DNA of 64,000 nucleotides from Zeaxanthinibacter enoshimensis (GTDB taxonomy: Bacteria > Bacteroidota > Bacteroidia > Flavobacteriales > Flavobacteriaceae): the NCBI RefSeq assembly GCF_004362865.1, contig NZ_SNYI01000001.1, positions 1,240,001-1,304,000 on the forward strand. Direction: 5' to 3'. The first letter of the stretch is position 1. The number at the start of each line of letters is the position of its first letter. The position numbers were made by a program, and so were the translations under genes. The notes beneath the pieces are model-generated. The model had not been told where the DNA came from. It did no database searches and saw only the letters and a program-made list of their open reading frames with translations. This document shows, in pieces, positions 1 to 64,000 of this stretch.

Positions 1-2272
1 TGCTCCATTCCAGGTCCTGGGTGCGGACGGGTACCAGGTTGAGTTCTACCTCGACCCCACGGTTCTCCATATCCCCGATGTTCGCGCTGATCGTATTCCC
101 GAAATTCGTAAAAGGGTCAACTACCGTAGTGGCGATAAGGTCTTCCGTCGTTTTGATATAAGCGTTAACAGAACCAGAGATTCGGCTTTCCAGGACAGCA
201 AAGTCGATACCGGCATTCAGGGTATTACCGACCTCCCAACGAAGATCTTCATTGATCGGTTCCGGGCGGTAGGTCCTGTAGAAAGAGTCACCGAACTGGT
301 ACTGGGCACTCGGAGTACTGATCACGTAACGGGTCAGGAAGTTGTAATCTCCAAGGCCGTTCACGTTTCCAACTTCTCCATAACCGACACGAAGTTTCAG
401 CTGGTCAAAGGGACCTTCTGCAAGGAAATCCTCGTTGTGGATGTTCCAGGCCAAAGCCGCTGACGGGAAGTAGCCCCACCGGTCATCCGGGTTCAGTTTG
501 GAAGAAGCATCTGCCCTTAAGGTGGCTGTCAGCAGGTACCTCCCGTCAAAATCGTAATTAAGTCGCCCAAAATAGGACAGCAATACATTACGGGACTTGT
601 CGATGAAGGTTTCATTAAGGGAAGCCTCGTCGTTAAGAGAACCATCTGCATTGAGAATGCGCTCCACGTTATTGGAAAAGTTGTCGAATTCAAATCGCTG
701 GTACGAATACCCCCCGGTTACATCCAGGTTGTGGTCTCCGAATTCTTTTTTGTAGTTCAGGTAAGCATCGAACAGGTAGTTCTTAGCTTCCTGGGTATAT
801 TGTTCTGTACGGCCATCGTATCCGGTGGCTGCAGTGGGGAAATTATTTGGAATGATTTTCCCTCCCTCACTTTTAGAGAGATCGTAACCCCCGTTCACCG
901 TGGCGGTTAAACCGGGAACCCAGTGCAACTGGTAATCGGCCTTCAGGTTACCGACAAAACGATCTACGGTTGCCTGGTCATCGATGAGGTCCAGGATGGC
1001 TACCGGGTTAGTGGGAGCAAGGTTCAGCTGGTTGGTCCCTGCAGCATTCAGCCAGGTGTAATAGCCGAAATCGGTCCCGTTCTCATCGGTAAATGCATAA
1101 AAGGGTGAATTCTGATCGTATACCGGCTTGGTGGGATCAAAGGATACTGCTGATCCGATAGCACCCCTGTCAGCAAAGGTATTCTCAGTACGTGCAACCC
1201 TTGCATTTATCTCGAATTTCAGATGATCATCGAGTAACCTTGGTGTCAGGTTTACAGAAGCAGTTACACGGTTAAAGTTATCACCGCTCAGGATCCCATC
1301 CTGGTCAGAGTAACCCAATGATGCTCTCAACGGAACCCCGAATGCAGCCCCTACAGCACTGAGCGAGTGGTCTGATCCAAAGGCGGTACGGTAGATCAGG
1401 TCTTGCCAGTCTGTAGAAGCACTGCCCAGGCGGTCTATGAAATCCTGGTTCCCGGTGTCCCTTACCAGTTTCCTGAATTGCGCTGGGTTAAGAACATCTA
1501 CTTGGTTCACTGGCTCAAATACAGAGGTATTGGTTCTCAGGTTAAATGAGAATTCACCGGCTTTTCCTTTTTTAGTCGTGATCAATACCACCCCGTTGGC
1601 GGCCCTTGATCCATAAATGGAGGTGGCCGATGCATCTTTCAGTACGCTGATGGCCTCGATATCATTAGGGTTGATAAGGTTTAGCGGGTTACGGCTTCCT
1701 CCAACACCACCGTCATTAAGTGGGACCCCGTCCACAACGAAAAGTGGATTCGAGTTGAGGTTCAGAGATCCAATACCCCGGACGAGGAAATTTGAACCTT
1801 CCCCGGGAGCTCCTCCACCGTTAACGATAGAGACTCCGGCTACCTTACCCTGGATCAGCTGTTGGGGAGAAGATACCTGCCCCTTATTAAAGTCCTTGGA
1901 CGTTACCAGATTAACCGCTCCTGTAAGATCTTCCTTCCGGACAGAGCCATACCCGATGACCACCACTTCGTCCAGTTGTTCTGTGTCTTCCTGCAGGGTG
2001 ACATTGAGTTCCGAACCGGTAACCCTGATTTCTTTTGTTTTAAAGGCGATGTAAGAGAACTGCAGAATGTCCCCGTTCTGGGCATTAATCGAATAATTAC
2101 CGTCAAAATCGGTTGTTGTACCGGTGGTAGTACCCTTGATGACGATACTTACCCCGGGTAGTGGTTCCCCCGAACCACTATCGGTAACCGTACCACTGAC
2201 ATTCACCTGGGCCAGCATCAGAGCAGGCACAAGGAACAGCAGCAGTGACAGATACTGCTTAACTTGTTTCAT
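1..2272 (-). CDS. susC: SusC-like TonB-dependent outer-membrane transporter (C-terminus off the window)
   Basis: Outer-membrane receptor of the SusC/RagA type, which with a SusD lipoprotein imports oligosaccharides using TonB energy. Reading the minus strand from the ATG at 2272 gives an N-terminal signal peptide ending in LMLAQ, a carboxypeptidase-like regulatory domain (VNVSGTVTDSGSGEPLPGV onward), a TonB-box-like DEVVVIGYG, then a plug domain with the SusC hallmarks LVRGIGSLN, PLFVVDGVPL and DASATSIYGSRAANGV, and the start of the beta-barrel. The frame stays open for about 757 codons to the left edge, so roughly a quarter of a usual 1000-residue SusC is missing and the partner susD must lie outside. 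Divergent genes for GH65, pgmB and GH13 point to malto-oligosaccharides as substrate; that is inferred from context. Confidence 0.95.
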   Translation of the reverse strand, partial: MKQVKQYLSLLLFLVPALMLAQVNVSGTVTDSGSGEPLPGVSIVIKGTTTGTTTDFDGNYSINAQNGDILQFSYIAFKTKEIRVTGSELNVTLQEDTEQLDEVVVIGYGSVRKEDLTGAVNLVTSKDFNKGQVSSPQQLIQGKVAGVSIVNGGGAPGEGSNFLVRGIGSLNLNSNPLFVVDGVPLNDGGVGGSRNPLNLINPNDIEAISVLKDASATSIYGSRAANGVVLITTKKGKAGEFSFNLRTNTSVFEPVNQVDVLNPAQFRKLVRDTGNQDFIDRLGSASTDWQDLIYRTAFGSDHSLSAVGAAFGVPLRASLGYSDQDGILSGDNFNRVTASVNLTPRLLDDHLKFEINARVARTENTFADRGAIGSAVSFDPTKPVYDQNSPFYAFTDENGTDFGYYTWLNAAGTNQLNLAPTNPVAILDLIDDQATVDRFVGNLKADYQLHWVPGLTATVNGGYDLSKSEGGKIIPNNFPTAATGYDGRTEQYTQEAKNYLFDAYLNYKKEFGDHNLDVTGGYSYQRFEFDNFSNNVERILNADGSLNDEASLNETFIDKSRNVLLSYFGRLNYDFDGRYLLTATLRADASSKLNPDDRWGYFPSAALAWNIHNEDFLAEGPFDQLKLRVGYGEVGNVNGLGDYNFLTRYVISTPSAQYQFGDSFYRTYRPEPINEDLRWEVGNTLNAGIDFAVLESRISGSVNAYIKTTEDLIATTVVDPFTNFGNTISANIGDMENRGVEVELNLVPVRTQDLEWS

Positions 2273-2368
2273 AGAAGTGAGTTTAGTTTGCTTATTATTG
2301 AGCTTAACGCGGCGTAAAGTATGTAAAATTAATGTTAAATTCATGCAATAATGGGCAATGCGGCTAAC

Positions 2369-2380
2369 TCTAACGTTTTC
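2369..2380. promoter_or_regulatory. Second operator-like half-conserved site near susC
   Basis: TCTAACGTTTTC shares the nine bases AACGTTTTC with the perfect palindrome at 2629-2640, but its left arm is degenerate. It lies about 100 bases upstream of the susC start. The pair suggests one regulator acting on both divergent units. Confidence 0.35.
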
Positions 2381-2628
2381 GTGTTGATAAATATATAAAG
2401 GATTAATTCTGCACCATTTTTAAGGATATGGTAAAAAAAATGCGCAAAACCATGAAAAATTCAATAAAAAGCAAAATTTAACATAATTGAGCAATTATGT
2501 TCTTCTGCGGGTTGCTGTAAGGACGGATGGATACTCTAAAAATAAGAGCCGGCGGGCATTCCGGACATAATCGTGCCATTTGTGAAATTGATCAGTCCTT
2601 GTATGAAATATTGAATCCACCGTGTCAT

Positions 2629-2640
2629 GAAAACGTTTTC
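2629..2640. promoter_or_regulatory. Perfect 12-base palindrome, LacI-family operator candidate
   Basis: GAAAACGTTTTC is a perfect palindrome centred on CG, the typical form of operators bound by LacI/GalR-family regulators. It lies about 60 bases upstream of the candidate pgmB -7 element, so a bound activator or repressor could act on that promoter. The assignment to a maltose-type LacI regulator is inferred from motif shape and location. Confidence 0.5.
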
Positions 2641-2699
2641 GGAAAGAGGAGGCCTATATGCTCGCTTTCTCACAAGGTCCCGTACTTAAAATTAATTTC

Positions 2700-2707
2700 T
2701 ATTTTTG
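2700..2707 (+). promoter_or_regulatory. Candidate -7 element of the pgmB operon
   Basis: TATTTTTG matches the Bacteroidota -7 consensus TAnnTTTG. No TTG is found at the right -33 distance, so the promoter is incomplete by sequence. It would give a leader of about 160 nucleotides and may need an activator at the palindrome upstream. Confidence 0.35.
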
Positions 2708-2873
2708 GCGCAGTCCGATCCCCTGCTACCTACTTGCCAAAGGGGTGTTTGACCAGAGTGTTAATGATTAACAATCTCCCGCTGCTTTGCCTGTTGTTCA
2801 TACCAGGGCAATGAATTTATATGTAATGTTTGTCTGGATCAGGTCGCGGTGGAGGTGAGAATAAACGTAATAA

Positions 2874-3533
2874 ATGAAAAATATAGGATTCATATTTGAC
2901 CTGGATGGTGTCATCGTTGATACTGCCGGATATCACTACCTGGCCTGGAAAAAACTGGCCGATGAACTGGGTATACCATTTGATGAAGAGGCCAACGAGG
3001 CTTTTAAAGGGGTGAGCAGAAAACGCTGCCTGCAGCAGTTGCTGGAGATGGGTCAGCTGACCGTTTCCAAAGAACAATTTGACGCCTGGCTGATCTCTAA
3101 AAATGAAGACTATTTATCGTATATTGAAGGCATGGATTCTTCAGAGATCCTGCCCGGGGTGATGAAGGTCCTGGATTACCTGAAAGAGCGAGATATACCT
3201 ATGGCATTAGGTTCTGCCAGTAAGAATGCCAGGGCTATCCTGGCAAAAGTGGGGCTTACCGAATATTTTGATACCGTGGTAGACGGGAAAGCCGTAACCA
3301 AGGCAAAACCTGATCCGGAGGTCTTCCTGATCGCTGCTGAGGAACTGGGAGCTGATGTGAAATCTTGCGTGGTCTTTGAAGATGCCCTGGCGGGAATAGA
3401 AGCTGCGAATACTGCCGGGATGGTAAGTATAGGCATTGGTCACCCGGATATACTGACCGAAGCAGATTATAATTTTAAAGATTTCACCGAGATCGAATTA
3501 GCGTTTATAAAAGAATTAATACAGAAGTTATGA
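2874..3533 (+). CDS. pgmB: Beta-phosphoglucomutase
   Basis: Cytoplasmic HAD-superfamily mutase converting beta-glucose 1-phosphate to glucose 6-phosphate. The 219-residue protein opens with the HAD motif I FDLDGVIVDTAGYH (nucleophile D9, acid/base D11), has the helical cap with SRKRCLQQLLE, motif II LGSASKN, the lysine in KAKPDPEVF and the acidic motif FEDALAGIEAA. Length and cap are right for beta-PGM. The stop overlaps the start of the GH65 gene by four bases (ATGA), so the two are translationally coupled. That fits an inverting phosphorylase making beta-Glc1P for this mutase. Confidence 0.95.
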   Translation: MKNIGFIFDLDGVIVDTAGYHYLAWKKLADELGIPFDEEANEAFKGVSRKRCLQQLLEMGQLTVSKEQFDAWLISKNEDYLSYIEGMDSSEILPGVMKVLDYLKERDIPMALGSASKNARAILAKVGLTEYFDTVVDGKAVTKAKPDPEVFLIAAEELGADVKSCVVFEDALAGIEAANTAGMVSIGIGHPDILTEADYNFKDFTEIELAFIKELIQKL

Positions 3534-5836
3534 ATCAAGATTACATCATTGCAGATGCATGGTCCATTATAGAAGAAGGTTTTGACAAAGAGAGAGTAAA
3601 ATCGTCTGAAAGTCTGTTCAGTATAGGGAACGGTGCCATGGGGCAACGGGCCAATTTCGAGGAAAATTACAGTGGCCCGACTTTCCAGGGGAGTTATATA
3701 GGCGGAGTCTATTACCCGGATAAGACCCGGGTTGGCTGGTGGAAGAATGGTTACCCGGAATATTTCGCCAAAGTGATCAATGCTCCCAGCTGGATCGGTA
3801 TCCAGGTATTTATCAATGATGAGGAATTAGATCTGAACAGCTGTACGGCAGTTGATAATTACAAGCGGGAACTGAACATGAAAGAGGGATGGCACAGGCG
3901 GAGTTTTGAGGCCACCATGCCGAATAAAATGAAGGTGGCAGTCAGGGCTACCCGCTTTCTGAGTATGGCTTTGGATGAAGTAGGGGCCATCAAATACGAA
4001 GTTACCCCTCTTAGCGGGGATGCAAAGGTCAAATTTATTCCATACCTGGATAGTGGTATCACAAACGAGGATACTAACTGGGATGATAAATTCTGGAATA
4101 CTACGGAAGTGCTTTCAGAAGGGTCGCAGGCCTTTATCAAAGCCCATACCATGAAGACCCACTTTGATACCTGTACCTTCATGGAATGCAGCCTGGAATA
4201 CGATGGGAACAAGGTTGATCAAAAACCAGAAGAACGTACAGAAGAGAAATGGGTTGGCCATACATACACCCAGGAAACTGCTCAAGGTAAAACAACCGTA
4301 CTTTATAAATTCGGTGGATATACGGTATCCCGGAACCATAAACCGGGAGAACTGGTCGACGCAGCAAAATCTGTTCTCAGGCAGGCTACCACGGCAGGCT
4401 TTGAGGCGATGCTAAAACAACAGGCGGAAGCCTGGGCTTCTATCTGGGAAATGAGCGATATCACTATAGAAGGAGACGTGAAGGCACAGCAGGGTATCCG
4501 TTTCAATATATTCCACCTGAACCAGACCTACACGGGGAAAGATTCCCGGCTGAATATAGGTCCGAAAGGATTTACCGGGGAGAAATACGGCGGAAGCACC
4601 TATTGGGATACCGAGGCATACGGACTTCCTTTTTATATGTCGACCAAGGACCAACTGGTGGCGAGGAAACTTTTAAAGTACCGCTATAACCATTTGGAAA
4701 AAGCCATAGAAAACGCTAAAAAACTCGGGTTTAATAATGGCGCTGCCCTTTACCCTATGGTCACCATGAACGGTGAGGAATGTCATAACGAGTGGGAAAT
4801 TACCTTTGAAGAGATCCATCGGAACGGGGCCATTGCCTATGCCATCTACAACTATTACCGATATACCGGTGACTACAGCTATATCCCTGAAATGGGCCTG
4901 GAAGTACTTATCGGAATAGCGAGGTTCTGGCACCAGCGAGCTAGTTTCTCTGAACATAAACAGAAGTACGTTATTCTCGGTGTCACAGGACCGAACGAAT
5001 ATGAGAATAATGTGAACAATAACTGGTACACCAATTACATTGCCAAGTGGTGTATAAATTATACCCTTGAACAGCTACAGAAAGTCAAGGATGGTTACTC
5101 CGAAGATTACGAGAGAATAACAGGGAAGACCAAACTCAGTCCGACCGAAACAGAGAAGTGGAAGAAGGTGGCAGACCAAATGTATTTCCCGTATTCTGAA
5201 GAGAAAGGGATCTATCTGCAGCAGGATGGCTTCCTTGACAAGGAGCTGATCACCGTGGCAGATTTAGATAAGAAACAACGTCCGATCAACCAGAAATGGA
5301 GCTGGGACCGAATACTTAGATCGCCCTATATTAAGCAGGCAGATGTGCTACAGGGCTTCTATTTCTTCGAGGACCATTTCACAGAGGAAGAACTCGAGAA
5401 ACATTTTGATTTTTACGAGCCCTTTACTGTTCACGAATCCTCGTTATCTCCCTGTGTTCACAGTATACAGGCTGCCAAGCTGGACCGGATGGAACAAGCT
5501 TATGCTTTCTACCTGAGAACATCCCGCCTGGACCTGGATGATTATAATAAGGAAGTGGAAGAAGGACTTCATATTACTTCTATGGCCGGAACATGGATGA
5601 GTATTGTTGAAGGATTTGGAGGGATGCGGATCCGGAATGATAAATTATCATTTAACCCCAGGATTCCGAAGCAATGGAAATCCTATTCCTTCAAGATCAA
5701 CTTCAGGGACAGGATACTTAAGGTTCATATCAGCAAGGAAAGGACAGTTCTTACCCTGGATGCGAAAGAGGAAATGTCTTTGCGTCTAAACGGACAGAAG
5801 GTAGTGCTTCAGCCGGGGACTGCAACTGAAGTTTAG
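3530..5836 (+). CDS. GH65 maltose-type phosphorylase
   Basis: Family 65 glycoside phosphorylase of 768 residues, the usual length. It has an N-terminal beta-sandwich domain, an (alpha/alpha)6 barrel and a small C-terminal sheet domain. The barrel contains GGSTYWDTEAYGLPF, the general acid in GVTGPNEYENNVNNNW (E490) and the phosphate-binding HESSLSPCVHS. GH65 enzymes with a phosphate loop split maltose, trehalose, kojibiose or nigerose into beta-glucose 1-phosphate and glucose. The coupled pgmB and the GH13/SusC neighbours make maltose the most likely substrate, but specificity cannot be read safely from sequence. No signal peptide is seen, so it is cytoplasmic. Confidence 0.92.
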   Translation: MNQDYIIADAWSIIEEGFDKERVKSSESLFSIGNGAMGQRANFEENYSGPTFQGSYIGGVYYPDKTRVGWWKNGYPEYFAKVINAPSWIGIQVFINDEELDLNSCTAVDNYKRELNMKEGWHRRSFEATMPNKMKVAVRATRFLSMALDEVGAIKYEVTPLSGDAKVKFIPYLDSGITNEDTNWDDKFWNTTEVLSEGSQAFIKAHTMKTHFDTCTFMECSLEYDGNKVDQKPEERTEEKWVGHTYTQETAQGKTTVLYKFGGYTVSRNHKPGELVDAAKSVLRQATTAGFEAMLKQQAEAWASIWEMSDITIEGDVKAQQGIRFNIFHLNQTYTGKDSRLNIGPKGFTGEKYGGSTYWDTEAYGLPFYMSTKDQLVARKLLKYRYNHLEKAIENAKKLGFNNGAALYPMVTMNGEECHNEWEITFEEIHRNGAIAYAIYNYYRYTGDYSYIPEMGLEVLIGIARFWHQRASFSEHKQKYVILGVTGPNEYENNVNNNWYTNYIAKWCINYTLEQLQKVKDGYSEDYERITGKTKLSPTETEKWKKVADQMYFPYSEEKGIYLQQDGFLDKELITVADLDKKQRPINQKWSWDRILRSPYIKQADVLQGFYFFEDHFTEEELEKHFDFYEPFTVHESSLSPCVHSIQAAKLDRMEQAYAFYLRTSRLDLDDYNKEVEEGLHITSMAGTWMSIVEGFGGMRIRNDKLSFNPRIPKQWKSYSFKINFRDRILKVHISKERTVLTLDAKEEMSLRLNGQKVVLQPGTATEV

Positions 5837-5858
5837 TGGCATCATTAAGTAAATTTCT

Positions 5859-7739
5859 ATGAAGCAGGGCATGAACAGGTCTATTGTATTCAATTTTGTC
5901 TATGTATTATTTCTTTTAGCCACAATGACGGTAAGCGCCCAGGTAAATCGTGTTGAACCTCCAAACTGGTGGGTGGGGTTTAAGGATAATGGTCTCCAGC
6001 TGATGCTTCATGGGCCTGACCTGGGTAGTTACACGGCTAAAGTAGAAAGTCCGGGGGTGGTGGTCCGAAAGGTCCTCCCTGCAGACAGTCCTAATTACCT
6101 TATTATTGACCTGGAACTGTCTTCAGAAGTCCGGCCCGGGGTTATGGATATTGTACTTCTGAAGAAGGGGAAAGAGATCCGGGTTCCTTACGAATTTAAA
6201 GCGAGGGATAAAGCGGCTGAAGAATATAAGGGTTTTGACAGCAGTGATGTGATTTACCTCATCACACCAGACCGTTTTGCAAACGGTAATCCTGCCAATG
6301 ATAAGATCGAAGGCCTTAGGGAGTTAAAAGTGGACCGTACTGATGATTACGGCAGGCATGGGGGTGATATCCGGGGAATCATCAACCACCTGGATTATAT
6401 AGACGAGATGGGCTTCACGGCAATCTGGTCCAGTCCACTGCTTATCAATGATATGCCCAGGGCCTCTTACCATGGTTACGCAATAACCGATTTCTATCGT
6501 GTGGATCCGAGGTTCGGTACTCTTGAAGAGTATAAGGAACTGGCCGAGAAATCGTCCGAACGCGGTATTAAACTGGTGATGGACCAGGTGGCTAATCATA
6601 TAGGAGTTAAGCACTGGTGGATGGAAGACCTGCCTTTTAAAGACTGGATACATTTCCAGCAGGGCTTTGAAAAGGGGGAAGATATTCCAGTGACCAATCA
6701 TAGAAGGACCGTAAACCAGGATCCTTATGCTTCAAAGGCAGACGCAGAGCTCATGGATAATGGTTGGTTTGTGCCCTCCATGCCGGATCTCAACCAGGAT
6801 AACCCTTTTATGGCTACCTATCTTATCCAGAACAGTCTTTGGTGGATAGAAACCCTAGGGTTAGGGGGGATCAGGCAGGATACATATCCCTACCCGGACA
6901 AGGAATTTATGTCTGCCTGGGCCGGCAGGATCATGGATGAATACCCGGATTTCAATATAGTTGGCGAAGAGTGGAGTTATAATCCCTTATTAGTCGGGTA
7001 CTGGCAATCGGGATCGCCCTCTTCCGGGGATTACGAGTCTAATCTGAAAACAACCATGGATTTCCCCCTGCAGCAGACCCTGGTCAATGCTTTGAAGGAG
7101 GAAGAGAGATGGGATAGCGGGTTCAATACCCTTTATGAAGCACTTGCCAATGATTTTTATTACCACGATCCCCAATCCATAATGCTATTCGGGGATAACC
7201 ATGATATGGACCGTCTATTCACCCAGCTTGATGAGGACCGGGTACTTACGAAGATGGCCCTGGCTTATATCCTTACGGTTCCCAGGATACCACAGGTGTA
7301 TTACGGAACAGAAATTTTGATGGATAATTCCAGTAAACCAGGTGATCATGGTCTTATCAGGACTGATTTTCCCGGCGGATGGGATGGGGATAAGATAAAT
7401 GCCTTCACCGGAAAAGGTTTAAGTGCTGCTCAGCAAGACATGCAGCAGACCATGAAAAAATTACTGAATTTCAGAAAAGGAAACCAGGTACTTCACAAGG
7501 GTGAAACCAGGCATTTTGCTCCCCAGGATGGGGTGTACACCTTGTTCAGAACTTTAAACGAGAAAACGGTAGTCCTGTTTCTGAACAAGAACGATGAACC
7601 TGTATTAATCCCGCTGCAACGATACTCCGAAATGGGGTTAGAGGGGAAAAAGATGAGAGATGTGATCAGTGGAGAGGAAGTGATATGGGAAGACATGTTG
7701 CAACTCGATGAAAAAGGCTTTTTATTACTCACCTTATAA
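5859..7739 (+). CDS. Exported GH13 neopullulanase/cyclomaltodextrinase-type amylase (SusA-like)
   Basis: 626-residue glycoside hydrolase family 13 enzyme. A signal peptide ends near VSAQ; then comes an N-terminal beta-sandwich of the cyclomaltodextrinase type (about 25-120) and the TIM barrel. The four GH13 regions are visible: I DQVANH (242-247), II GIRQDTY with nucleophile D341, III VGEEW with acid/base E370, IV GDNHD (D446-D449). A C-terminal sheet domain ends in the hydrophobic tail FLLLTL. It likely hydrolyses malto-oligosaccharides, pullulan or cyclodextrins in the periplasm and feeds maltose to the GH65 phosphorylase. It sits 22 bases after the GH65 gene, probably in the same operon. 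Confidence 0.92.
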   Translation: MKQGMNRSIVFNFVYVLFLLATMTVSAQVNRVEPPNWWVGFKDNGLQLMLHGPDLGSYTAKVESPGVVVRKVLPADSPNYLIIDLELSSEVRPGVMDIVLLKKGKEIRVPYEFKARDKAAEEYKGFDSSDVIYLITPDRFANGNPANDKIEGLRELKVDRTDDYGRHGGDIRGIINHLDYIDEMGFTAIWSSPLLINDMPRASYHGYAITDFYRVDPRFGTLEEYKELAEKSSERGIKLVMDQVANHIGVKHWWMEDLPFKDWIHFQQGFEKGEDIPVTNHRRTVNQDPYASKADAELMDNGWFVPSMPDLNQDNPFMATYLIQNSLWWIETLGLGGIRQDTYPYPDKEFMSAWAGRIMDEYPDFNIVGEEWSYNPLLVGYWQSGSPSSGDYESNLKTTMDFPLQQTLVNALKEEERWDSGFNTLYEALANDFYYHDPQSIMLFGDNHDMDRLFTQLDEDRVLTKMALAYILTVPRIPQVYYGTEILMDNSSKPGDHGLIRTDFPGGWDGDKINAFTGKGLSAAQQDMQQTMKKLLNFRKGNQVLHKGETRHFAPQDGVYTLFRTLNEKTVVLFLNKNDEPVLIPLQRYSEMGLEGKKMRDVISGEEVIWEDMLQLDEKGFLLLTL

Positions 7740-9636
7740 CACACCACTTTTGTACAAGACATTTGTAAGTTTATTGGTAATCCTGACGGTATTGTTTGCT
7801 TCCTGCCGTCCGGAAAAAAGGAAAGAGGAAGCCCAAAGCATCAGCACGACTATGAAGAAGGATCATAAAATTGTCATTTACCAGGTTTTTACCCGGCTAT
7901 TCGGGAATACCAACACCACCAACAAACAATGGGGAACCTTGGAGGAGAACGGTGTGGGTAAATTCAACGATTTCACTGAAAAAGCCCTGCAGGAGATTGT
8001 AGACCTGGGGGTTACCCATATCTGGTATACCGGTGTGCCACATCATGCTTTAGTTACAGATTACAGCGAGTACGGGATTTCTCCCGATGACCCGGATGTT
8101 GTTAAAGGGAGGGCAGGGTCTCCTTATGCCGTTAAGGATTATTACAATGTGAACCCTGACCTGGCCGTGAACCCGGAGAATCGTCTGAAGGAGTTCCAGG
8201 ACCTGATTGCCAGGACGCATGATGCCGGTTTAGAATTACTGATCGATATAGTACCCAATCACGTCGCTCGCTTTTATGAAGGGAAAAGCACTCCTGAAGG
8301 AAAGCAACCTTTTGGCGCCACTGATGATCCTTCGGTAGAATATCGCCGGGACAATAATTTTTACTACATGCCGGGGCAGGAATTCCAGGTGCCCGACGGT
8401 AAGGGGAAGTACAAACCCCTTGGAGGGGAGGCCCACCCGCTGACCGATGGTAAATTCACGGAAGTACCTGCTAAATGGACAGGAAACGGGGCCAGGAAAG
8501 CCCGGCCGGATTTGGACGACTGGTACGAGACCGTAAAGATAAATTACGGGGTGAGACCTGATGGAGGACTGGATTTTGAAACTCTACCGGAAGGATATGG
8601 GGAGAAGGATCACCAGGAGCACTTTCGGTTCTGGGAAGGTAAAGATGTACCGTCTTCCTGGGTGAAATTCAGGGATATTGTGCTTTACTGGTTGGATATG
8701 GGGGTCGATGGTTTCCGTTTTGATATGGCAGAAATGGTGCCGGTGGCATTCTGGAGCTACCTCAATTCGCATATCAAGAATAGAAACCCGGAAGCATTGC
8801 TACTTGCAGAGGTTTATAATCCCGGTCTTTACAGGGATTATATCCATAAAGGAAAAATGGATTATCTGTACGACAAGGTTGAGTTCTATGACAGCCTGAA
8901 ACACATCATGCAAGGCCATGGATGGACAGATCATATGCCGGTAGTGGTGGATGGGTTGAAAGATATTGAACATCATATGTTACATTTTCTTGAAAATCAT
9001 GACGAACAGCGTATCGCCAGCCCGGATTTTGCCGGGAATGCGCTGATCGGGAAACCCGCTATGGTGGTATCAGCGACCATGACCACTTCTCCTACTATGG
9101 TCTATTTTGGCCAGGAGGTAGGTGAGCCTGCCCGGGAACACGCCGGGTTCGGTAGTCCGACCCGGACTTCGATCTTTGACTATATCGGGGTGCCGGCACA
9201 CCAGAGGTGGATGAACGAAGGAAAGTTTGACGGGGGGCAGTTGAGCCCGGAAGAGAAGAAGCTGAGGGACTTTTACAAGCGATTGCTGAATTTCACCATA
9301 CAGAGCAAAGCCCTTATGGGAGAATACCGGGATATTCATTATTATAACCGTGATAATACGGAGCACTATAACTACAGGGTGCTTTCCTATGCCAGGTACC
9401 AGGGAGATGAAAAATTGATCATTACCACGAATTTTGATACTGCTACCACGCACCGGTTTAACCTGAAGCTTCCCCCGGAGCTTATTAATGAATGGGCATT
9501 AAAGGATGGGAGCTATTTGTTGGTCGACCAGTTATACGGGGAGAACCAAAAAACCCTCAAGGTAAAGGATGGCGCTGCCAGCGTTGATGTTGTTTTAAAA
9601 CCGCTGGAATCTTTTATATACAGGATTATGGAATAA
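7708..9636 (+). CDS. GH13 alpha-amylase family lipoprotein
   Basis: 642-residue GH13 enzyme with a lipoprotein signal (hydrophobic stretch ending LFASC, residues about 19-35). Catalytic regions: DIVPNHV (D180-H185), GFRFDMAE with nucleophile D339, LLAEVY with acid/base E368, ENHDEQR (N430-D432). The ATG start overlaps the preceding gene by 32 bases; a TTG a little downstream would also give a good signal peptide, so the exact start is open. The barrel has a long insertion between regions I and II (FGATDDP ... GGEAHPL). It is probably an extracytoplasmic alpha-amylase acting with the SusC system. A terminator follows directly. Confidence 0.92.
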   Translation: MKKAFYYSPYNTPLLYKTFVSLLVILTVLFASCRPEKRKEEAQSISTTMKKDHKIVIYQVFTRLFGNTNTTNKQWGTLEENGVGKFNDFTEKALQEIVDLGVTHIWYTGVPHHALVTDYSEYGISPDDPDVVKGRAGSPYAVKDYYNVNPDLAVNPENRLKEFQDLIARTHDAGLELLIDIVPNHVARFYEGKSTPEGKQPFGATDDPSVEYRRDNNFYYMPGQEFQVPDGKGKYKPLGGEAHPLTDGKFTEVPAKWTGNGARKARPDLDDWYETVKINYGVRPDGGLDFETLPEGYGEKDHQEHFRFWEGKDVPSSWVKFRDIVLYWLDMGVDGFRFDMAEMVPVAFWSYLNSHIKNRNPEALLLAEVYNPGLYRDYIHKGKMDYLYDKVEFYDSLKHIMQGHGWTDHMPVVVDGLKDIEHHMLHFLENHDEQRIASPDFAGNALIGKPAMVVSATMTTSPTMVYFGQEVGEPAREHAGFGSPTRTSIFDYIGVPAHQRWMNEGKFDGGQLSPEEKKLRDFYKRLLNFTIQSKALMGEYRDIHYYNRDNTEHYNYRVLSYARYQGDEKLIITTNFDTATTHRFNLKLPPELINEWALKDGSYLLVDQLYGENQKTLKVKDGAASVDVVLKPLESFIYRIME

Positions 9637-9666
9637 AAAAAACCCGGTTCAGAACCGGGTTTTTTA
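9635..9666. terminator. Bidirectional intrinsic terminator
   Basis: CCCGGTT-CAG-AACCGGG flanked by A8 on the left and T6 on the right. It ends the malto-oligosaccharide operon on the plus strand and serves the convergent membrane-protein gene on the minus strand. Confidence 0.9.
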
Positions 9667-9679
9667 GTGATAGTAATTT

Positions 9680-10102
9680 TCAGGCCGCCTTAGGTGTCGT
9701 TTTCTGGTATACCAGCCCGATCACCGCCCCGACCACTCCGTAGAAGAAGATATTGATGATTCCTTCCACGATGGTACCCGTCATATCCATGATCTCAGTA
9801 GTAGCAAACCACAGCAGACCTAAGCCGAAACCGGTAAATACCCCGATCCACATACCGAATTTAAAACCACTGCCAGCACTGGGAGCTCCATGAGCATAAG
9901 CTCCGTAGATGGTGCTTAATGCGAAAGCTGCGATCAGGTTAGCCAAAGCGATCAGACCGATGTTCATCGGGTCCTTGGAGACATCAGCTAGGCTGTGTTC
10001 TGCATAAAAATCTGCAGTAGCAAATCCCCAGATGAGGTAACCCAATAAAAAGGTCACCAGGAAACCGGCCAGAGTGGCCAGTAAATTCTGCTTAGAGAAC
10101 AT
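9680..10102 (-). CDS. Small polytopic membrane protein, DUF1761-like
   Basis: 140-residue protein with four predicted membrane segments (about 8-28, 47-67, 79-100, 113-133) and small-residue-rich turns such as HGAPSAGSGFKFGMWIGVF. The pattern and length resemble DUF1761-type integral membrane proteins; function is unknown. It is a monocistronic minus-strand gene convergent with the amylase operon, separated from it only by the terminator. Confidence 0.75.
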   Translation of the reverse strand: MFSKQNLLATLAGFLVTFLLGYLIWGFATADFYAEHSLADVSKDPMNIGLIALANLIAAFALSTIYGAYAHGAPSAGSGFKFGMWIGVFTGFGLGLLWFATTEIMDMTGTIVEGIINIFFYGVVGAVIGLVYQKTTPKAA

Positions 10103-10253
10103 AATAAAATGGTTTAGTTGGTTAATAATGAATTAAATGTATGAAAATATATTTAACATATTCTCAATATATTTCTAATTTAATAAGAATTCCATAATCT
10201 TAAACAAAGATCCAGGTCTTGGTTTAACCCACGGAAAATTGAAATGCTTGTTG

Positions 10254-10261
10254 TATTTTTG
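10254..10261 (+). promoter_or_regulatory. Candidate -7 element for the glycerophosphodiesterase operon
   Basis: TATTTTTG fits TAnnTTTG and lies about 50 bases before the start codon. TTG triplets nearby are at unsuitable spacings (12 and 32 bases), so only the -7 half is supported. Confidence 0.35.
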
Positions 10262-10309
10262 ATGGTTTAGAAATAGCTTAAACCGGACTATTTACAAAAA
10301 CCATCGCCA

Positions 10310-11065
10310 ATGTTTACACGCAGATTTTCCTTTAGCATCTTATTCATTTCACTTTTATTTATGAACTGTAATACCCAGGATTCCATGATGATCATCGGCC
10401 ACAGAGGTGCCATGGGGCACGAAACAGAAAATTCCATTGCCTCTATTGAGAAGGCCCTGGAACTGGGGGTGGATATGATCGAGATAGATGTGTTCAAAAT
10501 TAAGAGTGGTGAAGTGGTAGTGTTTCACGATGATAATGTGGAACGTCTAACCAATGGTGCCGGGGCCATCGAATCCTACTACATTGTTGACCTTAAGCGC
10601 CTTTCCCTGGAGGGGGGGCACCAGATCCCAATGTTGCAGGATGTTCTGAAAACAATTGATCATAAGACCAGGTTGAATATTGAATTAAAGGGAGCAAATA
10701 CTGCAGACCGTGTAAATTTTATAATCCAGCATTACGTGGAACGGCAGGGGTGGAAACAGGAAGATTTCCTGATCTCCAGCTTCCGGTGGGATGAGCTCAG
10801 GGAGATGCGGAAGAAAAATCCAGATATCGCTATCGCGGTGCTGACAGATGATGACCCGGAGAAGGCTATAGAGGTTGCAAAGGAACTCAATGCAGTGGCT
10901 ATTAACCCGAATTACAAGAAGCTGAATACTGAAAATATAAAGGCCATACATGATGCAGGTTTTAAGATCTATACCTGGACTGTAAATAAGCCAGAGGATA
11001 TTGAACGGATGCGCGAACTTGGCGTGGATGGTATCTTTACTGATTACCCGGATAGAGCACGCTGA
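10310..11065 (+). CDS. Glycerophosphodiester phosphodiesterase, lipoprotein
   Basis: 251-residue GDPD-family TIM-barrel enzyme hydrolysing glycerophosphodiesters to glycerol 3-phosphate and an alcohol. The N-terminus is a lipoprotein signal with lipobox cysteine C20 (LLFMNC), placing it in the periplasm. Family residues: IIGHRG (H31, R32), E40, the metal site EID (58-60), FHDD (H73, D74), NIELKG and the closing TWTVNKPEDIERM and DGIFTDYP. The stop and the next start overlap as TGATG, so it is co-translated with the flavoprotein gene. A glycerol facilitator-type aquaporin lies just beyond on the other strand. Confidence 0.93.
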   Translation: MFTRRFSFSILFISLLFMNCNTQDSMMIIGHRGAMGHETENSIASIEKALELGVDMIEIDVFKIKSGEVVVFHDDNVERLTNGAGAIESYYIVDLKRLSLEGGHQIPMLQDVLKTIDHKTRLNIELKGANTADRVNFIIQHYVERQGWKQEDFLISSFRWDELREMRKKNPDIAIAVLTDDDPEKAIEVAKELNAVAINPNYKKLNTENIKAIHDAGFKIYTWTVNKPEDIERMRELGVDGIFTDYPDRAR

Positions 11066-12348
11066 TGTATGATGTAATAGTGATAGGAGGAGGAGCTGCA
11101 GGGTTTTATGGTGCTATCCATATTGCCCGCCAGTTGCCGGGCAGCCGGGTAGCCATCCTTGAGCGGGGGAAACAGGTTCTCAGCAAGGTGCGTGTATCCG
11201 GTGGGGGGCGATGTAATGTTACTCATGCCCAGTACGATCCAAAGGCCCTGGTAAGACAATATCCCAGGGGGAATAAAGAAATGCTGGGTCCCTTTTTCAC
11301 GCATGCCTGTGGCGACACCCAGGCATTCTTTGAAGAATTAGGAGTTGCGCTAAAGACCGAGGAGGACGGGCGGATGTTCCCGGTTTCGGATTCTTCCCAA
11401 ACCATCATCGATGCCTTAATGAGCGAGGTAGGCCGGTTGGGAATTGAGCTTCACAGAAGTACCGGGGTACAAGGAATCGAGCAAATTCCCACCGCTCCGG
11501 GTGTGAATACCACCCGCTGGGAAGTTAAGACCGGCGACCAGGCCTTTTTAGCAAAGAAAATATTTATAGCCACGGGCAGTAGCCCTAAGATGTGGGATAT
11601 GCTTCAGGCATTAGGGCACCGAATTGTACCACCTGTACCTTCACTGTTTACCTTTAATATTGAGGACTCGAGAATAAAGGATATTCCCGGTCTCAGTACC
11701 CACGCCATAGTAAAAGTGGTTCCGGGTAAGAAAGACACTCAGCTCGGAGGAGTAGCACTGGAAGCAGAAGGCCCTTTACTGATAACGCATTGGGGCCTTA
11801 GTGGGCCTGCAATCCTGAAACTTTCTGCCTGGGGAGCAAGGGATTTATCTTCCCTGCAGTATAATTTTAAAATTCGAGTCAATTGGTTGCCTGGATCTAC
11901 TGACCTGGCTTTAGAAGATCTTCTCCTTCAACAGAAGTCGGCCACCCCCAGGAAAACTATCCTGAAAACGAACCCCGTTGAGATTCCGAAGCGTTTATGG
12001 ATAAGGTTAGCGGTAGGAGCCGGTGTCGGTGCGGATCAGAATTGGGCTGAACTCAGTAAAAAGCAATTACAGGATCTTAAAGCACAGTTACTACAGTGCG
12101 AATTTAATGTAAGAGGTAAAAGTACCTTCAAGGAAGAATTCGTCACGGCAGGGGGTATAGACCTGAAGGATATTAATTTTAAGACTTTTGAAAGTAAAAT
12201 TTTGCCGGGGCTTTATTTTGCCGGTGAAGTAATTAATGTGGATGCAGTAACAGGCGGCTATAACTTTCAGAATGCCTGGACAGGGGCATACCTGGCAGCA
12301 TTGGCAATATCGGAATCCCTGCGTGCTTCAGCTGATAAGCAAGGCTAA
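11065..12348 (+). CDS. HI0933/BaiN-type NAD(P)/FAD-dependent oxidoreductase
   Basis: 427-residue flavoprotein. It has an N-terminal Rossmann motif (VIVIGGGAAGFYGAI), the family-specific RVSGGGRCNVTH, the second dinucleotide region IFIATGSSPKMWD, the inserted domain with THWGLSGPAILKLSAWGA, and the C-terminal FAD motif GLYFAGEVINVDAVTGGYNFQNAW. Members of this family are widespread and their physiological substrate is generally unknown; a role in bile-acid dehydroxylation is known for one branch only. Its 3' end overlaps the 3' end of the convergent aquaporin gene by 21 bases. Confidence 0.92.
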   Translation: MYDVIVIGGGAAGFYGAIHIARQLPGSRVAILERGKQVLSKVRVSGGGRCNVTHAQYDPKALVRQYPRGNKEMLGPFFTHACGDTQAFFEELGVALKTEEDGRMFPVSDSSQTIIDALMSEVGRLGIELHRSTGVQGIEQIPTAPGVNTTRWEVKTGDQAFLAKKIFIATGSSPKMWDMLQALGHRIVPPVPSLFTFNIEDSRIKDIPGLSTHAIVKVVPGKKDTQLGGVALEAEGPLLITHWGLSGPAILKLSAWGARDLSSLQYNFKIRVNWLPGSTDLALEDLLLQQKSATPRKTILKTNPVEIPKRLWIRLAVGAGVGADQNWAELSKKQLQDLKAQLLQCEFNVRGKSTFKEEFVTAGGIDLKDINFKTFESKILPGLYFAGEVINVDAVTGGYNFQNAWTGAYLAALAISESLRASADKQG

Positions 12349-13056
12349 CAGTGCGGCTATAGTACCGCCAATGACGGGCCCGACCACCGGTATCCAGGAA
12401 TAGCTCCAGTCACTCTTTCCTTTGTCCTTGATCGGTAAAACTGCATGCATGATACGGGGTCCCAGGTCCCTGGCAGGGTTGATCGCGTACCCGGTGGTAC
12501 CGCCCAGCGAGAGACCAATACCCCAAACGGTAAAAGCGACCGGGATGGCACCCAGGGAACCAAGCCCTATCAGGGTGTCAGTAGATGTAATGGTTGCGTC
12601 AGTAAAAAAGAGTACCGCGAAGATCAGGACAAAGGTGCCCACGATTTCACTTAGCAGATTATACCTGGTATTCCGGATGGCGGGAATCGTGCAGAACACA
12701 GCAAGTTTTATGGATTTATCTTCCGTGATCTCAAAATGGTTCCTGTGCATCAGCCAGACGAGGCTGCTGCCGGCCATTGCACCGAGCAATTGAGCAAGAA
12801 TATAGGGCAAAACATCTGCCCAGGAAAAGAGACCTGCAACTGCCAGGCCAATACTTACGGCTGGATTCAGGTGTGCCCCACTGTAAGGAGCTGCCACCAC
12901 CACGCCTACATATACGGCAAAAGCCCAGGCTGTGGTAATAACGATCCAGCCGGAATTCTGCCCTTTGGTGCCCTCCAGGATGACATTGGCAACAACTCCG
13001 CATCCGAGGAGCATAAGCAGGAAAGTTCCCATAAATTCGGCTATTAATGGCTGCAT
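12328..13056 (-). CDS. Aquaporin / glycerol facilitator family channel
   Basis: 242-residue MIP channel with six membrane helices and the two half-helix motifs HLNPAV (N64-A66) and AINPARD (N193-D197). The aspartate after the second NPAR is the mark of aquaglyceroporins rather than strict water channels, so glycerol or similar small polyols are likely to pass. The nearby periplasmic glycerophosphodiesterase fits glycerol traffic. It is convergent with the flavoprotein gene; the coding ends overlap by 21 bases. Confidence 0.92.
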   Translation of the reverse strand: MQPLIAEFMGTFLLMLLGCGVVANVILEGTKGQNSGWIVITTAWAFAVYVGVVVAAPYSGAHLNPAVSIGLAVAGLFSWADVLPYILAQLLGAMAGSSLVWLMHRNHFEITEDKSIKLAVFCTIPAIRNTRYNLLSEIVGTFVLIFAVLFFTDATITSTDTLIGLGSLGAIPVAFTVWGIGLSLGGTTGYAINPARDLGPRIMHAVLPIKDKGKSDWSYSWIPVVGPVIGGTIAALLALLIS

Positions 13057-13248
13057 TTCGGTATTTGGTTTAGTCGGTTAACAGGAATTTCTGAAAAATT
13101 CCAAGAATGGTCTTTAAGGTCGGGGAAATATCTTTTATACCCTGCTTTCCTAGATGTTTTTAAATGTAACAGAATTTTTAATCACTTCATAATGTACTTC
13201 GAGGGAGGTAATATAATTTAATATATTGCTCTGCATAATAGCAGTTTT

Positions 13249-13800
13249 ATGAATGGGTATGTGGCTCTTTTGAGGGGTGTGAATGTCAGCGGGAAGAACA
13301 GGATTAAGATGGCAGATCTTCGCCTTAATATGGAACGATTGGGAGCAAAAAATGTCAGTACCTATATTCAGAGCGGGAACCTGGTCTTTAACCATGACCC
13401 TTCCAATACCCAGGATATTAAAAAAGAACTGGGAAAGATGCTCCTGGAAGAACATGGGGTGGATACTGTAGTATTTTTATATAGTTCAGCAGAGTTTATC
13501 AAGATTGCACAGGATAACTCCTTTTTGGAAAGTAAAGGGATAGATGAAAAACAGGTGGGCATAGTCTTCCTGGAAGAAATACCGGGAAAACATGCCATGA
13601 ATGAGCTGGAGCAATGCACTTTCAAAAATGAATCTTTGATCGTCCGTGATCGGCATATCTGCATCCACTGCAGGGCTGGTTTTGGCCGGGCAGAAGTCAC
13701 TAATAATTTCCTTGAAAAACGACTTGCGGTAAAGGCTACCACAAGGAACGCCAGAACGGTTAAGAAACTGGTTCAGCTGGTGCAAGAGCTGCCGGGGTAA
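13249..13800 (+). CDS. DUF1697 family protein
   Basis: 183-residue cytoplasmic protein starting with the typical DUF1697 signature YVALLRGVNVSGKNRIKMADLR, then YIQSGNLVFNHD and a C-terminal NNFLEKRLAVKATTRNARTVKKL. The fold is ferredoxin-like; the biochemical role is not established. It stands alone and meets the tspO gene tail to tail with a one-base gap. Confidence 0.88.
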   Translation: MNGYVALLRGVNVSGKNRIKMADLRLNMERLGAKNVSTYIQSGNLVFNHDPSNTQDIKKELGKMLLEEHGVDTVVFLYSSAEFIKIAQDNSFLESKGIDEKQVGIVFLEEIPGKHAMNELEQCTFKNESLIVRDRHICIHCRAGFGRAEVTNNFLEKRLAVKATTRNARTVKKLVQLVQELPG

Positions 13801-13801
13801 G

Positions 13802-14275
13802 TCAGTTCAGCATCCAGATTTGGTAATTCAATACAGTGGCAAAGCATACCCAGAAGAAATAGGGAACCAGTAACAGGGCTGCTGTTTTACTGACTACCTT
13901 AAACCATTTGTAGGTCAGGGCGATAAAAACCAGCAGCAACAAGATTACGATAAGTCCTCCCAGGGGATTCATAAACCCGAAAAAGACTATACTCCACAGC
14001 CCGTTTAACAGCAATTGAAAAATAAAATGATAGAGGGCCGTCTTAACCCAGAGGTGGTGAAAACCCTTAGACCATACGATCCCCGCTGCGATTCCCATAA
14101 GGATGTACAATACAGTCCAGACAGGGCCGAAGACCCAGTTAGGCGGATTAAAAGAAGGTTTATTCAGGGTTGTAAACCAGTCGCCTACAGAGGATTGTGT
14201 GGCGTAACCTGAAAGGAATCCGATCAAAAGGCAAATGCTCACAGATATCAGGATGTATATCAATTTTTTCTTCAT
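13802..14275 (-). CDS. tspO: TspO/MBR family membrane protein
   Basis: 157-residue five-helix membrane protein with the TspO core: W-rich KPSFNPPNWVFGPVWTVLY, LLNGLWSIVFFG, and the last helix LLLVPYFFWVCFATVLNYQIW. TspO proteins bind tetrapyrroles and respond to oxygen, light or stress. A blue-light sensor and isoprenoid genes lie nearby, but no direct link is shown. The gene diverges from the mevalonate decarboxylase gene. Confidence 0.92.
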   Translation of the reverse strand: MKKKLIYILISVSICLLIGFLSGYATQSSVGDWFTTLNKPSFNPPNWVFGPVWTVLYILMGIAAGIVWSKGFHHLWVKTALYHFIFQLLLNGLWSIVFFGFMNPLGGLIVILLLLVFIALTYKWFKVVSKTAALLLVPYFFWVCFATVLNYQIWMLN

Positions 14276-14348
14276 AGAATTTACCGGATCTTCCGAACTA
14301 AATTAGGAAATATATTTAATTCATTAGAGGTGAAAATAAAGCATACAT

Positions 14349-14356
14349 TATCTTTG
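14349..14356 (+). promoter_or_regulatory. Candidate -7 element of the diphosphomevalonate decarboxylase gene
   Basis: TATCTTTG matches TAnnTTTG and ends seven bases before the ATG at 14364, implying a very short leader. At the -33 position only TTAG, not TTG, is found. Confidence 0.35.
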
Positions 14357-14363
14357 CCGAGGT

Positions 14364-15446
14364 ATGAAGGAAAATGATTTTAAAGGAAAACTTCCGGCAC
14401 ATAAATTGCCAGGAGGAGTTTATAAGTGGAAGGCTCCGAGCAATATAGCATTGGTAAAGTACTGGGGTAAACGCCCCCCGCAGATACCGGCCAATCCATC
14501 TATAAGTTTAACCCTTGATCATTGCGCTACCAGGACAGAGCTTCATTATGAACCATTGGAATCGGCATCAGAGGATTGTCAATTTGAAATATTCCTGGAT
14601 GGGGTGGCCAATGACAGCTTCCGTCCAAAGATCGCTACCTTCCTGGAGCGAATTGCGCCTTACCTACCTTTTACCCGGCATTACAAGTACCGAATTGAAA
14701 CCAGTAATTCTTTTCCTCACAGCAGTGGTATAGCCAGTTCAGCCAGTGGAATGGCGGCATTATCTCTTTGTTTTCTCTCCCTGGAAAGAGAATTGTTTCC
14801 GGAAATGGATGAGTCTTATTTTTTAAGAAAAGCTTCTTTCCTCTCCAGGTTGGGCTCCGGGAGTGCCAGTCGAAGTACGGAAGGCCCTCTTATGCAATGG
14901 GGGTACCACAAGGAGGTGGCCGGAAGTTCTGATCTTTACGCCATCAAATATCCTTTTCCTATTCACGAAATATTCAGAAATTTTCACGACACTATCTTGT
15001 TAGTGGATAAGGGTTCTAAGCAAGTGAGCAGTACGGTAGGACACCAGTTAATGCACGATCACCCCTTCGCGGAAAATCGTTTTTTGCAGGCCGAGAGAAA
15101 CCTGGAGAAGCTACAACCTGTACTGGCGGATGGAGATCTGGAACGATTTATTGCAATTGTAGAATCGGAGGCGCTGGCATTACACGCTATGATGATGACC
15201 AGCAGTCCCTATTTTATGCTCATGAAGCCGAATACCCTGGAGATCCTTAACAAGATCTGGGCTTATCGTCAGGAAACCAGGCGTCCGGTATGTTTCACCC
15301 TGGATGCAGGTGCAAATGTACATTTGCTTTACCCGGACCATATTGCAGGAGAAGTACAGCAATGGATTAAATCTGAGCTGGCCGACTTCTGTGAGAACGG
15401 GCAGTATATCCATGACCGGGTAGGGGCCGGGGCCACCTCCATTTAG
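14364..15446 (+). CDS. mvaD: Diphosphomevalonate decarboxylase
   Basis: 360-residue GHMP-superfamily enzyme that makes isopentenyl diphosphate from mevalonate 5-diphosphate. Visible motifs are SNIALVKYWGKR near the N-terminus, the ATP loop FPHSSGIASSASGMAALSL, the Ser/Arg-rich RLGSGSASRS and the C-terminal TLDAGANVHLLYP. It is the final step of the mevalonate route. The mevalonate kinase gene follows after one convergent membrane-protein gene, while HMG-CoA reductase and the GYDIA kinase lie near 53 kb. Confidence 0.95.
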   Translation: MKENDFKGKLPAHKLPGGVYKWKAPSNIALVKYWGKRPPQIPANPSISLTLDHCATRTELHYEPLESASEDCQFEIFLDGVANDSFRPKIATFLERIAPYLPFTRHYKYRIETSNSFPHSSGIASSASGMAALSLCFLSLERELFPEMDESYFLRKASFLSRLGSGSASRSTEGPLMQWGYHKEVAGSSDLYAIKYPFPIHEIFRNFHDTILLVDKGSKQVSSTVGHQLMHDHPFAENRFLQAERNLEKLQPVLADGDLERFIAIVESEALALHAMMMTSSPYFMLMKPNTLEILNKIWAYRQETRRPVCFTLDAGANVHLLYPDHIAGEVQQWIKSELADFCENGQYIHDRVGAGATSI

Positions 15447-15459
15447 GAATTTAGCCTCG

Positions 15460-16152
15460 TTATTTAAAATTTACCTTAAGCTTGTTGGCGGTAGTATGCT
15501 GTACAATATACGTCAGTAGAGCATACAGGAATGTGGTCATTCCCGTCATTTCAAGGAATTCTTCTATAGTATAGTAAAGGGCATAGGTATAGTTTTTATC
15601 GCCCATCAACTCGCTTTGTTTACCACCCAGCATTTCCATTCCCAGTGAACCCGAAAGAAAGAGAATTCCTGAAAGCAGGATCAGGAACTGGATTTTCCGT
15701 GGCAGCCGGTACATAAATGGGATCATAATTATACCCAGGATAAACAAAAGAACACTATAAGGTATTATCCAGGCGTAATATAAGTAGCCGGACAACTCAA
15801 AGTTTTCACGCATCAACGGGATCAGCCGCTCATGGATAGAAGCCGTTTCATCAATGGCCAGGAATAGAAATACTCCTGAAAGGATCAGCCAGCATCTTCT
15901 GTTCCTGCTATCTTTTTCCATACCGTTATAGATGTAGTAAAGGGCAGCGGAACACAATAGGATCAGGATGGTAGAAAAGAGGGTGGGGATATTCGCTTCA
16001 GTATTAAAATCGAACAATTCCCCCAGAGAAAGTAATACCCTGTTTTCTGAATTTAGTTTTGACAGTATAGAAAATAAATTCCCGACCGACAGTATGAGGG
16101 TAAAGCCCAGCAGGTACTTCAGGATATGGTAGGGGGAAAGGTTTACAGACAT
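15460..16152 (-). CDS. Uncharacterised six-helix membrane protein with conserved-looking acidic/His residues
   Basis: 230 residues with about six hydrophobic helices (near 12-32, 57-75, 88-101, 125-146, 154-170, 204-216). Polar residues sit at helix ends: DETASIHE (D101, E102, H107, E108) and TIEEFLEMTG (E197, E198, E201), with GGKQSE between. Such buried acidic/His groups can bind metal or carry out catalysis, but I do not recognise a named family. It lies on the minus strand between two mevalonate-pathway genes, convergent with the decarboxylase gene (13-base gap). Confidence 0.65.
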   Translation of the reverse strand: MSVNLSPYHILKYLLGFTLILSVGNLFSILSKLNSENRVLLSLGELFDFNTEANIPTLFSTILILLCSAALYYIYNGMEKDSRNRRCWLILSGVFLFLAIDETASIHERLIPLMRENFELSGYLYYAWIIPYSVLLFILGIIMIPFMYRLPRKIQFLILLSGILFLSGSLGMEMLGGKQSELMGDKNYTYALYYTIEEFLEMTGMTTFLYALLTYIVQHTTANKLKVNFK

Positions 16153-16328
16153 AGTAGGTTATGATTGGTAATGCAAATAACGATTTCACAGAGAAAATCT
16201 TATATATAATTCGATGAAGGGAACCTGATTTCGATAAATAGGTGAAAAGCCTTGATTATCAATGGAATTTCCGGGCGTATATTTCTGAAAATTTTAGGAC
16301 TACTTTCCCGTGTATTTGGCGTAATTCG

Positions 16329-16358
16329 TTGTAGGAAGCATATTTAGTCGTATTTTTG
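16329..16358 (+). promoter_or_regulatory. Promoter of the mevalonate kinase gene
   Basis: TTG (16329-16331), 19-base spacer, TATTTTTG (16351-16358): a full match to the Bacteroidota sigma-A promoter TTG-N19-TAnnTTTG. Transcription should start near 16364, which makes the ATG at 16383 the likely translation start. Confidence 0.7.
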
Positions 16359-16382
16359 TAAAGTAATATGACCATTTCTAAG

Positions 16383-17321
16383 ATGAAAGGACCCCTGTTT
16401 TACTCTAAGATCCTGCTCTTTGGCGAGTACGGGATCATTAAGGATTCCAAAGGTTTATCAATTCCTTATAACTTCTTCAAAGGCGCACTCAAGACCGATG
16501 AAAACCCGTCGGAGGCCGCAAAAAAGTCAAATGAGAGTCTCAGGAATTTTGCAAAATACCTGGAGAACCTGCAGCAGGAGGAAGCTGCGTTGGTTTCATT
16601 TGACCTGGAAGCACTTAACAACGATATCGCGGGAGGAATGTATTTTGACAGTTCTATACCGCAGGGTTATGGCATAGGAAGTAGTGGTGCCCTGGTAGCT
16701 GCCATTTACGATAAATATGCCCTCGACAAGATAACCGTACTGGAGAACCTGACACGAGAGAAACTGGTACAGCTGAAGACTATTTTCGGGAAAATGGAAT
16801 CTTTCTTCCATGGAAAGTCTTCCGGGCTTGATCCGTTGAATAGTTACCTGAGTCTGCCTATCCTGATCAATTCACAAGACAATATAGAATCTACAAGTAT
16901 TCCTTCCCAGAATCCTGAGGGGAAAGGAGCGGTATTCCTGCTGGATAGCGGGATAACTGGTGAAACTGCCCCTATGGTCCAGATCTTTATGGAGAAAATG
17001 AAACAGGATGGTTTCAGGACTGTACTGAAAGAGCAGTTCATCAAACATACCGATGCCTGTGTGGAAGATTTTATCAGCGGAAATGTAAAAAGCCTGTTCG
17101 GGAATTTGAAACAACTTTCCCGGGTGGTTCTCAACCACTTTACCCCAATGATCCCTGAAGAGTTCCATACGCTATGGAAAGAGGGAATAGAGACCAATAC
17201 ATATTACCTGAAACTATGTGGTTCAGGTGGCGGGGGGTATATCCTTGGATTTACAGAGGACCTGGAAAAAGCTAAAGCAGCTCTGAAAGGGCATCGCCTG
17301 GAAGTAGTATACAACTTCTAG
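16383..17321 (+). CDS. Mevalonate kinase (GHMP family)
   Basis: 312-residue GHMP kinase, read from ATG 16383 (an in-frame ATG at 16368 lies almost on the predicted transcription start). The N-terminus MKGPLFYSKILLFGEYGI carries the substrate loop; the ATP loop is IPQGYGIGSSGALVAAIY; the C-terminal glycine loop is LKLCGSGGGGYILGF. The protein phosphorylates mevalonate, judging by similarity and by its position between the decarboxylase and a prenyltransferase. The UbiA-type gene begins 8 bases after its stop, so the two form one unit. Confidence 0.88.
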   Translation: MKGPLFYSKILLFGEYGIIKDSKGLSIPYNFFKGALKTDENPSEAAKKSNESLRNFAKYLENLQQEEAALVSFDLEALNNDIAGGMYFDSSIPQGYGIGSSGALVAAIYDKYALDKITVLENLTREKLVQLKTIFGKMESFFHGKSSGLDPLNSYLSLPILINSQDNIESTSIPSQNPEGKGAVFLLDSGITGETAPMVQIFMEKMKQDGFRTVLKEQFIKHTDACVEDFISGNVKSLFGNLKQLSRVVLNHFTPMIPEEFHTLWKEGIETNTYYLKLCGSGGGGYILGFTEDLEKAKAALKGHRLEVVYNF

Positions 17322-17329
17322 GAAACGCC

Positions 17330-18235
17330 ATGCTCAGCAGAAAGAACAAACTACTGCTGCTTAAAGCATTAAGCCTTTTTTCTATTGTAAGGGGATACAA
17401 TATCCTTATCATCGCCCTGGCCCAGTACCTGGCGTCCATATATATCCTGGCTCATAATCTGCCTGTAAAGAGGGTCATACTGGATGGTCAGCTGTTTGCC
17501 CTGGTGGCGGCTTCTGCCCTCGTGATCGCTGCAGGTTATATCATCAACAGTTTTTACGACTCGGAAAAGGACCTGATTAACAAACCCAGGAAGAGTATGT
17601 TGGACCGACTGGTAGCTCAACGGACCAAACTGAGCGCCTATTTCGTCCTTAATTTTATGTCTGTATTCCTGGCGAGTTATGTCTCATTCCGCGCGGTGGT
17701 ATTTTTTTCTGCTTATATTTTTGGAATCTGGTTATACTCCCATAAACTGAAGCGCCTCCCTTTTGTCGGGAACTTTATTTCAGCCACCCTGGCCATAGCT
17801 CCTTTCTTTGCTGTTTTCGTCTATTACAAGAATTTTGACACGGTCATCTTTGTCCATGCCCTTTTCCTGTTTCTCCTGATCCTGGCCCGCGAGATGATCA
17901 AGGACTTGGAGAATATTACAGGGGATATGGCCCAGAACTATCGTACAGTCCCGGTTATTTACGGGACCCGGTTCTCCAAAATATGTATTAGTATTTTAGT
18001 ATTGATAACATTGCTACCCGCACTATTGCTCATAGTCAGGTTCGAGGTAGGGTATATGTACCTCTATTTTATAGCCAGCGTGGTTTTCCTGGTGATATTC
18101 CTGGTTCTCTTATGGAAATCGGTGACCAAGAAACATTTCATCTACCTGCATAACATCCTGAAGTTTATTATTGTACTAGGGGTGTTCAGTATCCTCCTGA
18201 TCGATGTAGACCTGGTGCTGAGCAGATTCTTCTGA
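17330..18235 (+). CDS. UbiA-family prenyltransferase, geranylgeranylglycerol-phosphate geranylgeranyltransferase-like
   Basis: 301-residue polytopic prenyltransferase with about eight helices. The first Asp-rich motif is NSFYDSEKDLINKPRK and the second is KDLENITGDMAQNYRTVP, which bind the prenyl diphosphate through Mg2+. Flavobacterial members in this neighbourhood are commonly named geranylgeranylglycerol-phosphate geranylgeranyltransferase; the real acceptor is not proven. It is directly downstream of mevalonate kinase, so isoprenoid supply and use are co-transcribed. Confidence 0.85.
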   Translation: MLSRKNKLLLLKALSLFSIVRGYNILIIALAQYLASIYILAHNLPVKRVILDGQLFALVAASALVIAAGYIINSFYDSEKDLINKPRKSMLDRLVAQRTKLSAYFVLNFMSVFLASYVSFRAVVFFSAYIFGIWLYSHKLKRLPFVGNFISATLAIAPFFAVFVYYKNFDTVIFVHALFLFLLILAREMIKDLENITGDMAQNYRTVPVIYGTRFSKICISILVLITLLPALLLIVRFEVGYMYLYFIASVVFLVIFLVLLWKSVTKKHFIYLHNILKFIIVLGVFSILLIDVDLVLSRFF

Positions 18236-18284
18236 TATTTCTTCCAGGCTTCTGAATGAGCAATTAATTTATGCCTGCCGGATA

Positions 18285-18313
18285 TTGCAGACAGCCCTAT
18301 TTTCCTACCTTTG
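18285..18313 (+). promoter_or_regulatory. Promoter of the pseudouridine synthase gene
   Basis: TTG (18285-18287), 18-base spacer, TACCTTTG (18306-18313). It places the transcription start near 18319 and so rules out the upstream in-frame ATG at 18271 in favour of 18328. Confidence 0.65.
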
Positions 18314-18327
18314 CCAAAATATTGTTT

Positions 18328-19263
18328 ATGAGCAGCTCAGAATCAAATTCAGGTCGAAAACCCGCTTCTAAGGGAAAAGGGAAATTCGGTGATAACAAAT
18401 CCAAGAGAAGAGAATCTCCTTCAGGGGGTAGTTCCAAGAAGAGTTTTGGAGGAAGATCGGCTGCAGGAAAAGGAGGAGACAGGCCTTACCGGAAACCCGG
18501 GCAGCGACCAACTGGTCCTAAAAAGTCCGCTCCAAAGCAGAGTAAGGATCCCAGCCTTATCCGGTTAAACCGGTATATCGCCAATTCAGGTGTTTGTTCC
18601 AGGAGGGAAGCAGATACCTATATTGCCGCCGGGAATGTCACCGTTAACGGAACGGTTATAAGCGAAATGGGATATAAGGTTAAACCCACAGACGAGGTCC
18701 GTTTTGACGGAAGACTCCTGAACAGGGAGAAGAAAGAATACGTCTTACTGAACAAGCCCAAGAATTTTATCACCACCACCAGTGACGAAAAAGGCAGGCG
18801 TACTGTTATGGAACTTGTTACCAATGCCTCCAAGGCCCGACTTTTACCGGTAGGCAGGTTAGACAGGAATACTACCGGTCTTCTGTTGTTCACTAATGAC
18901 GGGGACCTGACAAAGAAACTTACTCATCCCAAGCACGAAGTTCGTAAGATCTACCATGTGGAACTCAACAAGAACCTGACAGCAGCAGACCTGAGAAAGA
19001 TACAGGAAGGTCTAACCCTGGAAGATGGACCTATAGAAGTTGATGATGTCTCTTATGTGCAGAATGCTCCCAAGAGAGAAGTAGGCATACAGATCCACAG
19101 CGGAAAGAACAGGATCGTAAGGCGGATCTTTGAACACCTGGGATATGACGTGGTTAAATTAGACAGGGTAGTATTTGCAGGGCTGACCAAGAAAGACCTT
19201 CCAAGAGGTCACTGGAGGAACCTGACAGAGCAGGAACTGATCAACCTGAAGAATATCAAATAG
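18328..19263 (+). CDS. RluB/RsuA-family rRNA pseudouridine synthase with basic N-terminal tail
   Basis: 311-residue enzyme from ATG 18328. A low-complexity N-terminal tail of about 75 residues is rich in Ser, Gly, Lys and Arg. Then comes an S4 RNA-binding domain (IRLNRYIANSGVCSRREAD) and the catalytic domain with VGRLDRNTTGLLLFTNDG, where the aspartate attacks uridine, and the closing GKNRIVRRIFEHLGY. This is a pseudouridine synthase acting on large-subunit rRNA (RluB-like) or a relative; the exact site cannot be told. The charged tail is usual in Bacteroidota homologues. It is convergent with the BLUF gene (3-base gap). Confidence 0.92.
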   Translation: MSSSESNSGRKPASKGKGKFGDNKSKRRESPSGGSSKKSFGGRSAAGKGGDRPYRKPGQRPTGPKKSAPKQSKDPSLIRLNRYIANSGVCSRREADTYIAAGNVTVNGTVISEMGYKVKPTDEVRFDGRLLNREKKEYVLLNKPKNFITTTSDEKGRRTVMELVTNASKARLLPVGRLDRNTTGLLLFTNDGDLTKKLTHPKHEVRKIYHVELNKNLTAADLRKIQEGLTLEDGPIEVDDVSYVQNAPKREVGIQIHSGKNRIVRRIFEHLGYDVVKLDRVVFAGLTKKDLPRGHWRNLTEQELINLKNIK

Positions 19264-19266
19264 TTC

Positions 19267-19698
19267 TCAGACCAGGCTGTTGTTGAGGAGACCACCTACA
19301 TTCTTCCAGAAATGACGGGATACGAGAGAGGTATCATAATGTGGCTTGGGATTTAAGAAGTAATTCTGCAGGGCAAGGCGCACATAATACATCTGGACAT
19401 TATCGCCATAGACATTTTCAAAGGCCATGTCCCAATTTTCAAACTCCCTGTGTTCAATCGATCCATACGATAACAACTCGACCTTGGTATGCCTGGGGTC
19501 CTGTGTGATTTTGTCATAGAGGTTCAGCACCTCTAACTGTGGCCCCTCGAGGTATTGAATGAATTTCCCATTGTGGTATAGCAGGCAGCCTGTTATCTGA
19601 TGACGATGATTGTAACTCCTGGCCTTATCCAGGAGTAGATCAATATCCTCAAAACTGAAGAACGAGGTCGCAACTGATTTATATACAAGGGAATACAT
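19267..19698 (-). CDS. Stand-alone BLUF-domain blue-light photoreceptor
   Basis: 143 residues, one BLUF domain (about 1-95) plus a short helical C-terminal cap. The flavin-binding and photocycle residues are present: Y6 (LVYKS), N30 (SYNHRHQITG), Q48 (KFIQYLEG), and W89/M91 (ENWDMAF). BLUF domains bind FAD and shift hydrogen bonding under blue light. No output domain (EAL, GGDEF or HTH) is fused, so it must act through a partner protein. It lies between the pseudouridine synthase and argH, 31 bases upstream of the argH stop, with no obvious partner beside it. Confidence 0.93.
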   Translation of the reverse strand: MYSLVYKSVATSFFSFEDIDLLLDKARSYNHRHQITGCLLYHNGKFIQYLEGPQLEVLNLYDKITQDPRHTKVELLSYGSIEHREFENWDMAFENVYGDNVQMYYVRLALQNYFLNPKPHYDTSLVSRHFWKNVGGLLNNSLV

Positions 19699-19729
19699 AT
19701 CCCAATGTACATTCTGTTACTTGTATTTT

Positions 19730-21022
19730 TTAACTCTTTCCAATATAAACTTGTTCCATTTTTTTCCGGATCTCGTTAAGACACAGGTTGCCCAAGCTAC
19801 CTTCATGCGTATGCCGGGCTGTTTTAACCGGGATAAATTCGCCTTTTTCTATAGCTTCGCCCATTTGTTTATAGGCATCCCGGAATGGCAGCCCGTTCAG
19901 GACCTTTTCATTCAGGGTGTCCACGCTAAAGAGGTAATCATAGCGGGAGTCATCTAAAATCTTCGCATTGACCTGGATCGATTTAAGGCTAAAGTGCATC
20001 ATCTCCAGGCAAGATTTCATCTCCTGAATAGCAGGGAGCAGTATTTCTTTTAACAACTGCATATCCCGGTGATAACCCGAGGGAAGGTTGGTTGTCAACA
20101 ATGCGATCTGGTTGGGTACTGACTGCAGCTTATTACACTTGGCCCTTATTAATTCAAAAACATCGGGATTTTTCTTGTGGGGCATAATACTGCTTCCAGT
20201 GGTGAGTTCATCAGGGAAGGAGATGAAATTAAAATTCTGACTGAGGTACAGACAGATATCCATGGCCAGCCTGGAAACAGTGCTAGACAGCATCGCCATT
20301 GCTTCTGAACTCGCCCGTTCCACCTTTCCTCTTCCCATTTGCGCAGCCACAACATTGTATTTAAGTGTGGAGAACCCAAGCTCCTGGGTCGTAAAACTCC
20401 GGTCTATAGGGAAAGAACTTCCATAGCCGGCCGCACTGCCCAGGGGGTTCTGGTCGGCTACCCGGTAGGCGGCCTGCAGGAATTGCATATCGTCTACCAG
20501 GCATTCTGCATAGGCAGAAAACCATAGTCCGAATGATGAGGGCATGGCTACCTGGAGGTGGGTATAGCCAGGAAGCATGGTATCCTTGTGTTGTTCTGCC
20601 AGGGACAGTAATAAATCAAAGAGATTATAACTGTCTTCCATGATCTTTGCCAGTTCATCCTTCAGAAACAATTGCATGGCCACAAGAACCTGGTCATTCC
20701 TGGAACGAGCGGTGTGGATCTTCTTCCCTGTATCTCCCAAAGCTTCTGTCAGCATAAATTCGATTTTGGAATGCATGTCTTCAAACTCATCTTCAATATG
20801 GAATTCACCCGAAATTATTATCTTATCAATAACTTCCAGTTCCTTTAACAAGGCGTCCACTTCCCCTGTTTTTAACATCCCGATCTTCCCGAGCATTTTG
20901 GCGTGGGCCTTTGAAGCGACAACATCGTAGTGGGCCAGTTGTTCGTCCAGCGAGCGATCATTGCCTACGGTGAACAGGTCTATTTTCTTATCGGTACTGA
21001 TGCCTTTATCCCAAAGTTTCAT
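19730..21022 (-). CDS. argH: Argininosuccinate lyase
   Basis: 430-residue cytoplasmic enzyme splitting argininosuccinate into arginine and fumarate, the last step of arginine synthesis. It has the N-terminal SLDEQLAHYDVVASKAHA, the HTARSRNDQV box, GYTHLQVAMP, and the fumarase-superfamily signature TGSSIMPHKKNPD with the catalytic serine loop. Length is normal. It is the last gene of the arginine operon, 23 bases downstream of argE. Confidence 0.97.
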   Translation of the reverse strand: MKLWDKGISTDKKIDLFTVGNDRSLDEQLAHYDVVASKAHAKMLGKIGMLKTGEVDALLKELEVIDKIIISGEFHIEDEFEDMHSKIEFMLTEALGDTGKKIHTARSRNDQVLVAMQLFLKDELAKIMEDSYNLFDLLLSLAEQHKDTMLPGYTHLQVAMPSSFGLWFSAYAECLVDDMQFLQAAYRVADQNPLGSAAGYGSSFPIDRSFTTQELGFSTLKYNVVAAQMGRGKVERASSEAMAMLSSTVSRLAMDICLYLSQNFNFISFPDELTTGSSIMPHKKNPDVFELIRAKCNKLQSVPNQIALLTTNLPSGYHRDMQLLKEILLPAIQEMKSCLEMMHFSLKSIQVNAKILDDSRYDYLFSVDTLNEKVLNGLPFRDAYKQMGEAIEKGEFIPVKTARHTHEGSLGNLCLNEIRKKMEQVYIGKS

Positions 21023-21045
21023 ATGCTGTTTTTTTAAATGGTCAA

Positions 21046-22122
21046 TTAATCCCCGAGCAGGAAGCCCTTGAGTATTTTAATATATAAATCTATTCCTTCT
21101 TCGATCTCGGAAACATAGATAAACTCGTTCGCAGAGTGCGACCGGGTGCTATCCCCAGGTCCTAATTTTAAGGACTGGCAGGATAGTGCCGCCTGGTCTG
21201 ACAAGGTAGGTGAGCCATAGGTGCTTCTTCCTTGTTCCAGCCCGGAGAGAACCAGGGGGTGGTCTTTTGCTATGGAGGAAGAATTCAATCGGAGTGACCG
21301 GGCTTTCATCTGGCAGGGTGCTTCTTCACTAAGTATGCCGGCAATCTCCTTGTTGCTGTAACAATCGTTTACCCGCACATCAACTACCAGGTGAACCTTG
21401 GCCGGCACCACATTGTGCTGGCTCCCGGCATTCATTTGGGTTACCGTCATCTTTACGGGACCTAAGACCGGCGATACTCTTTCAAATTCATAATCCCTGA
21501 ACCACTTCAGGGTATCAATACAATTGTAGATAGCATTGTCGTCATTGGGGTGCGCCGCATGGGATGGAGTCCCCTTTACTTCCGCATCAAAAACAACAAG
21601 CCCCTTCTCCGCTATAGCCAACTGCATCAGGGTAGGTTCCCCAACGATTGCAACATCTATGGGGGGTAGTATTTTCAGCATACTGTTGAGTCCGTCAGGG
21701 CCTGAACTCTCTTCTTCAGCCGAAGCGACCACGATAATATTATGACTCATTTCTTCTTGGCTGTAGAAATAGGCAAAGGTGGCCAGTAACGAGACCAGTG
21801 CCCCACCCGCATCATTACTGCCAAGGCCATACAATTTTCCATCAATGATCTCAGGTTTAAAGGGATCTCTCGTATACGCCTCGTTGGGATGGACCGTATC
21901 ATGGTGGGAATTAAGCAACAGGGTAGGCTTGGATTCGTCAAAGTGTTTGTTAAAAGCAAAAACATTGTTCTTTACCCGTTTTGCAGGGATATCCCTAAGA
22001 CGGAACCAGCGTTCGATAGCGTCGGCGGTACCGTCTTCTTCCGAAGAAAATGATTGAATAGCGATCAATTCCTTTAATAGCTCAAGGGCGGAATCCTGTA
22101 AAGTAGTCTGCAATTCTTTCAT
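21046..22122 (-). CDS. argE: M20-family N-acyl-ornithine deacylase (ArgE)
   Basis: 358-residue M20 metallopeptidase-type hydrolase that removes the acyl group from N-acylornithine or, with the carbamoyltransferase route used here, from N-acylcitrulline. Zinc ligands are in LNSHHDTVHP, the LGSNDAGG aspartate, and SAEEESSG; a dimerisation lid follows the GTPSHAAHP motif. The start at 22122 is chosen because the ATG overlaps the argB stop as ATGA; a longer frame reaches into argB. In an acylornithine carbamoyltransferase pathway the natural substrate is acylcitrulline, so the enzyme acts after ArgF'. Confidence 0.93.
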   Translation of the reverse strand: MKELQTTLQDSALELLKELIAIQSFSSEEDGTADAIERWFRLRDIPAKRVKNNVFAFNKHFDESKPTLLLNSHHDTVHPNEAYTRDPFKPEIIDGKLYGLGSNDAGGALVSLLATFAYFYSQEEMSHNIIVVASAEEESSGPDGLNSMLKILPPIDVAIVGEPTLMQLAIAEKGLVVFDAEVKGTPSHAAHPNDDNAIYNCIDTLKWFRDYEFERVSPVLGPVKMTVTQMNAGSQHNVVPAKVHLVVDVRVNDCYSNKEIAGILSEEAPCQMKARSLRLNSSSIAKDHPLVLSGLEQGRSTYGSPTLSDQAALSCQSLKLGPGDSTRSHSANEFIYVSEIEEGIDLYIKILKGFLLGD

Positions 22123-22898
22123 AGTTGTATGGTCGTATAATTTGAAGCGTTCTTCTGCAGCATTTCCTTGTCTCCTATACATACCCGGGACACATCTTTA
22201 TACAAAGCATGAAAACAATTGTCCAGTTTCGGGAGCATGCCGTCGGCAATCACGCCTTCGGCCTTAAGCTTAAGGTAAGCAGCTTCATCAATATCCCGGA
22301 TGACCGAGTTCTCATCATCGACATTCCTGAGCACTCCCTTCTTCTCAAAGCAGTAGTACAGGGTTACCTGGTAGCGGGAACTAAGTCCTATTGCAAGTTC
22401 TGAAGCTATGGTATCGGCATTCGTATTCAGTAACTGTCCTTTCCCGTCATGGGTCAGGGCACAGAATACAGGGACCAGGTCGGCCTTTAATAACTTGTCA
22501 ATAGCCCGGTGATTAACTTCTACTACATCTCCGGCCCAGCCATAATCTATATCCTTTACAGGCCTTTTTACGGAAAGGATACTATTAGCATCAGCCCCGC
22601 TCATACCTATGGCGTTGCATTGCAGCGCCTGCAGGTGAGCTACTACGTTTTTGTTGAGCAGACCGGCATATACCATTACCACGACATCCAGGCTGTCATT
22701 GTCAGTTATCCTCCGTCCCTGGTGCAAGCGGGGTGTTAGTCCCAATTTTGATTCGATCTGTGAGGCACGCTTCCCTCCACCGTGAACCAGCACTTTAGGA
22801 TTTGGCAGGGCAGCAAACAAAGAAAGGAATTCTGACAGCTCTTCCGGGGATTCAATGATATTGCCGCCTATTTTTACAATGGAGAGTTGAGGTTTCAT
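22119..22898 (-). CDS. argB: N-acetylglutamate kinase
   Basis: 259-residue amino-acid kinase. It has the N-terminal GGNIIE phosphate loop, VHGGGKRASQIESKLG, VVMVYAGLLNKNVVAHL, and the C-terminal ADGMLPKLDNCFHAL with the conserved lysine. It phosphorylates N-acylglutamate in the second step of arginine synthesis. Its ATG overlaps the argF' stop (ATGA) and its stop overlaps the argE start, so all three are translationally coupled. Confidence 0.96.
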   Translation of the reverse strand: MKPQLSIVKIGGNIIESPEELSEFLSLFAALPNPKVLVHGGGKRASQIESKLGLTPRLHQGRRITDNDSLDVVVMVYAGLLNKNVVAHLQALQCNAIGMSGADANSILSVKRPVKDIDYGWAGDVVEVNHRAIDKLLKADLVPVFCALTHDGKGQLLNTNADTIASELAIGLSSRYQVTLYYCFEKKGVLRNVDDENSVIRDIDEAAYLKLKAEGVIADGMLPKLDNCFHALYKDVSRVCIGDKEMLQKNASNYTTIQL

Positions 22899-23833
22899 AA
22901 CTGTTGCAATAATTTTTTCAGGACCAGCTGGGCGGAGTAGGTTCGGTTATTGGCCTGTGCCAGTACCAGGGACTGCGGACTATTGAGAACGGCATCTTCT
23001 ACCACGACATTCCTGCGGACAGGGAGGCAATGCATAAAACGTGCTTTTCCCAACTTTTCCATGGTGACCATCCAGTTCTTATCCTGGTTGATCACTTGAC
23101 CATAATCTGTAAAGCTGCTCCAATTCTTCGTATATACAAAATCGGCGCCTTCCATCGCTTTTGCCTGGTCGTGTTCTACGGTAATTCCTTGCCTTATTTC
23201 GGGATTCAGATCATATCCCTCCGGATTGGTAATGACGAATTCGACATCCTGTTTCTTCATCATTTCTACAAACGAATTAGCCACGGCATGTGGGAGCGGC
23301 CGGGGGTGAGGAGCCCATGACAGTACTATTTTAGGCCTTTTCCTGGTGTTGTGTTCTGCTATGGTAATGGCATCTGCCAGTGCCTGCAGCGGGTGACCCA
23401 CCGAACTCTCCAGGTTCACTACCGGAATACCTGCATACCTGGCAAAAGCGGTCAAGGTCTGTTCAGCCTCGTCTGTTTTCCTGTCTTTAAGTCCGGCAAA
23501 AGCACGGATACCTACAATGTCACAATACTGGGCAATAACCTGTGCAGCTTCCCGTACATGCTCTGCTTTACCCTGGTCCATAATAGTTCCGTCCTCGTAT
23601 TCCAGTAACCAGCCTTCGCTCCCAAAATTCATAACCATGACCTCCATGCCGAGATGAAGAGCGGCTTTCTGGGTACTGAGACGGGTACGTAAGCTGTTAT
23701 TGAAGAAGAGAAGGCAAAGTACTTTTCCTCTGCCAAGTGCATGGTCCCGGTAAGGATCCTTCTTTAATTCAACAGCTTCGGAAACCCAGGAGGGCAGGGA
23801 TTGTATCTCTTGTAAGGATAGAAAATGTTTCAT
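22895..23833 (-). CDS. argF': N-acylornithine (acetyl- or succinyl-) carbamoyltransferase
   Basis: 312 residues. It transfers the carbamoyl group to an N-acylated ornithine instead of free ornithine. Marks of this branch are the carbamoyl-phosphate loop NSLRTRLST (46-54) in place of STRT, the WAPHPRPLPHAVANSF segment, and HCLPVRRN near the C-terminus in place of HCLPAHR. The residue that separates acetyl- from succinyl-specific enzymes, just before Glu-His at 91-92, is Ala90 here, whereas the Bacteroides fragilis succinyl enzyme has Pro and the Xanthomonas acetyl enzyme Glu. Which acyl group is used is therefore open. Confidence 0.93.
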   Translation of the reverse strand: MKHFLSLQEIQSLPSWVSEAVELKKDPYRDHALGRGKVLCLLFFNNSLRTRLSTQKAALHLGMEVMVMNFGSEGWLLEYEDGTIMDQGKAEHVREAAQVIAQYCDIVGIRAFAGLKDRKTDEAEQTLTAFARYAGIPVVNLESSVGHPLQALADAITIAEHNTRKRPKIVLSWAPHPRPLPHAVANSFVEMMKKQDVEFVITNPEGYDLNPEIRQGITVEHDQAKAMEGADFVYTKNWSSFTDYGQVINQDKNWMVTMEKLGKARFMHCLPVRRNVVVEDAVLNSPQSLVLAQANNRTYSAQLVLKKLLQQL

Positions 23834-23859
23834 CGGGTAAATTTCGGTTTAATGACCGC

Positions 23860-25005
23860 TTAACTGGCCTTTTCAATATAGTTCAATTCGGTTTTCAAAG
23901 CTTTGAAAAAGCGATCCAAGGCAGCTTTCTCGATATTCAGGGCGGGAAGGATACGCAGTACCTTCTTGTTGCTTGCACCCCCGGTGAAGATGTGCCGGCG
24001 CAGGATGAGGTTTTTCCTTAGTTCGCCAACTTCAAAATCAAATTCGAGCCCCAGCATCAGGCCTTTGCCCTTTACTGCTTTCAGGTAGGGAAGTCCCGCT
24101 GCCTTCTGCCGGAAGTATTGCTCCATTTCCACTGTCCGGGGAAGCAGTTTTTCTTCTTCTATTACCTCAAGGACGGCGAGGGTAGCCGCGCATGCCAGGT
24201 GATTGCCTCCAAAAGTGGTTCCCAGCATTCCGTGCACAGCTTTAATTTCCGGTGCAATAAGGATACCTCCTACCGGGAAACCATTTCCCATTCCTTTAGC
24301 TATACTGATGATATCCGGCCTGATCCCGAAATGTTGAAAACTGAAGAACTTTCCACTTCTGCCGAAACCGGATTGCACCTCGTCTGCAATCAGCATTACC
24401 CCGGCTTCTTTGGATAGTACGGCAATCTGCTTATAGAACTCAACAGATGGTTCGTCAAGGCCTCCTACCCCTTGTATCGCTTCAAGGATGACCGCACAGA
24501 CATCATCTCCGGCCAGGGCCGTTTTGAAGGCCTTCAGATCGTCAAAAGGTACGAAACTTACCTGCTGCTGGGTATTGATCGGGGCATGGATCTTACTGTT
24601 ATCCGTGGCCGCCACAGCGGCCGACGTTCTGCCGTGAAAACTGTTTTTAAAAGCGATCACCCGCGCTTTGCCGGTGACGAAGGATGCCAGTTTCAGGGCG
24701 TTTTCGTTGGCTTCGGCACCTGAATTACACATAAAGAGCCGGTAATCTTCACAGCCTGACAGGCGCCCGAGTTTTTCAGCGAGTTTCTGCTGTAAAGGAT
24801 TTACGATCGAATTACTGTAAAAACCGATCTTATCCAGCTGTTCCCTGATCCGTTTGACATAGTGAGGATGGGAATGCCCGATAGAAATTACGGCATGACC
24901 ACCGTATAGATCGAGGTATTCTTTCCCATCGGCATCGATTACGGTACTACCCAGGGCCTTTACAGGGGTAACGTCGTATAAAGGGTATACATCAAATAAT
25001 TCCAT
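23860..25005 (-). CDS. argD: Acetylornithine aminotransferase family
   Basis: 381-residue class III PLP aminotransferase making N-acylornithine from N-acylglutamate semialdehyde with glutamate as donor. Motifs: YLDLYGGHAVISIGHSHP, CNSGAEANENALKLA, FHGRTSAAVAATDN, ADEVQSGFGRSG and SIAKGMGNGFPVGG with PLP lysine K237. It starts one base after the proC stop, so the two are coupled. It may act on the succinyl analogue, depending on the acyl group used by this operon. Confidence 0.95.
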   Translation of the reverse strand: MELFDVYPLYDVTPVKALGSTVIDADGKEYLDLYGGHAVISIGHSHPHYVKRIREQLDKIGFYSNSIVNPLQQKLAEKLGRLSGCEDYRLFMCNSGAEANENALKLASFVTGKARVIAFKNSFHGRTSAAVAATDNSKIHAPINTQQQVSFVPFDDLKAFKTALAGDDVCAVILEAIQGVGGLDEPSVEFYKQIAVLSKEAGVMLIADEVQSGFGRSGKFFSFQHFGIRPDIISIAKGMGNGFPVGGILIAPEIKAVHGMLGTTFGGNHLACAATLAVLEVIEEEKLLPRTVEMEQYFRQKAAGLPYLKAVKGKGLMLGLEFDFEVGELRKNLILRRHIFTGGASNKKVLRILPALNIEKAALDRFFKALKTELNYIEKAS

Positions 25006-25006
25006 C

Positions 25007-25801
25007 TTATCCTTTTTTGATCTGGTTGATCTTATCGTGAGAAGCTATGATACCCCGGATCAGGGAGGAGCTAAGTCCCTGGTGTTCCATTTCGTTGAGT
25101 CCCTCGATGGTACATCCCATGGGAGTAGTAACTTTATCTATTTCCTGTTCGGGGTGGTTCCCGGAATTAATAAGCAGGCTTGCGGCCCCGTGACAGGTAT
25201 GCATCGCCAGTTCCTGTGCTTCTTTGGCATCAAATCCAAGTTGAATGGCACCCTGGGTGGTGGCCCGGATGAGCCGCATCCAGAAGGCTATCCCGCTGGC
25301 ACAGATGACCGTGGCGGCCTGCATCCGGGTCTCTGGGATTTCCATAGAATGCCCCATACGGTTAAATATGGCCTTGGCGAGATCAATTCTTTTTTTACCT
25401 GCTTCGTTACTACACAGGCAAGTCATGGAATCACCAACGGATATCGCTGTATTAGGCATACTTCGGATGATGTATTGAGCTTTTCCCACGATTGCTTCCA
25501 TAGAAGCTATACTGAACCCGGTTATGGTACTGATAAGGACATGTTTCTCTGTGAGAATATCCTTTATCTCCTCCAGGATACCGGCAAAATGCCTCGGCTG
25601 AACGGCAAATATGAGGATGTCAGAATTGTCTACGGCCTCACGGTTATCAGAGGTGATAGTGACATTCCCGTATTTCTCAAAAACACGGATCTCTTCCAGG
25701 TTCCTTTTCGTCAGGTACATGCTGGTAGCCCCGTTGCTGTGGAGTATACCTTTGGCTATTGATATCCCCAGGTTCCCTGTCCCTATAATCGCTATTTTCA
25801 T
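25007..25801 (-). CDS. proC: Pyrroline-5-carboxylate reductase
   Basis: 264-residue NAD(P)H-dependent reductase. The N-terminal Rossmann motif is IAIIGTGNLGISIAKGI; FAVQPRH and RSMPNTAISVGDSMT mark the active site; the C-terminal signature runs from TTPMGCTIEGLNEMEHQGL. It makes proline from pyrroline-5-carboxylate. Its place inside the arginine operon, between argC and argD, is notable: it puts proline synthesis under arginine control, or it may handle the pyrroline formed from glutamate semialdehyde or ornithine in this operon. Confidence 0.93.
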   Translation of the reverse strand: MKIAIIGTGNLGISIAKGILHSNGATSMYLTKRNLEEIRVFEKYGNVTITSDNREAVDNSDILIFAVQPRHFAGILEEIKDILTEKHVLISTITGFSIASMEAIVGKAQYIIRSMPNTAISVGDSMTCLCSNEAGKKRIDLAKAIFNRMGHSMEIPETRMQAATVICASGIAFWMRLIRATTQGAIQLGFDAKEAQELAMHTCHGAASLLINSGNHPEQEIDKVTTPMGCTIEGLNEMEHQGLSSSLIRGIIASHDKINQIKKG

Positions 25802-25837
25802 ACTTCTTTATTTAGTGGTTGTCAGGATGGCTGAACA

Positions 25838-26812
25838 CTAGAATACTCCTGATTTTAATTGTAAACCGGATCCTTCCTCCACCCCGAACATCAGGTTCAT
25901 ATTCTGAACGGCCTGGCCCGAGGCTCCTTTTAACAAATTATCGATCGCCGAGCTAACCAGTAGCAGGTCATCATGTTTGTGCAGGTGTAAGTGGCATTGG
26001 TTGGTATTGACGACCTGCTTGAGATCCAGGGGTTGGTCTGAAACATGGGTAAAGCTGGCATCTTGATAGAATTCCCGGTAGAGAGCTTCCGCTGATTCCA
26101 GGCTATCCGTATACCGGGTATAGGCTGTGGCAAAAATGCCCCTGGTGAAATTCCCACGCATTGGCAGGAAGTGGATAGGGGGGATTTCATCCTGCAGGCT
26201 TTGCAGGCTTTCACTTATTTCTCCCATATGCTGATGCGTAAAGGGCTTATACCACGAGATATTATTATTTCTCCAGCTGAAATGGGTTGTGGCAGAAGTG
26301 GCAACTCCGGCTCCCGTACTTCCTGTCATGGCATTGATATGAACATCATTCCCCAGCTTTTGCTTACTAGCCAGGGGGAGTAAGGCTAACTGTATGGCTG
26401 TGGCAAAGCAACCGGGATTAGCAATATGACCGGCGTTCCGTATCTTCTCCCTGTTCAGTTCAGGTAGACCGTAAACAAACCGCCTGTCGTCGAGTGAAGC
26501 ATCGCCTGCCAACCTGAAATCGTTACTTAGGTCGATCACCTTGGTTTGTTCCGAAAAGCTGTTAGCCTTGAGAAAAGCGGTGGAGTTGCCGTGTCCAAGG
26601 CACAGGAAAACCACATCCACACCGGAATCCACTGTACCAGTGAATCGCATATCCGTAACCCCGAGAAGGTCCGGGTGGGTATCTGAAATTTTAGTTCCGG
26701 CCCGGGTGGTACTGTAAACGAAAGAGATCTCTGCGTCCGGATGCATTAAAAGGATCCTGATAAGTTCCCCGCCGGTATAGCCCGACCCTCCGATTATTCC
26801 TGCTCTGATCAT
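25838..26812 (-). CDS. argC: N-acetyl-gamma-glutamyl-phosphate reductase
   Basis: 324-residue NADPH-dependent reductase forming N-acylglutamate semialdehyde. It shows the NADP motif IIGGSGYTGGELIRIL, the DLSNDFRL loop and the catalytic cysteine C135 in ANPGCFATAIQL, plus GSTGAGVATSATTHF. Start ATG overlaps the argG stop by four bases. Usual length for the short ArgC type. Confidence 0.96.
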   Translation of the reverse strand: MIRAGIIGGSGYTGGELIRILLMHPDAEISFVYSTTRAGTKISDTHPDLLGVTDMRFTGTVDSGVDVVFLCLGHGNSTAFLKANSFSEQTKVIDLSNDFRLAGDASLDDRRFVYGLPELNREKIRNAGHIANPGCFATAIQLALLPLASKQKLGNDVHINAMTGSTGAGVATSATTHFSWRNNNISWYKPFTHQHMGEISESLQSLQDEIPPIHFLPMRGNFTRGIFATAYTRYTDSLESAEALYREFYQDASFTHVSDQPLDLKQVVNTNQCHLHLHKHDDLLLVSSAIDNLLKGASGQAVQNMNLMFGVEEGSGLQLKSGVF

Positions 26813-27996
26813 GAGTTCTGGTTTACGTGGGTCGCGATCTTACCCTGGTTAGATAATATCTTGATAAAGCCTTTGGCATCTTCAGCGGTCCATGCTTTGT
26901 TCATTTCGCCATACTGGCCAAATGAGGCATTCATCAGGTCGTGTTTTGAATTAATCCCGTTGAGTTCAAAACGATAGGGATGCAGGCTGACGGATACGGT
27001 TCCCGATACATTCCTTTGAGTATCCTGCAGGAAGGCCTCAATATTTCGCATTACCTCGTCCAGGTAGTTCCCTTCGTGGAGCAGCATGCCATAGAAATTA
27101 GCCAGTTGTTCTTTCTGGAATTGCTGCCATTTACTCAGGGTGTGTTTCTCTAACAAGTGATGTGCTTTGATAATGATCAGGGAAGCAGCAGCCTCGAACC
27201 CGACCCGGCCTTTGATACCTATAATGGTATCTCCCACATGGATGTCCCTGCCAATTGCAAATGCGGAAGCAATTTTTTCCAGCTGAATGATATTGTTAAC
27301 GGGACTGTCTTCCTTACCGTCTATCGCAGCCAGTTCTCCTTTGGTAAAAGTTAGGTTTACTTCCCGGGTACCCGATGCTGTAAGCTGGCTGGGATAGGCT
27401 TCCGGCGGGAGGGGTTTCTCTGAAGTAAGGGTTTCTGCTCCTCCTACAGAAGTACCCCAGAGTCCTTTGTTGACAGAGTACTTGGATTTTTCCCAGGAGG
27501 CATCCACCCCATGAGCTTTAAGATAGCTGATCTCTTCCTCCCTGGATAATCTCATATCGCGGATGGGAGTAATGATCCGGATGTCAGGTGCCATGATCTG
27601 GAAGATCATATCAAATCTGACCTGGTCATTCCCTGCGCCGGTGCTGCCATGGGCAATAGCGTCTGCCCCTACAGATTTTGCATAATTGGCTATTTCTACC
27701 GCTTGTACAATTCGCTCTGCACTAACAGATAAGGGATAGGTGTTGTTCCTGAGAACATTCCCGAATACCAGGTATTTTACCACCTTCTCATAGAAGGACT
27801 CCAGGGCATCTATGCATTTATAATTGGTCGCTCCAAGCTCCAGGGCTTTGTTCCTGATTTCTTCGATCTCTTCCTTTTCAAATCCACCGGTATTTACGGT
27901 CACGGCATGTACCTCGTATCCCTGGTCTTCTGATAAATATTTAGCGCAGTAGGAAGTATCCAGTCCTCCGCTGTATGCCAGTACTAATTTTTTCAT
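26809..27996 (-). CDS. argG: Argininosuccinate synthase
   Basis: 395-residue ATP-pyrophosphatase-type enzyme joining citrulline and aspartate. N-terminal P-loop-like LAYSGGLDTSYCAKYL, then IAHGSTGAGNDQVRFD and KYSVNKGLWGTSVGGAE. It is cytoplasmic and acts just before ArgH. The start overlaps the stop of the acetyltransferase gene as ATGA. That ArgG comes second and ArgH last shows the whole route is made from one transcript. Confidence 0.96.
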   Translation of the reverse strand: MKKLVLAYSGGLDTSYCAKYLSEDQGYEVHAVTVNTGGFEKEEIEEIRNKALELGATNYKCIDALESFYEKVVKYLVFGNVLRNNTYPLSVSAERIVQAVEIANYAKSVGADAIAHGSTGAGNDQVRFDMIFQIMAPDIRIITPIRDMRLSREEEISYLKAHGVDASWEKSKYSVNKGLWGTSVGGAETLTSEKPLPPEAYPSQLTASGTREVNLTFTKGELAAIDGKEDSPVNNIIQLEKIASAFAIGRDIHVGDTIIGIKGRVGFEAAASLIIIKAHHLLEKHTLSKWQQFQKEQLANFYGMLLHEGNYLDEVMRNIEAFLQDTQRNVSGTVSVSLHPYRFELNGINSKHDLMNASFGQYGEMNKAWTAEDAKGFIKILSNQGKIATHVNQNS

Positions 27997-28613
27997 GAGT
28001 CTTTCTTTTTAAGGAACAATTGCTCCTTGATACTTTTTAATCTTTTAAATGCTTTACTATTCACTTCTTTCTTCTGGAGAGCAGATTTTTCCTGTGCCGG
28101 ATCATATAACATCCCTGTGCAGAGACACATCTTCTGTTCTGTCCTCGTCAGGATATCAAAATTCTTACAGGTCTGGCATCCTTTCCAGAATTCAGGGTCA
28201 TCTGTAAGTTCGGAAAATGTGACGGGTTTATATCCCAGCTCGTAATTCATCTTCATTACGGCAAGGCCTGTGGTGATCCCAAAAATTTTGGCATCGGGGA
28301 ATTTTTCCCTTGAAAGTTCAAAAATGGCCTTCTTTATCTTTTTGGCTAGCCCCTGGTTCCTGAAATCGGGATGCACGATTAAGCCCGAGTTGGCGACGAA
28401 TTTCTGGTGCCCCCAGACCTCGATATAGCAGAACCCCGCGAAGGTATCCCCATCAAGGGCGATAATGGCATTACCATTGACCAGTCTTTTTACGATATAT
28501 TCCGGACTGCGTTTTGCAATCCCTGTACCCCGGACCTTAGCTGACTCGGAGATAGTATCCGCTATGACCTGGGCATACTTAATATGTGATTCGTTAGCAA
28601 TAACAATTTTCAT
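27993..28613 (-). CDS. GNAT acetyltransferase, ArgA-like, with Cys-rich C-terminal segment
   Basis: 206 residues from ATG 28613; a longer reading frame upstream is less likely. The GNAT core (about 1-130) carries the acetyl-CoA loop HPDFRNQGLAKKIKK (81-95). The C-terminal part has four cysteines, C146-x2-C149 and C163-x-C165 (GCQTCKN and KMCLCTG), which look like a metal site. It is the first gene of the arginine operon and coupled to argG, so it is the best candidate for N-acylglutamate synthesis in place of a classic ArgA or ArgJ, neither of which is in the window. The acyl donor (acetyl- or succinyl-CoA) is unknown. Confidence 0.82.
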   Translation of the reverse strand: MKIVIANESHIKYAQVIADTISESAKVRGTGIAKRSPEYIVKRLVNGNAIIALDGDTFAGFCYIEVWGHQKFVANSGLIVHPDFRNQGLAKKIKKAIFELSREKFPDAKIFGITTGLAVMKMNYELGYKPVTFSELTDDPEFWKGCQTCKNFDILTRTEQKMCLCTGMLYDPAQEKSALQKKEVNSKAFKRLKSIKEQLFLKKKDS

Positions 28614-28683
28614 TGCCGAATAGGGTTGATAAATTAAAAGAAAGAATTTTGTTGATTTTGCGGAAATGGACTCACCTATTTCC

Positions 28684-28709
28684 AAAGAAGAAACGCACCC
28701 TTACGGGCG
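28684..28709 (-). promoter_or_regulatory. Possible attenuator hairpin with U-rich tract
   Basis: Read on the minus strand, CGCCC-GTAA-GGGTG can form a five-pair stem (one G-U) closed by a GNRA-type tetraloop, followed by the T-rich TTTCTTCTTT. The left arm includes the last Arg codon and the stop of the leader frame, so a stalled ribosome would block it. The stem is weak and the tract is interrupted; a folding calculation is needed. Confidence 0.35.
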
Positions 28710-28784
28710 GCGACGTGTGGGCACAAAACGAGTGACCGGGAAAGAGCTCCGGGTAATCAAAAAGTTATGTGCTTTAGTATTCAT
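28701..28784 (-). CDS. Arginine-rich leader peptide of the arginine operon (27 aa)
   Basis: A short frame from ATG 28784 to TAA 28701: 27 residues, ending FVPTRRRP. Five of 27 codons are arginine (CGG, CGT, CGT-CGC-CGC), three of them in tandem just before the stop. It begins six bases after a -7 element and ends 87 bases before the first structural gene. Position, size and a run of codons for the end-product amino acid are what ribosome-mediated attenuation leaders look like. No Shine-Dalgarno sequence is seen; with the promoter so close the transcript may be nearly leaderless. It could be a chance frame, but the tandem Arg codons make that less likely. Confidence 0.5.
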   Translation of the reverse strand: MNTKAHNFLITRSSFPVTRFVPTRRRP

Positions 28785-28790
28785 TGTAAT

Positions 28791-28798
28791 CAAAAGTA
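28791..28798 (-). promoter_or_regulatory. -7 element of the arginine operon promoter
   Basis: On the minus strand TACTTTTG matches TAnnTTTG, six bases upstream of the leader-peptide ATG. No TTG lies at the usual -33 distance (the nearest, at 28831-28833, is 32 bases away). Confidence 0.45.
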
Positions 28799-28850
28799 CA
28801 AATTAAATTGAATTGACCTCGTAAAGTGTTCAATTTTTGGAGATTAAGAT

Positions 28851-30188
28851 TTATCCCCGCCTCTTTCTGAATAATTCATAGCCCATCATTCCTAAAACTG
28901 CTAAATACTCAATAGAGATTGCAAGCATACTTTCCTTGTAGCCTGGGTTGGCATAAGCAGTATAACTGAGAATGGCAACCACGGACCACACGATAGGAAA
29001 CCGGTAAGGCGTGAAAAGACTCAGCAAAAGGGGTACGATCAGGTACCAGGGATGTACTACGGGTGCCAGCAGGTAATAGATGACCATGACCCACATCATG
29101 GAATTGATGAGATGGGGTAATGAAGAATCTCTTTTATAAAAAGTGTAGAACAATACCAGGGCCACAGTTGTGTAGGGAATAAGGTTTCCGTACCACCGTA
29201 TAAGTTCCCAGGGCTTTGCATCAAACTGAATCGCGATCTGTTTGATGCCATTGTAAATCCCGGCATTGAATTCAAAATTTGAAAACCAGAGGTGAAGGGT
29301 GGCCAGGAAGTTGTGCAAAAATTCGGGGGTGTAGAAATACAGGAAACTCAGGATCACAGCCAGGCCGGTGCCCACATAGAACAAGAGGCTTTTCCGTAAT
29401 CCCAGGGCTGTGAAAAGAAGCGGTAAGAGCATCAAAGGAATCAGCTTGACTACAACAGAGGCGCCGTATGCCAAAGAGGCAAGCAGGGTTCTTTTACTGA
29501 TCAGCAGGTAGAGGGCTGCTACCATGAAAAAGAGCATTACTCCCTCAAAATGCAGGTTCCCAGTTAACTCCAGGATCACCAAGGGGTTCAGGAAATACCA
29601 GAATATCAGGTGTGCTGACCTGTTCATTTTTTTGAGTAACAATCGTCCTACGTAGATGATCCCCAGGTCTGCAGTGATAATAATGAATCTTAAGGTCAGT
29701 ATACCCCCTAATATACTTTTGCCACCTAGCAGTGCTGCCAGGGTAAAGAAGAACTGGTTCAGCGGCGGGTAATTACTGAAGTTCCCGGCACTGAGGTCTC
29801 CCATACCGGTATGTAGTGCAGCGAAGTACGGATCAGTTCCAAGTTCGGAGATAAGATCGTTCGGTTTGCTCAGGTAGGGGTTGATCCCATCCAGGACGAG
29901 GTGCCCATCCCACAGGAACCTATAGAAATCCTGTGACAGGTTAGGCATTGCGAAAAGCAGCACAAGTCGGAACAGGATACCACTTACCAGTAAGAACCTG
30001 TAGTTCCATTTTTCGAACTGTATGAGTTTAAAACAAAAGAAGAAGAGTGCCCCGTAAAGACAGAAAAAGCGGATGGTATCTTCCCGTGCCAGCGCGTATC
30101 CTGTCACCCAGTAAAACAGCAACGTGAACAAAACCATAAGCAGGGGGAACCTGTGGAGATTCCAGTAAGAGACAGCCCTGCCAAGCAT
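28851..30188 (-). CDS. GT-C family mannosyltransferase-like membrane protein
   Basis: 445 residues from ATG 30188 (a GTG ten codons upstream is possible). About 11-12 hydrophobic helices. The first extracytoplasmic loop carries LSQDFYRFLWDGHLVLDGINPY, with the acidic pattern of polyprenyl-phosphate-dependent GT-C enzymes, and another loop has SNYPPLNQFFFT. Such proteins move a sugar from a lipid-phosphate donor outside the membrane. A Dpm1-like GT2 gene that could make the donor lies just upstream in the same direction. Acceptor unknown. Confidence 0.8.
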   Translation of the reverse strand: MLGRAVSYWNLHRFPLLMVLFTLLFYWVTGYALAREDTIRFFCLYGALFFFCFKLIQFEKWNYRFLLVSGILFRLVLLFAMPNLSQDFYRFLWDGHLVLDGINPYLSKPNDLISELGTDPYFAALHTGMGDLSAGNFSNYPPLNQFFFTLAALLGGKSILGGILTLRFIIITADLGIIYVGRLLLKKMNRSAHLIFWYFLNPLVILELTGNLHFEGVMLFFMVAALYLLISKRTLLASLAYGASVVVKLIPLMLLPLLFTALGLRKSLLFYVGTGLAVILSFLYFYTPEFLHNFLATLHLWFSNFEFNAGIYNGIKQIAIQFDAKPWELIRWYGNLIPYTTVALVLFYTFYKRDSSLPHLINSMMWVMVIYYLLAPVVHPWYLIVPLLLSLFTPYRFPIVWSVVAILSYTAYANPGYKESMLAISIEYLAVLGMMGYELFRKRRG

Positions 30189-30265
30189 AATGAAACGGTT
30201 AGTTGGATTAGTAGGCACCGAAAATATTAAAAATATAATTATTTTCTGAAGCGGAAAGGGGGAAG

Positions 30266-30290
30266 AAAAAAAAGGCCCCTTGATGGGGCC
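30266..30290 (-). terminator. Intrinsic terminator after the GT2 pair
   Basis: On the minus strand GGCCCC-ATCAA-GGGGCC followed by T8, six bases after the stop of the GT2 gene at 30297. It separates the two GT2 genes from the mannosyltransferase gene. Confidence 0.9.
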
Positions 30291-30296
30291 TGTAAA

Positions 30297-31781
30297 TTAT
30301 GCTTTAGAAGTGAGTGACTTGAAGAATACAAAGCCAAATCCCAGGAACAACATAAAGTGGAACGGGAAAAGACCGAAATCATTCAGTGGAATAGCACTAT
30401 ACATCCCAAACAGGAAGTACAGCATTAAACCAAACTCCAGGATCATATTCGGGGAGAGCTTCGTGGTAAGGTATTTATTCCCTTTCCAGCTATCGGTTAA
30501 ATTGTTAATGTTGAACTTTGGTGTTCTTACAAATTCACTTCTTTTGCCCATATGGCCCTCCAGTACCGCAACGGTATTGTGAAGGGAAAAGCCAAGAGCT
30601 ACCGAAAAGAAGGTGAAAAAGAGTTTGATATAGTCCACGAAATTATCAAAACTGCTTCCCTGTATACTCTTGTAAGTAAACCAGTAACAAACAAACAGGA
30701 TAATGGTACTCACTATAAAGAAGCTCGTTACTTCAAAGACCCATCCCAGGTGACCGTACATGTTCTTGATATAGAGCATGGGTATACTCAATAACGCCAC
30801 GAGGAAAACACAAAGGAACATGGAACTGTTCAGCAGGTGCATCACCCCGTGAAACTTAGTTTTGAATGGTATGTTTTTGGCTTTGATAACACTCCAGACG
30901 GTTTTCTTAAAGTTCTCTGCACCTCCTTTGTTCCAACGGAATTGCTGGGAGCGGGCAGCACTGATGACCACGGGAAGTTCAGCCGGAGTCTCTACATCTT
31001 CCAGGTATTTAAATTTCCAGTTCTTTAATTGGGCGCGGTAGCTGAGATCCAGGTCTTCTGTCAGGGTATCTCCTTCCCAGTTACCCGCATCAAGAATACA
31101 TTCTTTTCTCCAGATTCCTGCTGTACCGTTAAAATTGATAAAGTGACCTTTGGCATTCCTTCCAACCTGTTCCAGGGTAAAGTGAGCATCTAAGGCAAAT
31201 GCCTGTATCCTGGTCAGTGTAGAATAGTCCCTGTTGATGTGTCCCCAACGGGTTTGTACCACCCCGATCTCTTCATCTTTGAAGTAGATCACTGTTTTCT
31301 TAAGCCAGTCGGCAGAAGGAAGGAAATCTGCGTCGAAAATGGCAATGAAGTCACCTTTCGCGATCTTCAGGCCTTCTTTCAGGGCTCCTGCCTTGAACCC
31401 GGACCTGTTCTCCCTGCGGATATGCTGGATGTCCAGCCCGGTTTCTTGTAATGCTTTAATTCTTTCTGCTGTATCATGAACAGAGTCGTCCGTAGAGTCG
31501 TCCAGCACCTGGATCTCCAGTTTGTTTGTTGGGTATTCGATCTTCGATATGTTCTCTAACAAACGTTCAACTACGTACTCTTCGTTATAAATGGGAAGCT
31601 GGATGGTAACAAAAGGAATTTCCTTGGGATCCAAAAGATTGAATTTTGGAGCGTAGGCATTGACTTTTTTGTGGCCCAGGTAATTGACCAATAGGTTCAG
31701 TTGTGCCAGGCTGTAGAAGAAAATTAGCAACAATGCAATACTGTAGATTGCAATAATGATGTAAGTGATTGTTAGTCCCAT
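30297..31781 (-). CDS. Processive-type GT2 glycosyltransferase, cellulose-synthase-like
   Basis: 494 residues. One N-terminal helix, a GT-A catalytic domain (about 45-290) and four C-terminal helices. Catalytic marks: QLPIYNEEYVVERLLENI, DDSTDDS, the DxD in AIFDADFLPS, TEDLDLSYR, and the QQFRWNKGG acceptor motif of membrane-bound processive transferases. The product may be a beta-linked surface glycan or glycolipid; it cannot be specified. It lies four bases after the Dpm1-like gene and ends at an intrinsic terminator. Confidence 0.88.
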   Translation of the reverse strand: MGLTITYIIIAIYSIALLLIFFYSLAQLNLLVNYLGHKKVNAYAPKFNLLDPKEIPFVTIQLPIYNEEYVVERLLENISKIEYPTNKLEIQVLDDSTDDSVHDTAERIKALQETGLDIQHIRRENRSGFKAGALKEGLKIAKGDFIAIFDADFLPSADWLKKTVIYFKDEEIGVVQTRWGHINRDYSTLTRIQAFALDAHFTLEQVGRNAKGHFINFNGTAGIWRKECILDAGNWEGDTLTEDLDLSYRAQLKNWKFKYLEDVETPAELPVVISAARSQQFRWNKGGAENFKKTVWSVIKAKNIPFKTKFHGVMHLLNSSMFLCVFLVALLSIPMLYIKNMYGHLGWVFEVTSFFIVSTIILFVCYWFTYKSIQGSSFDNFVDYIKLFFTFFSVALGFSLHNTVAVLEGHMGKRSEFVRTPKFNINNLTDSWKGNKYLTTKLSPNMILEFGLMLYFLFGMYSAIPLNDFGLFPFHFMLFLGFGFVFFKSLTSKA

Positions 31782-31785
31782 TTAT

Positions 31786-32475
31786 TTATTTAAAACTGTA
31801 TTTAAATATCCAACCAAGGATTTTAACGCCTGCAAATATAGTACCTTTTACGGTACCGGACACCTTGGATATGCCAATTCTTTTCCTGTAACCCACTGGT
31901 ACTTCGGTATATGCCAGCTTGTGTTTTAGTGCTTTCAGTTGCATTTCCACTGTCCAACCGTAGGTCTTGTCTTCCATTCCTAACAACACCAATTTGTCAT
32001 ATCGAATGGCTCTGAACGGACCCAGGTCTGTATAATTTGCTCCAAAAAACAATTTCATCAGGAACGTTGCTAACCAGTTTCCAAACACCTGTTGAGGTGT
32101 CATGGACCGGGTTTCACGTTTATCTTTTACACGTGCACCGATCACCATATCATAATCTCCTTTTTCAATAGGCTCCACCAGCTGGTGCAACTCTTCGGGA
32201 TAGTCAGAATAATCGGCATCCATAAATACGATAATATCGGGTGTTTTGGATTGGCTGCTGATGTAATTTAATCCTTTCAGGCATGCATACCCGTAGCCCT
32301 GCCTGTTTTCCGACAATACGGTTGCGCCTGCTTCCCTGGCCCTGGCCATCGTATCATCGGTAGAAGCATTGCTCACCACGATCACCTCGGAAACTCTCGA
32401 GGGAATTTCAGCCAGGACTTTTGCAATTGAATCTTCTTCGTTAAAAGCTGGAATTACGACCTTAATATCTGTCAT
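31786..32475 (-). CDS. GT2 glycosyltransferase, Dpm1-like
   Basis: 229 residues, a single GT-A domain without membrane helices: VVIPAFNEEDSIAKVLAEI, SNASTDDT, FMDADYSDYPEEL (DxD), VIGARVKDKRETRSMTPQQVFGN. The compact form resembles dolichyl/polyprenyl-phosphate mannose synthases, which charge the donor for GT-C enzymes; the mannosyltransferase at 28.9-30.2 kb is a possible user. It is the first gene of a two-gene unit. Confidence 0.85.
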   Translation of the reverse strand: MTDIKVVIPAFNEEDSIAKVLAEIPSRVSEVIVVSNASTDDTMARAREAGATVLSENRQGYGYACLKGLNYISSQSKTPDIIVFMDADYSDYPEELHQLVEPIEKGDYDMVIGARVKDKRETRSMTPQQVFGNWLATFLMKLFFGANYTDLGPFRAIRYDKLVLLGMEDKTYGWTVEMQLKALKHKLAYTEVPVGYRKRIGISKVSGTVKGTIFAGVKILGWIFKYSFK

Positions 32476-32598
32476 GGTGGGGAGATCTGAGCAACTTATA
32501 TCCCGTTTTCAGAGGGATTGTTGATATTGCTGATTCTGTAGAGAAACGGTAGTACAGTGAATTCAGAGAACTTGGTTTTTCATTTTTGATTGGCGTGT

Positions 32599-32606
32599 CA
32601 AAAGTA
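32599..32606 (-). promoter_or_regulatory. Candidate -7 element of the GT2 pair
   Basis: TACTTTTG on the minus strand, identical to the arginine-operon element, about 125 bases before the start of the Dpm1-like gene. No -33 TTG at normal spacing. Confidence 0.3.
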
Positions 32607-32678
32607 GTATTATCTCCTGAACTTAAGGCTTCCGGTTAAAAATAATTTCTATTACGCAATGGGCTGGATAAGAAATCA

Positions 32679-34262
32679 TTATTGCTTGTTTACCAGGTCC
32701 ATGAGATCAACATCATTTCCAAGGAGTACTTCCCTGCTGTTGATCCGGCCCTCCAATGGGCCATTCTCTAATTTAAGCACTCCCCTTGGACAGACGGCAG
32801 AACAGATACCACAACCTACACAGCTGGAGCGAACGATATTCTCGCCTTTCTGGGCATATGCGCGTACATCAATTCCCATCTCACAATAGGTGGAACAGTT
32901 CCCGCAGGAAATACACTGCCCTCCGTTGGTAGTGATCCTGAACCGGGAGAACAGGCGCTGCTGGAATCCAAGGATAGCTGCCATAGGGCAACCAAACCTG
33001 CACCATACCCTGTTTCCGAAAATGGGGTAGAATCCTGTGCCGATAACGCCGGAAAATATACTCCCTATCAGAAAGGCATAGGTCTTCCTTAATGTTCCTG
33101 AAGAAAACAAAAAGACCTGCCCGTTCCCGCTGAGGTAATGAAAGCCTATAAGCGCAATAATGATAATAAAATAACCGATGGCACCATACTGGGCGTCCTT
33201 CTTTAACTGGTTTCTCCGGAAGATCATGGCCCAGCCAAAGACAAGGGTCAGTAATACTCCAACCCCGATGAGGAAGACATCCCGGGTGAGCCAGTATTTA
33301 CTGCTGTCATTTCCCAGGTAAGAGTAGATTACAGCAGTGGTCATAAGGGTTACAAAGACCACCACGCTGTGAACCACCCATCGCTCGATCTTCCAGGCAA
33401 CCATCCGTTTATCGCTGAGATGTCTGAAAGGGTCTCCGGCCGTTTCTGCCAGGCCGCCACACCCACATACCCAGGAACAGTACCAACGTTTCCCATATTT
33501 GTAAGTGAGGACAGGGGTGATAACGAATATGGAAAGTACCCCGAAGATCAGCATGGCCAGCCCAATATTCCCGGCATCGATAAATGCGTTCACCCGGTAT
33601 TGTTCGAACATATAATAATTAAGAGGCCAGATATTTTTCAGGTCGTAATACGGAAGGTCCCCATTTAACCTGGCCATGAATTCCGGGATTAGGAAGGCAA
33701 AACCCGTCTGGAAAAACATAACGCTGTAGGTGCGTAATTTCTCGTAACGATTATGCCTGTATTTCAGAATGAACTTTACGCCGAACGCCAGGATAGCTAT
33801 AGTATACAGGGTGCCGTACACAAACCACTGGCTGGCTGGGTTACCGCTTAACAACCGGCTAAGAGGGTCAAAGAGGGCTATGATGCCGGTGTTATCTTCT
33901 CCCTGGCGTAACCCGAGGAACTGGGGGTAAAAATAGAGGATCACATAGAAGCCGGTAAGGACGATCCCAAGCATCCAGGCCCAGAGACCTCTTCCCGAGA
34001 TCGATTTAAACCAAACTCCGTCGTTTTTAATGCCGGGATGTTTCCCGGTATAGGCCTGTACCGAAAACCAGATTATACCCGCACTTATGGCTGCCAAGGA
34101 TACAGAAAGCCAGAGTACCTTATTGGGGAAATCGACATTAAATACCGCGAGCAACAGAATAAGAAGACCCGAGAGTCCCAGGGTTGTGGCAAATTTCTGA
34201 CCAGTACCCAGGGCTTTGGGTGGCTGCCCGGCCAGCGACATACTTTGATCCTTGGTATCCAT
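32679..34262 (-). CDS. Polytopic 4Fe-4S protein, NapH/NosR/CcoG-like
   Basis: 527 residues with about ten membrane helices. Redox motifs: a CxxxCxC site (C262, C266, C268; YCSWVCGCGGLAE), CRFGCP (C421, C425), then two ferredoxin-type clusters C450/453/456/460 and C481/484/487/491. The CxxxCP plus double ferredoxin layout is that of NapH/NosR-type quinol-oxidising electron carriers. Its start lies three bases after the stop of an FAD oxidoreductase, which probably passes electrons to or from it. No terminal reductase is in the window, so the process served is unknown. Confidence 0.83.
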   Translation of the reverse strand: MDTKDQSMSLAGQPPKALGTGQKFATTLGLSGLLILLLAVFNVDFPNKVLWLSVSLAAISAGIIWFSVQAYTGKHPGIKNDGVWFKSISGRGLWAWMLGIVLTGFYVILYFYPQFLGLRQGEDNTGIIALFDPLSRLLSGNPASQWFVYGTLYTIAILAFGVKFILKYRHNRYEKLRTYSVMFFQTGFAFLIPEFMARLNGDLPYYDLKNIWPLNYYMFEQYRVNAFIDAGNIGLAMLIFGVLSIFVITPVLTYKYGKRWYCSWVCGCGGLAETAGDPFRHLSDKRMVAWKIERWVVHSVVVFVTLMTTAVIYSYLGNDSSKYWLTRDVFLIGVGVLLTLVFGWAMIFRRNQLKKDAQYGAIGYFIIIIALIGFHYLSGNGQVFLFSSGTLRKTYAFLIGSIFSGVIGTGFYPIFGNRVWCRFGCPMAAILGFQQRLFSRFRITTNGGQCISCGNCSTYCEMGIDVRAYAQKGENIVRSSCVGCGICSAVCPRGVLKLENGPLEGRINSREVLLGNDVDLMDLVNKQ

Positions 34263-34265
34263 AAG

Positions 34266-35615
34266 TTATTTCGTATTAAAGAATATCCGGTGCCAGTTCT
34301 TTTTGGCAGGTTTAAGTTGTGTTTTAAATTCAGCGTTATATGCTGAAAGGATCTCATTTTCGTACTGATCGTAAAACTCCGGATCAAAGTTCGCATCCTT
34401 AAGATGGGTCACAACGTAAGGCAGGTCTTTTCCCTCGGTAAGCCAACGGTCTATCACCTGGTGCCTCATGCGTATGCCAAAAGTATTTATTCCCAGGAAT
34501 AATTTGGTGTCAACGTGGTAGGCTATGGTGATACATTTGTCATCATCAGGGTGAATCCAGTGAAAATGTGCTTCGTGCTCCCGGCGTTTTCTCTTGGAGG
34601 ATACCCAACCATAAGTCTGGTATTCAATATCAAAGAATTTAGCACTGTTGAACCAGTTACCCGGAGAATAAGGAGTTCTTTGCCCGCAAATGGTCCGGGC
34701 GACGGTCTCACCCATGATCCGGCCCGTATACCATACCGCTTCAACCGCGGGCCTGTCTCCTATAGGTTCCCGTTGCTGGGCACAATCTCCAATTGCATAA
34801 ATACCGGGAATGCCTGTTTCAAGAAACCGGTTTACGAGTATGCCCTTATCCGTATGAACCGGACTGTTCTGTAAGAATTGGATGTTAGGTCTGACCCCTG
34901 TGGTAATACCAACCAGCTTACAGCTGATCTCTTCCCCATCTTCGGTGAGAACTCCACAGACCCTGCCCTTCTCATCTCCTAGAATCTCTTTCAGGTTGGT
35001 ATTTAATCTTAAATCTACATGATGAGATTGGATATGCCTACTGATCATACCGGCCTCCCTGTCGGGGAGAACATTATTCCAGAAGGCACCTTCCCGTACC
35101 AGGAAGGTTACTTCAATTTCCCTGGTTCTGAGCATCTCGGCCAGCTCCACCCCGATCAGTCCGCCCCCTACGATTACCGCCCTGGGGCAAGCCTCGGCAT
35201 CAGGGGCGTGTTTTTCCAACTCCTCCAGGTCTTGTTTAGTGACCAGTCCCTGTACTCCTTCCAGGTCCAATCCCGGCCATCCGAAGGTGTTGGTTACAGA
35301 TCCTGTGGCGAGGATAAGAGTGTCATAGGAAAAGCTACTGCCATCAGATAACGTAAGTTTTTTAGAATCGGGATGCACATCGGTGACCCTTGCACGGAGT
35401 AGATCGATGTTGTTCTGTTGCCAGAAATGTGGCTCATAGGGCTCGATATCCTTCCATCGCATATGGCCCATGTAGACATACATCAGGGCGGTACGCGAAA
35501 AGAAGTAATCTGTCTCATCAGAAATGATAGTGATCCTTTTGTCGGAAAGTTTCCGGATATGCCTGGCTGCGGTGATACCTGAAATTCCATTCCCGATAAT
35601 TACGATGTGCTCCAT
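34266..35615 (-). CDS. FAD/NAD(P)-dependent pyridine-nucleotide-disulfide-type oxidoreductase
   Basis: 449 residues. FAD motif IVIIGNGISGITAARHIRKL at the N-terminus, LILATGSVTN, the NAD(P) motif AVIVGGGLIGVELAEML, and the second FAD motif GIYAIGDCAQQREP. The layout is that of nitrite-reductase-type or rubredoxin-reductase-type flavoproteins, without the disulphide of classical reductases. A C-terminal extension (about 330-449) follows. It is coupled to the Fe-S membrane protein downstream, forming a two-gene electron-transfer unit; partner and substrate are not evident. Confidence 0.87.
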   Translation of the reverse strand: MEHIVIIGNGISGITAARHIRKLSDKRITIISDETDYFFSRTALMYVYMGHMRWKDIEPYEPHFWQQNNIDLLRARVTDVHPDSKKLTLSDGSSFSYDTLILATGSVTNTFGWPGLDLEGVQGLVTKQDLEELEKHAPDAEACPRAVIVGGGLIGVELAEMLRTREIEVTFLVREGAFWNNVLPDREAGMISRHIQSHHVDLRLNTNLKEILGDEKGRVCGVLTEDGEEISCKLVGITTGVRPNIQFLQNSPVHTDKGILVNRFLETGIPGIYAIGDCAQQREPIGDRPAVEAVWYTGRIMGETVARTICGQRTPYSPGNWFNSAKFFDIEYQTYGWVSSKRKRREHEAHFHWIHPDDDKCITIAYHVDTKLFLGINTFGIRMRHQVIDRWLTEGKDLPYVVTHLKDANFDPEFYDQYENEILSAYNAEFKTQLKPAKKNWHRIFFNTK

Positions 35616-35724
35616 TGGATGGGTTTGCTTACAGGGGTTAAGTCGACTTTAAAGATAAAACTTAACAATCAATAGGGAGCTGATGTGGAATTATACTTTA
35701 TTTTTAATTGTAATTACCCGGCGT

Positions 35725-36726
35725 ATGAAAAAATTAGCGGTTGTATTTATCTGTCTGCTGCAGTTACAATGCGGGAGCAAAGTAGTGCGGAAAATGAACG
35801 GCGTCAGTTTTGTGGCTACCCGAGATAAGGCAGTCCAGGAGAATGTGGATCTGCTGAAAGACCTGCACGTTTCACATGCAGCGGTCATGCCCTTCGGTTT
35901 TATACGGCAATTGGATTCTCCAGAGATCATTTTCAATACAGATCGGCAGTGGTTCGGTGAAACGCGGCAGGGGGTCATGCAGTATATAGAACTGCTGCAT
36001 GAAAACCGGATCAAGGTTATGGTTAAACCACAGATCTGGATCTGGAAAGGTGAGTTTACCGGGAATATGAAGATGGCCAACGAAGAGGATTGGAGTGTTC
36101 TGGAAGATTCTTACGAAAAGTTTATCCTAACCTACGCTTCGGTAGCGGAAGAAAGCAAGGCAGAAATATTTTGCATAGGCACAGAACTGGAACAGTTTGT
36201 ACAACACAGGCCGGGATACTGGAAACAGCTTATAGGTAAAATAAGGAATGTATATAAAGGTAAACTGACCTACGCAGCAAACTGGGATGAATACAGCAGG
36301 GTCCCTTTCTGGTCTTCCCTGGACTATATAGGCGTGGATGCTTATTTCCCTTTATCGGACAAAAAAACCCCCGGTACGGATGAATTGCGAGAGGGATGGC
36401 AGCCCTGGAAAAAAGCCTTGCAAGAGCAATCGAACCTGCACAAAAAACAGGTTATCTTCACAGAATTCGGTTACAGAAGTATGGATTATACCGCCCATAA
36501 GCCATGGTTGGTTGACCGGACGGAAGAGGGGGTCAACTTGCAGGCGCAGGTAAATGCGAAGACAGCCATCTTTGAAGAGTTCTGGAGAGAAGACTGGTTC
36601 GCCGGCGGGTTTATCTGGAAGTGGTTTCCATACCATGAAAAAGCAGGAGGAAGTAATGACAACCGGTTTACACCCCAGAATAAACCTGCAGAAGAAGTGA
36701 TACGCTCTTATTACAAAGCATTTTAG
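35725..36726 (+). CDS. GH113-like glycoside hydrolase lipoprotein
   Basis: 333 residues from ATG 35725 (a longer frame begins at 35683 but the lipoprotein signal ending LLQLQC fits the inner start). TIM barrel with MVKPQIWIW, acid/base candidate E154 in IGTELEQF, GVDAYFPL, and nucleophile candidate E247 in FTEFGYRS; these positions fit GH113 beta-mannanase-type enzymes. It is exported and lipid-anchored. Substrate is uncertain; flavobacterial homologues are often simply called glycoside hydrolase TIM-barrel-like proteins. It diverges from the oxidoreductase gene. Confidence 0.8.
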   Translation: MKKLAVVFICLLQLQCGSKVVRKMNGVSFVATRDKAVQENVDLLKDLHVSHAAVMPFGFIRQLDSPEIIFNTDRQWFGETRQGVMQYIELLHENRIKVMVKPQIWIWKGEFTGNMKMANEEDWSVLEDSYEKFILTYASVAEESKAEIFCIGTELEQFVQHRPGYWKQLIGKIRNVYKGKLTYAANWDEYSRVPFWSSLDYIGVDAYFPLSDKKTPGTDELREGWQPWKKALQEQSNLHKKQVIFTEFGYRSMDYTAHKPWLVDRTEEGVNLQAQVNAKTAIFEEFWREDWFAGGFIWKWFPYHEKAGGSNDNRFTPQNKPAEEVIRSYYKAF

Positions 36727-36801
36727 GATTGATTATATAAAGCGGTCCTTGCTTGGATTTGAATTTCAAATTTGATAATCTTTGTAGTAAAATCACCACA
36801 A

Positions 36802-37815
36802 GTGAAAATCAACCCTCTTCTTTCTTTATTATTCCTGCTTCTCGCTATTAATGCCATGGGGCAGGACAGTCTGCTTGTAGTTACCGCAGAGCGGGGAGAT
36901 GGGGTATATTCCCTGTTGAGGAAGCAAGGAGTAGACCCATTTAAATACTACGACACATTCCTGGAAATGAACCAGGTAAATCTGAGGGATGGCAAAGAGC
37001 TCTACGCCGGGCGAAAATACCGCATCCCCTATATCCCGGAAACTCCTGAAACCAACGGGGCAGTGGCAACACTGGCGAAGGGAACGGAATACCCCTTATT
37101 TGGTAATAAATATGCTTTTGTAAGCCCGGTCAGTGAAAAACTCAAGGGAGCGGTGTATTACCTTATTTCCGGACATGGCGGACCGGATCCCGGCGCCATA
37201 GAGGAACACCAGGGTAAAACCATTGCTGAAGATGAATATGCCTATGATGTCACTTTGCGATTGGCGAGGGAATTACTTTCTCATGGAGCAAAGGTTTATA
37301 TCATCGTCCGTGATGAAAATGATGGGATAAGGGATGAACGTATCCTGGAAATAGATAATGACGAAGTGGTGTATCCCAACCAGCAGATCCCGTTGAACCA
37401 GTTGGAAAGGCTTCGCCAGCGCGTGGACGCGGTGAATAAATTATACTACGAGAATATGGGTAGATACCAGAGGTTAATTGTGACCCATGTGGATAGTCGC
37501 AGCCGTGGCCAGAATATCGATGTTTTCTTTTACCACCATGAAAACAGTAAGAACGGGAAGCGCCTGGCAGAAAGTATCCATGACACCTTCTACCACAAAT
37601 ACCGCCAATACCAACCCAACAGGCAGTATGAAGGCACCTTTACGGACCGCAGTGGTCTATACCTTATAAAGAACACCTTGCCTGCAATGGCTTATATAGA
37701 GATCGGGAACCTCCGTAACAAACGGGATCAACAGCGGATCCTTGACCCGGATAACAGGCAGGCCCTTGCTAAATGGATCTCCGAAGGGGCGATCCTGGAC
37801 TACAGTAAAAGATAG
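36802..37815 (+). CDS. N-acetylmuramoyl-L-alanine amidase with LysM-like N-terminus
   Basis: 337 residues from GTG 36802, which directly precedes a good signal peptide (LLSLLFLLLAINAMGQ). An upstream TTG frame would add residues before the signal and overlaps a TAATCTTTG promoter-like stretch at 36776-36784, so it is rejected. Residues 23-75 look like a LysM repeat (GDGVYSLLRKQGVDP ... LYAGRKYRIPY). The Amidase_3 domain follows with the zinc ligands in ISGHGGPDPGA, E in TIAEDEYAYDV, and the catalytic AYIEIGNLRNKRDQQ. It cuts peptides from peptidoglycan in the periplasm. Convergent with the TIGR04283 gene. Confidence 0.9.
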   Translation: MKINPLLSLLFLLLAINAMGQDSLLVVTAERGDGVYSLLRKQGVDPFKYYDTFLEMNQVNLRDGKELYAGRKYRIPYIPETPETNGAVATLAKGTEYPLFGNKYAFVSPVSEKLKGAVYYLISGHGGPDPGAIEEHQGKTIAEDEYAYDVTLRLARELLSHGAKVYIIVRDENDGIRDERILEIDNDEVVYPNQQIPLNQLERLRQRVDAVNKLYYENMGRYQRLIVTHVDSRSRGQNIDVFFYHHENSKNGKRLAESIHDTFYHKYRQYQPNRQYEGTFTDRSGLYLIKNTLPAMAYIEIGNLRNKRDQQRILDPDNRQALAKWISEGAILDYSKR

Positions 37816-37822
37816 TGGTTAT

Positions 37823-38527
37823 TCAGGAAACGATATTCCTGGAATAATAGGAAAAAAGCTGTTCAGGGCTTGCTCCCAGGAATTTTTTCAGGTGGATCAT
37901 TCCAAAATGGAACTGTAGTCGCCATACCCCGACAACCCGGTATTTCCTGGCTGAAGTCACTACGTGATCAGCAACGATAGTAAATCGTGTCAGATCATAC
38001 AATCGGCCGATGAATTCACTGTCCTCATAGATGTTATAGCTGGTATTAAAGCCACCTGTGGATTTAAAGAATTCCTTATCAATAAATAGGGATTGATCTC
38101 CGCCACGGCAAATCCGGAGGTTGATACGGCTGCACCAGGCGAAGAATCGCAGTACAGGATGGCCGTCATCAAATCGCATCCGGAAACAGCCCGCAAGCCT
38201 TCCCGGACTAATTGAGTCTCTTATTTTCTGATCAAAATTTTTTGGCGGCAAAGTATCTGCATGAAGGAAATACAAGGTCTTTCCAAAAGCTGCCATCGCA
38301 CCAGCATTCATTTGCCGGGCCCGCCCCCTTGGGGCGTCAATTACCCTGGCGCCCAGCTGTGCGGCAATTTCCGCCGAACCGTCTCTGCTTCCCCCATCAA
38401 CAACAATGGTTTCCAAATGGAATTCCCCACTTTTAACCTGCTCCAGATGTGCAAGAAGGCCGGGCAGAACATCACTTTCGTCCAGGACAGGGATAATAAT
38501 GCTGAGATCCGGATTAGTTGGAGTCAT
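37823..38527 (-). CDS. TIGR04283-type arsenosugar-associated glycosyltransferase
   Basis: 234 residues from ATG 38527. GT2 fold: LSIIIPVLDESDVLPGLLAHL, VVDGGSRDGSAEIAAQLG, FLHADTLPP, FRMRFDDG, GGDQSLFIDKEFF. This short GT2 type is the one usually found in arsenosugar gene clusters. It is the last gene of the operon and overlaps the DUF547 gene by 14 bases. Its sugar donor and acceptor have not been shown; in the proposed pathway such enzymes extend the dimethylarsinoyl riboside. Confidence 0.85.
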   Translation of the reverse strand: MTPTNPDLSIIIPVLDESDVLPGLLAHLEQVKSGEFHLETIVVDGGSRDGSAEIAAQLGARVIDAPRGRARQMNAGAMAAFGKTLYFLHADTLPPKNFDQKIRDSISPGRLAGCFRMRFDDGHPVLRFFAWCSRINLRICRGGDQSLFIDKEFFKSTGGFNTSYNIYEDSEFIGRLYDLTRFTIVADHVVTSARKYRVVGVWRLQFHFGMIHLKKFLGASPEQLFSYYSRNIVS

Positions 38528-39260
38528 TGAGTTTCCAATCGTAGGATTTGAATTTAACCGTGGCATTTTTGCTTACAGGAACCCGGGCATAACGGTTGAG
38601 GTAATCGATGAGCGTTCCGGTTCCCGTAAAATCCTCCCGGTACCAGTCAAATATAGCGGAGATATACAGCTGGTCTGCCTCTATCGTATTTTTCCTGGGA
38701 TCCCTGATAAAGGTAAGGGTTGCATCCCGGAGCTGTTCTTCCAATGTATCCGCGCGATAAGCATCGGCAGACAGGGCGGGGCAGGAGTAGGAGGCACAGT
38801 TAATAGCAAAATGGATCCGCGGATCATCCATTTTACGGAGAACCTGGTTTTCGATATATCCCAGGGATACTTTCTGATCGCCAAGCCGTATCCATTCCGT
38901 GTCCCAGGGATCTTCCAGGTCTTTAATGCTTTTTACAGGATAGTGCTCCAGCACCAGTCTTACTGTTGCGGCATTATACAGGTTTATATAATACGCCATT
39001 TTCTCTTCGCGTGAGGATTCAGTTGCAGGGACGTTACCAGCAAGTACATCCAGGTAGGTATCCAGTACAGATACTTCCTTTTTCATCCCTGAATAATTTA
39101 CATTTCCCTCCCTGGACACGTAATTATTGAGCAGGTATTGCCAAGACATGTGCAGGTCATCCTTTTGCTCAATTTTAACGGGTGCTGACCCGGCATAGTG
39201 CCCGGTCAGCAGTGCTGTTCCCAGGGAGAGTAGTAAAAAAATGGGTGTCAGATAGTTCAT
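38514..39260 (-). CDS. DUF547 domain protein, exported
   Basis: 248 residues with a signal peptide (FLLLSLGTALLTGHYAGSA). The DUF547 core holds EKMAYYINLYNAATVRLVLEH, IENQVLRKMDDPRIHFAINC and SYSCPALSADAY. It may be a thiol-protease-like fold (conserved Cys and His) but no activity is established. DUF547 genes recur in arsenosugar clusters. It lies 17 bases after arsM. Confidence 0.85.
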   Translation of the reverse strand: MNYLTPIFLLLSLGTALLTGHYAGSAPVKIEQKDDLHMSWQYLLNNYVSREGNVNYSGMKKEVSVLDTYLDVLAGNVPATESSREEKMAYYINLYNAATVRLVLEHYPVKSIKDLEDPWDTEWIRLGDQKVSLGYIENQVLRKMDDPRIHFAINCASYSCPALSADAYRADTLEEQLRDATLTFIRDPRKNTIEADQLYISAIFDWYREDFTGTGTLIDYLNRYARVPVSKNATVKFKSYDWKLNDSN

Positions 39261-39277
39261 AGGATATTCACTTCAGG

Positions 39278-40243
39278 CTAGCAGCAACCTCCCCCATCGT
39301 AATGCCAGGTACTTTCGCTTACATGTATCCGGGGATCAGCCATTGCAAGTGCAGCTGCTGTTTTATCACATACTGCTATCGGTTGGTTCTGAACCAGGAC
39401 ATGGCCATTCCCGTCGTCAAAATACTCTTCATCTCCGTAATAGATAGCTGTTTTTCCAGTGAAGACACAGGGCCCGTCTGCAGGCATAGGGTCTTTTATC
39501 GCTGCGATCTCGATAGATTCTATATGGATCAATTCATCTGTAGGGTAGTGATTGGGTGCAAGAACCCGGTACGATTTCCTTGCCCGGATCTCTATAGTGC
39601 CGAACCCTGCATCGGTGAGTACTTTTACGTAATCTGCAATGGGAATGCTACCGCTCAGGCAAAGTGCCCGGAGCCTGTCGTCATTGCGCAATTCATCAGA
39701 CATCTCCTGTTCACAGGTGGGATCGCTCATTACAAGTCGGCCATGTGGTTTAAGGACACGGTACATCTCGGAGACCGCCTTCTTTAGGTCATCTATCTTA
39801 AATATATTGAACAGGCAATTTTGTGCAGCTACATCTATGCTCTCATCCTCAACGGGTAAATTCAGGGCATCTCCCTTTACGAGCTTGACAAAATCACTGC
39901 TGAACCATTCATTTTCTTCTTCGGCAATTTTAAAGTTCTTCCTTGATGCTTCCAGCATTTCATCCACGACATCTACCCCGGTTACCCCGCCAGGCTGACG
40001 TGAGAAATAAGCGAATTGCAGCAGTTCCATTCCACCTCCAACACCGACATACAATACTTTGGGGTTGTTCACCAGGTCCTGGGCAGAGACGGTACTTCCA
40101 CAGCCATAATTCATTTCCTGCATGATCTTCGGGATTGAAAGCCCGGGAAACTGCCATACCGGGTTTGTCGTGCAGCACAGACCAACGTCCGGGGTTTCAG
40201 CTGCAGCCTTGTATAGTTCGTTGGTGGCGTTCAGGTAGCTCAT
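39278..40243 (-). CDS. arsM: Arsenosugar-type arsenite methyltransferase (ArsM)
   Basis: 321 residues. SAM-binding site VGVGGGMELLQFA (66-78), acidic D91 after motif I, and the cysteines expected for As(III) binding: C48 (YGCGS), C143 (QNCLFN) and C195 (RALCLSG), with extra C23/C24, C177 and a C-terminal GGGCC (C320/C321). The N-terminal GLCCTTNPVWQFPGLSIP is typical of the arsenosugar-pathway branch rather than detoxification ArsM. It methylates arsenite to mono- and dimethylarsenic in the cytoplasm. ATG overlaps the purine nucleoside phosphorylase stop. The arsS gene usually found next to it is absent. Confidence 0.92.
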   Translation of the reverse strand: MSYLNATNELYKAAAETPDVGLCCTTNPVWQFPGLSIPKIMQEMNYGCGSTVSAQDLVNNPKVLYVGVGGGMELLQFAYFSRQPGGVTGVDVVDEMLEASRKNFKIAEEENEWFSSDFVKLVKGDALNLPVEDESIDVAAQNCLFNIFKIDDLKKAVSEMYRVLKPHGRLVMSDPTCEQEMSDELRNDDRLRALCLSGSIPIADYVKVLTDAGFGTIEIRARKSYRVLAPNHYPTDELIHIESIEIAAIKDPMPADGPCVFTGKTAIYYGDEEYFDDGNGHVLVQNQPIAVCDKTAAALAMADPRIHVSESTWHYDGGGCC

Positions 40244-41055
40244 AATGTCTTTATTAATTCTTTAAATAGTTTTATCATTTTAGGCTCGGTCTTGCCTGCA
40301 ATGGCCAGGATCTCTTCGATATCAACAGGCTCAAGGTTATCAGGGTCACATTCGTCAGTCAAAACAGACACCGCTACTACAGGTAGTCGTAAATGATTCG
40401 CTACAATTACTTCCGGCACTGTACTCATTCCCACAGCGTCCGCTCCCAGGATCTTAAGCATCCTGTATTCTGCCCGGGTTTCAAGCTGCGGCCCCATTAC
40501 AGAAGCGTATACTCCTTTCTTCAGGCTGATCCCTTCCTTCCCGGCAATCTCCTCAATACGTTTACGCATTTCGGGATCATAAGGTTCACTCATATCCACG
40601 AAACGATCCCCGAACTCGGCCACGTTTTTGAAAGCGAGGGGGGACCCTCCCTGCAGGTTGATGTGGTCCTCGATCAGCATGATGTCACCTTTCCTGAAAT
40701 CCAGGTTCACGGCTCCTGCTGCATTGGATATGAAGAGTTTTTTAATACCCAGCAAATGCATAACCCGGATCGGGTAAGTGACATCGAGCACATCATAACC
40801 TTCATACATATGAAACCGTCCCTGCATAACTACCACCTTCTTGTCCTGGAGGGTGCCGTATATAAGTTTACCGCTGTGAAATTCAACGGTCGCCAGCGGG
40901 AAAAATGGAATATGGTTATAGTGAGCCACCACCTGGTCCTGGATGTCCTCTACTATTTTCCCCAGGCCGGTGCCCAGGACTATACCGATCTCGGGTTCCT
41001 CAAAGCCCCTGTCTCTCAGGTAGGCAGCTGATTCTTCCAATTGTTTACGCGTCAT
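40240..41055 (-). CDS. Purine-nucleoside phosphorylase
   Basis: 271 residues, trimeric PNP family I: IVLGTGLGKIVEDI, GRFHMYEGY, ISNAAGAVNLDFRKGDIMLI, QLETRAEYRMLKILGADAVGMSTVPE. It cleaves the N-glycosidic bond of purine nucleosides with phosphate. In arsenosugar clusters it is proposed to remove adenine from the 5'-dimethylarsinoyl-adenosine made by ArsS; without ArsS it may serve ordinary salvage. Coupled by ATGA overlaps on both sides. Confidence 0.93.
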   Translation of the reverse strand: MTRKQLEESAAYLRDRGFEEPEIGIVLGTGLGKIVEDIQDQVVAHYNHIPFFPLATVEFHSGKLIYGTLQDKKVVVMQGRFHMYEGYDVLDVTYPIRVMHLLGIKKLFISNAAGAVNLDFRKGDIMLIEDHINLQGGSPLAFKNVAEFGDRFVDMSEPYDPEMRKRIEEIAGKEGISLKKGVYASVMGPQLETRAEYRMLKILGADAVGMSTVPEVIVANHLRLPVVAVSVLTDECDPDNLEPVDIEEILAIAGKTEPKMIKLFKELIKTL

Positions 41056-41672
41056 CTTTTTATATGTTTTAAAAATGGTTGAAATGCGGGAATATCGACT
41101 ATGTCTTCGTAAACATCCACATCATTTCTCAGTTGCAATTTAGTAACATTTACTTCATCGAGATCCCTGTAAGTGTCTTGCAGTACGGAATTTATTCCCC
41201 AGTTCTTGTCCCGGAAAACGGGGGGATGGAGTTTCTTCATACCCAGCAGGTAATATCCCCCATCCTGGGCCGGACCAATTACAACTTCGGAGCTGTCTAA
41301 TGCTTCAAACGCCTGTAGTATATCCCTGCTGTTCAGATCATAGAGATCACTCCCAATAATTATAATCTGTTCGAAACCCGCCGCGAAACCGGCTTTGAAG
41401 GCATTTTCCATACGCTCCCCGAGATCTTCTCCCTCCTGCAGTTTTTTTTCATAGGCTGCAGCCTCCCAGTGATCGTTCGGTTTAATCGATTCCGAATAAC
41501 AAACCCACTTTGTGAAAGGGAGCTGCTTAGTAACATCTGCTGTATGTTCTAACAGGAACTTATAAATGTCCAGGGCGGCCTGGTCACCAACTGTTGATGC
41601 AAGACGGGTCTTGCATTTACCCAATTCGGGATTCCGGGTAAAAATTAGTAGTAATCTCTTATCTTTTATCAA
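41052..41672 (-). CDS. TIGR04282-type arsenosugar-associated glycosyltransferase
   Basis: 206 residues; the start codon appears to be TTG at 41672, since the family begins a few residues before IFTRNPELGKCKTRLA. The N-terminal motif resembles nucleotidyltransferase-type GT-A folds; IIIGSDLYDL holds the metal aspartate, and VVIGPAQDGGYYLLGMKKL follows. This family co-occurs with TIGR04283, ArsM, PNP and DUF547. Its stop overlaps the PNP start. Confidence 0.85.
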   Translation of the reverse strand: MIKDKRLLLIFTRNPELGKCKTRLASTVGDQAALDIYKFLLEHTADVTKQLPFTKWVCYSESIKPNDHWEAAAYEKKLQEGEDLGERMENAFKAGFAAGFEQIIIIGSDLYDLNSRDILQAFEALDSSEVVIGPAQDGGYYLLGMKKLHPPVFRDKNWGINSVLQDTYRDLDEVNVTKLQLRNDVDVYEDIVDIPAFQPFLKHIKR

Positions 41673-41684
41673 ACAGTATAATTT

Positions 41685-42179
41685 TTATCGCTTGTACACT
41701 TTTTCTCCCGCTTTAAGCAGGTGATCCCAGGATTTACTGAAAGCATGCACTTTTTGTGTAGGGTTGCCTTCGGGATCCATCACAGGGTACCCGGCATTCT
41801 TCCAGCCGAAAATTCCTCCGTACAGGTTTTTGACATTAGTAAACCCTGCTTCTTTAAGGTCTTCCCCTATCCTTTCAGATCGTACCCCAACCGAGCAGTA
41901 AACTACGATTTCAGTGTCTTTGTCAGGAACGTAGTCCAGCACCGTTTCTATATCAAAGTCTTTATACCCAACCCAGGTGGCGCCGGGGAGGTGGCTCACC
42001 AAAAATTCTTCCTTTTCGCGGGCATCCAGCCGCAGGGTCTTATCATCCCGGGCTAATTCATCGACCTGGATGTAGGGAATACTTCCGGAATTATAGCGCT
42101 CCAGGGTTTTTTCAATAGTCTTCTGTCCCTGGCAGGAAGCCATCAGGATAAAAAGAAAAATAAACCTGGTAAAAAGCAT
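41685..42179 (-). CDS. Rhodanese-domain lipoprotein
   Basis: 164 residues with lipobox LFILMASC, then one rhodanese domain: TLRLDAREKEEFLVSHLPGA, and the active loop YCSVGVRSER with the catalytic cysteine. Periplasmic sulfur (or selenium, arsenic) thiol chemistry is possible. First gene of the arsenosugar-type operon, 12 bases before the TIGR04282 gene. Confidence 0.88.
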   Translation of the reverse strand: MLFTRFIFLFILMASCQGQKTIEKTLERYNSGSIPYIQVDELARDDKTLRLDAREKEEFLVSHLPGATWVGYKDFDIETVLDYVPDKDTEIVVYCSVGVRSERIGEDLKEAGFTNVKNLYGGIFGWKNAGYPVMDPEGNPTQKVHAFSKSWDHLLKAGEKVYKR

Positions 42180-42204
42180 TCGGTGCGTAGTAAGATTCTA
42201 ATAA

Positions 42205-42212
42205 CAAAGATA
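42205..42212 (-). promoter_or_regulatory. Candidate -7 element of the arsenosugar-type operon
   Basis: TATCTTTG on the minus strand matches TAnnTTTG, 26 bases upstream of the rhodanese ATG. An imperfect CTG (42231-42233) sits at the -33 position with an 18-base spacer. Confidence 0.4.
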
Positions 42213-42299
42213 GTGTTTTGAAGACTTTTGCAGGATAGAGTCTCCCTTAAGAATATGATAAAATAATTGAGTAATTTTAAAAATTAAAGCGGGAAAGAT

Positions 42300-43868
42300 A
42301 TGAGGAAAACAGTTTCAGTGACCGTTCTGGCGCTAGTTGTAATGGCAATTGCAGTATTGTCGTGTAAGGATAAAACAAAATCGGGCCTGGGGGAGGATGC
42401 TATTATTGTGGATACCCTTGTGTACCAGGAGCAGTACAGACCTCAGTATCACTATACACCCCCTGCAAAATGGATGAATGATCCCAATGGCCTGGTCTAT
42501 GCAAACGGGACCTACCACCTTTTCTACCAGTATTACCCGGAAGACATAGTATGGGGGCCCATGCACTGGGGGCATGCCGTCAGTAATGATCTTCTGCATT
42601 GGGAACACAAGGCTATTGCATTATATCCCGATACTCTTGGATATATATTTTCCGGTAGTGCGGTATATGATGAAAAAAACACTTCTGGCTTAGCACCTCC
42701 CGGAGAGTCTCCCCTGGTGGCATTCTATACCTACCACGACCCGGAAGGAGAAAAATCCGGAGCATCGGACTTTCAGACCCAGGGGATCGCCTACAGTATG
42801 GATGGGGGAGAGAACTGGTCCAAATACGAGGGGAACCCGGTTTTAGATAATGAAGAGGGCATCCGGGATTTCCGTGATCCTAAAGTTTTCTGGTACGAGG
42901 AAGGAGAGTACTGGATTATGGCCCTTGTTGCCGGGGACCATGCCCAGTTCTACAGATCGGAGAACCTGACCCAGTGGGAGTTTATGAGCGAATTCGGGAA
43001 GGAGAGTGGTGCCCATGGTGGGGTGTGGGAATGCCCGGACCTGTTCTCTTTAGAAGTGGATGGGGAAGAGCGATGGGTCCTGATCATCAGTATAAATCCG
43101 GGAGCACCCAACAAGGGTAGTGGTACCCAGTATTTTATCGGAGATTTTGACGGGACCACATTTACCGCAGACCACGAGGACATCCGCTGGCTGGACTGGG
43201 GAACTGATAATTACGCCGGGGTAACGTATAACCATGCCCCCGGTGGAGAGCGGATCTTTATCGGTTGGATGAGCAACTGGGATTACGCACGCGATACCCC
43301 TACGGAGGTCTGGAGAAGTGCGATGACCTTGCCCCGGAAACTAAGTCTTGAAAAGATAAAAGATACCGTGCGCTTACTGAATTATCCCATAGAGGAGTTG
43401 GATAAGATTATCGGGAAGAGAGAGGCAGAAAGCATTGAAATTCCAGCCGGGGATAAGATCGTGAGGGAATCCACTTTTTTAAGCCAGGCTGAAGTGATCT
43501 TCAATACCGCGGGGCGCAATTTTTCAATGGTCCTTGAGAATGGTGAGGGTGAGAAGGTAGAACTTGTGATGGACGGGGAGTCCGGAATGTTCAGCCTGGA
43601 CCGTTCTGCATCAGGGCAGACTGATTTTAAAGAAGGGTTCGGGGCTGTTCAGCAGATGCCGGTGCACGGACTGCCCGAAGGAGAAGTAGAAGTCAGGGTG
43701 CTGGTAGATCGTTCCTCTGTAGAAGTGTTCATCAACAAAGGGCAGTACGTAATGACAGCCCAGTTGTTTCCCAACGAGGATTACAACCTGTTGTACGTAA
43801 ATAACAACGCCTCGGGGCCTCTTAAGCTGGAGCAGTTCAGCCTGAACCCGGTGCAGCGGGTTTGGTGA
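42300..43868 (+). CDS. GH32 fructan hydrolase (levanase/inulinase/invertase type), lipoprotein
   Basis: 522 residues. Lipobox VLSC (about 19-22). Five-bladed propeller with nucleophile D61 in WMNDPNGLVY, RDPKVFW (transition-state D193), and acid/base E244 in WECPDLF; a C-terminal beta-sandwich ends with VDRSSVEVFINKG. It hydrolyses beta-fructosides (sucrose, inulin or levan) outside the cytoplasm. It stands alone: no fructokinase, SusC/D pair or transporter is next to it. Confidence 0.92.
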   Translation: MRKTVSVTVLALVVMAIAVLSCKDKTKSGLGEDAIIVDTLVYQEQYRPQYHYTPPAKWMNDPNGLVYANGTYHLFYQYYPEDIVWGPMHWGHAVSNDLLHWEHKAIALYPDTLGYIFSGSAVYDEKNTSGLAPPGESPLVAFYTYHDPEGEKSGASDFQTQGIAYSMDGGENWSKYEGNPVLDNEEGIRDFRDPKVFWYEEGEYWIMALVAGDHAQFYRSENLTQWEFMSEFGKESGAHGGVWECPDLFSLEVDGEERWVLIISINPGAPNKGSGTQYFIGDFDGTTFTADHEDIRWLDWGTDNYAGVTYNHAPGGERIFIGWMSNWDYARDTPTEVWRSAMTLPRKLSLEKIKDTVRLLNYPIEELDKIIGKREAESIEIPAGDKIVRESTFLSQAEVIFNTAGRNFSMVLENGEGEKVELVMDGESGMFSLDRSASGQTDFKEGFGAVQQMPVHGLPEGEVEVRVLVDRSSVEVFINKGQYVMTAQLFPNEDYNLLYVNNNASGPLKLEQFSLNPVQRVW

Positions 43869-44215
43869 GTTAACTTTCTGGCATGTGTTTGCTGATCACC
43901 CTGGGATAAGAAATGAGGTTATCGAATTTGAGTTTCCGAGGAGGGTATAAACGATTACGTTGATATACCGGTGTAAAGGGCTTCCTTGTTTCGCACAGAC
44001 CAAGGGGTGTTAAACAGGTAAGATGGTGCTGACGTCTGTGGACTTAACCAATGGAATTAACCTATTGGGGAAAGCCCCCTCCCCGTGACAAAAGATAACG
44101 GTCTCTACTGCAGGAAACAAGCAGTCAATAAGCTCATTTTTACAGGAGTGCGTTCCGGGAGCTACCTTCGCTTTGCTCGGTGTTCCTTTGGAACCCCTGC
44201 TGTAAATACAAAACC

Positions 44216-44240
44216 CTACTGCCTGCGGCAGTAGTTTTTT
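44216..44240 (+). terminator. Intrinsic terminator (plus strand)
   Basis: CTACTGCC-TGC-GGCAGTAG followed by T6: an eight-pair stem with a three-base loop. It lies about 350 bases after the GH32 stop, farther than usual, and may end that transcript or belong to the hairpin-rich element. Confidence 0.65.
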
Positions 44241-44288
44241 CGTTCTTCGGACGCTTAGAAAAGCACGCTTTCCACGCGCCCTTGAACG

Positions 44289-44317
44289 AAAAAACCCACT
44301 CCGGTGGAGTGGGTTTT
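44289..44317 (-). terminator. Intrinsic terminator of tRNA-Phe
   Basis: On the minus strand AAAACCCACTCC-ACC-GGAGTGGGTTTT followed by more T, starting eleven bases after the tRNA 3' end. The 12-pair stem is also good for plus-strand transcripts. Confidence 0.9.
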
Positions 44318-44327
44318 GTGAGTAATG

Positions 44328-44400
<73 letters not shown>

Positions 44401-44452
44401 ATTACGTCATTTTCTGCCAGCGAAACTAAAAGTATATCGCTTTAAGAGGGGG

Positions 44453-44482
44453 CAAATATACTTTCAAATTTAGGAACTACAA
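44453..44482 (-). promoter_or_regulatory. Promoter of tRNA-Phe
   Basis: On the minus strand TTG (44482-44480), 19-base spacer, TATATTTG (44460-44453): full match to the Bacteroidota consensus, about 50 bases before the tRNA 5' end. Confidence 0.7.
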
Positions 44483-44535
44483 ACAAAAAAAGAAAAAAAT
44501 GGAATTCGTTTTTATCATTTTACAATCTTTGTAAT

Positions 44536-45264
44536 ATGAATCTGATCATCGATGCCGGGAACACCCAGGTGAAACTTGCTGTCTTTAACCGGAATGCGAT
44601 CGCAGACTACCGTACTGCGGCCATGGGAAATTTTGCTTCAGAGGTGAAATCTGTATTTAAACAATTCCCGAATATTCGGTATGCCATGGTCTCTTCCGTG
44701 ACCTGCCTGGATAAAACGGCGATGAATGTGCTTTCTATTTTTTGCAAAGTATTTGTACTGGACCATTCCTTTAAAATGCCCTTCAAGAACTCCTATGCTT
44801 CCCCTGCAACCCTGGGTGTAGACAGGATGGCACTGGCAACGGCGGCATTCTACCATAACCCGAACGGGAATACACTGGTCATTGATGCCGGCACCTGTGT
44901 GACTTATGATATGGTTAATGATTATGGCGAATACCTCGGGGGCGCAATCTCACCTGGATTGCGGATGCGGTACAAAGCCCTGAACCAGCAGACCGCCAAT
45001 CTCCCCCTCCTGGAACCCGTAGATATGATCGGCTTTATCGGGAATACCACGGATAGTTGTATTCATAGTGGAGTGATCAACGGGATGTGCCAGGAGATGG
45101 ATGGGATCATCACTCAATACCGGGAGAGATTTTCATATTTAACAGTTATTTTAACAGGGGGTGATGGGCAATTTTTGTCTAAACGATTAAAAAATACCAT
45201 ATTTGCGCATTCTAAATTCCTGCTCGAGGGCTTGAATTATCTACTGGAATACAACAAACGTTAA
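44536..45264 (+). CDS. coaX: Type III pantothenate kinase
   Basis: 242 residues of the ASKHA fold. N-terminal phosphate loop NLIIDAGNTQVKLAVF, LGVDRMALATAA, the second loop LVIDAGTCVTYDMV, GGAISPGLRMRYKAL and TGGDGQFLSKRL. It makes 4'-phosphopantothenate, the first step of CoA synthesis. The next gene starts on the base after its stop, so it heads the barrel/TPR/lptC operon, an arrangement familiar in flavobacteria. Confidence 0.95.
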   Translation: MNLIIDAGNTQVKLAVFNRNAIADYRTAAMGNFASEVKSVFKQFPNIRYAMVSSVTCLDKTAMNVLSIFCKVFVLDHSFKMPFKNSYASPATLGVDRMALATAAFYHNPNGNTLVIDAGTCVTYDMVNDYGEYLGGAISPGLRMRYKALNQQTANLPLLEPVDMIGFIGNTTDSCIHSGVINGMCQEMDGIITQYRERFSYLTVILTGGDGQFLSKRLKNTIFAHSKFLLEGLNYLLEYNKR

Positions 45265-46530
45265 ATGGTAAAAAAAATAGTAACTGCAATACTGTGCTTT
45301 GCATTGTACGGCGTATGTGCTCAGGACGGTACAGTATCACCTTACTCTTACTTCGGAATTGGAGATCTCAGGTCTCCTGCTACAGTAGATAATCAGATGA
45401 TGGGAAGGCTTGGAATGTATACAGATAGTATACACGTCAACTTCCAAAATCCCGCAGCCTATGGAAAACTAAGGCGGACTACCTATACCGCGGGTCTGTC
45501 GCATTCAGAGATGCGCATTGAAAGTTTTACAGATCAGGAAAGTACTTCCGTAACCAATCTCGATTACATTGCCATCGGAATTCCCCTTGCTCCGAAATGG
45601 GGTGCTGGATTTGGATTGCAGCCTTATTCTTCAGTAGGGTATAACCTGATCGGCAGCAGCGTGAATGGCAACGGGGCCGAGGTTACCAACCGTTTTTCCG
45701 GTGAAGGTGGACTTAATAAAGTTTACTTATCACTGGGCTACGAATTACTTAAGGATCTCCACCTGGGGGCTACGGTTAATTTTAATTTCGGGAAACTGGA
45801 AAATCGCCGCGAACAGACGGTGGAAGATGTACAGTACGGAACCCTGGACGTCCGCGAATCCAGAGTGAACGGATATGACTTTAATTACGGGGCAACCTAT
45901 AGTCCAAAGATCACGGATAAGCTAACCCTGTATACCTCCCTTCGGGTCAACACCCAGGCTAACTTGGTATCTGATAATGACCAGCGAATCGGGTCATTTT
46001 CTTCCACTACCGGGAGAGAGATAGAGATTTTTGATATAGATCTTGCCGCAAGGGGGCTGGACAGGACCGAGATAAAAGTTCCCACGGCCACAACCTTAGG
46101 ACTTGGTGTCGGGGAAGACCTGCACTGGTTTGTCGGTGCCGAATACACCCTGCAACCCATGAGTGATTTCAGGAACGAATTCGTGCAACTCGAAGAAGCT
46201 GTCTACCAGGATGCCACGAGTTTCTCTCTGGGGGGATTCTATATCCCTGATTACACGTCTTTTAACAATGTGCTGAACCGGATCACCTACCGCGCAGGAC
46301 TCAGGATGAATAACAGCGGCCTGGTGATACGTGATAAGGAGATCAAAGACTTTGGCATAACTTTTGGTCTTGGTATACCGCTGGGCTTCCAGTTTTCTAA
46401 TCTTAACCTCGGCTTTGAAGTGGGGAGGAGAGGAACAACGGTAGCTGACCTGATAGAAGAAACATATTTTAAAGTCAATGTAGGATTGTCTCTCAGCGAC
46501 AGATGGTTCCGAAAAAGGCAAATAGATTGA
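45265..46530 (+). CDS. Outer-membrane beta-barrel protein (FadL/PorV-like)
   Basis: 421 residues. Signal peptide ends near YGVCAQ; then SPYSYFGIGDL and alternating beta-strands with aromatic girdles (LGYELLKDLHLGATVNFNF, RTYTAGLSH-type strands) to a C-terminal strand ending in SLSDRWFRKRQID. It probably forms a barrel of about 14 strands. Conserved in this operon across flavobacteria but without established function; a role in envelope assembly is inferred from the lptC and PPIase neighbours. Confidence 0.8.
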   Translation: MVKKIVTAILCFALYGVCAQDGTVSPYSYFGIGDLRSPATVDNQMMGRLGMYTDSIHVNFQNPAAYGKLRRTTYTAGLSHSEMRIESFTDQESTSVTNLDYIAIGIPLAPKWGAGFGLQPYSSVGYNLIGSSVNGNGAEVTNRFSGEGGLNKVYLSLGYELLKDLHLGATVNFNFGKLENRREQTVEDVQYGTLDVRESRVNGYDFNYGATYSPKITDKLTLYTSLRVNTQANLVSDNDQRIGSFSSTTGREIEIFDIDLAARGLDRTEIKVPTATTLGLGVGEDLHWFVGAEYTLQPMSDFRNEFVQLEEAVYQDATSFSLGGFYIPDYTSFNNVLNRITYRAGLRMNNSGLVIRDKEIKDFGITFGLGIPLGFQFSNLNLGFEVGRRGTTVADLIEETYFKVNVGLSLSDRWFRKRQID

Positions 46531-46558
46531 CAAAAATTTACTATTTTAACCACATTAA

Positions 46559-47941
46559 ATGAAGACTAAGATGAAAAAGGATTTTTACGCAATGATGATT
46601 GCGGTTTTTGGGCTTGTTACCTTTGGTTTTTCGCAGGCGCAAAACCCGGAGTGTATGACAAATCTCTCCATTTATGCTGAGCATGCAAAAGTGAAGAATT
46701 ACGATGCTGCTTACACTCCTTGGAAAATGGTTTACGATAACTGTCCTGCCATTAATAAGGCTAACTTTTCCCTGGGGGAGAAAATATTAATGCACAAGAT
46801 TGATAACAGCAGTGGCGCCGAGAAAGATGGGTATATCAATGACCTGATGGCCCTGTATGACGCCAGCCTTGAGCACTTCCCTGCCAAGTACAGCAAAGCA
46901 GGAGTTGCTATAGATAAGGCGATCCTAAAGTATGATAATAAGATGGCCTCTGACGAGGAGCTGCACTCTATGCTTGACAAGGCCTTTAAAGAGGACAGGG
47001 AGAATTTTAAAAACCCTAAAGCTCTTTACCTCTACTTTTCCAGCCTGGTAGATCTTCACGCTGCAGGTAAAAAAGACCTTCAGGACGTTTTTGACGCCTA
47101 TGATGATGTGACCGAAAAATTAGAAGAGGAGAACCAAAAACTGACTGATCAGATCACTAAGCTCCTTCCTAAAGAAGATGCCGGAACACTGACAAGACGC
47201 GAGAAGTCTCAACTAAGGGTGGCCACCAACAACTCGGAAACCTACGGTAAGATCGCTAGCAGTATCGATTCTAAACTGGGAGGACTGGCCGATTGTGATA
47301 ACCTGATCCCTTTATACGAGAAGAACTTTGAAAATAAGAAAGGCGATGTCAATTGGGTTAAGCGTGCAGTAGGAAGAATGTTCAGCAAAGAATGTACTGA
47401 CGATCCTCTGTTCCGTAAATTATTCGAAGCCCAGCTTGCACTCGAGCCCTCAGCAAGTGCTTACCTTTATGGTGGTACACTGAAGCAGAAAGCAGGCGAT
47501 AACAAAGGTGCCTTGGCTGATTTTCGTAAGGCGGTTGAACTGGAAACAAACCCGAACAAGAAATCAAACATCCTTTACAAGATTGCTACCATCGTAAGAA
47601 GGACGAGCAAGTCTGAAGCCCGTAACTTCGCACAACAGGCTATCGATGCCAACCCGTCTAACGGAAGGGCATATTTGCTGATCGCTAATTTATATGCTAG
47701 CAGTGCTAACGATTGTGGAAGCACTCCATTTGAAAAGCGTGCGATCTACTGGAAAGCTGCTGATATGGCTAACCGTGCCGCAAGGGTTGACCCTGCTTTA
47801 AGCAGCACTGCAAACCAGTCTGCCGCCAGCTACAACGCGAAAGCACCATCTAAAACGGATATCTTTAATTCCGGGATGGCCGGTAAGACCGTTAGCTTTA
47901 GCTGTTGGGTCGGAGGTAGCGTAAAAGTGCCTAACCTGTAA
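46559..47941 (+). CDS. Exported tetratricopeptide-repeat protein
   Basis: 460 residues with signal peptide ending FGFSQAQ (start at 46559 or the ATG at 46571). TPR-type helix pairs are clear in the C-terminal half: SASAYLYGGTLKQKAGD, NKGALADFRKAVEL, SNGRAYLLIANLYA, YWKAADMANRAARVDP. A coiled-coil-like acidic stretch lies around 180-215. Periplasmic scaffold role likely; partner unknown. Directly followed by lptC. Confidence 0.83.
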   Translation: MKTKMKKDFYAMMIAVFGLVTFGFSQAQNPECMTNLSIYAEHAKVKNYDAAYTPWKMVYDNCPAINKANFSLGEKILMHKIDNSSGAEKDGYINDLMALYDASLEHFPAKYSKAGVAIDKAILKYDNKMASDEELHSMLDKAFKEDRENFKNPKALYLYFSSLVDLHAAGKKDLQDVFDAYDDVTEKLEEENQKLTDQITKLLPKEDAGTLTRREKSQLRVATNNSETYGKIASSIDSKLGGLADCDNLIPLYEKNFENKKGDVNWVKRAVGRMFSKECTDDPLFRKLFEAQLALEPSASAYLYGGTLKQKAGDNKGALADFRKAVELETNPNKKSNILYKIATIVRRTSKSEARNFAQQAIDANPSNGRAYLLIANLYASSANDCGSTPFEKRAIYWKAADMANRAARVDPALSSTANQSAASYNAKAPSKTDIFNSGMAGKTVSFSCWVGGSVKVPNL

Positions 47942-47943
47942 GA

Positions 47944-48549
47944 ATGCGGTTGACGCTTCCAAATAAACTTAAGTTCATTGCCACAGTTTTTACTGTGGCA
48001 ATACTTTTTATATCCTGTCAGGACACTTACAGGAGAGTGGGTGAGGAAGCCGGGGAGGAAGTTTATCCCCAGGGGGTCGCCCGGAATTTTACTTTAACAT
48101 ATACCGAAACTCCCAAACCTTTGGAAGGTGAAGATATTGGCAGCTCAAGGGTGATAGCGATACTGGAAAGCCCGGTGAGCAAGGATTTTGATAACCTGGC
48201 ATTTCCGTACCGAACATTTCCTGAAGGGTTGCAGGTCGAGTTCTTTGATGAGGATAATAATAAAAGCGTGATCAATGCGGATTATGCCATCATTTATTCC
48301 GCCACGGATCTGATCGATCTCCGGGGAAACGTGGTCATTGAAACCCATGACGGGAAAAAACTGGAAGCTCCCCAATTGTTCTGGGACCGCGAGAACGAGT
48401 GGATATTCACTCAGCGAAAATTCCGTTATACCAATCCTGAAGATGGAACCGTGATGGACGGGGAAGGGATGGACTTTGACAGGGATTTCCAATATTTTAA
48501 TGCACATAAAACCTATGGTCTTATGACCATAAAAGAAAACCAATCATGA
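47944..48549 (+). CDS. lptC: LPS export periplasmic protein LptC
   Basis: 201 residues with lipobox LFISC, then the LptC-like beta-jellyroll with GLQVEFFDEDNNKSVINADYAI, LIDLRGNVVIETHDGKKLEAPQL and EGMDFDRDFQYF. LptC links the LptBFG transporter to the periplasmic bridge and carries lipopolysaccharide. Flavobacterial LptC proteins are predicted lipoproteins as here. Overlaps the next small gene by four bases. Confidence 0.88.
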   Translation: MRLTLPNKLKFIATVFTVAILFISCQDTYRRVGEEAGEEVYPQGVARNFTLTYTETPKPLEGEDIGSSRVIAILESPVSKDFDNLAFPYRTFPEGLQVEFFDEDNNKSVINADYAIIYSATDLIDLRGNVVIETHDGKKLEAPQLFWDRENEWIFTQRKFRYTNPEDGTVMDGEGMDFDRDFQYFNAHKTYGLMTIKENQS

Positions 48550-48746
48550 TAAAGATTCTTAGGTATACAGAGTATCTCTACCTGGCTGTGGCCGTTGTAT
48601 CGATATACAAAATCTTCAGCCTCTGGAATGTGGACCGGGACGGTACGTATATTTTCATTTTCTTTGCGGTGGTATCCGTGGCCATGTTTCTTTTCCGCCG
48701 CAATTACCGCAAGAAGTTTGAAAACAGACAGCAGGATAAGCCCTGA
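48546..48746 (+). CDS. Small two-helix membrane protein
   Basis: 66 residues with two hydrophobic helices (about 8-27 and 35-51) and a basic tail (RRNYRKKFENRQQDK). It starts inside the lptC stop (ATGA overlap), good evidence that it is a real gene. Function unknown. Confidence 0.7.
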   Translation: MIKILRYTEYLYLAVAVVSIYKIFSLWNVDRDGTYIFIFFAVVSVAMFLFRRNYRKKFENRQQDKP

Positions 48747-48751
48747 TCACA

Positions 48752-50041
48752 TTGGAAACACAAATTATTGTAATCCTCATTTCTTTACTCCTCTCCGCTT
48801 TTTTTTCGGGGATGGAGATCGCTTTTATCTCCTCTAACAAGATCCATATAGAGATAGAGAAAAAGCAGGAAGGCTTCCTGGCCAAGGTTCTCGCACGCCT
48901 CACTAATAAGCCTTCCAAGTTTATTGCGACCATGCTTATAGGTAATAATATCGCGCTGGTGATCTACGGGTTATACATGGGCGAACTACTGATGGCCTGG
49001 TTCAGCAGTATCTTACCCCATGCCGGGGGATTCCTTCGGTTGATGCTGACAGATTTCAGCCTGCTAACCCAGACTGTCATCTCTACCGTGATCATACTGG
49101 TAACGGCCGAGTTCTTACCGAAAGTTTTGTTCCAGATCTATGCGAATTCACTTTTAAAAGCCCTGGCAGCACCCGCTTATGTCTTCTATTTCTTCTTTTC
49201 GCTGATCTCCGATTTTGTAATTCGGGTGTCCGATTTCATTCTTAAAGCGATCTTTAAAACCGATGGCGATGAGGTGCAGCTGGCATTCAGTAAGATAGAA
49301 TTGGGGGATTATATTACAGAACAGATGGAAACCGTGGAAGCGGCAGATGAAGTAGATTCCGAAATACAGATCTTTCAGAATGCACTTGAATTCTCAGCTG
49401 TGAAAGCACGGGAGGTGATGGTTCCGCGGACAGAGATCACGGCCGTAGAGCTGCATGAAACGCCTAAAAACCTGGCAAAGCTATTCAGCGAAACCGGTTA
49501 CTCTAAAATCCTGGTCTTTAAAGATACCATTGATAATATCATTGGCTATGTTCACTCGTACGAGTTGTTCAAAAAACCCAAGACCATAAAAACCATATTA
49601 CTGCCCGTGGAATACGTTCCGGAGACCATGTTAATCCAGGATATCCTCAATGTGCTGACTAAAAAGCGCAAGAGTATGGCCGTGGTTCTGGATGAGTACG
49701 GTGGGACCTCCGGGGTAATGACGGTAGAAGATATCGTGGAGGAACTGTTCGGTGAAATTGAAGATGAGCACGATTCCACCGATCTCCATGAAGAACAATT
49801 AACAACTACCACTTACAAATTCTCCGCACGTCTGGAAGTAGATTATATCAATGAGAACTATAAACTGGAACTTCCGGAAAGTGAAGAATACGAAACCCTG
49901 GGCGGTCTGATCGTAAACGAAACCGGGGAAATACCGGAGCAGGACAGCCAGATCAAAGTGTCAAATTTCCTGTTTACCGTTCTCGAATCCTCTAACCACA
50001 AAATAGACCTGGTCTCCGTAGAAGTACTGGATAAGGATTAA
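48752..50041 (+). CDS. CNNM/CorC-type hemolysin-family protein with CBS domains
   Basis: 429 residues. Start codon is TTG at 48752, right after the previous stop; no ATG gives a complete first helix. DUF21 domain with four helices (LSAFFSGMEIAFISSNKIHIE ...), two CBS domains (REVMVPRTEIT ..., RKSMAVVLDEYGGTSGVMTVEDIVEELFGEI) and a CorC_HlyC domain at the C-terminus. Members are linked with Mg2+/Co2+ homeostasis; relatives act in gliding (GldE), but that is not shown here. Confidence 0.9.
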   Translation: METQIIVILISLLLSAFFSGMEIAFISSNKIHIEIEKKQEGFLAKVLARLTNKPSKFIATMLIGNNIALVIYGLYMGELLMAWFSSILPHAGGFLRLMLTDFSLLTQTVISTVIILVTAEFLPKVLFQIYANSLLKALAAPAYVFYFFFSLISDFVIRVSDFILKAIFKTDGDEVQLAFSKIELGDYITEQMETVEAADEVDSEIQIFQNALEFSAVKAREVMVPRTEITAVELHETPKNLAKLFSETGYSKILVFKDTIDNIIGYVHSYELFKKPKTIKTILLPVEYVPETMLIQDILNVLTKKRKSMAVVLDEYGGTSGVMTVEDIVEELFGEIEDEHDSTDLHEEQLTTTTYKFSARLEVDYINENYKLELPESEEYETLGGLIVNETGEIPEQDSQIKVSNFLFTVLESSNHKIDLVSVEVLDKD

Positions 50042-50132
50042 GGCCGATATCTGTAGAATCCACTGTTTTAGTGCTTTTATTATTTGATGGAAAGTGGTAT
50101 TTTCGCCAACTGATTTTAAACCCACCAAAAAA

Positions 50133-52253
50133 ATGGCAATATTAGAAAACATTAGAAAACGGACTACTGTCCTGATCCTGATCATCGGGCTTGCGCTATT
50201 TGCATTCGTGATCTCAGGAATTTTTACCAGTAACGGATTTTCGGATGGTAAAGTTGGTTCGACCGTAGCAGAGGTCAACGGAGAAGAGATCCCGATCGAA
50301 GATTTCCGTAACCAGGTAGAACGTCTTTCCAGAAGGGTGGGGCCTAATACAACAAGTATGCAGCTTGTTAACAGTGTATGGAACCAAATGCTGCGGACTA
50401 CTATCCTTGACCAGCAGATTGACGACCTGGGTATTGCCATTGAAAAAGACCAGATCATCAATCTTATCAGGAGTAACCCTGCCTTTGTACAAAATCCACA
50501 GTTCCAGGACGAAAACGGGAACTTTGACGAGCGCAGGTTCCGGGAGTTCATCGCGGAGCTGAAAGCTACTGCCCCTGCTCAGTACGAGCAGTGGTTACAA
50601 GATGAGGATGCTATAGTGCAGGCAGCCAAGGAACAAATGTACCTGAACCTGGTAAGGGCCGGGGTAGGTGCAACCCTGAAAGAAGGAGAGCTGGATTACC
50701 AGCTTTCTAACAACAAGGTAGACATCAAATATGTAAGGGTACCTTATTCTTCTATACCGGATAGCAGTGTAACTGTATCCAAAAAGGAGATCCAGACTTA
50801 TATTAAAGAGAACAAAGAGACTTTTAAACAAGAGAAGGCAAGGGATATCCAGTTCGTGTACTTCCAGGAGATGCCATCCGCTGCTGACGAAAAAGCCATC
50901 GAGGATGATATCACCGCTTTATTGAAAGACCGTGTAGAGTATATAGAAAGCGAAGATACCACCGATACTATCGCAGGGTTTGTGAATACTTCTGATTACG
51001 ACGCATTCCTTGACAGGAATTCAGATACTAAATTTGATACCATTTATAAGTCGAAGAAAGAACTTCCTACCCAGTTTGCCGATAGTATCTTTAATCTTTC
51101 TGTAGGTGAGATCTTCGGACCATATAAAGACAATGGCGCGCTTAAGGTGACTAAGATGGTCGATAAGAAGGCTAACGGAAGTGTAAAGGCCAGTCATATC
51201 CTGATCGCTTACGAAGGAGCCAGGAGAGCGAATCCAAATGTAAAAAGAACAAAAGAAGAGGCAGAGGCCAAAGCCCAGGAGCTTTTAGCTGAAGCCAAGA
51301 AACAAGGAACTGTATTCGCAGAATTGGCACGAGACAATTCGGACGGACCTTCTGCCCCCCAGGGTGGAGACCTCGGGTATTTCCAGGAAGGGGTTATGAC
51401 ACCAAAGTTCAATGATTTTGCTTTTGACAATGCCGTGGGTACCATCGGATTGGTGGAAACCGAGTTTGGTTACCACATCGTCAAGGTTGATGATAAGCAA
51501 GATGTTGTTCAGCTGGCTACCCTGTCAAGGGCTATCGAGCCTTCTGAAGAAACAATTAATTCCCTGTTCACTGATGCTACCAAATTTGAGATGGCAGCTA
51601 CCTCGGGTGACAAACCATTGACTGAGCTTAGTAATGAAAATGGATATTTACTCCGCCCTGTGAATAAGATCAAGGCCATGGATGAGAATCTACCCGGACT
51701 CGGGGCTCAGAGAACTATCGTGCAATGGGCATTTAACCCTGATACCGAAGTTGGAGATATCAAGCGTTTTAATATTAACAATGGTTATGCTGTTGTTCAG
51801 TTGACTGAAAAGTACAAGGAAGGGACCATGAGTGTGGAAGATGCTTCTGCAACCGTTCTGCCTATACTCAGGAAAAAGAAAAAAGCAGAGATGATCAAAA
51901 ATGCCAACCAGGGTAAAACCATGGAAGCCATTGCCTCTGCTAATAACAGTACGATCTCTACTGCATCTGCCCTGACGGTTAAATCTCCTACCATCCCGGG
52001 TGCGGGACGCGAGCCGATGGTTGTGGGAACTGCGTTCTCTATGAAGCAAGGTGAAACTTCCGGACTGATTGCTGGGGAGACCGGGGTATTTATGATAGAG
52101 GTGACCAATAGGACAGAAGCTCCTAAGCTGGACAATTATATCACATACGCCAGGAGTTTACAGGCTAATAATGCAAACCGTATTAACGTAGACGTGTACA
52201 ACGCGTTAAAGGAAAAAGCGGAGATCGAAGATAACCGCGCTTCTTTCTATTAA
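50133..52253 (+). CDS. PpiD/SurA-type periplasmic peptidyl-prolyl isomerase
   Basis: 706 residues from ATG 50133 (an upstream in-frame start adds 13 residues lacking any sign of being real). One N-terminal anchor helix (VLILIIGLALFAFVISGIF), SurA_N-like helices (EEIPIEDFRNQVERL), a parvulin domain (about 350-450: KASHILIAYEG ... GGDLGYFQEGVMTPKFNDFAF ... ETEFGYHIVKV) and a long C-terminal part. It is a membrane-anchored chaperone and isomerase for outer-membrane protein folding. Last gene of the coaX-led cluster. Confidence 0.9.
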   Translation: MAILENIRKRTTVLILIIGLALFAFVISGIFTSNGFSDGKVGSTVAEVNGEEIPIEDFRNQVERLSRRVGPNTTSMQLVNSVWNQMLRTTILDQQIDDLGIAIEKDQIINLIRSNPAFVQNPQFQDENGNFDERRFREFIAELKATAPAQYEQWLQDEDAIVQAAKEQMYLNLVRAGVGATLKEGELDYQLSNNKVDIKYVRVPYSSIPDSSVTVSKKEIQTYIKENKETFKQEKARDIQFVYFQEMPSAADEKAIEDDITALLKDRVEYIESEDTTDTIAGFVNTSDYDAFLDRNSDTKFDTIYKSKKELPTQFADSIFNLSVGEIFGPYKDNGALKVTKMVDKKANGSVKASHILIAYEGARRANPNVKRTKEEAEAKAQELLAEAKKQGTVFAELARDNSDGPSAPQGGDLGYFQEGVMTPKFNDFAFDNAVGTIGLVETEFGYHIVKVDDKQDVVQLATLSRAIEPSEETINSLFTDATKFEMAATSGDKPLTELSNENGYLLRPVNKIKAMDENLPGLGAQRTIVQWAFNPDTEVGDIKRFNINNGYAVVQLTEKYKEGTMSVEDASATVLPILRKKKKAEMIKNANQGKTMEAIASANNSTISTASALTVKSPTIPGAGREPMVVGTAFSMKQGETSGLIAGETGVFMIEVTNRTEAPKLDNYITYARSLQANNANRINVDVYNALKEKAEIEDNRASFY

Positions 52254-52279
52254 TGATATAAGTAATTCTAAGGAATGAT

Positions 52280-52307
52280 AAAGCCCCGTTTAACGGGGCT
52301 TTTTTTA
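52280..52307. terminator. Bidirectional intrinsic terminator
   Basis: AAGCCCCG-TTTAA-CGGGGCTT followed by a T-run on the plus strand and preceded by A on the minus. It separates the convergent PPIase and GYDIA kinase genes, whose stop lies in its right flank. Confidence 0.9.
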
Positions 52308-53222
52308 TAGGATCATTTCCCGGAAAGGGACTATGGTTTTATAACCCTTATTTGAAAAGTATGCGGGTGTTTCCGGTCCGCCTGCGGCCAACACGAAATC
52401 ACCACCCCAGGCCCCGAGGCTTTTTATACTCCCGCTGTAATCCGGGAACAGGCTTTCCTTTACCGTTGGTAAGCCAATAGTATTGGAGATCAGCTCCTCG
52501 TGCTTTACCATATATGCCGAGAACTCCTGCAGGGTTTTCGCCTCCACTACCCGGTGGGTAAGCTCGCTCAGTTCGCGTACCAGACCTGATTTATCGGCCT
52601 GGCTTTCCCTGTACCTCCTTATCCCTTCGCGGCTGTTTTGTTTCTTATTGAGGTGTACAAAATAGAGTGAATCCCGGAAAGGCGGATTAAAATCTACTGT
52701 CTTCACAGTTGGATCAGTCCCGGCACGGTGATAGAGAATGGGTGAAGCATGTTTCGCGCAGGCTATATCATACCCACTCCCGCCAAAACTCATGCTTAGT
52801 AATTTGTAGGGGTCCGTACCTGTCCATTGTGCTATGTTATTAACCAGGGTAGAAGAAGAGCCCAGCCCCCAGTCCCGTGGAAATCCCAGCTGGCAAACCA
52901 CCCGATAGCCTTTAGCGGCTGAGAAAAAACCAGGGCGTTGATGTTCCACAGCTTGTAACAGTTTTCTCAGGGTTAACTCGGTCTCCGTGGTCGCTCCCTT
53001 ACCTGGTGTCTCCGGGTCCTGAAGTGGCAGGGGAATTTCTGTCTTAAACCATACCTGGTCCAGTTCGTCCCGGCTTTCCCAGAGAAGAACAGGGTTTTCG
53101 GTTTCTTCCACTTCCATGACCTGGCCGTAGCGGGTGGGCAGGGCGAGGCTTAATGCGCCATCGAGAACTGCGTATTCACCGGTGACCAGTAATTTTCCAT
53201 GGCTGTAGAATTTATTTTTCAT
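52305..53222 (-). CDS. GYDIA-family GHMP kinase, candidate phosphomevalonate kinase
   Basis: 305 residues. N-terminal FYSHGKLLVTGEYAVLDGA, GHMP ATP loop FPRDWGLGSSSTL (114-125), the family-naming GSGYDIACA (148-156), and a C-terminal LGAWGGDFVLAAGG. The start overlaps the HMG-CoA reductase stop as ATGA, so the two proteins are co-made. No standard phosphomevalonate kinase is seen in the window; this kinase is the natural candidate for that step, inferred from context and not proven. Confidence 0.85.
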   Translation of the reverse strand: MKNKFYSHGKLLVTGEYAVLDGALSLALPTRYGQVMEVEETENPVLLWESRDELDQVWFKTEIPLPLQDPETPGKGATTETELTLRKLLQAVEHQRPGFFSAAKGYRVVCQLGFPRDWGLGSSSTLVNNIAQWTGTDPYKLLSMSFGGSGYDIACAKHASPILYHRAGTDPTVKTVDFNPPFRDSLYFVHLNKKQNSREGIRRYRESQADKSGLVRELSELTHRVVEAKTLQEFSAYMVKHEELISNTIGLPTVKESLFPDYSGSIKSLGAWGGDFVLAAGGPETPAYFSNKGYKTIVPFREMIL

Positions 53223-54535
53223 GAAGCCGAACGTAGTTTCTCCAGGGCTTCCGCTACAGCCCGGTGGGTCACCTGCCGATCGCGGAACAACTGTACAATG
53301 GCAGTTTTCTCCGGGGTACTTGCTTTTAACTGGTTCAGAATATTAAGCAGGTGCATTTTCATGTGCCCCTGTTGTATGCCTGTGGTAACCAGGGAACGCA
53401 GGGCGGCGAAATTCTGGGCGAGCCCGGCAACTGCCGCAATCTGCATTAATTCTTTTGCTGAGGGTTTCTGAAGTATATCGAGTGATAAGCGAACCATGGG
53501 GTGCAACCCGGTGAGTCCGCCTACGGTTCCAAGGGCCAGGGGTATTTCTATCCAGAACCTGAATATCCCGTTCTCAATGCTGGCATGGGTAAGGCTGGTA
53601 TAGCTGCCATCCTTTGAAGCATAAGCATGTATCCCGGCCTCCACAGCGCGGAAATCATTACCTGTGGCCAGGACTACGCTGTCGATCCCATTCATGATAC
53701 CCTTGTTATGGGTCACCGCCCGGTAAGGCTCTGCTTTCGCAATGGCCACCGCCTGCACCATTTTTTCCGCGAACTGTTCAGGGGAGATATTATCGTGCTC
53801 GTCCAGTTCCTCGATTTTGCAGCTTACCTCTGCCCTGACACGGCAATTGGGAACATAATTGGAGAGGATGCTCATGATCACCTCCAGTTTATCCTCCTCG
53901 ATCTGCGGGTCGTTCTTGGCCTCTCGTTCCAGGGTCTGAGCAAATTGTTCAAGGCAGGAGTTGATAAAATTAGCTCCCATTGCATCAGCTGTTTCAAAAG
54001 TGCAGTGCAATTGAAAATAATCTTCCAGTTCCATGCGCTTGTCCCTGAGTTCTATCGAGCGCACACCCCCGCCTCTCTTTTCCATTTTGGCAGTAAGATC
54101 AGCCACGTCTTTCTTCATGATCGGAATGACTCTCCCGGCAAATGCTTCCAGTTGATCGGCTTCACCGGCGTACGTAAAATGAACCTGCCCAATTTTTTCT
54201 GTCCCCAGGACTTCAGCCTTAAATCCGCCACGTTCTAACCAGAATTTTGCTGCTTTGCTCGCTGCGGCAACTACGGAACTCTCTTCAATGGCCATAGGTA
54301 TGGCGTAGACCTTCCCGTTGATCAGGAAATTAGGGGCGATACCCAATGGTAGATAGTAATTGCTGATGGTGTTCTCAATGAATTCATCATGCAGCTGTTG
54401 CAGCTGTTTATCCTGGTTCCAGTATCGTTTCAGGGTCTTCTTGGTCTCTTCCGAATTGTCTGTGAACCGGGCCGCTATCCAGTCGATCTTTTCTTCCTTG
54501 GATAACTTGGAGAATCCTTCAATAGGGGGGGTCAT
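53219..54535 (-). CDS. mvaA: Class II HMG-CoA reductase
   Basis: 438 residues, cytoplasmic, without membrane domain. Catalytic residues line up with the Pseudomonas mevalonii enzyme: E84/E85 (AIEESSVVAAAS), K278 (THNKGIMNGID), D294 (ATGNDFRAVEAG) and H391 (QQGHMKMHL). It converts HMG-CoA to mevalonate with NAD(P)H and commits carbon to isoprenoids. First gene of a two-gene unit with the GYDIA kinase. HMG-CoA synthase is not in the window. Confidence 0.95.
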   Translation of the reverse strand: MTPPIEGFSKLSKEEKIDWIAARFTDNSEETKKTLKRYWNQDKQLQQLHDEFIENTISNYYLPLGIAPNFLINGKVYAIPMAIEESSVVAAASKAAKFWLERGGFKAEVLGTEKIGQVHFTYAGEADQLEAFAGRVIPIMKKDVADLTAKMEKRGGGVRSIELRDKRMELEDYFQLHCTFETADAMGANFINSCLEQFAQTLEREAKNDPQIEEDKLEVIMSILSNYVPNCRVRAEVSCKIEELDEHDNISPEQFAEKMVQAVAIAKAEPYRAVTHNKGIMNGIDSVVLATGNDFRAVEAGIHAYASKDGSYTSLTHASIENGIFRFWIEIPLALGTVGGLTGLHPMVRLSLDILQKPSAKELMQIAAVAGLAQNFAALRSLVTTGIQQGHMKMHLLNILNQLKASTPEKTAIVQLFRDRQVTHRAVAEALEKLRSAS

Positions 54536-54555
54536 GCCTTTTTCTTTAATGCATT

Positions 54556-54563
54556 CAAAGATA
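54556..54563 (-). promoter_or_regulatory. Candidate -7 element of the HMG-CoA reductase unit
   Basis: TATCTTTG on the minus strand, 21 bases upstream of the ATG. A CTG rather than TTG lies at -33 with a 20-base spacer. Confidence 0.4.
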
Positions 54564-54701
54564 AGGATAAAGTGTAAAATCTGCAGCCGGGGATCACCTG
54601 CCGTGATCAGGTGAATTCCTTATCATATTTAGAGTTTAAAGTTATTTTATTCGTGAAAATATTAGTAAACTTGGAGGTTTTTAATCAATTTTTGTCAATT
54701 C

Positions 54702-56885
54702 ATGAAAATAGTTCCCCTTTTATCTTTTTTATGTCTTAGTGTTATGCAACTGGCTATAGGCCAGCAAAAGCAGATAAGCCTCGAAGAGATCTACGATGGC
54801 ACCTTCGGTACAGAGGGTCTTGAAGTTCTCAATTCCATGGATAATGGAAAGCAATACAGCGTCCTCAATTTTAACCGTTCCAGCCGCGTAAGTACGGTGG
54901 ACCTTTATAATTACGAAACCCAGGAAAAGGTAGAAACCCTGGTCACCTCTGCTGATTTTGACGAGATCCCTTATTTTACCTCTTACGAATTCAGTGATGA
55001 TGAATCCAAGGTTATCCTCGCAACCGAAGTGGAGCCTATTTTCCGTCATTCCAGGCTTGGGATTTACTATGTATATGATGTGGAAAGCAAAGAACTGACC
55101 CGGATCTCCGAGCAAAAGATCCAGGAACCTTCTCTTTCCCCAGACGGATCTAAGGTCGCCTACGTCTTCGAAAACAACCTGTACGTCCTGGATCTCCAGG
55201 CCTCAGAAACGACCCAGGTTACCAATGATGGTAAGATCAACAGTATTATCAACGGGGTAACCGACTGGGTGTACGAAGAGGAATTTGCTTTTGTAAAAGC
55301 CTTTGAATGGAATTCTGATGGCAGCAGGATCGCTTTCCTCCGTTTTGATGAATCCCGGGTACCTGAATTTTCCATGGACGTGTTCGGGCAGGAGTTGTAC
55401 CCATACCAGTACCGATTCAAATATCCTAAAGCAGGGGAAGAAAATGCCGGGGTATCCCTTAATATTTATCAACTGAAAAAAGGAGAAACTACAAAGGTAG
55501 ACCTGGGAGATCCCTATTATATCCCCAGAATAAAATGGAGGAACCATCCGCAACATCTTAGTGTACAGACCCTGAACCGTCACCAGAACAAGCTGGTACT
55601 GTATGACGTGAACGCCAAGAATATGAAAGTGTCTGTCCTGCTCACCGAAAAGGATGATGCTTACGTGGACATCCATGATAACCTGACTTTCCTTGCCGAT
55701 GACAGCTTTATCTGGACAAGTGAGCGCGACGGTTATAACCATCTTTACCTCTATAACGAAGATGGAGAACTTATGAACCAGATCACAAAAGGCCCCTGGG
55801 AGGTTACTGCATATTACGGGTATGACCAGGAAGAAGACAGGGTGTATTACCAGTCTACCGAGAACGGTTCTATTAACCGTGATGTTTACGCCATCAGCAG
55901 TGGAGGCGGGGATAAACTGCGGTTGACGAAACAGGACGGTACTAACCTTGCCGATTTCAGTGCGGATTTCACCTATTTCATCAATACCTTTTCTAACGCG
56001 GTAACTCCCCCGGTCTATACCCTTCACCTGGCTGAAGATGGAGAACTGGTCAAGGAGTTGGAGGATAACAGTGAGCTGAAAGATATGTTGAAGGACTACG
56101 AATTTAGTCCAAAAGATTTCTCCACCCTCAGTATTAACGGGAATGACCTAAATATGTGGATGGTTAAACCAGCGGACTTTGACCCATCTAAAGAATACCC
56201 GCTTTTACTCTTCCAGTACAGTGGCCCGGGGTCACAACAAGTAGCCAACCGGTGGATGGGAACCAATGACTACTGGCACCAAATACTGGCAGCTAAGGGT
56301 ATTATCGTAGCCTGCGTGGACGGACGTGGTACCGGCTTAAAAGGACGCGATTTTAAGAAAGTGACATACCAGGAGCTGGGCAAGTACGAAGTGGAAGACC
56401 AGATCGCAGCGGCCAAGGAATTAAGTGAACTCCCTTATATAGATCCGGCCCGCACCGGGATATGGGGATGGAGTTACGGTGGTTTCATGTCTACCAATTG
56501 CCTTCTTAAAGGGAATGACACCTTTGAAATGGCTGTTGCTGTAGCCCCGGTTACCAGCTGGCGTTTTTATGACACCATCTATACGGAACGATATATGCGT
56601 ACTCCGCAGGAGAATGCCTCCGGATATGATGAAAATTCTCCGCTGAATTACCCGGAGCTGTTAGAAGGGGATTACCTGCTGGTACATGGATCGGGTGATG
56701 ATAACGTTCATGTCCAGAATACCATGAGGATGATCGAAGCCCTTGTTCAGGCCAACAAACAGTTTGACTGGGCTATTTACCCGGACCGTAATCACGGTAT
56801 TCACGGGGGTAACACCAGGTTGCACCTGTACACCAAGATGACCGATTTTATGATTGAAAATTTACTGAAAACTGATAACCAATAA
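54702..56885 (+). CDS. S9-family dipeptidyl peptidase (DPP IV type)
   Basis: 727 residues with signal peptide (SFLCLSVMQLAIGQQ). N-terminal eight-bladed propeller region with YVFENNLYVLDL and VTDWVYEEEFAF (the paired Glu that bind the substrate amino-terminus), then the alpha/beta-hydrolase domain with S591 (GWSYGGF), D666 (GSGDDNVH) and H698 (RNHGIHGG). It removes N-terminal dipeptides in the periplasm, usually X-Pro. The POT peptide transporter gene starts 14 bases later, so released dipeptides can be imported by the same unit. Confidence 0.94.
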   Translation: MKIVPLLSFLCLSVMQLAIGQQKQISLEEIYDGTFGTEGLEVLNSMDNGKQYSVLNFNRSSRVSTVDLYNYETQEKVETLVTSADFDEIPYFTSYEFSDDESKVILATEVEPIFRHSRLGIYYVYDVESKELTRISEQKIQEPSLSPDGSKVAYVFENNLYVLDLQASETTQVTNDGKINSIINGVTDWVYEEEFAFVKAFEWNSDGSRIAFLRFDESRVPEFSMDVFGQELYPYQYRFKYPKAGEENAGVSLNIYQLKKGETTKVDLGDPYYIPRIKWRNHPQHLSVQTLNRHQNKLVLYDVNAKNMKVSVLLTEKDDAYVDIHDNLTFLADDSFIWTSERDGYNHLYLYNEDGELMNQITKGPWEVTAYYGYDQEEDRVYYQSTENGSINRDVYAISSGGGDKLRLTKQDGTNLADFSADFTYFINTFSNAVTPPVYTLHLAEDGELVKELEDNSELKDMLKDYEFSPKDFSTLSINGNDLNMWMVKPADFDPSKEYPLLLFQYSGPGSQQVANRWMGTNDYWHQILAAKGIIVACVDGRGTGLKGRDFKKVTYQELGKYEVEDQIAAAKELSELPYIDPARTGIWGWSYGGFMSTNCLLKGNDTFEMAVAVAPVTSWRFYDTIYTERYMRTPQENASGYDENSPLNYPELLEGDYLLVHGSGDDNVHVQNTMRMIEALVQANKQFDWAIYPDRNHGIHGGNTRLHLYTKMTDFMIENLLKTDNQ

Positions 56886-56899
56886 ATAGTTAACTGATC

Positions 56900-58432
56900 A
56901 TGGATACTAAAACCGAATTCATGGAAGAACAGCAGATGTTCGGCCATCCAAAAGGACTCTTTTACCTTTTCTTTGCTGAGCTCTGGGAGCGATTCAGTTT
57001 TTACGGGATGCGAGCCCTCCTAACGCTCTATATGGTGAACGTGATCTTTGAGGCCCTGGCGGCACGGGATTATGCAGCCGCTGCAGTTTATTCCTCTTAC
57101 GGATCACTGGTCTATGCTTCTACGGTGGTCGGGGGAAGGATCTCTGACACCATCCTCGGAATGCGGAAATCGATCTTCTTAGGAGGGGTGCTAATGGCCC
57201 TGGGACACTTTGTGCTGGCTATTGAGAACAACATGGCATTCTACCTGGCCCTGGCCCTGATCGTCGTTGGGAATGGCTTCTTTAAGCCAAATATCTCAAC
57301 CTTTGTGGGATCATTGTACAGGGATGGTGATCCCCGGAAAGATTCCGGCTTCGTGATCTTCTACATGGGGATCAATATTGGTGGTTTCGCTGCTCCGCTT
57401 CTATGTGGATGGCTCGGAAGTGAATACGGTTGGCATTATGGTTTTGGTCTGGCCGGGATCGGGATGTTAACGGGACTTATTTTCTTCTGGAACGGGATCA
57501 GGAAAAATGTTTTCGGGGATAAAGGGATGCCGCCCAGCGAGGAGGTCCTGGAAAAGAAAGTTGTCGGGATAAAACAGAGAGTTCTCGTGCCTGTTCTGGC
57601 CTTTGCTGCGGCACCGGTGATCGCGCTCCTGCTTTCATCATACCGTCCCCTGGGTGCAGAAGGGACGTTCTTTGAAGACCAGAATATCGTGAACGTGATC
57701 TTTAAGCTGGTGGGGGTAACTATACTGGTTTACCTGGGGTACATTATGTACAAGGCTACCCTTGATGAGCGTAAGAAGCTTTTCATGGCTGTCCTGATCA
57801 CCTTTTTTATGACCATTTTCTGGGGCTTCCACGAACTTTCAGGAAGTGTGATCACCCTCTTTGCAGAACGAAACGTAAACCTGAGTATAGTGGATGCGGC
57901 CCAGACCAATGCGCTGAATTCCATGTATATTATCATTCTTTCTATTCCGATCTCCCTCTTATTCACCTACCTCTCTAAGAAGAACCTGAACCCCCGAACA
58001 CCCTATAAGTTCGGTATGGGACTGGCCTTTGCAGGTATCAGTTTCTATATCCTGGCCCTGAGTGGCGGAAGTGCGGATGAGAATGGGATGGTACCCTTCA
58101 GCTACCTGCTGATCATGTATTTCCTGATCTCGGTCGGGGAACTGTTCATGTCCCCTGTAGGTTTGTCCAAGATCACGGATCTATCCCCAAAACGGATCGT
58201 GGCATTTATGATGGGAGTTTGGTTCCTTTCCTCTGCCTTTGCTTTCCAGGTAGTAGGATTCATAGGGAAACAACTGGCCGTTGAAAGTGACGATGCCAAT
58301 GTAGGGGGCTTTGAATCCCTGGATATCTATATCAATGGTTTTGAGCTTATTGCCCAGTATGCCCTGGGGGCTGCTGTAATCGTTCTCGTAACGGCTCCCT
58401 TGATGAAAAGACTGATGGGGAATGTTCACTGA
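56900..58432 (+). CDS. POT-family proton-coupled peptide transporter (first copy)
   Basis: 510 residues, 12 or more membrane helices. The ExxERFxYY-type motif is ELWERFSFYGMRALLTLYM; also FKPNISTFVGSLYRDGDPRKDSGFVIFYMGINIGG and PVGLSKITDLSP, typical of PTR2/POT transporters. It takes up di- and tripeptides with protons through the inner membrane. Coupled by position to the upstream DPP gene and followed 100 bases on by a paralogue. Confidence 0.93.
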   Translation: MDTKTEFMEEQQMFGHPKGLFYLFFAELWERFSFYGMRALLTLYMVNVIFEALAARDYAAAAVYSSYGSLVYASTVVGGRISDTILGMRKSIFLGGVLMALGHFVLAIENNMAFYLALALIVVGNGFFKPNISTFVGSLYRDGDPRKDSGFVIFYMGINIGGFAAPLLCGWLGSEYGWHYGFGLAGIGMLTGLIFFWNGIRKNVFGDKGMPPSEEVLEKKVVGIKQRVLVPVLAFAAAPVIALLLSSYRPLGAEGTFFEDQNIVNVIFKLVGVTILVYLGYIMYKATLDERKKLFMAVLITFFMTIFWGFHELSGSVITLFAERNVNLSIVDAAQTNALNSMYIIILSIPISLLFTYLSKKNLNPRTPYKFGMGLAFAGISFYILALSGGSADENGMVPFSYLLIMYFLISVGELFMSPVGLSKITDLSPKRIVAFMMGVWFLSSAFAFQVVGFIGKQLAVESDDANVGGFESLDIYINGFELIAQYALGAAVIVLVTAPLMKRLMGNVH

Positions 58433-58532
58433 TCATTCGATACAGGGCTAATTTTAAGGCAGTATTGTACCGATATCATCGGAACTTTATTATTTTGGTG
58501 GTCACCATTAACAGCCAAAACCAAACTGCCTT

Positions 58533-60296
58533 ATGAACACAGATATCGAGAATCTATTTAAGGATAAAGTGCTCGGCCACCCGGCCGGGCTTTTTGTATT
58601 GTTCTTTACAGAAATGTGGGAGCGATTTTCCTTTTACGGGATGCGCGTCCTGTTAGTGCTTTTCCTGACCGCCCCGATCCTTGGCGATAACCCGGGCTGG
58701 GAATGGCCAAGGGAGCACGCCCTGGCCCTCATCGGCACATATGCTTCCCTTTTATACCTGACCCCGATCCTGGGAGGTTACATTGCCGATAAGTTCATAG
58801 GTTATAAGAAAGCGATCATCATCGGCTGTTTTATCATGACCCTGGGCCATGCCTGTATGGCGATCGAAACTGTCTGGGCACTTTATCTCGGGCTTGCCTT
58901 CCTGATCATCGGTACCGGCTTTTTTAAACCTAATATTACCTCTGTGATCTCTGAGATGTACAGGGGAAAAGAGTCTAAAAAGGATGGTGCCTATACCATA
59001 TTTTATATGGGGGTCAATGCAGGCGCTTTCTTCGGGATGATGCTCTGCGGATACCTGGCAGAGAATTACGGGTGGTCCTGGGGTTTCGGTCTTGCCGGGA
59101 TCTTCATGTTCCTCGGTATGCTGCAGTTCTGGCTGGCCAGCCCTTTGTTTGGCAGGATAGGGGATAAGCCCATGAAATCCTCCGAAGTTTTTGGAGAAGG
59201 TGAGGTAGACCAAACAGATCCGGATGAAGAGAAGCTGAATCCTTTTACAACAGTAGATTATATCCTGATATTCCTTTCTTCCCTCGGTGGCCTGTTATAC
59301 CTTTTTAACGACCCGATCTCTAAAATAGAGGGGATCAATTTCCTGGACTTTCAATTGATGGGAATGGAAGGTTCCAATGCAACCGTACTTATATCGCTGA
59401 TCCTATTCCTGGTACTTATCGTGAGCCGAACGCTGCGCTATACCCCGGTGATCCGGAACCGGATTTTTGCCGTTGCCATCTTTGGACTGTTCACGGTCAT
59501 ATTCTTTGCCACCTTTGAACAGAACCTCGGTACCATGACCATCTTTGCGCGTGATTATACCAACCGCACCCTTACCGGTTCCGCCTCCCTGGTCTTTAAA
59601 ATAGTGGATGCCCTGCTTACCACTGTGCCCATGATGATCATCACCTGGGTATTATACCTGTTGTTCAAGAAAACCTATTCCAGGATACCCTGGTCTAACT
59701 GGGCGCTCGGACTTGCTTTTGCCGGGATCTGGGGGTTACTTATTTTCCGTTTGTACGACAAGTTTGCCCAGGAGGGGAACGAAGTGGAGGCTAGTTGGTT
59801 TGCTATTCTTAACTCCTTCTTTATCATCACCCTGGCGCCCTTGTTCTCCAGGTGGTGGGAAAGTAAATACAACCCCAGTGCAGCCCATAAGTACGGAATA
59901 GGCCTGATATTACAAGGCCTGGGCTTTGGGGTGCTGGTCTTTGGAACGCTCAGTATTCCACAGGGGGCGGCTACGGCATCAGTGAGCATGATCTACCTTA
60001 TTCTTTCTTACCTGCTGATAACTTCGGGTGAGCTGTGTGTCTCCCCTGTAGGCTTGTCCTACCTGAGTAAATTAGTCCCCCCGCGAATGATAGGGTTTAT
60101 GTTCGGGATCTGGTACCTGGCTATCGCCATCGGCCAGAAAATGGCGGGTACCCTTGGGGGAATGATAGACCAGATCACGGCCGAATATTCCCTCAGTAGT
60201 TTCTTCCTGATCTTTACTGTACTGTGTATCGGGATCGGTTTAATTTCCATAGTGCTGAACAAGCCGCTGAAACGTATGATGCACGGGATAAGGTAA
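58533..60296 (+). CDS. POT-family proton-coupled peptide transporter (second copy)
   Basis: 587 residues. EMWERFSFYGMRVLLVLFL, FFKPNITSVISEMYRGKESKKDGAYTIFYMG and SPVGLSYLSKLVPP mark the POT family. About 77 residues longer than the first copy owing to longer loops (GEGEVDQTDPDEEKLNPF near 230). A tandem duplication that has diverged, perhaps with different peptide preference. Convergent with comEC; the stops adjoin. Confidence 0.93.
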   Translation: MNTDIENLFKDKVLGHPAGLFVLFFTEMWERFSFYGMRVLLVLFLTAPILGDNPGWEWPREHALALIGTYASLLYLTPILGGYIADKFIGYKKAIIIGCFIMTLGHACMAIETVWALYLGLAFLIIGTGFFKPNITSVISEMYRGKESKKDGAYTIFYMGVNAGAFFGMMLCGYLAENYGWSWGFGLAGIFMFLGMLQFWLASPLFGRIGDKPMKSSEVFGEGEVDQTDPDEEKLNPFTTVDYILIFLSSLGGLLYLFNDPISKIEGINFLDFQLMGMEGSNATVLISLILFLVLIVSRTLRYTPVIRNRIFAVAIFGLFTVIFFATFEQNLGTMTIFARDYTNRTLTGSASLVFKIVDALLTTVPMMIITWVLYLLFKKTYSRIPWSNWALGLAFAGIWGLLIFRLYDKFAQEGNEVEASWFAILNSFFIITLAPLFSRWWESKYNPSAAHKYGIGLILQGLGFGVLVFGTLSIPQGAATASVSMIYLILSYLLITSGELCVSPVGLSYLSKLVPPRMIGFMFGIWYLAIAIGQKMAGTLGGMIDQITAEYSLSSFFLIFTVLCIGIGLISIVLNKPLKRMMHGIR

Positions 60297-62300
60297 TCAG
60301 GGTTCCGGTTCCAGTAAAAATGCTCCGTCTTTTCCGGTATAATGGAAAGGAATGCCGCGCTGCATGCAGCTTATACGCCAACGTTCCACGGAACTGTAGT
60401 AATTACTGCCATCGGCGATGACCTGTTGCGGGCAGATTTGCTCCAGCCATCGGTCCATGTGAAAACCGGGAGAATTGGTAAGTAACACCCATTTAGGAAA
60501 AACGGGGAGATCGTAAACCGGTGAGTTTTGCTCCAGGATAACGAGATCGGCATCTCCATACCGGTAGAAATTCCCGAGGGAATCATTGCGCCATTGCCGG
60601 ATCTTTTCCCCTGTCCGGAAAGCTTCCGTTGTGCGCACTTTTATATTTCCTGAAGAGTAGGAAGTCAACTGTTGCCCGACCCGGTGAAGTACTTGTGTCT
60701 GGCCCGGACGGTGCATGACCCATAGGGCTTCGCTCTTCCTGGTCCTGTATACGTCGACGGCAGTATAGGCCTGTAGAAACAGGAAAACTGTGCAGAAAAC
60801 TACCGCCTTTTTCAAGGCAGGTCTTTCAAGGTAACTAAATAAGAGGATAACCAGGACAGCGCTGAATAAGAGCATAGGCAGGTCAAAACTGATCTCCCGG
60901 AATACAAATTGCTCCCGGGAGGATATCCACTGAACCACCTGGTTCTGCGTCCGGATCATCAGCTCATAGAACTCGGACAGGAACTGGGGGAGCTCGCCGG
61001 CGGCTGCCCACCCTGTGATGACCAGCCCGGAGCCCAGGATGATCCCCAGGAATGGAATAATCACCAGGTTACTCAGGAAGAAAAGCCCCGGAAACTGGTG
61101 AAAGTAGTACAGGCTCAGCGGGAACACGCCCAGCTGTGCGGTGAAACTAACCACCGTCAGCTGCCAGGCCCTTCTTAGGAATAAATTCTTTGGCTGCCAG
61201 ATCCTGGCGATTTTCGGATACCCCCACAGTATAGCCAGTACGGCAGCATAACTTAACTGGAACCCGACCTGGAACAGCAGGTTCGGATCAAAGAGCAACA
61301 GGATAAAGAACATGGACAGGGCCATGATATTAAAGCTGTTGCTGGGCCTGTTCAGATACAGTGCATAAGCGACAAAGGAGAACATGCTTACAGCCCTGGT
61401 CACTGATGGACTAAGTCCGGCGATAATTGCGTAGCTCCAGAGAATGAAGACCAGCAATACCAATTTGAGCGTCGCTCCCCCGGAAGATCGATCCAGGAAT
61501 CCCAGCAAGTAATTAAATATCCAGAGAATGATCCCGATATGGAGACCGGAAACGGCCAGGATATGGATGGCCCCGGCATCCTTGTAGGCTTCGTATACAT
61601 CTTCATCAATAGCATTCCGGTCCCCGAGGAGGAGTGCCTGTATTATTGCCAGTTCCTGTCCTTTGATTCCCGAGGCCCTGAGCGAGTCAATCAGCGTATT
61701 TCTGAATTGCGCTGCAACCCCCGCCAGCGAGGTCCCGGATCCCGGCAGTAATTTGAAACTTTCCCGGCCTGGTCTTAAACTGTAACTGATCCCCAAACCC
61801 TGCATATACTTTTGGTAGTTGAACTGGTGGGGATTTAAGGGAGGGGCGATGGGCTGGATTCTTCCCATGGCCAGGATTTCCTGGTCGATCTTCAGGGATT
61901 TCCCGGGAGGAGCAGGAGGCAGGTTCAGGAGTAATTTTCCCCGGCTCCTGTGTGTATTCATATGGAGGATCTCGGCCTGGTACTGATCCGCATATGATCT
62001 TGATTTCATCACCTTAGTGATCCGCAAATGCCATTGCTGGTAGCCTCCTGGCAGAACTGCAGTTTTCTCCCGGGTTAGTTCAGTACTGAAAATACCCAGG
62101 AGAACAACGGTCAGCCCCACCATAAGTTCATAAGAATACCAACGGCGATCTCTTTTATGGAACCTAATGGCAAGCCAGCTGAAAGAACACAGCAGTAAGA
62201 AAAGGCAGGTAAAGGCATCGAGCTCCAGGTGCCGGGCCAGACAAATGCCGAGTGCAAGGCAAAACGTGAGTTGGATCGGTATGAACCGGAGCGCGGTCAT
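60297..62300 (-). CDS. comEC: ComEC/Rec2-family competence protein
   Basis: 667 residues from ATG 62300, which overlaps the stop of the upstream gene as TGATG; a longer frame begins at 62339. N-terminal OB-like DUF4131 region (GIFSTELTREKTAVLPGG ... ), then the Competence domain with LLLGDRNAIDEDVYEAYKDAGAIHILAVSGLHIGIILWI and PSVTRAVSMF, and several helices. The C-terminal part is short and carries only a degenerate beta-lactamase-like region, as in many Bacteroidota. It forms the inner-membrane DNA channel in uptake. Confidence 0.9.
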   Translation of the reverse strand: MTALRFIPIQLTFCLALGICLARHLELDAFTCLFLLLCSFSWLAIRFHKRDRRWYSYELMVGLTVVLLGIFSTELTREKTAVLPGGYQQWHLRITKVMKSRSYADQYQAEILHMNTHRSRGKLLLNLPPAPPGKSLKIDQEILAMGRIQPIAPPLNPHQFNYQKYMQGLGISYSLRPGRESFKLLPGSGTSLAGVAAQFRNTLIDSLRASGIKGQELAIIQALLLGDRNAIDEDVYEAYKDAGAIHILAVSGLHIGIILWIFNYLLGFLDRSSGGATLKLVLLVFILWSYAIIAGLSPSVTRAVSMFSFVAYALYLNRPSNSFNIMALSMFFILLLFDPNLLFQVGFQLSYAAVLAILWGYPKIARIWQPKNLFLRRAWQLTVVSFTAQLGVFPLSLYYFHQFPGLFFLSNLVIIPFLGIILGSGLVITGWAAAGELPQFLSEFYELMIRTQNQVVQWISSREQFVFREISFDLPMLLFSAVLVILLFSYLERPALKKAVVFCTVFLFLQAYTAVDVYRTRKSEALWVMHRPGQTQVLHRVGQQLTSYSSGNIKVRTTEAFRTGEKIRQWRNDSLGNFYRYGDADLVILEQNSPVYDLPVFPKWVLLTNSPGFHMDRWLEQICPQQVIADGSNYYSSVERWRISCMQRGIPFHYTGKDGAFLLEPEP

Positions 62301-62878
62301 CAGAGGATACGGGCCGCCTTGACAAAGGCGTAGTTCCAATATCCTTCTTTGAGAGAGGAAACTATGACCCCCCTGGAGGTGGTCGAATGGATGAACTTGA
62401 TATCATCCCCATCTACTTCAACCACCAGTCCTACGTGGTTGATCTTATGGTTCCGTCGGCCGGTGGTAAAAAATAGCAGGTCTCCTTTATCAACCTGTTC
62501 TACCCTGATCCGTTTTCCTTCCTCGGCCATCTGGTGAGATACCCTGGGAAGCGGCACATCGTGCTCCCCGAAGGCCACGTAGAGTAGCCCGGAGCAATCC
62601 ATCCCTTTTTCAGTGGTCCCCCCGTACTTGTAACGAACCCCTGAAAAAGTCAACGCGGTGTTGATGATCCTTTCCGCCTTTTCTGTGGCTTTTGGCAGGG
62701 TAGATTTTGGTTCCTCGAAAGTGGGATGATCAGGGTTGGTGGAATTTATCCGTTCTCCGGTTTTCGGCGTGCCACTCACGCTAACTTTACGCTCTTCAGA
62801 ATAGGTAGTTTTTTTCTTTACTGCACCACAGCTGGCGAGTAATAGCAACAGGATAAGAGAAGTGAATCTGAGGTTCAT
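62300..62878 (-). CDS. NlpC/P60 (C40) peptidase lipoprotein
   Basis: 192 residues. Lipobox LLLLASC (C17), linker rich in Ser/Thr/Pro, then the NlpC/P60 domain with catalytic C95 (MDCSGL), H148 (INHVGLV) and H164 (FIHSTTSRGV). It cleaves D-Glu-to-diamino-acid bonds in peptidoglycan at the outer or inner membrane. Co-transcribed with comEC by overlap. Confidence 0.92.
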   Translation of the reverse strand: MNLRFTSLILLLLLASCGAVKKKTTYSEERKVSVSGTPKTGERINSTNPDHPTFEEPKSTLPKATEKAERIINTALTFSGVRYKYGGTTEKGMDCSGLLYVAFGEHDVPLPRVSHQMAEEGKRIRVEQVDKGDLLFFTTGRRNHKINHVGLVVEVDGDDIKFIHSTTSRGVIVSSLKEGYWNYAFVKAARIL

Positions 62879-62906
62879 CCAAGGAAACTTGTTTGCTCTT
62901 GGTTCT

Positions 62907-62914
62907 CAAAATTA
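62907..62914 (-). promoter_or_regulatory. Candidate -7 element of the NlpC/P60-comEC unit
   Basis: TAATTTTG on the minus strand matches TAnnTTTG, 28 bases before the ATG. No clear -33 TTG. Confidence 0.35.
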
Positions 62915-62989
62915 AGGAAAAATTTCTATGTCGGTACTTTCCTACTCCTGATTTAACGAAAGTGTTCTTCAGAAAAGGTCAGAGCAGGC

Positions 62990-64000
62990 CTATTGCTGAT
63001 GGTCTTTCAACCCGGCAATAATAAGGCTGGCAGCTTCCTTACTTGCGCCTCGTCCTCCCAGCTTTTTCCTTAATTCCTCGTAGGCCTTAAGTTGTTCCTG
63101 ACGTACAGGACCTTCCAGGATCTTGTTAAGTTCTTCCCGTAAATTGGCCGTGGTCAGGTCTCCCTGTATCAACTCCTTAACCACTTCCTTTCCCATAACA
63201 AGGTTAACAAGGGAGATATAATCCAGCGTAATAATTCTTTTGGCGATCTGGTAAGAGATCCAGTTGCCATTATAACAGACCACCTGCGGTACATTGAAAA
63301 GTGCAGTTTCCAGGGTGGCAGTGCCACTGGTCACCAAGGCAGCGTGAGCTACTCCCAGAAGCTCGTAGGTCCTGTTCTTAACAAAACTGACATTGCCTTT
63401 CCTCGTGAAAGGTTCATAAAAAGAATCTTCAAGACTGGGGGCTCCCGCTATCACGAACTGGTATTCATCCATCCCCCTGGCAACTGAAAGCATGACGTCC
63501 AGGGTTTTCTGCACCTCCTGCACCCTGCTACCGGGCAACAGGGCTATTACCTTTTTGTCCGGGGCCAGGCCTAATTGTTTCCTGGTCACCTCAGGTACTT
63601 CTGCCTTTGTATTGGCAATGGCATCAATAAGGGGATGCCCTACAAAATGGACGGGGAAATCGTGTTTCTTCTCGTAAAAATCCTTTTCAAAAGGCAGGAT
63701 CACGTACATGGCGTCTATATCCCTCTTGATCTTTTTTATCCTGTTTTCCCGTGAAGCCCAGATCTGCGGAGAAATATAGTAGTTGGTCCTGTACCCTTTG
63801 GCCTTGGCCCATTTGGCAATGCGAAGGTTGAAACCGGAGAAATCTATGAAAATGACCACGTCCGGGTTAAATTCTTCAATATCCTCCTTGCAGTAGGAAA
63901 TGTTCCGGAAAATACTTCCCAGGTTTGCGATCACTTCAAAGAAACCCATAAAGGCCATGGATTTATAATGCCTGGCAAGCGTGCCGCCTGCTTCCTGCAT
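62990..64000 (-). CDS. lpxB: Lipid-A-disaccharide synthase (N-terminus off the window)
   Basis: 336 residues visible; the methionine at the edge is internal, since LpxB normally has about 35 more residues (the GEASGD motif) before QEAGGTLARHYKSMAFMGFFEV. GT-B fold of family GT19: VDIFIDFSGFNLRIAKWAK, TNYYISPQIWASRENRI, ALLPGSRVQEVQKTLD, and AALVTSGTATLETALFNVPQVVCY. It joins UDP-diacylglucosamine and lipid X in lipid A synthesis, on the inner leaflet of the inner membrane. Confidence 0.95.
   Translation of the reverse strand: MQEAGGTLARHYKSMAFMGFFEVIANLGSIFRNISYCKEDIEEFNPDVVIFIDFSGFNLRIAKWAKAKGYRTNYYISPQIWASRENRIKKIKRDIDAMYVILPFEKDFYEKKHDFPVHFVGHPLIDAIANTKAEVPEVTRKQLGLAPDKKVIALLPGSRVQEVQKTLDVMLSVARGMDEYQFVIAGAPSLEDSFYEPFTRKGNVSFVKNRTYELLGVAHAALVTSGTATLETALFNVPQVVCYNGNWISYQIAKRIITLDYISLVNLVMGKEVVKELIQGDLTTANLREELNKILEGPVRQEQLKAYEELRKKLGGRGASKEAASLIIAGLKDHQQ

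Follow-up and report, generated by a model that had tools for sequence, protein, structure and literature searches.

A conserved arginine-rich leader and a covarying hairpin upstream of the arginine operon in Zeaxanthinibacter enoshimensis and other Flavobacteriaceae

The window, the whole 64,000-nucleotide stretch of Zeaxanthinibacter enoshimensis DNA analysed here, carries on its minus strand nine genes for arginine synthesis in the order GNAT, argG, argC, proC, argD, carbamoyltransferase, argB, argE/dapE-like and argH (Table 1). A first-pass annotation had placed an arginine operon here, and family matches and gene order agree. The individual gene names rest on best family match plus gene order, because several NCBIfam matches fall just or well below curated cut-offs. 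The argG motif YSGGLDT lies within 1300 bases of the GNAT start in 116 of the 120 regions with enough sequence. Judged from its place in the operon, the GNAT protein may be an N-acetylglutamate synthase. Its cysteines C146, C149, C163 and C165 are invariant in 19 aligned relatives, most of which also have a basic tail. A same-strand neighbour upstream (28851-30218, minus strand), which resembles a membrane glycosyltransferase and has weak GT87 and MptB matches, stops 52 bases before the -7 element of the leader.

Table 1. Features of the arginine leader and its operon, in window coordinates
Feature	Position	Strand	Basis
-7 promoter element TACTTTTG	28798-28791	minus	read from sequence; TAnnTTTG kept in relatives
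Leader peptide frame MNTKAHNFLITRSSFPVTRFVPTRRRP and stop; 27 codons, five Arg, ends RRRP before the stop	28784-28701	minus	sequence and relatives
Tandem Arg codons CGT-CGC-CGC, presumed stall site	28715-28707	minus	sequence; Arg positions in 159 leaders
Hairpin P1, CGCCC-GUAA-GGGUG, stop codon UAA in loop	28709-28696	minus	fold of relatives; inner-pair counts
U-rich, G-poor linker CGTTTCTTCTTT between P1 and P2	28695-28684	minus	sequence; column make-up
Hairpin P2, lower stem GGAAAU/AUUUCC, bulged A, GG/CC, pentaloop UGAGU	28683-28662	minus	core in relatives; covariation
First gene, GNAT-family acetyltransferase	28613-27993	minus	profile match; four conserved Cys
argG, argininosuccinate synthase	26809-27996	minus	family match
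argC	25838-26812	minus	family match
proC	25007-25801	minus	family match
argD-type aminotransferase	23860-25005	minus	TIGR00707, below its cut-off
Acetylornithine-type carbamoyltransferase	22895-23833	minus	287.7 bits against a cut-off of 288
argB	22119-22898	minus	family match
argE/dapE-like deacylase, start uncertain	21046-22182	minus	below cut-offs
argH	19730-21022	minus	family match

Ahead of the GNAT gene, the first-pass annotation had described a -7 element, a six-base gap, an ATG, a 27-codon frame with five Arg codons, a U-rich tract and 87 bases from the leader stop to the GNAT ATG, and all of these are present on the minus strand. Its statement that the tandem Arg codons lie two codons before the stop needs correction: the frame closes with CGT-CGC-CGC-CCG-TAA, so that a single Pro codon separates them from the stop. 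The stem with a GUAA loop also exists and is short; rather than following the frame, it shares the frame's last bases, and its loop contains the stop codon. A further hairpin, P2, lies outside the annotated interval and is better supported than P1.

Relatives were located through the GNAT gene, which is present in 22 of 40 relatives and in 266 of the 397 genomes of the family. A further GNAT scan contributed 80 loci, all labelled Flavobacteriaceae or unclassified relatives, together with 80 short stretches, and the pooled set comprises 207 upstream regions, of which 191 are distinct by their last 150 bases.

The promoter element conforms to TAnnTTTG, which we take to be the Bacteroidota -7 promoter type. 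Of 81 relatives with a single leader, 54 have this motif 5-9 nt 5' of the leader's ATG, as against 1 of 81 control windows. Dinucleotide shuffles of the leader yield an ATG frame with five or more Arg codons including RRR in 5 of 5000 cases. When the most Arg-rich frame near P1 is chosen in each of 178 regions, 128 of these frames have an in-frame ATG no more than 45 codons away, 47 have GTG or TTG and 3 have neither; a few rows of this count show a non-leader frame. A large group of regions thus starts the leader with GTG or TTG instead of ATG.

Codon positions were analysed in the 159 of 178 leaders that end R(x)P or RRT, a selection that by itself makes Arg at position -2 universal (100%); Arg occupies position -3 in 149 of them and position -4 in 103, almost always as CGT or CGC. 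In the last 12 leader positions of the 178 regions, CGC (385) and CGT (293) far outnumber AGG (31), CGA (10), AGA (6) and CGG (3), so that CGC/CGU make up 93% of leader Arg codons, with CGC within P1 also fixed or favoured by stem pairing besides any codon effect. Arginine usage in the GNAT and argG genes of L050-L129 is AGA 41%, CGT 17%, CGA 15%, AGG 15%, CGC 6% and CGG 6%, and in 50 long open reading frames of the window AGG 29%, CGG 24%, CGT 14%, AGA 14%, CGC 11% and CGA 8%. Because tRNA-Arg(ICG) alone reads both CGU and CGC, the leader seems to be tuned to one isoacceptor.

Substitutions at codon positions 1, 2 and 3 number 241, 155 and 308 in the leader against 304, 296 and 284 in the untranslated spacer of the same 55 aligned pairs, which share sequences and are not independent. 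Nonsynonymous codon differences (355) exceed synonymous ones (179) in these pairs, so the peptide is poorly kept outside its Arg end. The refuting outcome named at first pass, loss of the frame or of its Arg codons among close relatives, did not occur: both are kept, and third positions change in excess. By these comparisons the Arg-rich leader is a real, conserved frame whose translation is predicted.

P1 combines the final Arg codon and the Pro codon next to it with the stop codon, which falls in the loop, and with the noncoding bases that follow. Its inner pairs GCCC/GGGT recur in 149 of 178 regions, and its stem is 4-5 bp long in most of the 178; nine of the 191 regions have GCAC/GTGC and may represent one clade. 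The loops (GUAA in 121 of 178 regions, GUAG in 7, UUAA in 6, CUAGU in 4, and others) vary, and docking of P1 through a GNRA loop was rejected for this reason. A simple terminator rule is satisfied at P1 in 76 of 178 regions, compared with 4-14 of 178 for shuffles of the P1 stretch, and fails at P1 in the other 102; 2 regions satisfy it at P2, and 2 satisfy it behind P2. At the window locus alone there is no excess, with one terminator-like site found against 0.6 expected, and the fold of the window leader is not unusually stable (z -0.55; 53 of 200 shuffles equally good). The structure of the leader RNA is thus made visible by comparison, not by the fold of the window leader. Among 81 aligned leaders, the pairs of P1 and P2 are the only ones with a probability above 0.1, and all of them reach at least 0.94. 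No conserved mutually exclusive antiterminator hairpin was found in this alignment, in keeping with the first-pass remark that there is no clear alternative antiterminator.

Along the RNA, P2 reads GGAAAU-A-GG-UGAGU-CC-AUUUCC. Its first base lies 17 nt past the leader stop, a distance at which a ribosome of usual footprint standing at that stop would not reach it. The P2 core GGTGNG(T/C)C occurs in 178 of the 191 distinct upstream regions, a share that is overstated because the regions come from the best-scoring GNAT matches and weaker relatives are under-sampled. In 170 of the 178 the core lies 57-78 nt 5' of the GNAT start. A wider hairpin rule is satisfied by 180 of the 191 regions; the corresponding counts are 15 of 189 for windows taken further upstream and 15-28 of 191 for five shuffle sets. 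Of the 13 core-less regions, L115, L116, L175, L177, L189 and L020 from a sister family fit this wider rule, whereas L077, L187, L201 and the distant L019, L021, L022 and L023 do not.

Covariation was measured in an alignment (A5) of 82 matches, 62 of them distinct, fitted to a P2 model (R1) that was built from 14 hand-picked hairpins and matched 82 of the 91 loci searched. In this alignment 98.0% of paired cells are paired, 55 cells carry double changes against 14.0 in shuffles, and the covariation score is 0.422 against 0.210, with none of 500 shuffles as high on either of the latter two measures. On two of the five covariation measures the alignment is not clearly separated from shuffles: 6 pairs carry a double change (14 of 500 shuffles as high), and there are 12 pair types (249 of 500). 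Counted without the model, stems average 6.1 pairs across 155 distinct arm pairs and 3.4 pairs once the partners are shuffled.

The pentaloop follows UGHGU in 178 regions, where H is mostly A (79%), less often U (16%) or C (5%) and never G; invariance inside the core is partly a product of selection, since the counts use a fixed core pattern. The closing pairs of the P2 variants in L175 and L189 differ by compensatory changes. An unchanging loop on a freely covarying stem suggests that P2 has a partner. The Rfam 15 covariance models, riboswitches and T-boxes included, give no match for this element in the window at the gathering cut-off, and five loci give none at E up to 1.

Three other explanations of P2 were rejected. 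A Shine-Dalgarno mimic, based on the complementarity of AGGUG to the 16S tail, is contradicted by variants that keep the hairpin and lose the match (GAUGNGUUC in L175 and L189, GUAGUGUAC in L116). A start codon in the loop is contradicted by downstream frames that, judged by eye, are not conserved. A general module of amino-acid leaders is contradicted by the window genome, which has a single P2 match at E up to 1. A weak second P2 match occurs in G021 (E 0.025) and another in G004 (E 0.69).

P2 is common in the family yet not universal, since the genus g143 and other loci have the GNAT gene without it. Among 19 further primary GNAT loci (L254-L272), six have a core-like P2 and 13 have none, and these 13 include eight from g143 and one, L272, of another family. 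In all eight genomes examined of this large genus, P2 is absent within 200 nt of the GNAT gene; it is likewise absent at L255, L267, L268 and L270, which belong to different genera within the family. Another short frame or a conserved stretch is present upstream in seven of the eight g143 loci. In L256-L262 of this genus, a conserved stretch with CACGGACAAAC and the hairpin-like TACTTCTCCCGAAGTA is found about 330-230 nt upstream of the GNAT match; at some loci it falls within a short frame, for example MNKTSLHITSLSRTNRPTTSPEVRML. Loci L020 and L275 of sister family f2 have an Arg-rich frame, a P1-like stem and, in the place of P2, a hairpin with the loop UACGU. P2 outside the family was rejected: four order-level matches among 296 genomes (E 0.0016-0.011) are within chance, and the one in G561 lies away from its GNAT gene. 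The model used (R2) misses variants, as G191 is negative in this 296-genome search yet carries GAUGUGUUC.

Other leaders occur in these genomes. Outside the single-leader group, 62 of 110 regions have an Arg-rich ATG frame further upstream, for example MKNLKNKIRC...RRRF followed by a stop, some of the 62 being doubtful. L010, L012, L097, L113, L187 and others have a second Arg-rich frame upstream of the first, some 300 to 220 nt ahead of the GNAT start. Pairing between the first codons of the upstream leader and the U-rich stretch that follows its stop averages -12.5 kcal/mol, compared with -7.7 kcal/mol for shuffled stretches and -9.6 kcal/mol for the stretches of other species. This pairing beats the leader's own shuffles in 59 of 62 cases and other species in 51 of 62, and changes in the two partners match from species to species. 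The pairing figures come from 62 frames filtered separately, from which nine loci were first removed by hand and of which some are doubtful. Many of these genomes seem, from such comparisons, to carry two leaders in series. In the window genome, a His leader (MRNQITHHHFYTCPQAS and a stop) followed by a canonical terminator, AACCCGTTTGAGCAATCAAACGGGTTTTTTT, precedes hisG (L253; contig C2, upstream of the hisG match at 1003278-1003742, minus strand), which makes leader-peptide control plausible in this organism.

The leader frame, its CGY codons, P1, the covarying P2 and the promoter motif are all conserved among relatives, and the arrangement probably constitutes a ribosome-operated arginine switch, in which stalling at CGY codons would hold P1 open and the operon on and arginine would close P1 and turn the operon off. 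Judged by the promoter motif, transcription would start just before the leader ATG, and a ribosome would translate the 27 codons behind RNA polymerase. When charged tRNA-Arg for CGU/CGC is scarce, the ribosome would stall at the tandem CGY codons, and its footprint would keep P1 open so that the operon is expressed. When arginine is ample, the ribosome would reach the stop codon in the P1 loop and leave, whereupon P1 would close and operon expression would presumably fall. The likeliest output would be premature transcription termination at P1 and the U-rich linker, which is favoured by the shuffle control, with Rho acting on the vacated leader or mRNA decay as alternatives. Because no competing hairpin is conserved, the part of antiterminator would fall to the ribosome. 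P2, set at a constant spacing from P1, would make some contact with a partner. The attenuator proposed at first pass is partly supported, by the kept Arg leader and by tandem codons placed where a stalled ribosome would cover the stem. It missed P2, and because this better-supported hairpin lies past any P1 termination point, the element is not explained by P1 read-through alone. The switch likewise leaves P2 unexplained.

A doubtful alternative starts from P2 instead: a trans partner, namely an RNA-binding protein and possibly an operon product, or arginine itself, would read the hairpin and set expression through translation, decay or antitermination, and the leader peptide would provide a second input. 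The invariant pentaloop on a freely covarying stem with a bulged A, the compensated closing pairs, the fixed P1-P2 spacing and the single copy in the window genome all point this way, whereas the lack of an Rfam match speaks against it and P2 alone cannot account for the Arg codon bias. A tentative combination, put forward on the comparative sequence evidence, would place two sensors on one leader: at P1 the ribosome would read charged tRNA-Arg, and the P2 loop would be read by arginine or by a dedicated RNA-binding partner.

Rho could also provide the output, if it loaded on a ribosome-free, pyrimidine-rich and G-poor leader end while P2 paused the polymerase and a stalled ribosome hid the site. 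The linker and the stretch behind P2 are G-poor and most regions lack a rule-based terminator, but the P1 region is terminator-like far above shuffles and, to our knowledge, pausing requires no invariant loop. This output is unlikely, even with passages of a report on Salmonella orf34-speF that link Arg codons to Rho (PMC6386406). Control by mRNA decay is rather less probable still: depending on where the ribosome stands, P1 and P2 would either shield the operon mRNA or leave it exposed, a mechanism of the kind proposed for Salmonella speF. The same passages offer a precedent that combines tandem Arg codons with a hairpin past the stop (PMC6386406), whereas no long alternative structure is conserved in the 81 aligned leaders. 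That the frame is an accident of C-rich RNA elements, with nothing translated and only P1 and P2 of consequence, is very improbable: the last codons overlap P1 and could be fixed by pairing alone, start codons vary and much of the peptide is not conserved, but CGT and CGC exchange at Arg positions -3 and -4, third positions change in excess, the promoter sits just before the ATG and a separate Arg-rich frame occurs upstream in another clade.

If the ribosome-operated switch holds, it would explain control of the arginine pathway in a large bacterial group without detectable ArgR and would extend leader-peptide control to arginine synthesis. It would also be a case of ribosome-based control in a phylum, the Bacteroidota, that makes little use of Shine-Dalgarno sequences. 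If there are two sensors, the leader would take the place of ArgR and represent a new class of cis-regulatory RNA without the classical terminator-antiterminator pair. P2 itself would be a conserved and so far undescribed hairpin whose defined loop is open to direct testing.

ArgR and its ARG box govern arginine operons in many bacteria. The leader would share with them the control of an arginine operon, yet the ArgR C-terminal domain was found in none of 40 relatives and not in the window genome, with control genomes positive. Across the phylum 72 of 198 genomes have the domain; none belongs to the window's order, and one, marginal, to its class. Attenuators of the his, trp and leu type have a promoter-proximal short frame rich in end-product codons, and the arginine leader likewise is a short frame with end-product codons before the end product's own operon. 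It appears to lack a canonical terminator, P1 being terminator-like in 76 of 178 regions, and it differs in having no conserved antiterminator, a stop codon in a hairpin loop, the extra P2 and arginine as product, and it is not classed as a classical attenuator because no mutually exclusive antiterminator hairpin is conserved. In the Escherichia coli pyrBI attenuator, the ribosome itself blocks the downstream hairpin, there is no antiterminator hairpin, and the UTP signal acts via polymerase pausing. The arginine leader also lacks a conserved antiterminator hairpin, and its ribosome would block P1 itself, but it has tandem end-product codons in place of UTP and polymerase pausing.

In Salmonella orf34-speF, two consecutive leader Arg codons can sense arginine and act through RNA structure, Rho and decay, according to passages of the report (PMC6386406). 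Tandem Arg codons and the participation of a hairpin downstream of the stop are common to both, whereas orf34-speF, as described in those passages, controls a gammaproteobacterial ornithine decarboxylase with another peptide, other structures and another gene (PMC6386406). Identity with the orf34-speF leader (DUF2618, core HIRRT before ornithine decarboxylase, as given in those passages) was rejected, since peptide and gene differ here. Passages of other reports mention a carA leader peptide in Pseudomonas aeruginosa (PMC4997734) and short frames in long 5' UTRs in Bacteroides (PMC7366714). Leader-peptide attenuation has been proposed before amino-acid operons in Flavobacterium psychrophilum, of the same family, in passages that name no arginine operon and no such hairpin (PMC9723704). 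A full-text literature search, with supplements and most subscription papers outside its scope, found no arginine leader of this form in Bacteroidota. The leader would thus follow the known principle of leader-peptide control, in an arginine form unreported in Bacteroidota as far as searched and joined to a hairpin, P2, not previously described.
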